Positions 1-19,373 of a stretch of 19,373 nt of DNA are shown here, piece by piece (within the stretch, counting starts at the first letter, position 1; every line of letters starts with the position of its first letter). The position numbers and the translations under genes were made by a program. Where the stretch lies: assembly GCA_025774615.1 (NCBI GenBank), contig JALGVQ010000068.1, forward strand, positions 1 to 19,373. The letters are read 5' to 3'. The notes under the pieces are model-generated. The model worked only from the letters and a program-made list of their open reading frames with translations. It had not been told where the DNA came from and searched no databases. The stretch is from a bacterium. Its GTDB lineage: Bacteria; Blakebacterota; Blakebacteria; Blakebacterales; Blakebacteraceae.

Positions 1-1656
1 TGAACGGTCCACCGGACTCACATCAAGCCGCCATCCTCTGCTTGTGTGGTAGTCGTAGTAGTCGTCCTGAAAAAGCGTCGTAGAGAGAGTATTGAGCAGG
101 ACCGGATAGAACCCTGCACTCGGTGAACGGGCGACTCCGTCACTGAAACTCAGACTGATCCCCATTCCTCGACTGCCCGGCTGGTTCGGACCGCGTGGTC
201 GGGCACCGAGGCGGGTCGATATCGTCGCCTGCCAGTTCCACCGCTCTGCGGAGAAGGCGTATCCCGCGCCAGCTTCTATTTCGAACCGACCGAGGATCGA
301 ATCGCGGGAAGCCCGCATCCCCAGCACATACCCTTCCACCCGGTTGAAGCGCATGTCGAGCAGACCGAGCAGGCTGCCTATAAAGTCTCCACCGCCAACG
401 GTTCCGCGAAGGACCAGCTCGTCAGATCCAGCATCCATCTCCCAGCCGGGCGGCGCGAAGAGCACTTCGAGTGTCTGGGTACTGTCGAGAGAGGTGTAGG
501 CGTATTCCTCTTCGACCGTCATCGGCAGAACTTCGTTCTCCTCCCAGAAAGTGCTGTCGATGACCGAGGCGTTCGGAAGCTGGACGACCGGTTCCTCCCG
601 GGCGAAGATCGAATCGGGGATCGCGCGATTCACATCGTAATCATAGATCACCGAGGTCTGGCTGAACCCGATCCGGGGGATCTTGATCGGCCCAAGGCCC
701 ACCTCCAATCCTCCAACAATCCGGATATCGGCGGGCAGCCAGTATCCCACCTGCAGTTTGAAACTCTGCTGCCATCGCACATACATATCATCGACGAAGG
801 GGAAGACGATCTCTTCGGCCGGGACGAGATCCACCCCCACGAGGGCCCAGGTTGAATCAGCGATATCGACTGTTCCCCGCAGGAGCGGGATCAACCGGTT
901 CCGCGGCTCCATGGCGATCCGGTAGATCTCCAGACCGTCCTGCAGCAATACTGCCTCGATCTCGTAATCGTACCAGCGGAAGGCGTTCGGATGGAGTGGT
1001 CCCACATACCTGTTTCCGGCGATCTCAATATCATCCCGGGAAAAATCGACGACCCCGAGCACACCCTGGATCTCACCCATGTCAGGGAGATTCTCAGTGG
1101 CCTGGAACTGGGAGATCTCCTCCCTGAGTGTCTCTCCCTCCTGCCAGTACCCGTAACTGTACCCTTCGGTGATGCCCACGATCGAGTCTTCACGCGAGAT
1201 CGATCGTCGTGTGAAGGCTTCGAACCGGTAGCTCTCGAGTCCCTCATTCAATAGATCCTTCGCTTCTATAGCCCTTCTGATGATACCGCGGGCCAGATCC
1301 CCGGCAGATACGGTCAGTACCGGCATTTCGATCATGGTCGGCTGCAGCTTCGCGTTGTATACGATATCGGCGCGTACATCCACATCGAGGGTATCGGAGA
1401 TATAACCGATGAAGCTGAAGATGAGTGTGTTGGGGCCTTCAGGGACTCGTAACAGGTAGGCACCGTCGAGGTTGCTGATCGTCCCGCGCGTGGTCCCTCC
1501 AAGACGGATATTCGCTGAAGGCATCGGGGCCGAGGTCGCTGCGTCTGTGATCTGTCCCTCAACCAGATGGAGTTGCTGGCCCTCACTCACCCCGGGCGAT
1601 GAGCAGAGGAGGAGGACGCTGGTGAGCAGGAAGAGGATGTTGAGCGATATTCTCAG
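1..1656 (-). CDS. Carboxypeptidase-regulatory-like / DUF5686 family outer-membrane-type protein, C-terminus off the left edge
   Basis: About 552 codons are open to the left edge with no stop. The N-terminus (M/LRISLNILFLLTSVLLLC, then SSPGVSEG) is a typical signal peptide. Residues ~30-110 form a CarboxypepD_reg-like beta-sandwich (VEGQITDAATSAPMPSANI, NLDGAYLLRVPEG, FSFIGY). Residues from ~115 (VSAGDLARGIIRRAIEAKD, then LESYRFEAFTRR) match the start of DUF5686, a family whose C-terminal part is predicted to be an outer-membrane barrel. There is no ATG: the best start is CTG at 1656-1654, 1 nt after the upstream stop, with GGGAAGAA (1669-1662) as ribosome site; ATT or ATA codons nearby are less likely. 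It is translationally coupled to the 257-aa gene upstream. The family's biochemical role is not established; a surface or envelope transport function is inference. Confidence 0.8.
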   Translation of the reverse strand, partial: MRISLNILFLLTSVLLLCSSPGVSEGQQLHLVEGQITDAATSAPMPSANIRLGGTTRGTISNLDGAYLLRVPEGPNTLIFSFIGYISDTLDVDVRADIVYNAKLQPTMIEMPVLTVSAGDLARGIIRRAIEAKDLLNEGLESYRFEAFTRRSISREDSIVGITEGYSYGYWQEGETLREEISQFQATENLPDMGEIQGVLGVVDFSRDDIEIAGNRYVGPLHPNAFRWYDYEIEAVLLQDGLEIYRIAMEPRNRLIPLLRGTVDIADSTWALVGVDLVPAEEIVFPFVDDMYVRWQQSFKLQVGYWLPADIRIVGGLEVGLGPIKIPRIGFSQTSVIYDYDVNRAIPDSIFAREEPVVQLPNASVIDSTFWEENEVLPMTVEEEYAYTSLDSTQTLEVLFAPPGWEMDAGSDELVLRGTVGGGDFIGSLLGLLDMRFNRVEGYVLGMRASRDSILGRFEIEAGAGYAFSAERWNWQATISTRLGARPRGPNQPGSRGMGISLSFSDGVARSPSAGFYPVLLNTLSTTLFQDDYYDYHTSRGWRLDVSPVDRS

Positions 1657-1657
1657 A

Positions 1658-2431
1658 TCAGTTCTTCCCGGAATATTCCGGATCGGAAGTAACTGACAAC
1701 TGAAGCCACTTCTTGCCGATCGAGCCGGCGATATCGAGGAAGTGTGAGAGTGGAAAATCAGGGATCTCCTCATACTGTTCGCGGATCTCGTGGCGCAACC
1801 GGCTGAAGAACGCCGGATGCAGCCGCGCGGCACGTTCCTCCCCGTGCGTGATATCGAAAGCGTGCAGGAAGGTGGAACTCGCCATGGCGAGGATCCAGGT
1901 AGCTGCCTCTCCCGCGAAACTGCCCGCGAACTGGTTCTGTCCGATATTAAAAGCGACCTTCACAATATTGTACGCAGTTTCCGCGATATGGTTCTCGATC
2001 TCGTCGAGCGACTGCAATCGTAACTCTGTGTCAGATCCCTCTCCTTCAGGCAATCCCCGACCACTCAGTTCGTCCATCTCCTGGTGTCCAAGATCATCGA
2101 TGATGTTGATGATCTCCTCTGAAGGGAACTCCGACTGGATATCGCCTCGCTTCTCGACCTCCTTCTTCATCTCCTCCAGGAATCCGGGCATCAGATCCCG
2201 GACCGCATCGCGCCCGAGGGCGTTGCGCAGGCCTGCTATATACCAGGGGATGCTCCAGTTGAGGAAGTAGCCGGTAACCTGCCAGCGGAAGCCGCTCCCC
2301 CCGAGTTTTTCTCCCAGCTGGATGGCGCCCTCCAGCATCTCGGGGGCTGTATCGGAGAATATCTGTTCCCAGTCAGGCATGGTGATACCCGTTATCCATG
2401 AAGGTCGATCCGTTATCGGTTCATCACCCAC
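1658..2431 (-). CDS. Unrecognised mostly helical soluble protein
   Basis: Up to 257 aa. I do not recognise a family. It has no signal peptide or clear membrane helix and is rich in amphipathic helices. An acidic middle (SEEIINIIDDLGHQEMDELSG, ~residues 103-123) is followed by a helical stretch rich in Ala, Phe and aromatics (NQFAGSFAGEAATWILAMAS, ~162-181) and a charged segment (HPAFFSRLRHEIREQYEEIP). The longest start is GTG 2431; ATG 2380 (MPDWEQIF) is equally plausible, as neither has a strong ribosome site (a weak AGGA lies ~12 nt before the GTG). The stop at 1658 lies 1 nt before the CTG start of the DUF5686 gene, so the two are almost certainly one transcript, and the protein may be a cytoplasmic partner of that envelope protein (inference). 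Confidence 0.7.
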   Translation of the reverse strand: MGDEPITDRPSWITGITMPDWEQIFSDTAPEMLEGAIQLGEKLGGSGFRWQVTGYFLNWSIPWYIAGLRNALGRDAVRDLMPGFLEEMKKEVEKRGDIQSEFPSEEIINIIDDLGHQEMDELSGRGLPEGEGSDTELRLQSLDEIENHIAETAYNIVKVAFNIGQNQFAGSFAGEAATWILAMASSTFLHAFDITHGEERAARLHPAFFSRLRHEIREQYEEIPDFPLSHFLDIAGSIGKKWLQLSVTSDPEYSGKN

Positions 2432-2563
2432 AGAATACAGTATCCTGAGTCACAAATCCGTTGTGATTCAGAACACTAACGGGCCTGTCCGACTGATGCA
2501 ATCTCCCCGTCGATCTGTCGCCGGTATACCGTCCGGGACCGTCCGTGACCGGTCTCTCACCTG

Positions 2564-2575
2564 ACCGGTACCGGT
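2564..2575. promoter_or_regulatory. 12-bp perfect palindrome ACCGGTACCGGT in a divergent intergenic region
   Basis: The gap 2432-2655 lies between divergent genes. It contains a perfect palindrome at 2564-2575, and the preceding ~35 bases carry several GACCG / ACCGTCC repeats. A dyad of this kind could be a repressor or activator site for one or both flanking genes. No clear -35/-10 pair was recognised, so the function is inference. Confidence 0.3.
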
Positions 2576-2655
2576 TGAAACCGTAACCGATGAAGAAGTA
2601 CCCTCACCATGTTATTCCATGTCACCCACCTGAGAGGGGCTGGAGGAGCAACGGC

Positions 2656-3747
2656 ATGCCGATTTCCGGAAACCGGCGCTGTCTGGTCGGTATCCGACCT
2701 GCAAGATGGCTCCTCTTCCATCTGTCGGTGCTGGCTATTCCCGCCTGTGTTCTCTTCCACAGCGAACAACTCCAGCTGAACGAACCGCCTCAGTTGCTGA
2801 TCGATCCCGATCTTGAGACAGTCGTCACCTCGGAGGTCGAACCTGGCGGCTGGCGGCTCGAAGTCGACCCCGGGACTCCGGGACTCCAGACCGGTGCAAT
2901 GAATATCAGGCGAACCAGGGGTCTGGGCATCACCCAGCACGCTTCCGACTCCGTTCCCGGCAAGATCAACGCCTGGGTCCAGTGGATCGATGATCCCCCC
3001 ATCGGCGAGTGGTACCGGTTCTATCTGGAGTTCGGAGTAGAGGATGTGTCGGCGGGAGGTGTTCGGATCGATCTCCGGTTCTACGATGCCGACGGCGGTC
3101 GGATCCACTCCAATGACTGGATTCCGGAGGTGGTCGGGACCGTACCATTCTATTGGGGGGAGACCGAGGGTACCATCCCCGCGGAGTGCGCCCGTATAGA
3201 GGTTGTTGCCGGGCTTGACCTGACCGCTTCAGGAACATTCGTCCTGCAGGAGGCCCGCTTCGAACTCCGGGATCCGATCGTCCGGGATATCCTGACAGAT
3301 ACGCACAGCATCATCGAGGGCGGGCTACACCTTGTATTGCATTACTCCGGTCGGGATATCATCAGTTTCAATGTGGACATGGAGAGCGGCACCTGGGTCA
3401 ATCAGTTCGGCGGTCTTCCAAATCAGTGTACCTATACCCTGCGGGGTCTGGATCTCGACCTGAAACTCTCACATGGCTTCACCTATCGTGATGAATACGG
3501 TTACGAATTGATCGGCACGCGGACCTGGTGGATCAGGGGATCTTTTACGGAGCATGCCTTGAACTCGATCAGCGGTCCTCTTCAGGGCGTGTTCACCATC
3601 ATATCGACGAACCCGGACAGGAACCTCAGGGAAAGGGAAGGAACCGTTACCGGCTGGCTCACTCTGGGTGGAGCACGGGTCGATTCCCTTTCCACCAGGT
3701 CATTTCGTGAAGGGAGGGAACCGCCACCCTCCCCTCTTTACTTCTAA
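2656..3747 (+). CDS. Secreted or lipoprotein beta-sandwich protein with a CBM4/9-like domain, function unknown
   Basis: 363 aa from ATG 2656, chosen because GGAGGAG (2642-2648) sits 7 nt upstream. An in-frame ATG at 2590 would put a non-signal-like 22-aa extension in front. The N-terminus is basic then hydrophobic (RPARWLLFHLSVLAIPACVL), a signal peptide with a possible lipobox IPAC, although proline at -2 is unusual. Residues ~75-210 look like a jelly-roll carbohydrate-binding module (CBM_4_9 type): WYRFYLEFG, VRIDLRFYDADGG, ECARIEVVAGLDL, GTFVLQEARFEL. The C-terminal ~150 residues (GLHLVLHYSGRDIISFNVD, YTLRGLDLDLKLSHGFTYRD) are beta-rich and unrecognised. No catalytic motif is visible, so a binding or structural role outside the inner membrane is inference. 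It converges on the M28 peptidase with only 4 nt between stop codons. Confidence 0.7.
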   Translation: MPISGNRRCLVGIRPARWLLFHLSVLAIPACVLFHSEQLQLNEPPQLLIDPDLETVVTSEVEPGGWRLEVDPGTPGLQTGAMNIRRTRGLGITQHASDSVPGKINAWVQWIDDPPIGEWYRFYLEFGVEDVSAGGVRIDLRFYDADGGRIHSNDWIPEVVGTVPFYWGETEGTIPAECARIEVVAGLDLTASGTFVLQEARFELRDPIVRDILTDTHSIIEGGLHLVLHYSGRDIISFNVDMESGTWVNQFGGLPNQCTYTLRGLDLDLKLSHGFTYRDEYGYELIGTRTWWIRGSFTEHALNSISGPLQGVFTIISTNPDRNLREREGTVTGWLTLGGARVDSLSTRSFREGREPPPSPLYF

Positions 3748-3751
3748 CCGA

Positions 3752-5596
3752 TTATCGTCCCCGGGTACGGGCGTTGCCGAGTACGACCTGGACGGTGAAG
3801 ACCGACTCTCCCCGACGCACCTCCAGTTCAACCCGCTGGCCGGGTGAACCGTCCTGCAGCGCATAGGTGTAATCGTATATGTTCCGGATCGTCCGTTCAC
3901 CCCACCGGAGGATCACATCTCCACCCTCGAGTCCCGCCATGGCGGCCGGACTGCCGTCGTTAACACCGCTGATCGCAAAGCCATCCCCCTGATACCCGAA
4001 ATCGGGGACCACACCGGTATAGACGCCGAAGCCCATCCGGCCGCCGGACTGCTCCGGCTGGGCCGACGGCTGGAACGCCACCATCTCACTCAGTGAATCA
4101 AGCGCGGTCACCACATCACGGATCATGCGGACTATTCTTTCCTGACCAGCGAAATCGAGCAGATCGGTATCATCTGAAGGCCGGTGGTAATCGCCGTGGG
4201 TACCGGTGAAGAAGGCCAGCACGGGGATATCTTTTGTGTAGAAGGATGAATGGTCGGAGGCCCCGAAACCATCGGGGATACTGGTCAACTCGAAATTGAA
4301 TTCGTCACGGCCGTTGAGGTCGTCGAGGAGCGGCTCCCAGGCCGGGCTCGTCCCGGTTCCGTACACCGTGAGCTTTTCATTGGTGAGCCGTCCGATCATA
4401 TCCATATTCAACATCGCTTCGATGGTATCGATCTCTTCCGGCACATTGGAGATAAAAAACGCCGACCCGAGGAGTCCCAGTTCCTCCGCCCCGAAGGCGA
4501 TAAAGAGCAGGTTCCGGCTCGAGGGAGGATCGGCAACGAAGGCCTGTGCCAGTTCGAGGACGCCGGCTGTGCCCGACGCGTTATCATCGGCACCATTGTG
4601 GACGGCAATCTCCCCGGGCTCGAGCGAGCCGTCTCTTCCCATCCCGAGATGATCATAGTGTCCGCCGATCACGATCCAGGGAGCTTGTGGCCCTGCCGTG
4701 GTCAGGGCTCCCACGACGTTATACCCGTTGCGCCGGACCGACTCGAGTTCGACCGCAAGTTCGATCCGGCTCTCGAGAGTCATCGATTCCGGAGTGACCG
4801 ACCCGTCGATCCGGGTATGGAGATCGGTGAGGCCCCCCGTGCTGCCAAGAAGCATTTCCGCTGCTTCGACCGTGAGGGTCACCGCCAGTAATCCGGCTGT
4901 CGAGGGAGAGGAATCGAATCGGAGTGGTTCCAGAAAATCGGAGGGATCGAGCGCAGGGTGCGGTGCGATGAGGATCGCGGCGGCTCCCCGGTCGCGCGCG
5001 ACGGCCGCCTTCCGGCGGAGCGCATGATGGGTGGGGAACCGCATTCCGCCGCCCTCTATCCCGGGCCCGTAGGGGAGCACCAGAACGGCCTTCCCCTCCA
5101 CATCGAGACCGGCGTAGTCGTCATACTCATCCTCTGGTGAGGAGATGCCATACCCGGCGAAAACCACATCGAACGATCCTGAGCCGTTGTCACTGAAAGC
5201 CAGCGGACGCCACTCCTCATCAACCCGGAACCTCACTGACTCTCCTTCGATCGTCAGACCGTTATCCCGGCCAAGAACAACATCCGCCACGAATTCGAAG
5301 GCCTGCAGATAACCACCATCGTCACCGACGGCATCCAGTCCGTATCGCTCGAACTCATTCGCCAGGTAGCGGGCGGCCCGATCGCCTGATGGCGTGCCCG
5401 ACCGCCTCCCCTGAAGCGCGTCCGAAGCAAGCCAGGCAACATGATCACGCAATTCCTCCGAGAGTATCTCCGCATCACTGCTCGAGCCCCGGGGGCCGCT
5501 GCACCCGGAGAGAGCCGCGATCATGATGAGCGTACCCGCAACGGAAGGGATGCACAGGGAACGGGAAAGTGGTGCTATGCTGGATCGTAGTGACAT
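3752..5596 (-). CDS. M28-family zinc metallopeptidase lipoprotein with PDZ domain
   Basis: 614 aa. Signal peptide with lipobox LSGC (Cys32) predicts a lipid-anchored periplasmic or outer-membrane enzyme. A PA-like inserted domain spans ~110-270. The M28 aminopeptidase core shows the two-zinc ligand set: H313 in GGHYDHLG, the Asp pair 337/338 in NGADDNASG, E371/E372 in FGAEELGLLG (general base plus ligand), D399 in NMDMIG, and H471 in THGDYHRPSDDTD. A C-terminal PDZ domain (~528-608; SGVNDGSPAAMAGLEGGDVI) probably binds substrate or partner C-termini. Length and order fit PDZ-bearing M28 aminopeptidases that trim peptides for nutrient uptake. ATG 5596 is the start, with a modest AGG ~10 nt upstream. 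It is divergent from the amidotransferase gene across 5597-5765. Confidence 0.92.
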   Translation of the reverse strand: MSLRSSIAPLSRSLCIPSVAGTLIMIAALSGCSGPRGSSSDAEILSEELRDHVAWLASDALQGRRSGTPSGDRAARYLANEFERYGLDAVGDDGGYLQAFEFVADVVLGRDNGLTIEGESVRFRVDEEWRPLAFSDNGSGSFDVVFAGYGISSPEDEYDDYAGLDVEGKAVLVLPYGPGIEGGGMRFPTHHALRRKAAVARDRGAAAILIAPHPALDPSDFLEPLRFDSSPSTAGLLAVTLTVEAAEMLLGSTGGLTDLHTRIDGSVTPESMTLESRIELAVELESVRRNGYNVVGALTTAGPQAPWIVIGGHYDHLGMGRDGSLEPGEIAVHNGADDNASGTAGVLELAQAFVADPPSSRNLLFIAFGAEELGLLGSAFFISNVPEEIDTIEAMLNMDMIGRLTNEKLTVYGTGTSPAWEPLLDDLNGRDEFNFELTSIPDGFGASDHSSFYTKDIPVLAFFTGTHGDYHRPSDDTDLLDFAGQERIVRMIRDVVTALDSLSEMVAFQPSAQPEQSGGRMGFGVYTGVVPDFGYQGDGFAISGVNDGSPAAMAGLEGGDVILRWGERTIRNIYDYTYALQDGSPGQRVELEVRRGESVFTVQVVLGNARTRGR

Positions 5597-5684
5597 CGTT
5601 TAATACCTGCCGTTCTGAATGTGGTGGGCGGCGATAGAAGACGGTCATGGCATGGTGCTCATGAGGTGCCCCTGCAGCCCGGGA

Positions 5685-5708
5685 AGGGAACAAGATAGCC
5701 TGTTCCCT
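5685..5708. promoter_or_regulatory. Inverted repeat AGGGAACA-N8-TGTTCCCT, candidate operator
   Basis: Perfect 8-bp arms (5685-5692 and 5701-5708) separated by 8 nt, in the intergenic region between the divergent M28 peptidase and glutamine amidotransferase genes. A symmetric dyad of this spacing is typical of a dimeric regulator site, though it could also form an RNA hairpin in the amidotransferase leader. The regulator is unknown. The arm spacing differs from the GAAC-N4-GTTC layout of Gram-positive LexA boxes. Confidence 0.4.
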
Positions 5709-5765
5709 GATCGCGTCAACCCGGGCGCGCCGCCATCGACACCGGTACCGGTCGGAGGTGTGAAT

Positions 5766-6458
5766 ATGAAGGTGCTTGTCATCCAGAATTTCGAGGTGGA
5801 GGGGCTCGGCCTGCACGAAGAGTACCTGCTCGAAAAAGCGATCGATACCGACACCATCCACCCCTGGCGTGGAGATCCCTTTCCCGATTCCGGGGTGTAT
5901 GATCTGGTGATGGTCGGGGGTACACCGGTGTGCATAGGTGAACTCGACCAGCACGGATTTCTGGTCAGGGAACGGGAATACCTGCGCGCGCGGATCGCTG
6001 GAGGCGGCGCCTGCTTCGGCATCTGTTTCGGAGCCCAGCTGCTGGCCTCGGTATTGGGAGCCGACGTGAAGAAGAATCCGGTGATGGAGATCGGCGGCTA
6101 CCAGGTCCGCCTCTCACAGGAGGGTGCTTCTGATCCCGTTCTGACCGGGTTCCCCCGGGAATTCCCCGTCTTCCACTGGCATGGCGATACCTTCGATATC
6201 CCTGACGGAGCTGCACATCTCGTGGAAGGGGATGATTGCCCCAACCAGATGTTCCGGGCCGGAAATGTCATCGGGGCGCAGTTCCACGTGGAGATCACTA
6301 CCCCGATCGCGACCAGGTGGACGGTCGAGTATGCGCATGAGCTTGAAAAAGTCGGGAAATCGGCCGACCAGGTGATAGAGGAGTGCCGGAGCCGGGAGCA
6401 GGCCATGCAGGAACTCTCCCTCCGTATGATGGATAACCTCTTCACGCTGATCGCCTGA
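5766..6458 (+). CDS. Class I glutamine amidotransferase (GATase1) domain protein
   Basis: 231 aa from ATG 5766 (MKVLVIQNFEVEG), chosen because GGAGGTG (5754-5760) lies 5 nt upstream. The frame is open back to 5619, but that extension is Pro/Arg-rich and unlike the family. A single GATase1 alpha/beta domain shows the full catalytic triad: nucleophile C87 in FGICFGAQLLA, H174 and E176 in GAQFHVEIT. The oxyanion-loop region is MVGGTPV (~49-55). The family hydrolyses glutamine or related gamma-glutamyl bonds and transfers ammonia. Stand-alone proteins of this size resemble the GMP-synthase-like (COG0518) group, in which several act on gamma-glutamyl compounds. No synthetase partner gene is adjacent, so the substrate is unknown. 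Confidence 0.85.
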   Translation: MKVLVIQNFEVEGLGLHEEYLLEKAIDTDTIHPWRGDPFPDSGVYDLVMVGGTPVCIGELDQHGFLVREREYLRARIAGGGACFGICFGAQLLASVLGADVKKNPVMEIGGYQVRLSQEGASDPVLTGFPREFPVFHWHGDTFDIPDGAAHLVEGDDCPNQMFRAGNVIGAQFHVEITTPIATRWTVEYAHELEKVGKSADQVIEECRSREQAMQELSLRMMDNLFTLIA

Positions 6459-6526
6459 TCCACGACTTCCCCTGACGTATTCTTCACTATTCCATCTGAT
6501 CCTCTTCATATACGCCTATACGCCAC

Positions 6527-6540
6527 GCCCGTTTCCGGGC
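6527..6540 (+). terminator. Weak hairpin GCCCG-TTTC-CGGGC after the amidotransferase gene
   Basis: A 5-bp perfect GC stem with a 4-nt loop lies 69 nt downstream of the amidotransferase stop. The tract after it (CCCTGTATTTCC) is not a good U-run, so this is at best a weak terminator. Confidence 0.3.
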
Positions 6541-6572
6541 CCCTGTATTTCCTGTATGGCTGCACGAACAAC

Positions 6573-6653
6573 ATGCATATGATGCATTAAGTTGCATTAT
6601 CCTGCTTACCGTTCGATACATATTGATACTTTTGATGCATTAAGGTGCATTTG
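6573..6653 (+). promoter_or_regulatory. Tandem TGCAT-box operator region upstream of the HTH/PocR regulator and sulfur operon
   Basis: An 18-bp unit GATGCATTAAGKTGCATT occurs twice (6581-6598 and 6634-6651) with one mismatch, offset by exactly 53 bp, about five helical turns. Each unit contains two TGCAT cores 10 bp apart, and a further ATGCAT sits at 6573, giving five boxes. The tract is AT-rich against GC-rich surroundings. A TTGACA (6657-6662) follows immediately and may be a -35 element, but no good -10 was found 16-18 nt downstream (CATATG at 6680 is the best). The likely binder is the excisionase-type HTH protein encoded just downstream (autoregulation and operon control), which is inference. 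Confidence 0.55.
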
Positions 6654-6726
6654 CTGTTGACATGTTCGATATTCAGAGTCATATGTCGACAATTGCGTCA
6701 CACGTCACTACCCGGAGGATGTTCAG

Positions 6727-7518
6727 GTGGAAGATCTGCTGACAACCCGGCAACTGCAGAATCTGCTGAAGGTCGACCGTACGACGATCTACCGGATCGT
6801 CAAACGCGGCGATCTTCCGGCTGTCCGGGTAGGCAACCAGTGGCGATTCTCACGCAAGGATGTCGAGGCCTGGCTGAACGACACCACCCTGCTGGCTGAA
6901 CTTTCCTCGCCGGAAGATACCCTGCACCCGGCAGGAACCATGACGGCCTGGGACTCATCAAATGCCCATTTCATCTTCCCCCTCGAATGTGTTCAGAGGA
7001 TCCAGGACGCCTTCGCCGAGATACTGGGAGTCACGATCCTCGTAACCAATCCTGAGGGCACTGAGATCACCCGGTCGAGCAATCCGTGCGGTCTCTGGGA
7101 TGTTGCGATGACTGCTCCGGAATTCAGGGAGACCTACCGGCGGTTCTGGGTAGAACTCGGTGCCGACCGGGACCTGCACACGCGACTCCGACCCGACCCT
7201 CTCGGACTCCTCTGGGGAAGGGGACTCATCCAGCACGGTGACCAGCTGCGCGGCATCTCGATCGTGGGCGGGATCGCTCCGCAGGATTGGCCGCCTGAAG
7301 ATGCCCGGATCGTTGAACTCGCTACCGAACTCGCTGTTCCGGAACCGACACTGCGCAACTCCATCGAGCAGGTGCATCACTCCGACACCACCGGAATGGA
7401 ACGGCTCCAGCCCTTCATTCAGCGGATCGGGGACATCCTTGAGCATATCGTCGCTGAACGGGTGGAGATCGTGGACCGGATGGAGAGTATCACCGAGCTG
7501 ACCCGTCTGGAACTCTAG
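6727..7518 (+). CDS. Transcriptional regulator: excisionase-type (HTH_17/MerR-like) DNA-binding domain plus PocR-like sensor domain
   Basis: 263 aa with GTG start; GGAGGA (6714-6719) lies 7 nt upstream. Residues 1-52 are a classic excisionase-family winged HTH (LLTTRQLQNLLKVDRTTIYR, then VGNQWRFSRKDVEAWL). Residues ~82-205 match a PocR-type sensory domain (named after the Salmonella propanediol/cobalamin regulator): QRIQDAFAEILGVTILVTN, SNPCGLWDV, LLWGRGLIQHGDQLRGISIV. PocR domains usually carry several conserved Cys. Here only the NPCGLW one remains, and the later CxxG-like site reads PLGLLWG. The C-terminal ~45 residues form a long amphipathic helix, possibly for dimerisation. It is the first gene of the sulfur operon, 32 nt before the SQR-like gene, and probably controls it in response to a small ligand (inference). 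Confidence 0.85.
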   Translation: MEDLLTTRQLQNLLKVDRTTIYRIVKRGDLPAVRVGNQWRFSRKDVEAWLNDTTLLAELSSPEDTLHPAGTMTAWDSSNAHFIFPLECVQRIQDAFAEILGVTILVTNPEGTEITRSSNPCGLWDVAMTAPEFRETYRRFWVELGADRDLHTRLRPDPLGLLWGRGLIQHGDQLRGISIVGGIAPQDWPPEDARIVELATELAVPEPTLRNSIEQVHHSDTTGMERLQPFIQRIGDILEHIVAERVEIVDRMESITELTRLEL

Positions 7519-7550
7519 CCTTACTGATTGAAGAAACGAGTGATGATCTT

Positions 7551-8786
7551 ATGAAGAAACTGCTGATACTGGGAGGCGGAACCGCCGGTACGATGGTCGC
7601 GAACCGTCTCGGTCGGGAACTGGATGCCGAAGAGTGGCAGATCACACTGGTCGACCAGGACCCCATCCACTATTACCAGCCCGGGTTCGTATTCGTCCCG
7701 TTCGGGATCTACAAGAAGCGCGAAGAAGTCATCAAACCACGCAAGGGACTGTTCACGCCCAACGTCCGTTTCATCCTGTCTGATATCGACCTGATAGAAC
7801 CAGACAAGAACCAGGTGCGGCTGAAGAAGAACGACACGACTCTTTCCTATGATTTCCTGATCATCGCCACTGGAACCAGCATCCAGCCGGAGGAGACACC
7901 CGGCCTGCTCGGTGATGAATGGCACAAGAGTATATTCGACTTTTATACAGCCGATGGCGCTTTCGCCCTGGCCCACAAACTGCGGACCTGGGAGGGCGGT
8001 CACCTGGTCCTGAATATCGTCGATACCCCGATCAAGTGTCCGGTGGCGCCGCTCGAGTTCATCTTCCTGGCCGACTGGTTCCTGCACGAGCAGGGATTGC
8101 GGGACAAGGTGGAGATCACCTTTGCCACACCCCTGCCCGAAGTGTTCACCAAACCGCGGGCATCGGCCTTCCTCGGCAACCTGCTTGAGGAACGCCGGAT
8201 CAACGTCGAAACTGAGTACCTGATCGAGGAAGCTGACCAGGAGAAAAAGGTGATCCGGTCCTTCGACGGCCGCGAGGTCCCCTTCGATCTGCTGGTGACG
8301 ATCCCGCTGAACATGGGGAGCGGGGTCATCGAACGTTCCGAGATGGGTGACGACCTCAATTACGTGCCGACCGAGAAGCACACCCTGAAACACAAGACCT
8401 TCGAGAACATCTTCGTCCTGGGGGACGCGACCGACCTGCCGACTTCGAAGGCAGGCTCCGTTGCCCATTTTCAGACCGAATCGTTCATCCACAATTTCCT
8501 GCGTTACATCGACGGTATGGAACTACTGCCGACCTTCGATGGCCACTCCAACTGCTACATAGAGACCGGCTACGGCAAGGGAACCCTGATCGATTTCAAC
8601 TACGATGTGGAGCCCCTGCCCGGGAAGTTCCCCCTGCCCGGATTCGGCCCCTTCTCTCTGCTGGAGGAGTCGCGCGTGGATCACTGGGGCAAACTGATGT
8701 TCCGCTGGATCTACTGGCACCTGCTGCTCAAGGGCAAAGAGCTGCCGATCCCGGTCCGGATGAGCATGGCCGGAAAGCGATTGTAA
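7551..8786 (+). CDS. Sulfide:quinone oxidoreductase-like FAD-dependent flavoprotein
   Basis: 411 aa. N-terminal FAD Rossmann motif ILGGGTAGTMVANRLG, ATG motif IIATGTS (105-111) and second FAD motif FVLGDATDLP (288-297) define the FCSD/SQR family of two-dinucleotide-binding-domain flavoproteins. The family oxidises sulfide to zero-valent sulfur and passes electrons to quinone. Two of the three active-site Cys are present: C163 (IKCPVAP) and C335 (HSNCYIE), the pair that carries the sulfane bridge in structurally known SQRs. The Cys normally near position 125-130 is absent (EWHKSIFDFY). A hydrophobic amphipathic C-terminal helix (FRWIYWHLLLKG, ~384-395) fits peripheral attachment to the cytoplasmic membrane. 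ATG start with a weak ribosome site. It is followed within 12 nt by the DUF1641 gene. Confidence 0.9.
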   Translation: MKKLLILGGGTAGTMVANRLGRELDAEEWQITLVDQDPIHYYQPGFVFVPFGIYKKREEVIKPRKGLFTPNVRFILSDIDLIEPDKNQVRLKKNDTTLSYDFLIIATGTSIQPEETPGLLGDEWHKSIFDFYTADGAFALAHKLRTWEGGHLVLNIVDTPIKCPVAPLEFIFLADWFLHEQGLRDKVEITFATPLPEVFTKPRASAFLGNLLEERRINVETEYLIEEADQEKKVIRSFDGREVPFDLLVTIPLNMGSGVIERSEMGDDLNYVPTEKHTLKHKTFENIFVLGDATDLPTSKAGSVAHFQTESFIHNFLRYIDGMELLPTFDGHSNCYIETGYGKGTLIDFNYDVEPLPGKFPLPGFGPFSLLEESRVDHWGKLMFRWIYWHLLLKGKELPIPVRMSMAGKRL

Positions 8787-8798
8787 GGGGGTGTGGAG

Positions 8799-9539
8799 AT
8801 GACGACTACAACCGTCGAAGCATCACTGCAGGAGATCAAGGAACAGCTCACACAGTTGACCGAACAGGTCGACTACCTGAGCCAACGGGCACAGATCGAT
8901 CAGAATCGGTGGGAAACTGTCGAGGATCTTGCCTCCGACCTGAAGCTGGTGGGACAGAGTGCCTTCGAGGGCGCTGTCGAGGAACTGAGCGACCTTGATC
9001 CCGCTGTCTCTCTGGAGGACTCACTCCGGCTGCTGCGTCGTCTGGCTGAGAACACCGGGAATCTCGAATGGACCCTGCAGCAGCTCGAAAGTGTCCGCGA
9101 CTTCGTACGAGACGCCGCGCCGATCGCGTCGGATGCGTTCGAGGCGCTCACTGACCAGTTCGAGGAACTCGATCGGCTCGGAGTGCTTGCTTTCATTCAG
9201 GAGACCTGGCGAATAGGCCAGATCATCCTGACGAGCTTCTCCCCTGAGGACGTCCGGGCACTGGGTGACAACGTGGTGCTCATCCTGAACACCGTGAAGG
9301 GGATGACGCAGCCGGAAATCATGCACATGCTGGGCAACCTCACCGGCGCTTACCGGCATGCGGAAGCTACAACTGATGAATTGAAGACAGGAACCTTCGC
9401 CCTGCTGAAGCAGATGAGGGATCCCGAGGTCCGGCGCGGTCTGGCCGTGACCATGCAGATACTGAAAGGCGTCGCGGGTACTCCGACATCAGACGCCGTT
9501 GACAATGAAAAAACTGAACAGGCCCCTGTGGCAGAGTAA
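8799..9539 (+). CDS. DUF1641 family protein
   Basis: 246 aa from ATG 8799 (MTTTTVEASLQE), preferred to GTG 8793 because AGGGGG (8786-8791) then has a 7-nt spacing; the two differ by two residues. An N-terminal coiled coil (QEIKEQLTQLTEQVDYLSQR) precedes an all-helical body. The C-terminal segment LLKQMRDPEVRRGLAVTMQI, followed by LKGV, is the DUF1641 signature. The family has no proven biochemical activity, but it recurs next to SQR-like flavoproteins and formate-dehydrogenase or sulfur genes, suggesting a scaffold or subunit role. It contains no cysteine, so it is unlikely to carry sulfur itself. It sits between the SQR-like gene (12-nt gap) and the TusE-like gene (20-nt gap) and is surely co-transcribed. 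Confidence 0.85.
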   Translation: MTTTTVEASLQEIKEQLTQLTEQVDYLSQRAQIDQNRWETVEDLASDLKLVGQSAFEGAVEELSDLDPAVSLEDSLRLLRRLAENTGNLEWTLQQLESVRDFVRDAAPIASDAFEALTDQFEELDRLGVLAFIQETWRIGQIILTSFSPEDVRALGDNVVLILNTVKGMTQPEIMHMLGNLTGAYRHAEATTDELKTGTFALLKQMRDPEVRRGLAVTMQILKGVAGTPTSDAVDNEKTEQAPVAE

Positions 9540-9559
9540 GACGAGGAGGAATCTGAACC

Positions 9560-9874
9560 ATGGCAACACTGGAAATGGCAGGAACGTCCCTGGAACTGGA
9601 TGACGACGGGTTCCTGGTGAACCGGGACGAGTGGTCGCGTGAAGTGGCCGAGGAACTCGCGAAAGCCGACGATATCTCTCTGACCGACCGGCACTGGGAG
9701 GTCATCGAATTCGTACGCGGCTGGTACGCCGAGAAGGATGAGTCCCCCACCCTTCGCAGGATCACCAAGGTGGGCGGTATCCCGACCAAAGAACTCTATC
9801 AGCTCTTTCCCGAGGGACCAGGCAAGAAGGTTGCCCGCATTGCAGGAACACCGAAGCCCGAAGGATGTGTCTGA
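9560..9874 (+). CDS. TusE/DsrC-family sulfur-relay protein with a single C-terminal cysteine
   Basis: 104 aa. ATG start with GAGGAGGA (9543-9550) 9 nt upstream. Family signatures are present across the length: LDDDGFLVNRDEWS, LTDRHWEVIEFVRGWY, ITKVGGIPTKELYQLFPEGP and the flexible arm IAGTPKPEGCV. DsrC/TusE proteins carry persulfide sulfur on the penultimate Cys, here C103. The second redox Cys of true DsrC, 11 residues earlier, is replaced by A92 (KKVARIAG), so the DsrC trisulfide chemistry with DsrAB is not possible. By sequence it is TusE-like, yet no tusBCD or mnmA is adjacent; the partner here is the DsrE-like protein 39 nt downstream. Its likely role is a cytoplasmic sulfur carrier for sulfur released by the SQR-like enzyme (inference). 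Confidence 0.92.
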   Translation: MATLEMAGTSLELDDDGFLVNRDEWSREVAEELAKADDISLTDRHWEVIEFVRGWYAEKDESPTLRRITKVGGIPTKELYQLFPEGPGKKVARIAGTPKPEGCV

Positions 9875-9913
9875 GATCCCGGGATACGATCATCAAGAGA
9901 GGAATAATGAACG

Positions 9914-10387
9914 ATGAGTGAAACAACAGGTAACCGCAAGATCGCCATCATCTGCTCGAAGGGGACGCTCGACATGGCCTACCCCGGTCTGGTACTGGCC
10001 AACGCCGCCCGGCAGGCCGGTATCGATGCAATGCTCTTCTTCACCTTCTGGGGACTCGACATGATCACTAAGAAGAAGTTGAGCAAGATGAAAGTGACCC
10101 CGGTCGGCAATCCCGCCATGGGCATGCCGAACATCGTCGGTGTGATCCCCGGTATGACAATGATGGCCACGTCGATGATGAAGAAGAAGATCGAGGCTAT
10201 CGATATCCCGCCGATCGATGAATTCATCGAAATGGTCCATGATGCCGGTGTGAAGCTCTACGGCTGCCGGATGTCGGTCGACATGATGGGCCTGACTGAG
10301 GATGACCTGATCCCCCAGCTCGAAGGGGTCATCACCGCCATGGATTTCATGGATCTCTCAGAAGGCGCCCAGACGATCTTCGTATAG
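9914..10387 (+). CDS. DsrE/DsrF/DrsH-like (COG2210 type) sulfur-transfer protein
   Basis: 157 aa, ATG 9914 with an AGAGGA site upstream; an out-of-frame ATG at 9907 hits a stop after four codons. Alpha/beta DsrE-like fold: IAIICSKGTLDMAYPGLVLA at the N-terminus, a central stretch TFWGLDMITKKK, and the signature VKLYGCRMSVDMMGL near the C-terminus. Two cysteines, C14 and C118, occupy the conserved positions of this group (related to DsrE3/COG2210), in which the latter Cys is the expected persulfide or thiosulfonate carrier. The protein is methionine-rich (about 18 Met in 157), concentrated in GMTMMATSMMKKK (80-92), which may form a membrane- or partner-facing hydrophobic helix. It is the last gene of the sulfur operon, followed by a terminator. 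Confidence 0.88.
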   Translation: MSETTGNRKIAIICSKGTLDMAYPGLVLANAARQAGIDAMLFFTFWGLDMITKKKLSKMKVTPVGNPAMGMPNIVGVIPGMTMMATSMMKKKIEAIDIPPIDEFIEMVHDAGVKLYGCRMSVDMMGLTEDDLIPQLEGVITAMDFMDLSEGAQTIFV

Positions 10388-10416
10388 TCTCAGTTTGCCG
10401 GTCCACCCGAGCGAAA

Positions 10417-10455
10417 AGCCCCTGTCGCCATATGATGGGGGCTATTCTTTTCTCT
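10417..10455 (+). terminator. Rho-independent terminator closing the sulfur operon
   Basis: AGCCCC (10417-10422) pairs with GGGGCT (10438-10443) across a 15-nt loop and is followed by the pyrimidine/U-rich tract ATTCTTTTCTCTCC. It lies 30 nt after the DsrE-like stop and before the DUF4838 gene, so it separates the two transcripts. Confidence 0.65.
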
Positions 10456-10525
10456 CCACCCGACTTCGACTACACTTCCAGCGAATGATCCAGACTTGGT
10501 CCGGACCACAATCGGAGATTTCGGC

Positions 10526-12814
10526 ATGACACGACGTCCCGGTATTCCACTCCTCCTCCTCTCCTTCTCCCTCGCAACCATGCCGGCCTGCGACAGTCGG
10601 CCGGCGATCGAGCTCACCCGGAACGGTATCACCGACTACCGGATCGTGCTCTCTCCGATGGCAACAGAGGTGGATCGACAGGCAGCATCGGTACTGCAGG
10701 AGTACATCGAGCGGATCTCGGGTGCGCGGATACCGATCGATGAGCGTGGGGAGATATCAGAGACCGGTAACCTCCCGGGCATCCATATCGGGAGCGCCCC
10801 GGCACCACCGGACCTCCCGCTTGAGATCGACTGGGCATCACTTGAAGAAGATGGCTTCAGGATCGTCACCGCGGGTGAAGACCTTATCATCGCCGGCGGC
10901 ACGGCGAAGGGAAGCCTTTACGGCATTCACACCCTGCTGGAATCGTACCTCGGCTGCCGGATGTACGGCCCCGATATGACGATCGTGCCTGAAGAGGCTT
11001 CGATCCGGCTGCCCCCGATCGATGACACGCAGGTCCCGGTGATCCGATTCCGATCGACCCACTACGATCACGCATACGAACAACCGTATACAGGCTGGCA
11101 TAAACTGGATGACGGCAATGTTGACCGCTTCCTCGAATGGAGCACCCGCGTCCACACCTTCAATCGACTGGTGCCGCCTGAGGAATACTTCGCGGATCAC
11201 CCCGACTACTTCTCGGAGATCAACGGAATCAGGGTCCCCGACACCCAGCTCTGCCTCACCAACGAGGATGTCTACCGGATCGTGGTTGAGCGACTGCGCG
11301 AGATGATGGCGGAACACCCCGGCGTGAAATACTGGTCGGTGAGCCAGAACGACACGTACGGCAACTGCCAGTGCGATGAGTGCCGGGCTCTCGATGAGCG
11401 AGAGGGCGGGCCGATCGGATCCCTGCTGACCTTCGTAAACCGGGTCGCGGCCGAGTTTCCTGATCGGATCATCACCACTCTGGCCTACCAGTACTCACGA
11501 TCGGCTCCAAAGACTCTCAAACCAGCAGACAACGTCTGTATCACCCTCTGCAGCATCGAGTGCAACCGGAGCGCGCCGCTCGACGGCGACCCCGGGAATG
11601 CTGCCTTTGTCTCTGACGTACAGGAGTGGTCCGAGATCGCGTCACACCTCTACATCTGGGACTACGTGGTCCAGTTCCGCAACCTGGTCAGCCCCTTCCC
11701 CAACTTCCATGTTCTTCAGCCGAATATCCAATTCTTCGTGGAGAACGGGATCGACGCGATCTTCGAGCAGGGAAGCGGTGGCATCAGGGGGGAGTTCACC
11801 GACCTCCGTTCCTACCTCATCGCTAAACTGCTCTGGAATCCTGATGCTGACGTCGACGCGATCATCGATGATTTCCTCGCCGCCTACTACGGCGAGGCCG
11901 CTCCCTGGCTGCGGCGTTACATCGATACCATGACCCGGGAACTCAAGCGTTCCGGTGAACGGCTCGATATCTACGGCAACCCCTATACCCCGGTCGAGGG
12001 GTACCTCTCCCCCCGCCTGATGGACCGGTATGAACGCCTCCTCGACCGGGCCGAGACAGCTGTGACCGGCTCACCCGATGCACTTCTGCGGGTCAGGCAC
12101 GCCCGGCTTCCCCTCGAGTACGCGCGGCTTGAGCAGGCAAGGCGGTACGGTACCGGTGATCTCGGGTTTTTCGTTCTGGAGAACGGAGCCTGGTCGGTGC
12201 GGCCTGAGATGCGCAGGCGGCTGGATGCATTCATCGCGATGTGCGAGGAGGCCGGATATGACCGGCTCCACGAACATGGCGGGCCGCCTCAGGAGTACCG
12301 GCAGGTCCTGCTCGATCTCTTCGACAAGAGCATGGAGAGCCATCTGGCCCTCTTCAAACCGGTCACCGTGCGCTCTGAATGGAGTCCCACCTATCCGGCG
12401 AACGGGGTCGATACCTTCACGGACGGTCTGAAGGGGATCCCCGATTACACCTGCAACTGGATCGGCTTCGAAGGCCACGACATGGATGTCGTGATCGATC
12501 TGGAGGAGATAACCATGGTCAGCGAGATCTCGACCGACTTCCTCCAGCTCTTCTACTCATGGGTCTGGCTGCCGACGGAGGTGGTCTACTCGGTCTCCGG
12601 GGATGGTGAGAATTTCACTGAGGTCGCCCGGATCACCAACACGGTATCTGATCAGCAGGATGGAGCGTTCATCCACACCTTCAGCGCCCGGTTCACCCCG
12701 GTCGAGGCGCGCCATGTGAGAGTGGAGGCCGTGAACATGAAGGTCTGCCCCGAATGGCACCAGGGCCACCCGGGCAGGTCGTGGATCTTCGCCGACGAGA
12801 TAATCGTGCGGTAG
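10526..12814 (+). CDS. DUF4838 carbohydrate-active lipoprotein with N-terminal glycosidase-type domain and C-terminal discoidin-like domain
   Basis: 762 aa from ATG 10526 (MTRRPGIPLLLLSFSLATM), chosen over TTG 10496 because GGAGA (10514-10518) is 7 nt upstream and the signal peptide then starts correctly. A likely lipidation Cys follows (MPAC, C22). Residues ~30-165 form the alpha/beta domain found before the barrel in GH20 and alpha-glucuronidase-like enzymes (VLQEYIERISGARIPI, AGGTAKGSLYGIHTLLE). The DUF4838 barrel follows with its signatures HPDYFSEING, SQNDTYGNCQCDECRALD and TLAYQYS. The C-terminal ~140 residues (FTDGLKGIPDYTCNWIGFEG, VVYSVSGDGENF, ARHVRVEA) form an F5/8-type carbohydrate-binding domain. 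Likely role: recognition or hydrolysis of a glycan at the cell surface; family activity is not well established. Confidence 0.85.
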   Translation: MTRRPGIPLLLLSFSLATMPACDSRPAIELTRNGITDYRIVLSPMATEVDRQAASVLQEYIERISGARIPIDERGEISETGNLPGIHIGSAPAPPDLPLEIDWASLEEDGFRIVTAGEDLIIAGGTAKGSLYGIHTLLESYLGCRMYGPDMTIVPEEASIRLPPIDDTQVPVIRFRSTHYDHAYEQPYTGWHKLDDGNVDRFLEWSTRVHTFNRLVPPEEYFADHPDYFSEINGIRVPDTQLCLTNEDVYRIVVERLREMMAEHPGVKYWSVSQNDTYGNCQCDECRALDEREGGPIGSLLTFVNRVAAEFPDRIITTLAYQYSRSAPKTLKPADNVCITLCSIECNRSAPLDGDPGNAAFVSDVQEWSEIASHLYIWDYVVQFRNLVSPFPNFHVLQPNIQFFVENGIDAIFEQGSGGIRGEFTDLRSYLIAKLLWNPDADVDAIIDDFLAAYYGEAAPWLRRYIDTMTRELKRSGERLDIYGNPYTPVEGYLSPRLMDRYERLLDRAETAVTGSPDALLRVRHARLPLEYARLEQARRYGTGDLGFFVLENGAWSVRPEMRRRLDAFIAMCEEAGYDRLHEHGGPPQEYRQVLLDLFDKSMESHLALFKPVTVRSEWSPTYPANGVDTFTDGLKGIPDYTCNWIGFEGHDMDVVIDLEEITMVSEISTDFLQLFYSWVWLPTEVVYSVSGDGENFTEVARITNTVSDQQDGAFIHTFSARFTPVEARHVRVEAVNMKVCPEWHQGHPGRSWIFADEIIVR

Positions 12815-12941
12815 TCCCTGACGGCAGTTTCGAAATGAAAAACCACAGATCTGCTGTCACAGATCGATTCCGAACTGCGTCACACCTCTGAGGCTGGAAG
12901 CACCCGACCTTCTCACCTCCGAATTCTGTAACACCTGCAAA

Positions 12942-12985
12942 GACGTAACCGTACGTCCTCCCTCGTTCTGCGGCCATACGGGAGG
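12942..12985 (+). promoter_or_regulatory. Two adjacent hairpins in the 5' leader of the outer-membrane protein gene
   Basis: GACGTA-ACCG-TACGTC (12942-12957) is a perfect 6-bp hairpin with a 4-nt loop. Directly adjoining it, CCTCCC (12957-12962) can pair with GGGAGG (12980-12985). The second stem ends ~20 nt before the start codon, close to but not covering the AAAAAGGG ribosome site. It could be an mRNA stability or regulatory leader, or the end of the DUF4838 transcript. The rest of 12815-13006 shows no recognisable feature. Confidence 0.3.
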
Positions 12986-13006
12986 CCCAGAAAAAGGGTA
13001 CGACTC

Positions 13007-14530
13007 ATGCGTAAGCCATCACTACTTCAGAACGGAACCGCCGCCTGTCTTCTGGCCTTTCTTCTGGCAGGCACCGCAACCGGGCAATCTATCCCGGTCA
13101 AAACCGTTCCCATCGCCTCAGGCGACCAGTTTCTTCTCATCCCCTCCCGGAGCATCGGCATGGGAGGAGTCTCGATCGCACTCGACCATCCCTTTTCAGA
13201 TCCTTTTTCCAACCCGGGGAAAGGGCGAACGATAAGAAGCGGAAGCATCTTCGGGGCTTCTTCATTCTATTCATTATCCGGAGACAACGGATCCGGTCGC
13301 ACGTTGCCCATCGGGGGGCTTTTCAGGGTCGGCCGTTGGTTCGCCGGCGGCGCAGCCGCCATTCAGCAGCTTATTCCAGCCTCCCCGGAGTTCCAGAGCC
13401 AGGGCTGGGGATCGGCCGGATTCGTGACAACCCCCTACCGGGGAGAGTTGCCGGATAATCGGTACGGAACCCGGTACGGAACCGCATTCCTGGGCAGGAG
13501 ATCACTCGATGGCCGAATCGGCTTTGGGGTGGGCATCAGTGGTGCTCATCTGGAAGCATTGGAAGGGGTGGAGTTCCTCTACGCCAACAGCCAGGAGATA
13601 CAGCAGTCGGGTGGGTACATCGATCTGAGGGCGGGGATCACAGGCGACCTGGAAGGCGATCGCACCTTCGAAGTCCTCGTCTCACATTCCCGACTCAGAA
13701 TGACCCATGATGTGACCTATCTGACGTGGGTCGAATCAGTCGATCTGATCATGCCTCCAATCCCCGGTTCCCGGGTGCAGAGGAATCTGGATCATACCAA
13801 CACAACTACTCTCCATCTGGGATATGTTCAGCCTATGACTGATGCCCGCTGGCGGATCGGGGGGATCATCACCGGCAACTGGAAAACGCATCCGAAGATC
13901 CCTGAATATGTGCTCCCCGACATGCCCCCGGTCCCGCGCGACCCCGGCATGACCTGGGCGTACAACATCGGTGTGGGCATCTCGAAGGTTGAAGGATTCT
14001 CCACATTCGGGCTCGATATTATCTATGAGCCTGTCTGGACCGAAACGTGGGGAGTGGCTGCTGAATCGATTCCGACGGGTGGCGGCTTCTCGATACCGAT
14101 CGGTGGCAAGACGATCGAGAACGATTACCACTTCAACAATCTGGTTGTCAGGATCGGAGTGTCCAGGGAGCATGAGACCGCGGGTTTCCAGTTGGGGATG
14201 GAGGTCCGCTCGGTGAATTATCATCTCGATCAGATAAACAATATCGAAAGATTCAGCCGCAACCAGGACGAGCAGTGGATCGAGTGGACGCCGAGTTGGG
14301 GTGGTCTGTTGAAGTTCCCCGAATTCGAGCTGCGGTACGTCGGACGCCTGAAGACTGGTACAGGCAGGCCTGCACAGGCACGGACATTCCAGAGGTGGTC
14401 CCAACAGGGTGATCTGGTTATTGAACCATCATCCCCGGATTATCTCCCGACACCAACGGGCGATCTGATGATAGAGGACATGCTGGTGATGACACATCAG
14501 ATCGCGATTGTGATCCCGATCGGACGGTGA
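13007..14530 (+). CDS. Outer-membrane beta-barrel protein, function unknown
   Basis: 507 aa with a clear cleavable signal peptide (MRKPSLLQNGTAACLLAFLL, then AGTATGQ). The mature part is Gly- and aromatic-rich with alternating beta strands and ends in a hydrophobic strand (MLVMTHQIAIVIPIGR), typical of outer-membrane barrels. The start SRSIGMGGVSIALDHPFSDP, continuing FSNPGKG, is the arrangement seen near the N-terminus of PorV/UPF0164/FadL-like barrels (a conserved GMGG followed by NPA/NPG). Repeated strand pairs such as IGFGVGISGAHLEAL and FQLGMEVRSVNYHLDQ support a barrel of roughly 12-16 strands, a count that is only an estimate. ATG 13007 has AAAAAGGG upstream. It converges on the aldo/keto reductase with 9 nt between them. 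Substrate unknown. Confidence 0.72.
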   Translation: MRKPSLLQNGTAACLLAFLLAGTATGQSIPVKTVPIASGDQFLLIPSRSIGMGGVSIALDHPFSDPFSNPGKGRTIRSGSIFGASSFYSLSGDNGSGRTLPIGGLFRVGRWFAGGAAAIQQLIPASPEFQSQGWGSAGFVTTPYRGELPDNRYGTRYGTAFLGRRSLDGRIGFGVGISGAHLEALEGVEFLYANSQEIQQSGGYIDLRAGITGDLEGDRTFEVLVSHSRLRMTHDVTYLTWVESVDLIMPPIPGSRVQRNLDHTNTTTLHLGYVQPMTDARWRIGGIITGNWKTHPKIPEYVLPDMPPVPRDPGMTWAYNIGVGISKVEGFSTFGLDIIYEPVWTETWGVAAESIPTGGGFSIPIGGKTIENDYHFNNLVVRIGVSREHETAGFQLGMEVRSVNYHLDQINNIERFSRNQDEQWIEWTPSWGGLLKFPEFELRYVGRLKTGTGRPAQARTFQRWSQQGDLVIEPSSPDYLPTPTGDLMIEDMLVMTHQIAIVIPIGR

Positions 14531-14539
14531 AATAAATAG

Positions 14540-15514
14540 CTACTCGTGCCCCTGGACAGAGTGAGGAATGTAGAGTTCCTCGAGCCTGTCGAGCTCTTCG
14601 GCCGAGAGAGCGAGTTCCGGGGCACGGATGGCCGCGTCGAGCTGCTCTGCCTTCGTGACCCCGATGATCGGCGCGACCACTCCTGGCTGGTGAAGGAGCC
14701 AGGCGACCGCGGTCGGGTCTTCCCCCCGCTTCCTTGAGACCGCAACGAGCCGGACGATGATGTCGAAGTCATTGAGGGGCTCGTAGATCTTCTTCCCATA
14801 CTCATCGAGCCTCGCCCGCAAGGTCGGTTCCAGCTCCTCGCGGGTGCGGGTACCGGTCAGGAGTCCCCGCGCCAGCGGGCTCCACGGAATGATTCCCACC
14901 CCTTCGCGTACACAGAGGGGGTTCATCTCCCGCTCCTCTTCCCGATAAATCAGGTTGTAGTGGTTCTGCATCGTCTCGAACCGTTCGAGGCCGAGCATGT
15001 CGGAGAGATGGAGCGATTCGGCGAATTGATGGGCCCACATGCTGGAGGCGCCGATATGGTGTACCTTTCCCTGCTGGACCAGATCATCGAGAGCCCTGAG
15101 GGTCTCCTCGATCGGCGTGGTGTAGTCCCACCGGTGGATCTGATAGAGGTCGATATAGTCGGTCCCGAGCCGCTTCAGCGATTTCTCCACCTGCGACACG
15201 ATGTGCTTGCGGGAGAGTCCCCCCTCATTCGGTCCCTCCCCCATCGGGAAATAGACCTTGGTGGCGATCACGATCCGATCGCGATCAGCAAAGTCGGCCA
15301 GCGCCCGGCCGGTGACCTCCTCACTCACTCCCATTGAGTACATGTTGGCGGTATCGAAGAAGTTGATCCCCCCTTCAACCGCCTTCTTCAGGATCGTCCG
15401 AGACTCATCCTCTTCCAGTACCCACTCACGCCACTTCTTCGACCCGAACGACATGCAGCCCAGGCAGACGGGGCTCACCTTGAGGCCGGTCGAACCGAGG
15501 TTGACGTATTCCAT
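14540..15514 (-). CDS. Aldo/keto reductase
   Basis: 324 aa, a full-length single (beta/alpha)8 barrel. The catalytic tetrad is complete: D54 and Y59 in FFDTANMYS, K86 in IVIATKVYF, H127 in LYQIHRWD. NADPH-binding features are present (PIIGVTKAEQLDAAIRA near the C-terminus). The family reduces aldehydes or ketones, commonly sugars and their derivatives, with NAD(P)H. Start ATG 15514 with GGAAGGA upstream. It is the last gene of the minus-strand cluster after GH172/YeiH and the small membrane protein, 44 nt downstream of the latter, so co-transcription is likely. A sugar-derivative substrate released by the GH172 enzyme is plausible but unproven. Confidence 0.9.
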   Translation of the reverse strand: MEYVNLGSTGLKVSPVCLGCMSFGSKKWREWVLEEDESRTILKKAVEGGINFFDTANMYSMGVSEEVTGRALADFADRDRIVIATKVYFPMGEGPNEGGLSRKHIVSQVEKSLKRLGTDYIDLYQIHRWDYTTPIEETLRALDDLVQQGKVHHIGASSMWAHQFAESLHLSDMLGLERFETMQNHYNLIYREEEREMNPLCVREGVGIIPWSPLARGLLTGTRTREELEPTLRARLDEYGKKIYEPLNDFDIIVRLVAVSRKRGEDPTAVAWLLHQPGVVAPIIGVTKAEQLDAAIRAPELALSAEELDRLEELYIPHSVQGHE

Positions 15515-15558
15515 GAACTATCATCCTTCCTGTTTACGTCGGTCAGTGACCGGGAGGA

Positions 15559-15882
15559 TCAGTATTCCCTCTGCCTGTTGGTACCGGAGTACTTCAGCGA
15601 ATCGTGCAACAGCAACCATGCGGGAGCGTACTCCTCGGAATCAGACCACCAGTACGCACCGGCATCTATATCGCGCGCTTCAATAAAAGCCGTCAGCTCT
15701 TCGACCGGCCTGATCCTCGAAAGGAGCGGATCGAGCCCGAACATGAAGAGGAGGATCGCGATGACCCCGAGACCCAGGCGGAACCAGTCACCGGGTGAGG
15801 CTGCATTACGCCTCGTCGTCACGTCTTTGAGGTCAAGCACGACGTCGCTCTCAGTGCCGACATCTGTTACGTGAAATGACAC
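15559..15882 (-). CDS. Small one-TM membrane protein overlapping the YeiH stop codon
   Basis: 107 aa from GTG 15882-15880, which overlaps the upstream TAG by one base (TAGTG), a standard translational-coupling arrangement. A longer in-frame reading to 15972 would lie wholly inside the YeiH gene. N-terminal ~32 residues are polar and charged (ESDVVLDLKDVTTRRNAA). One transmembrane helix follows (~33-54, WFRLGLGVIAILLFMFGLDP), then ~50 residues rich in aromatics and acids (AYWWSDSEEYAPAWLLLHDS). I recognise no family. The position and coupling suggest a subunit or partner of the YeiH-type transporter (inference). No independent ribosome site is visible. Confidence 0.7.
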   Translation of the reverse strand: MSFHVTDVGTESDVVLDLKDVTTRRNAASPGDWFRLGLGVIAILLFMFGLDPLLSRIRPVEELTAFIEARDIDAGAYWWSDSEEYAPAWLLLHDSLKYSGTNRQREY

Positions 15883-17609
15883 TAGATCATCGCCGTGATC
15901 TTCGTGAAAACGACGTAGAACATCAGGTACGCCATCGACAGTGTCAGGATGAGGTTGAAACTCTGCCCGCACACGTAGAGCAGGAGCGGTTTGCCGCCCT
16001 TGAAGTACTCACCCAGTTCACGGAAGTTGGTCGCCAGACCGATGCTCACGAAGGCGAGACAGAAGAACCATCCGCGCAATGTCTTCGAGAGCCCCCCGAT
16101 GACACCCTGATCGATCAGTGTATACCCGACGTCAGCCCCGAGAGCGGCATAGATCACCGAGAAGATGATCGATGCACCGATGAATCCGATAACGAATTTC
16201 GGGAACCGGTGCCAGATCTCCCAGGTGCTGACCCGCTGACCCTCCACGCATTCGACCCGGGCGCACCAGTAGAAAGCCACGCAGAAGGCGATCACACCGA
16301 TCAGGACGTTCTGGATCATCTTGATCGTGGCGGCAACATAGAGGGCTCGCTCGCCCAGGAAGGCTCCCGCCGCGGCGACCGCCCCGGTGGCGTCGATCGT
16401 TCCACCCATCCAGGCCCCACCAAGGATCTCGGGGATACCAACCGCTTTGATGAAAGCCGGCATGACGATCATCATGATCGAGGTGAATACCAGCGACATG
16501 CCGACCGCCAGGGTCAGTTCCTCCTTCTTCGCCCGACAGGCCGCTGCGACGGCGATGGCCGCTGACACGCCGCAGACCGACATATCGGCCGAGATGGTGA
16601 TGTTCAGGGTCTTCGATGGAATCTTGATGACCTTCTGACCGAAGATGTAGGTAGAAACAAGAACGATCGGCGTCACGATCCAGGAGACGAAGATACCAGG
16701 CAGGCCGATCGCCAGGATCTTGCCGAAGAGTATCTCCGCGCCCAGCAGGACCAGACCGGTCTTGATGAAGAACTCGGTCTGGACCGCCGGTTTCACCCAC
16801 TCGGGAGTGCCTATGGTGTTACTGATCAGAAGGCCGAAGAGGATCGCCCAGGCGGCATAGCCGATCCCGTACGCCTTCATTGTCGCCTGTTCCGACGCCA
16901 CATAAGCAAGGATCGCGATCCCGAAGACGAAGAGAAATCCGATCACGAATTTTCGGAATGATCCTCCCATGGCGATGGTACCGATCCCGAAGAAGATGCC
17001 GAGCGCGATTGCCAGTCCGATCAGGTTCACGATCTGGCTGTGCGATGAGACCGTGGCTTTTCTCTTCGCGCTCGAAGCCTCAGTGACCAGGACACGCCAT
17101 TCATCGATGGCACTCACCGCCGCACTGTTCAGGTCGTCGTCTCCGAAACGGGCCATCTGAGCTGCCATCTCCGCTGTGCCCGCCCACAGATGGGCAGCTG
17201 CGACCTCAGCCTGGATCTCTTCGTATCGGGGTTGGGCTGCCGCATTGATCCTGTCCGCGCCCTGTTCGGAAAGGATGAGCGATTCGACAGGGTTCCCCTT
17301 CCACCCATGCGGCTTTCTGATGAAGGAGGCCAGACGTTTTGCCCGGGAAGAGGAGGAAGCCTTGATCGCCGACTTGGTATTCCCGGCCTCGTACCAGGCC
17401 ACAGTGCGGAAGGGCGCCCGGTCCGCTTCAGACTCCATGATCAGATTAGCCGCCGCTATCTGTTCCCGCATCTCCGCCGGAGGTCGGGAGAGAAAAGAGA
17501 CCATACCGATCAACAGGATCAGAAAAGCGAGCCATATGGCCCAGTAATCCTCAAGCCTGATAAGTTCGGCCCACCCCTTGACCTGGTCCGGTTGCGGCAT
17601 CTCTGACAT
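15882..17609 (-). CDS. YeiH-type (UPF0324) putative sulfate exporter; probable independent start
   Basis: 575 aa if translated from ATG 17609 (MSEMPQPDQVKGWAELIRLE); AAGGA (17622-17618) lies 8 nt upstream. One TM (DYWAIWLAFLILLIGMVSFL, ~19-38) is followed by a ~145-residue basic, Ala-rich soluble insert, then about ten TM helices of the UPF0324/PF03601 core: FIKTGLVLLGAEILFG, LNITISADMSVCGVSAAIAV, GGTIDATGAVAAAGAFLGER and AATIKMIQNVL match the family signatures. Typical YeiH is ~330-350 aa; the extra N-terminal TM and insert make a long form. YeiH proteins are called putative sulfate exporters; substrate evidence is thin. It is coupled by TAGTG to the small membrane protein downstream. The long K/R-rich insert suggests it is cytoplasmic. 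Confidence 0.7.
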   Translation of the reverse strand: MSEMPQPDQVKGWAELIRLEDYWAIWLAFLILLIGMVSFLSRPPAEMREQIAAANLIMESEADRAPFRTVAWYEAGNTKSAIKASSSSRAKRLASFIRKPHGWKGNPVESLILSEQGADRINAAAQPRYEEIQAEVAAAHLWAGTAEMAAQMARFGDDDLNSAAVSAIDEWRVLVTEASSAKRKATVSSHSQIVNLIGLAIALGIFFGIGTIAMGGSFRKFVIGFLFVFGIAILAYVASEQATMKAYGIGYAAWAILFGLLISNTIGTPEWVKPAVQTEFFIKTGLVLLGAEILFGKILAIGLPGIFVSWIVTPIVLVSTYIFGQKVIKIPSKTLNITISADMSVCGVSAAIAVAAACRAKKEELTLAVGMSLVFTSIMMIVMPAFIKAVGIPEILGGAWMGGTIDATGAVAAAGAFLGERALYVAATIKMIQNVLIGVIAFCVAFYWCARVECVEGQRVSTWEIWHRFPKFVIGFIGASIIFSVIYAALGADVGYTLIDQGVIGGLSKTLRGWFFCLAFVSIGLATNFRELGEYFKGGKPLLLYVCGQSFNLILTLSMAYLMFYVVFTKITAMI

Positions 17610-19373
17610 GTCTTTATTCCTTGTCGGGGGCCGTATCACCAGAACGCCGTCAGGATCTGGGATCCGCAGGTACCAGCCCCACCCCCCATAGTCATCACCG
17701 ACCTTGATGAGCAGAGTGTTCGCTCCCTGCCTGAGGGAGAGACGAATATGATCCTGATCGGGTTCGGCCGGTCTGTGGAGTACATGGTCATGTACCCGCT
17801 CGCCGTTCAGCCAGAGGCCGACCCAGTCATCGGAACCAAGCAGGCAGTCGACCTCCCGGTCGTCTGGGCTCTCGATCCAGACCGCTCCGTAGGCGCAGCT
17901 CAATTCGTTCGGTATGAAGAGAGCGTCGAGGTTGACGTAACCGTTCTCATCGGTCTCGATCAGGCGCCAGCCGACCTGCTGTCCGTTCATCCCCTCATGG
18001 GTAGCAGAGAGATCGATCTCCTGTTCCGGCGGATAGGGAATCTCCAGGCCGGTGGTGAGTTCACTCCCCTCCTGCCCCGGATTGTCGAACGGCCCGATCA
18101 CCTGCCAGCTGGTGATAAAATTCATGACTGGCTCAAGGCTCACGACATCGATGCCGAACAGGTGCCCGCCGGTCCCGGGATCAGGCCCGACCGGTTCGAT
18201 CTCGAGCGTCGCCGTACCCGGTTCGAGTCTCACCTCCCCCAGCTCGACCCGCCCGGATGGTGAGACCTCGACGTCACTGAGATCGACTACAGATACCAGG
18301 GACTCGCCGTTCACACGGAAGCGTACCGAGCCGTAACCGGGACCCTTCGTGAGGTAGAGCGCGATCACGTAGCGATCGCGGGCCTCGACCGGCAGTTCCC
18401 ATCGCACCGGACCGGTTTCGGCCAGATCCATCCGAACCTGTGTACCCCTGCTCCAGTCTGCGCCAAAGGGACGCATGTCCTCGATCGTCATCGACATCGA
18501 CCGGGCAGGCTGCAGCAGTTCGAGTGATTCCGCTTCAATCGCCCTTTCAGGCAACAGCACCCGCAACGGGAGCCGGGCGTTACCCGGCGGCATCTCCGGG
18601 AAGGGAGCATGCGGTTCCATCTGGTACCAGTAGGCAGTGCTGGAATAGTCCCCCACCTCGGTGTTGGCGTGGCCGTGCTCGATGGTGAACTTCAGAGAGC
18701 GGGTAAAGGGGATGGCGTCGCCGAGATGGTAGCGGTAAGCAGCGATACGGGCGCGTTCCTCATCCTTGATGATCAGGCCGTGGAAGGGGCCCGCATAGAT
18801 CCCCTCGTTGAAATACCAGCCGCTGGTGAAGTAGTCCTCGGTGCCTGTGCCATACATGCACGGTTCCTCGGCGCCGTCCACCCAGACCATCTCATCCCCC
18901 TCGAGGAACCAGAGCTCTCCGTTGTATCCCTGCATACTCATGTTCACTCCCACCAGGTGCCCCTCCCCTTCGGCTTCGAGGATGGTGTAGTTGCGCTCGG
19001 GATCGGTCCTCGGCTCCCGGCGCCACTGAGCGTGGAAATTAGCCACGTCGTCCTCGAGCGGCTGGTGCATCTCCTGGTAGTCGATCTGGTAGTAGAAGGC
19101 ATCCACCTGCCGGCCGGTCTCGTTGACCACTTCGATCCGGGCACGGTTCCTGAAGGGCATCGGCCAGTAGGAGTAGAATCCTCCGCTGGAGATTCCCAGG
19201 TAGTATGAGACGTAGTGGACCTTGTCGAACCCGGTGCCGAAGAAATCTCCCACCGGCACCTCCACGCTCGGAGTCTTCTCATCATCCCAGTACATCCGCA
19301 GGAGTATCCGCCGCAGGTAATGGGGATCGCTGCTCGAGATCGTGACCCAGATGCGGGTGATCACACCCGGCCC
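15882..19373 (-). CDS. GH172 (DUF2961) glycosidase in frame with a YeiH-type sulfate exporter; 5' end off the right edge
   Basis: One uninterrupted frame of 1163 codons plus stop, open at the right edge; the missing start is probably ~80-100 codons upstream. The first ~280 residues are DUF2961/GH172, a family including difructose-dianhydride and D-arabinan hydrolases: LLRMYWDDEKTPSVEVPVGD, FYSYWPMPFR, WFLEGDEMVWVDG, MYGTGTEDYFTSGWYF, GPFHGLIIKDEERARI. A CBM-like beta domain (AIEAESLELLQ to DVVSLEP) and a WQVIGPFDN/PA14-like domain (ending WGWYLRIPDPDGVLV) follow, a usual architecture for secreted GH172 enzymes. Without a stop the frame continues into a complete YeiH-family transporter. I suspect two genes joined by a one-base frameshift, natural or technical; see the junction entry and findings. 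Confidence 0.8.
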   Translation of the reverse strand, partial: GPGVITRIWVTISSSDPHYLRRILLRMYWDDEKTPSVEVPVGDFFGTGFDKVHYVSYYLGISSGGFYSYWPMPFRNRARIEVVNETGRQVDAFYYQIDYQEMHQPLEDDVANFHAQWRREPRTDPERNYTILEAEGEGHLVGVNMSMQGYNGELWFLEGDEMVWVDGAEEPCMYGTGTEDYFTSGWYFNEGIYAGPFHGLIIKDEERARIAAYRYHLGDAIPFTRSLKFTIEHGHANTEVGDYSSTAYWYQMEPHAPFPEMPPGNARLPLRVLLPERAIEAESLELLQPARSMSMTIEDMRPFGADWSRGTQVRMDLAETGPVRWELPVEARDRYVIALYLTKGPGYGSVRFRVNGESLVSVVDLSDVEVSPSGRVELGEVRLEPGTATLEIEPVGPDPGTGGHLFGIDVVSLEPVMNFITSWQVIGPFDNPGQEGSELTTGLEIPYPPEQEIDLSATHEGMNGQQVGWRLIETDENGYVNLDALFIPNELSCAYGAVWIESPDDREVDCLLGSDDWVGLWLNGERVHDHVLHRPAEPDQDHIRLSLRQGANTLLIKVGDDYGGWGWYLRIPDPDGVLVIRPPTRNKDMSEMPQPDQVKGWAELIRLEDYWAIWLAFLILLIGMVSFLSRPPAEMREQIAAANLIMESEADRAPFRTVAWYEAGNTKSAIKASSSSRAKRLASFIRKPHGWKGNPVESLILSEQGADRINAAAQPRYEEIQAEVAAAHLWAGTAEMAAQMARFGDDDLNSAAVSAIDEWRVLVTEASSAKRKATVSSHSQIVNLIGLAIALGIFFGIGTIAMGGSFRKFVIGFLFVFGIAILAYVASEQATMKAYGIGYAAWAILFGLLISNTIGTPEWVKPAVQTEFFIKTGLVLLGAEILFGKILAIGLPGIFVSWIVTPIVLVSTYIFGQKVIKIPSKTLNITISADMSVCGVSAAIAVAAACRAKKEELTLAVGMSLVFTSIMMIVMPAFIKAVGIPEILGGAWMGGTIDATGAVAAAGAFLGERALYVAATIKMIQNVLIGVIAFCVAFYWCARVECVEGQRVSTWEIWHRFPKFVIGFIGASIIFSVIYAALGADVGYTLIDQGVIGGLSKTLRGWFFCLAFVSIGLATNFRELGEYFKGGKPLLLYVCGQSFNLILTLSMAYLMFYVVFTKITAMI
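17607..17630 (-). other. GH172-YeiH junction: hidden TAA, ribosome site and ATG consistent with a one-base frameshift
   Basis: On the minus strand the junction reads CCCCCGACAAGGAATAAAGACATG. The read frame passes through (PPTRNKD, then MSEM). In another frame the TAA at 17616-17614 falls 4 nt before the ATG (17609-17607), with AAGGA (17622-17618) as its ribosome site: a normal gene-gene boundary. One extra C in the C5 run (G5 at 17626-17630 on +) would end GH172 as RPPDKE-stop. Confidence 0.55.

Follow-up and report, generated by a model that had tools for sequence, protein, structure and literature searches.

At one end of a 19,373-nt stretch of DNA from a member of the Blakebacteraceae (hereafter the window, meaning the whole stretch that was analysed), a Pfam search finds a GH172/DUF2961 glycosidase domain and a transporter of the PSE/YeiH family (PF03601) in one and the same open frame. 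This raises the question of whether the two form a true enzyme–transporter fusion or are two neighbouring genes that have been run together. The answer favoured here, with a probability of about 0.87, is an ordinary pair of co-oriented genes whose intervening stop codon and most of whose spacer are missing in this one sequence. A continuous frame in a single metagenome-assembled genome (MAG) is not the same thing as a fusion protein, and caution is needed in moving from one to the other; at this locus, a single neighbour from the same genus is enough to answer most of the fusion question. The stretch comes from a fragmentary MAG, 82% complete and in 324 contigs, and the genomes that can be compared with it include one other from the same genus and two more from the same family, with four in the whole phylum.

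The joined frame and its two parts

As read from the window, positions 15882-19364 of the reverse strand make up a single open frame of 1160 aa with no internal stop, and the frame reaches the window edge at 19373 still open, giving 1163 aa. The sequence-only reading had described one stop-free frame spanning GH172, two accessory beta domains and the transporter, a description that the PF11175 and PF03601 matches and the length of 1160-1163 aa bear out. The GTG at 19364 was considered as the true start and rejected: the gene is cut by the window edge, and its N terminus lies on another contig of the same genome (C157 of G000; L004:1-1605). The end of this contig is identical to the window edge over 114 bp, and the two can be joined, which supplies the missing GH172 N terminus together with a signal-peptide-like segment. 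A homologous N terminus is carried by L033, a locus from a sister genus. C157 also holds a PstS-like gene, identified by eye, that is divergent from the GH172 gene. The features of the locus are collected in Table 1.

Table 1. Features at and around the junction, in window coordinates
Feature	Position	Strand	Basis or remark
Aldo/keto reductase, downstream	14540..15514	(-)	Pfam; same order in L034
YeiH/PSE-family transporter gene, own ATG	15882..17609	(-)	Pfam, orthologues, start signal
PF03601 core, residues 809-1129	15978-16940	(-)	Pfam
YeiH ATG	17609-17607	(-)	Sequence
Junction	17610..17630	(-)	C5 run, ribosome site, out-of-frame TAA
TAA, out of frame	17614-17616	(-)	4 nt before YeiH ATG
AAGGA ribosome site	17618-17622	(-)	8-nt spacing to YeiH ATG
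C5 run (G5 on forward strand)	17626-17630	(-)	Sequence
GH172 (DUF2961) gene	17631..19373	(-)	5' part cut by window edge; rest on C157
Accessory beta-rich regions 1 and 2 (residues about 270-418 and 419-578)	17631..18557	(-)	Homologue alignment, AlphaFold model
GH172/DUF2961 catalytic domain, PF11175, residues 17-248	18621..19316	(-)	Pfam and catalytic Glu alignment

The glycosidase domain matches its family profile from end to end (PF11175, profile positions 1-235 of 235; E 1.5e-83, 280.3 bits against a gathering score of 27). This part of the protein aligns with alphaFFase1 (PDB 7v1v; E 1.1e-56) and also with the exo-alpha-D-arabinofuranosidase 8ic8. In alphaFFase1, E291 is the catalytic nucleophile and E270 the acid/base (PMC8605356); by alignment, the corresponding pair in the window is E176 (codon 18839-18837, in the motif GTGTEDYF) as nucleophile and E155 (codon 18902-18900, in FLEGDE) as acid/base. 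Our best guess from these alignments is a retaining exo-furanosidase that would be exported to the periplasm. The two accessory beta domains that had been proposed fit an AlphaFold model in which residues about 270-578 are beta-rich; built on 16 sequences with a mean pLDDT of 63 and partly of low confidence in this region, the model serves as a guide only. Neither region matches a Pfam family, and such additional C-terminal beta-rich regions are common to homologues from Bacteroidota and Ignavibacteria. In the same model, the last predicted GH172 strand is at residues 576-578 and the tail at 582-586 is disordered.

The transporter matches PF03601 (Cons_hypoth698/PSE) over positions 2-303 of the 304-position profile (E 5e-44, 150.9 bits; cut-off, 24.5). 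Because it scores below the curated cut-off of TIGR00698 (64.6 vs 232.6 bits), it is a PSE-family relative and not YeiH proper, although it is called YeiH below for brevity. Its N terminus consists of a transmembrane (TM) helix (residues 604-630), followed by a soluble basic insert of about 140 aa and then the PF03601 core. A sequence-based structure search with YeiH gave no match. In Salmonella, yeiH confers sulfite resistance (PMC12880088). Purifying selection acts on both parts of the joined frame, as comparison with the same-genus relative by the NG86 method shows: dN/dS is 0.029/0.659 for residues 1-280 and 0.135/0.941 for residues 290-579 of GH172, and 0.087/0.720 for YeiH.

Elsewhere in the window, positions 7551-10387 encode a pyridine-nucleotide-disulphide oxidoreductase along with DUF1641, DsrC-like and DsrE-like proteins, a cluster that suggests sulfur metabolism near the YeiH-like gene. 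Given these DsrC/DsrE-family genes, a sulfur-anion role for the transporter would be reasonable. A DUF4838 protein at 10496-12814, whose weak matches are GH20b/GH67N-like and F5/8 type C, is probably a second glycan-active protein in the window.

The junction in two sister species

Just ahead of the YeiH ATG, the sequence-only reading had noted a ribosome site and a TAA in another frame, and both were located there. As the frame stands, the linker created by reading through is PTRNKD, which has no counterpart in homologues of either GH172 or YeiH. The last folded GH172 residue lies only about 8 codons from the YeiH ATG and, since the genes are also co-oriented, any indel that takes out the stop codon and brings the two into frame could easily yield a joined ORF.

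The sole other genome of the genus (G001, the fragmentary MAG Meg22_46_Bin_213) carries the same two genes at locus L034. Here GH172 ends in VIRPTP-TGA (3825-3827), the stop being at the homologous codon, and the YeiH ATG is found at 3893, after a 65-nt spacer and in a different frame. In both the window and L034 the sequence AAGGAA is present, with the ATG 8 nt after AAGGA; in each species, then, YeiH comes with a translation start signal of its own. The two junctions can be aligned with one 56-nt gap, with 25 of 36 aligned bases matching and 12 of 19 before the ATG, and 56 divided by 3 leaves a remainder of 2, the exact frame offset of L034. No sequencing error is needed, since one 56-nt difference in length accounts for the absent stop as well as for the common frame.

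The version of the gene-pair explanation that we favour somewhat is accordingly a natural stop loss, through a deletion of about 56 nt here or the mirror insertion in L034; because only two sequences are compared, they do not fix the polarity of the gap. The similarity across the junction is also modest, which weakens the case. On the other side, the exact 114-bp overlap between contigs is suggestive of assembly from a short-read graph, and indels in five-base runs would be rare in such assemblies.

The other version, possible but less probable, is a base-call or assembly error. The sequence-only reading had held that a single C added to the C5 run would restore a GH172 stop, and the arithmetic is right: the protein would end RPPDKE-TAA and YeiH would begin 4 nt later. 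The restored stop would overlap the ribosome site, which is a common layout of translationally coupled genes. In the L034 MAG, moreover, GH172 itself is interrupted near residue 286 (L034:2880-3130), where the frame changes through either a base error or a real indel, so that indels, faulty or genuine, are seen in this gene. However, a run of five bases is short for such errors, and the shared frame needs none. A missing C was therefore rejected as the sole explanation, since the 56-nt gap gives both the stop loss and the frame, while the L034 junction contains no C-run at all (and so no six C) and uses TGA in place of TAA.

The two genes in other genomes

In other phyla, 12 of 12 complete GH172 homologues (Bacteroidales, Melioribacteraceae and related groups), which match from residue 1 to residues 575-588, end 0-21 aa after the match. 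The YeiH orthologues at L035, L036 and L007, which come from Desulfobacterales MAGs and G025 and are 56-66% identical, each stand alone as a frame of 589-611 aa that starts at the same place and has the same N-terminal helix and insert. The fetched flanks of these three loci contain no GH172 match; a conserved functional pairing of GH172 with YeiH was therefore rejected, the pairing being found in two genomes of one genus. In a profile scan, PF03601 scored above cut-off in 66 of 386 genomes. A search for further proteins with DUF2961 followed by PF03601 found none: no fetched locus other than the window has the two in one ORF, and in the 65 other genomes no PF03601 frame is longer than 746 aa (the next longest, in G339), compared with 1163 aa in the window. 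Of the earlier proposal of either a fusion or a frameshift-joined pair, the gene pair has thus held up, the genes being separate in L034, whereas a conserved or adapted fusion has not.

A different arrangement is seen in the sister genus, where L033:272-3496 (G002:C181) encodes GH172 in frame with another C-terminal domain (about 390 aa, ECTIGIATGEATSDGRPMIWKTRD...). No credible Pfam or PDB identity was found for this domain, whose start we take to resemble the Cys start of Ntn-hydrolase/C45-type acyltransferases. The same domain is encoded separately both in G001, as a 428 aa frame, and in the window's own genome, as a fragment at a contig edge.

In the gene-pair explanation, a gene for a secreted GH172-family glycosidase would precede one for a PSE/YeiH-family transporter that is extended at its N terminus, and the frames would run together because this one assembled genome lacks the GH172 stop and the greater part of the spacer. 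Because its own start is retained, YeiH is probably made separately, with the conserved AAGGA site most likely directing initiation at the YeiH ATG. The signal peptide would export GH172, a putative retaining furanosidase, to the periplasm, and YeiH would work separately in the inner membrane as a predicted exporter of sulfite/sulfate-type anions.

If the stop loss is real, this locus would offer a fresh example from nature of neighbouring genes merging into one frame, with the downstream gene retaining a start of its own. Alongside YeiH made from that start, some incidental GH172–YeiH chimera could then arise, with a membrane-anchored periplasmic GH172 as a possible by-product. Its topology is plausible, judging from the predicted segments: a signal peptide and an N-out helix would place GH172 on the outer side of the membrane and the basic insert on the inner side. 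That the stop loss is real and that such an anchored chimera also functions beside free YeiH is, taken together, very unlikely. Least probable of all is a selected fusion in which the removal of sugars, perhaps sulfated, is coupled to exporting sulfur anions or otherwise handling them. Although the frame is open, the topology compatible and DsrC- and DsrE-family genes present at 9560-10387, no sulfatase was found among the window genes scanned and the pair was seen in only two genomes of one genus. An adapted fusion was rejected in view of the separate orthologues, the conserved YeiH ribosome site and the fact that no other PF03601 frame was found fused.

Comparison with known systems

We know of no glycosidase that is linked covalently to a transporter of the PSE family, so that an anchored functional chimera, if real, would be the first. 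The closest counterpart of the locus is the pair in G001, which has the same order (GH172, YeiH, a small gene and the aldo/keto reductase) at about 80-85% protein identity, but differs from the window in its separate frames, TGA stop and 65-nt spacer. Among characterized or structurally known GH172 proteins, the alphaFFase1 of Bifidobacterium dentium (7v1v), 8ic8, 4kq7 and 8ah3 share the full-length PF11175 domain with the window protein, and the E270/E291 pair of alphaFFase1 is kept here as E155/E176; in contrast to all four, the window protein adds two C-terminal beta-rich regions. The transporter, for its part, has the full PF03601 core of the PSE/YeiH family (PF03601, TIGR00698), to which it adds an N-terminal TM helix and a soluble insert, as in the Desulfobacterales-type orthologues.
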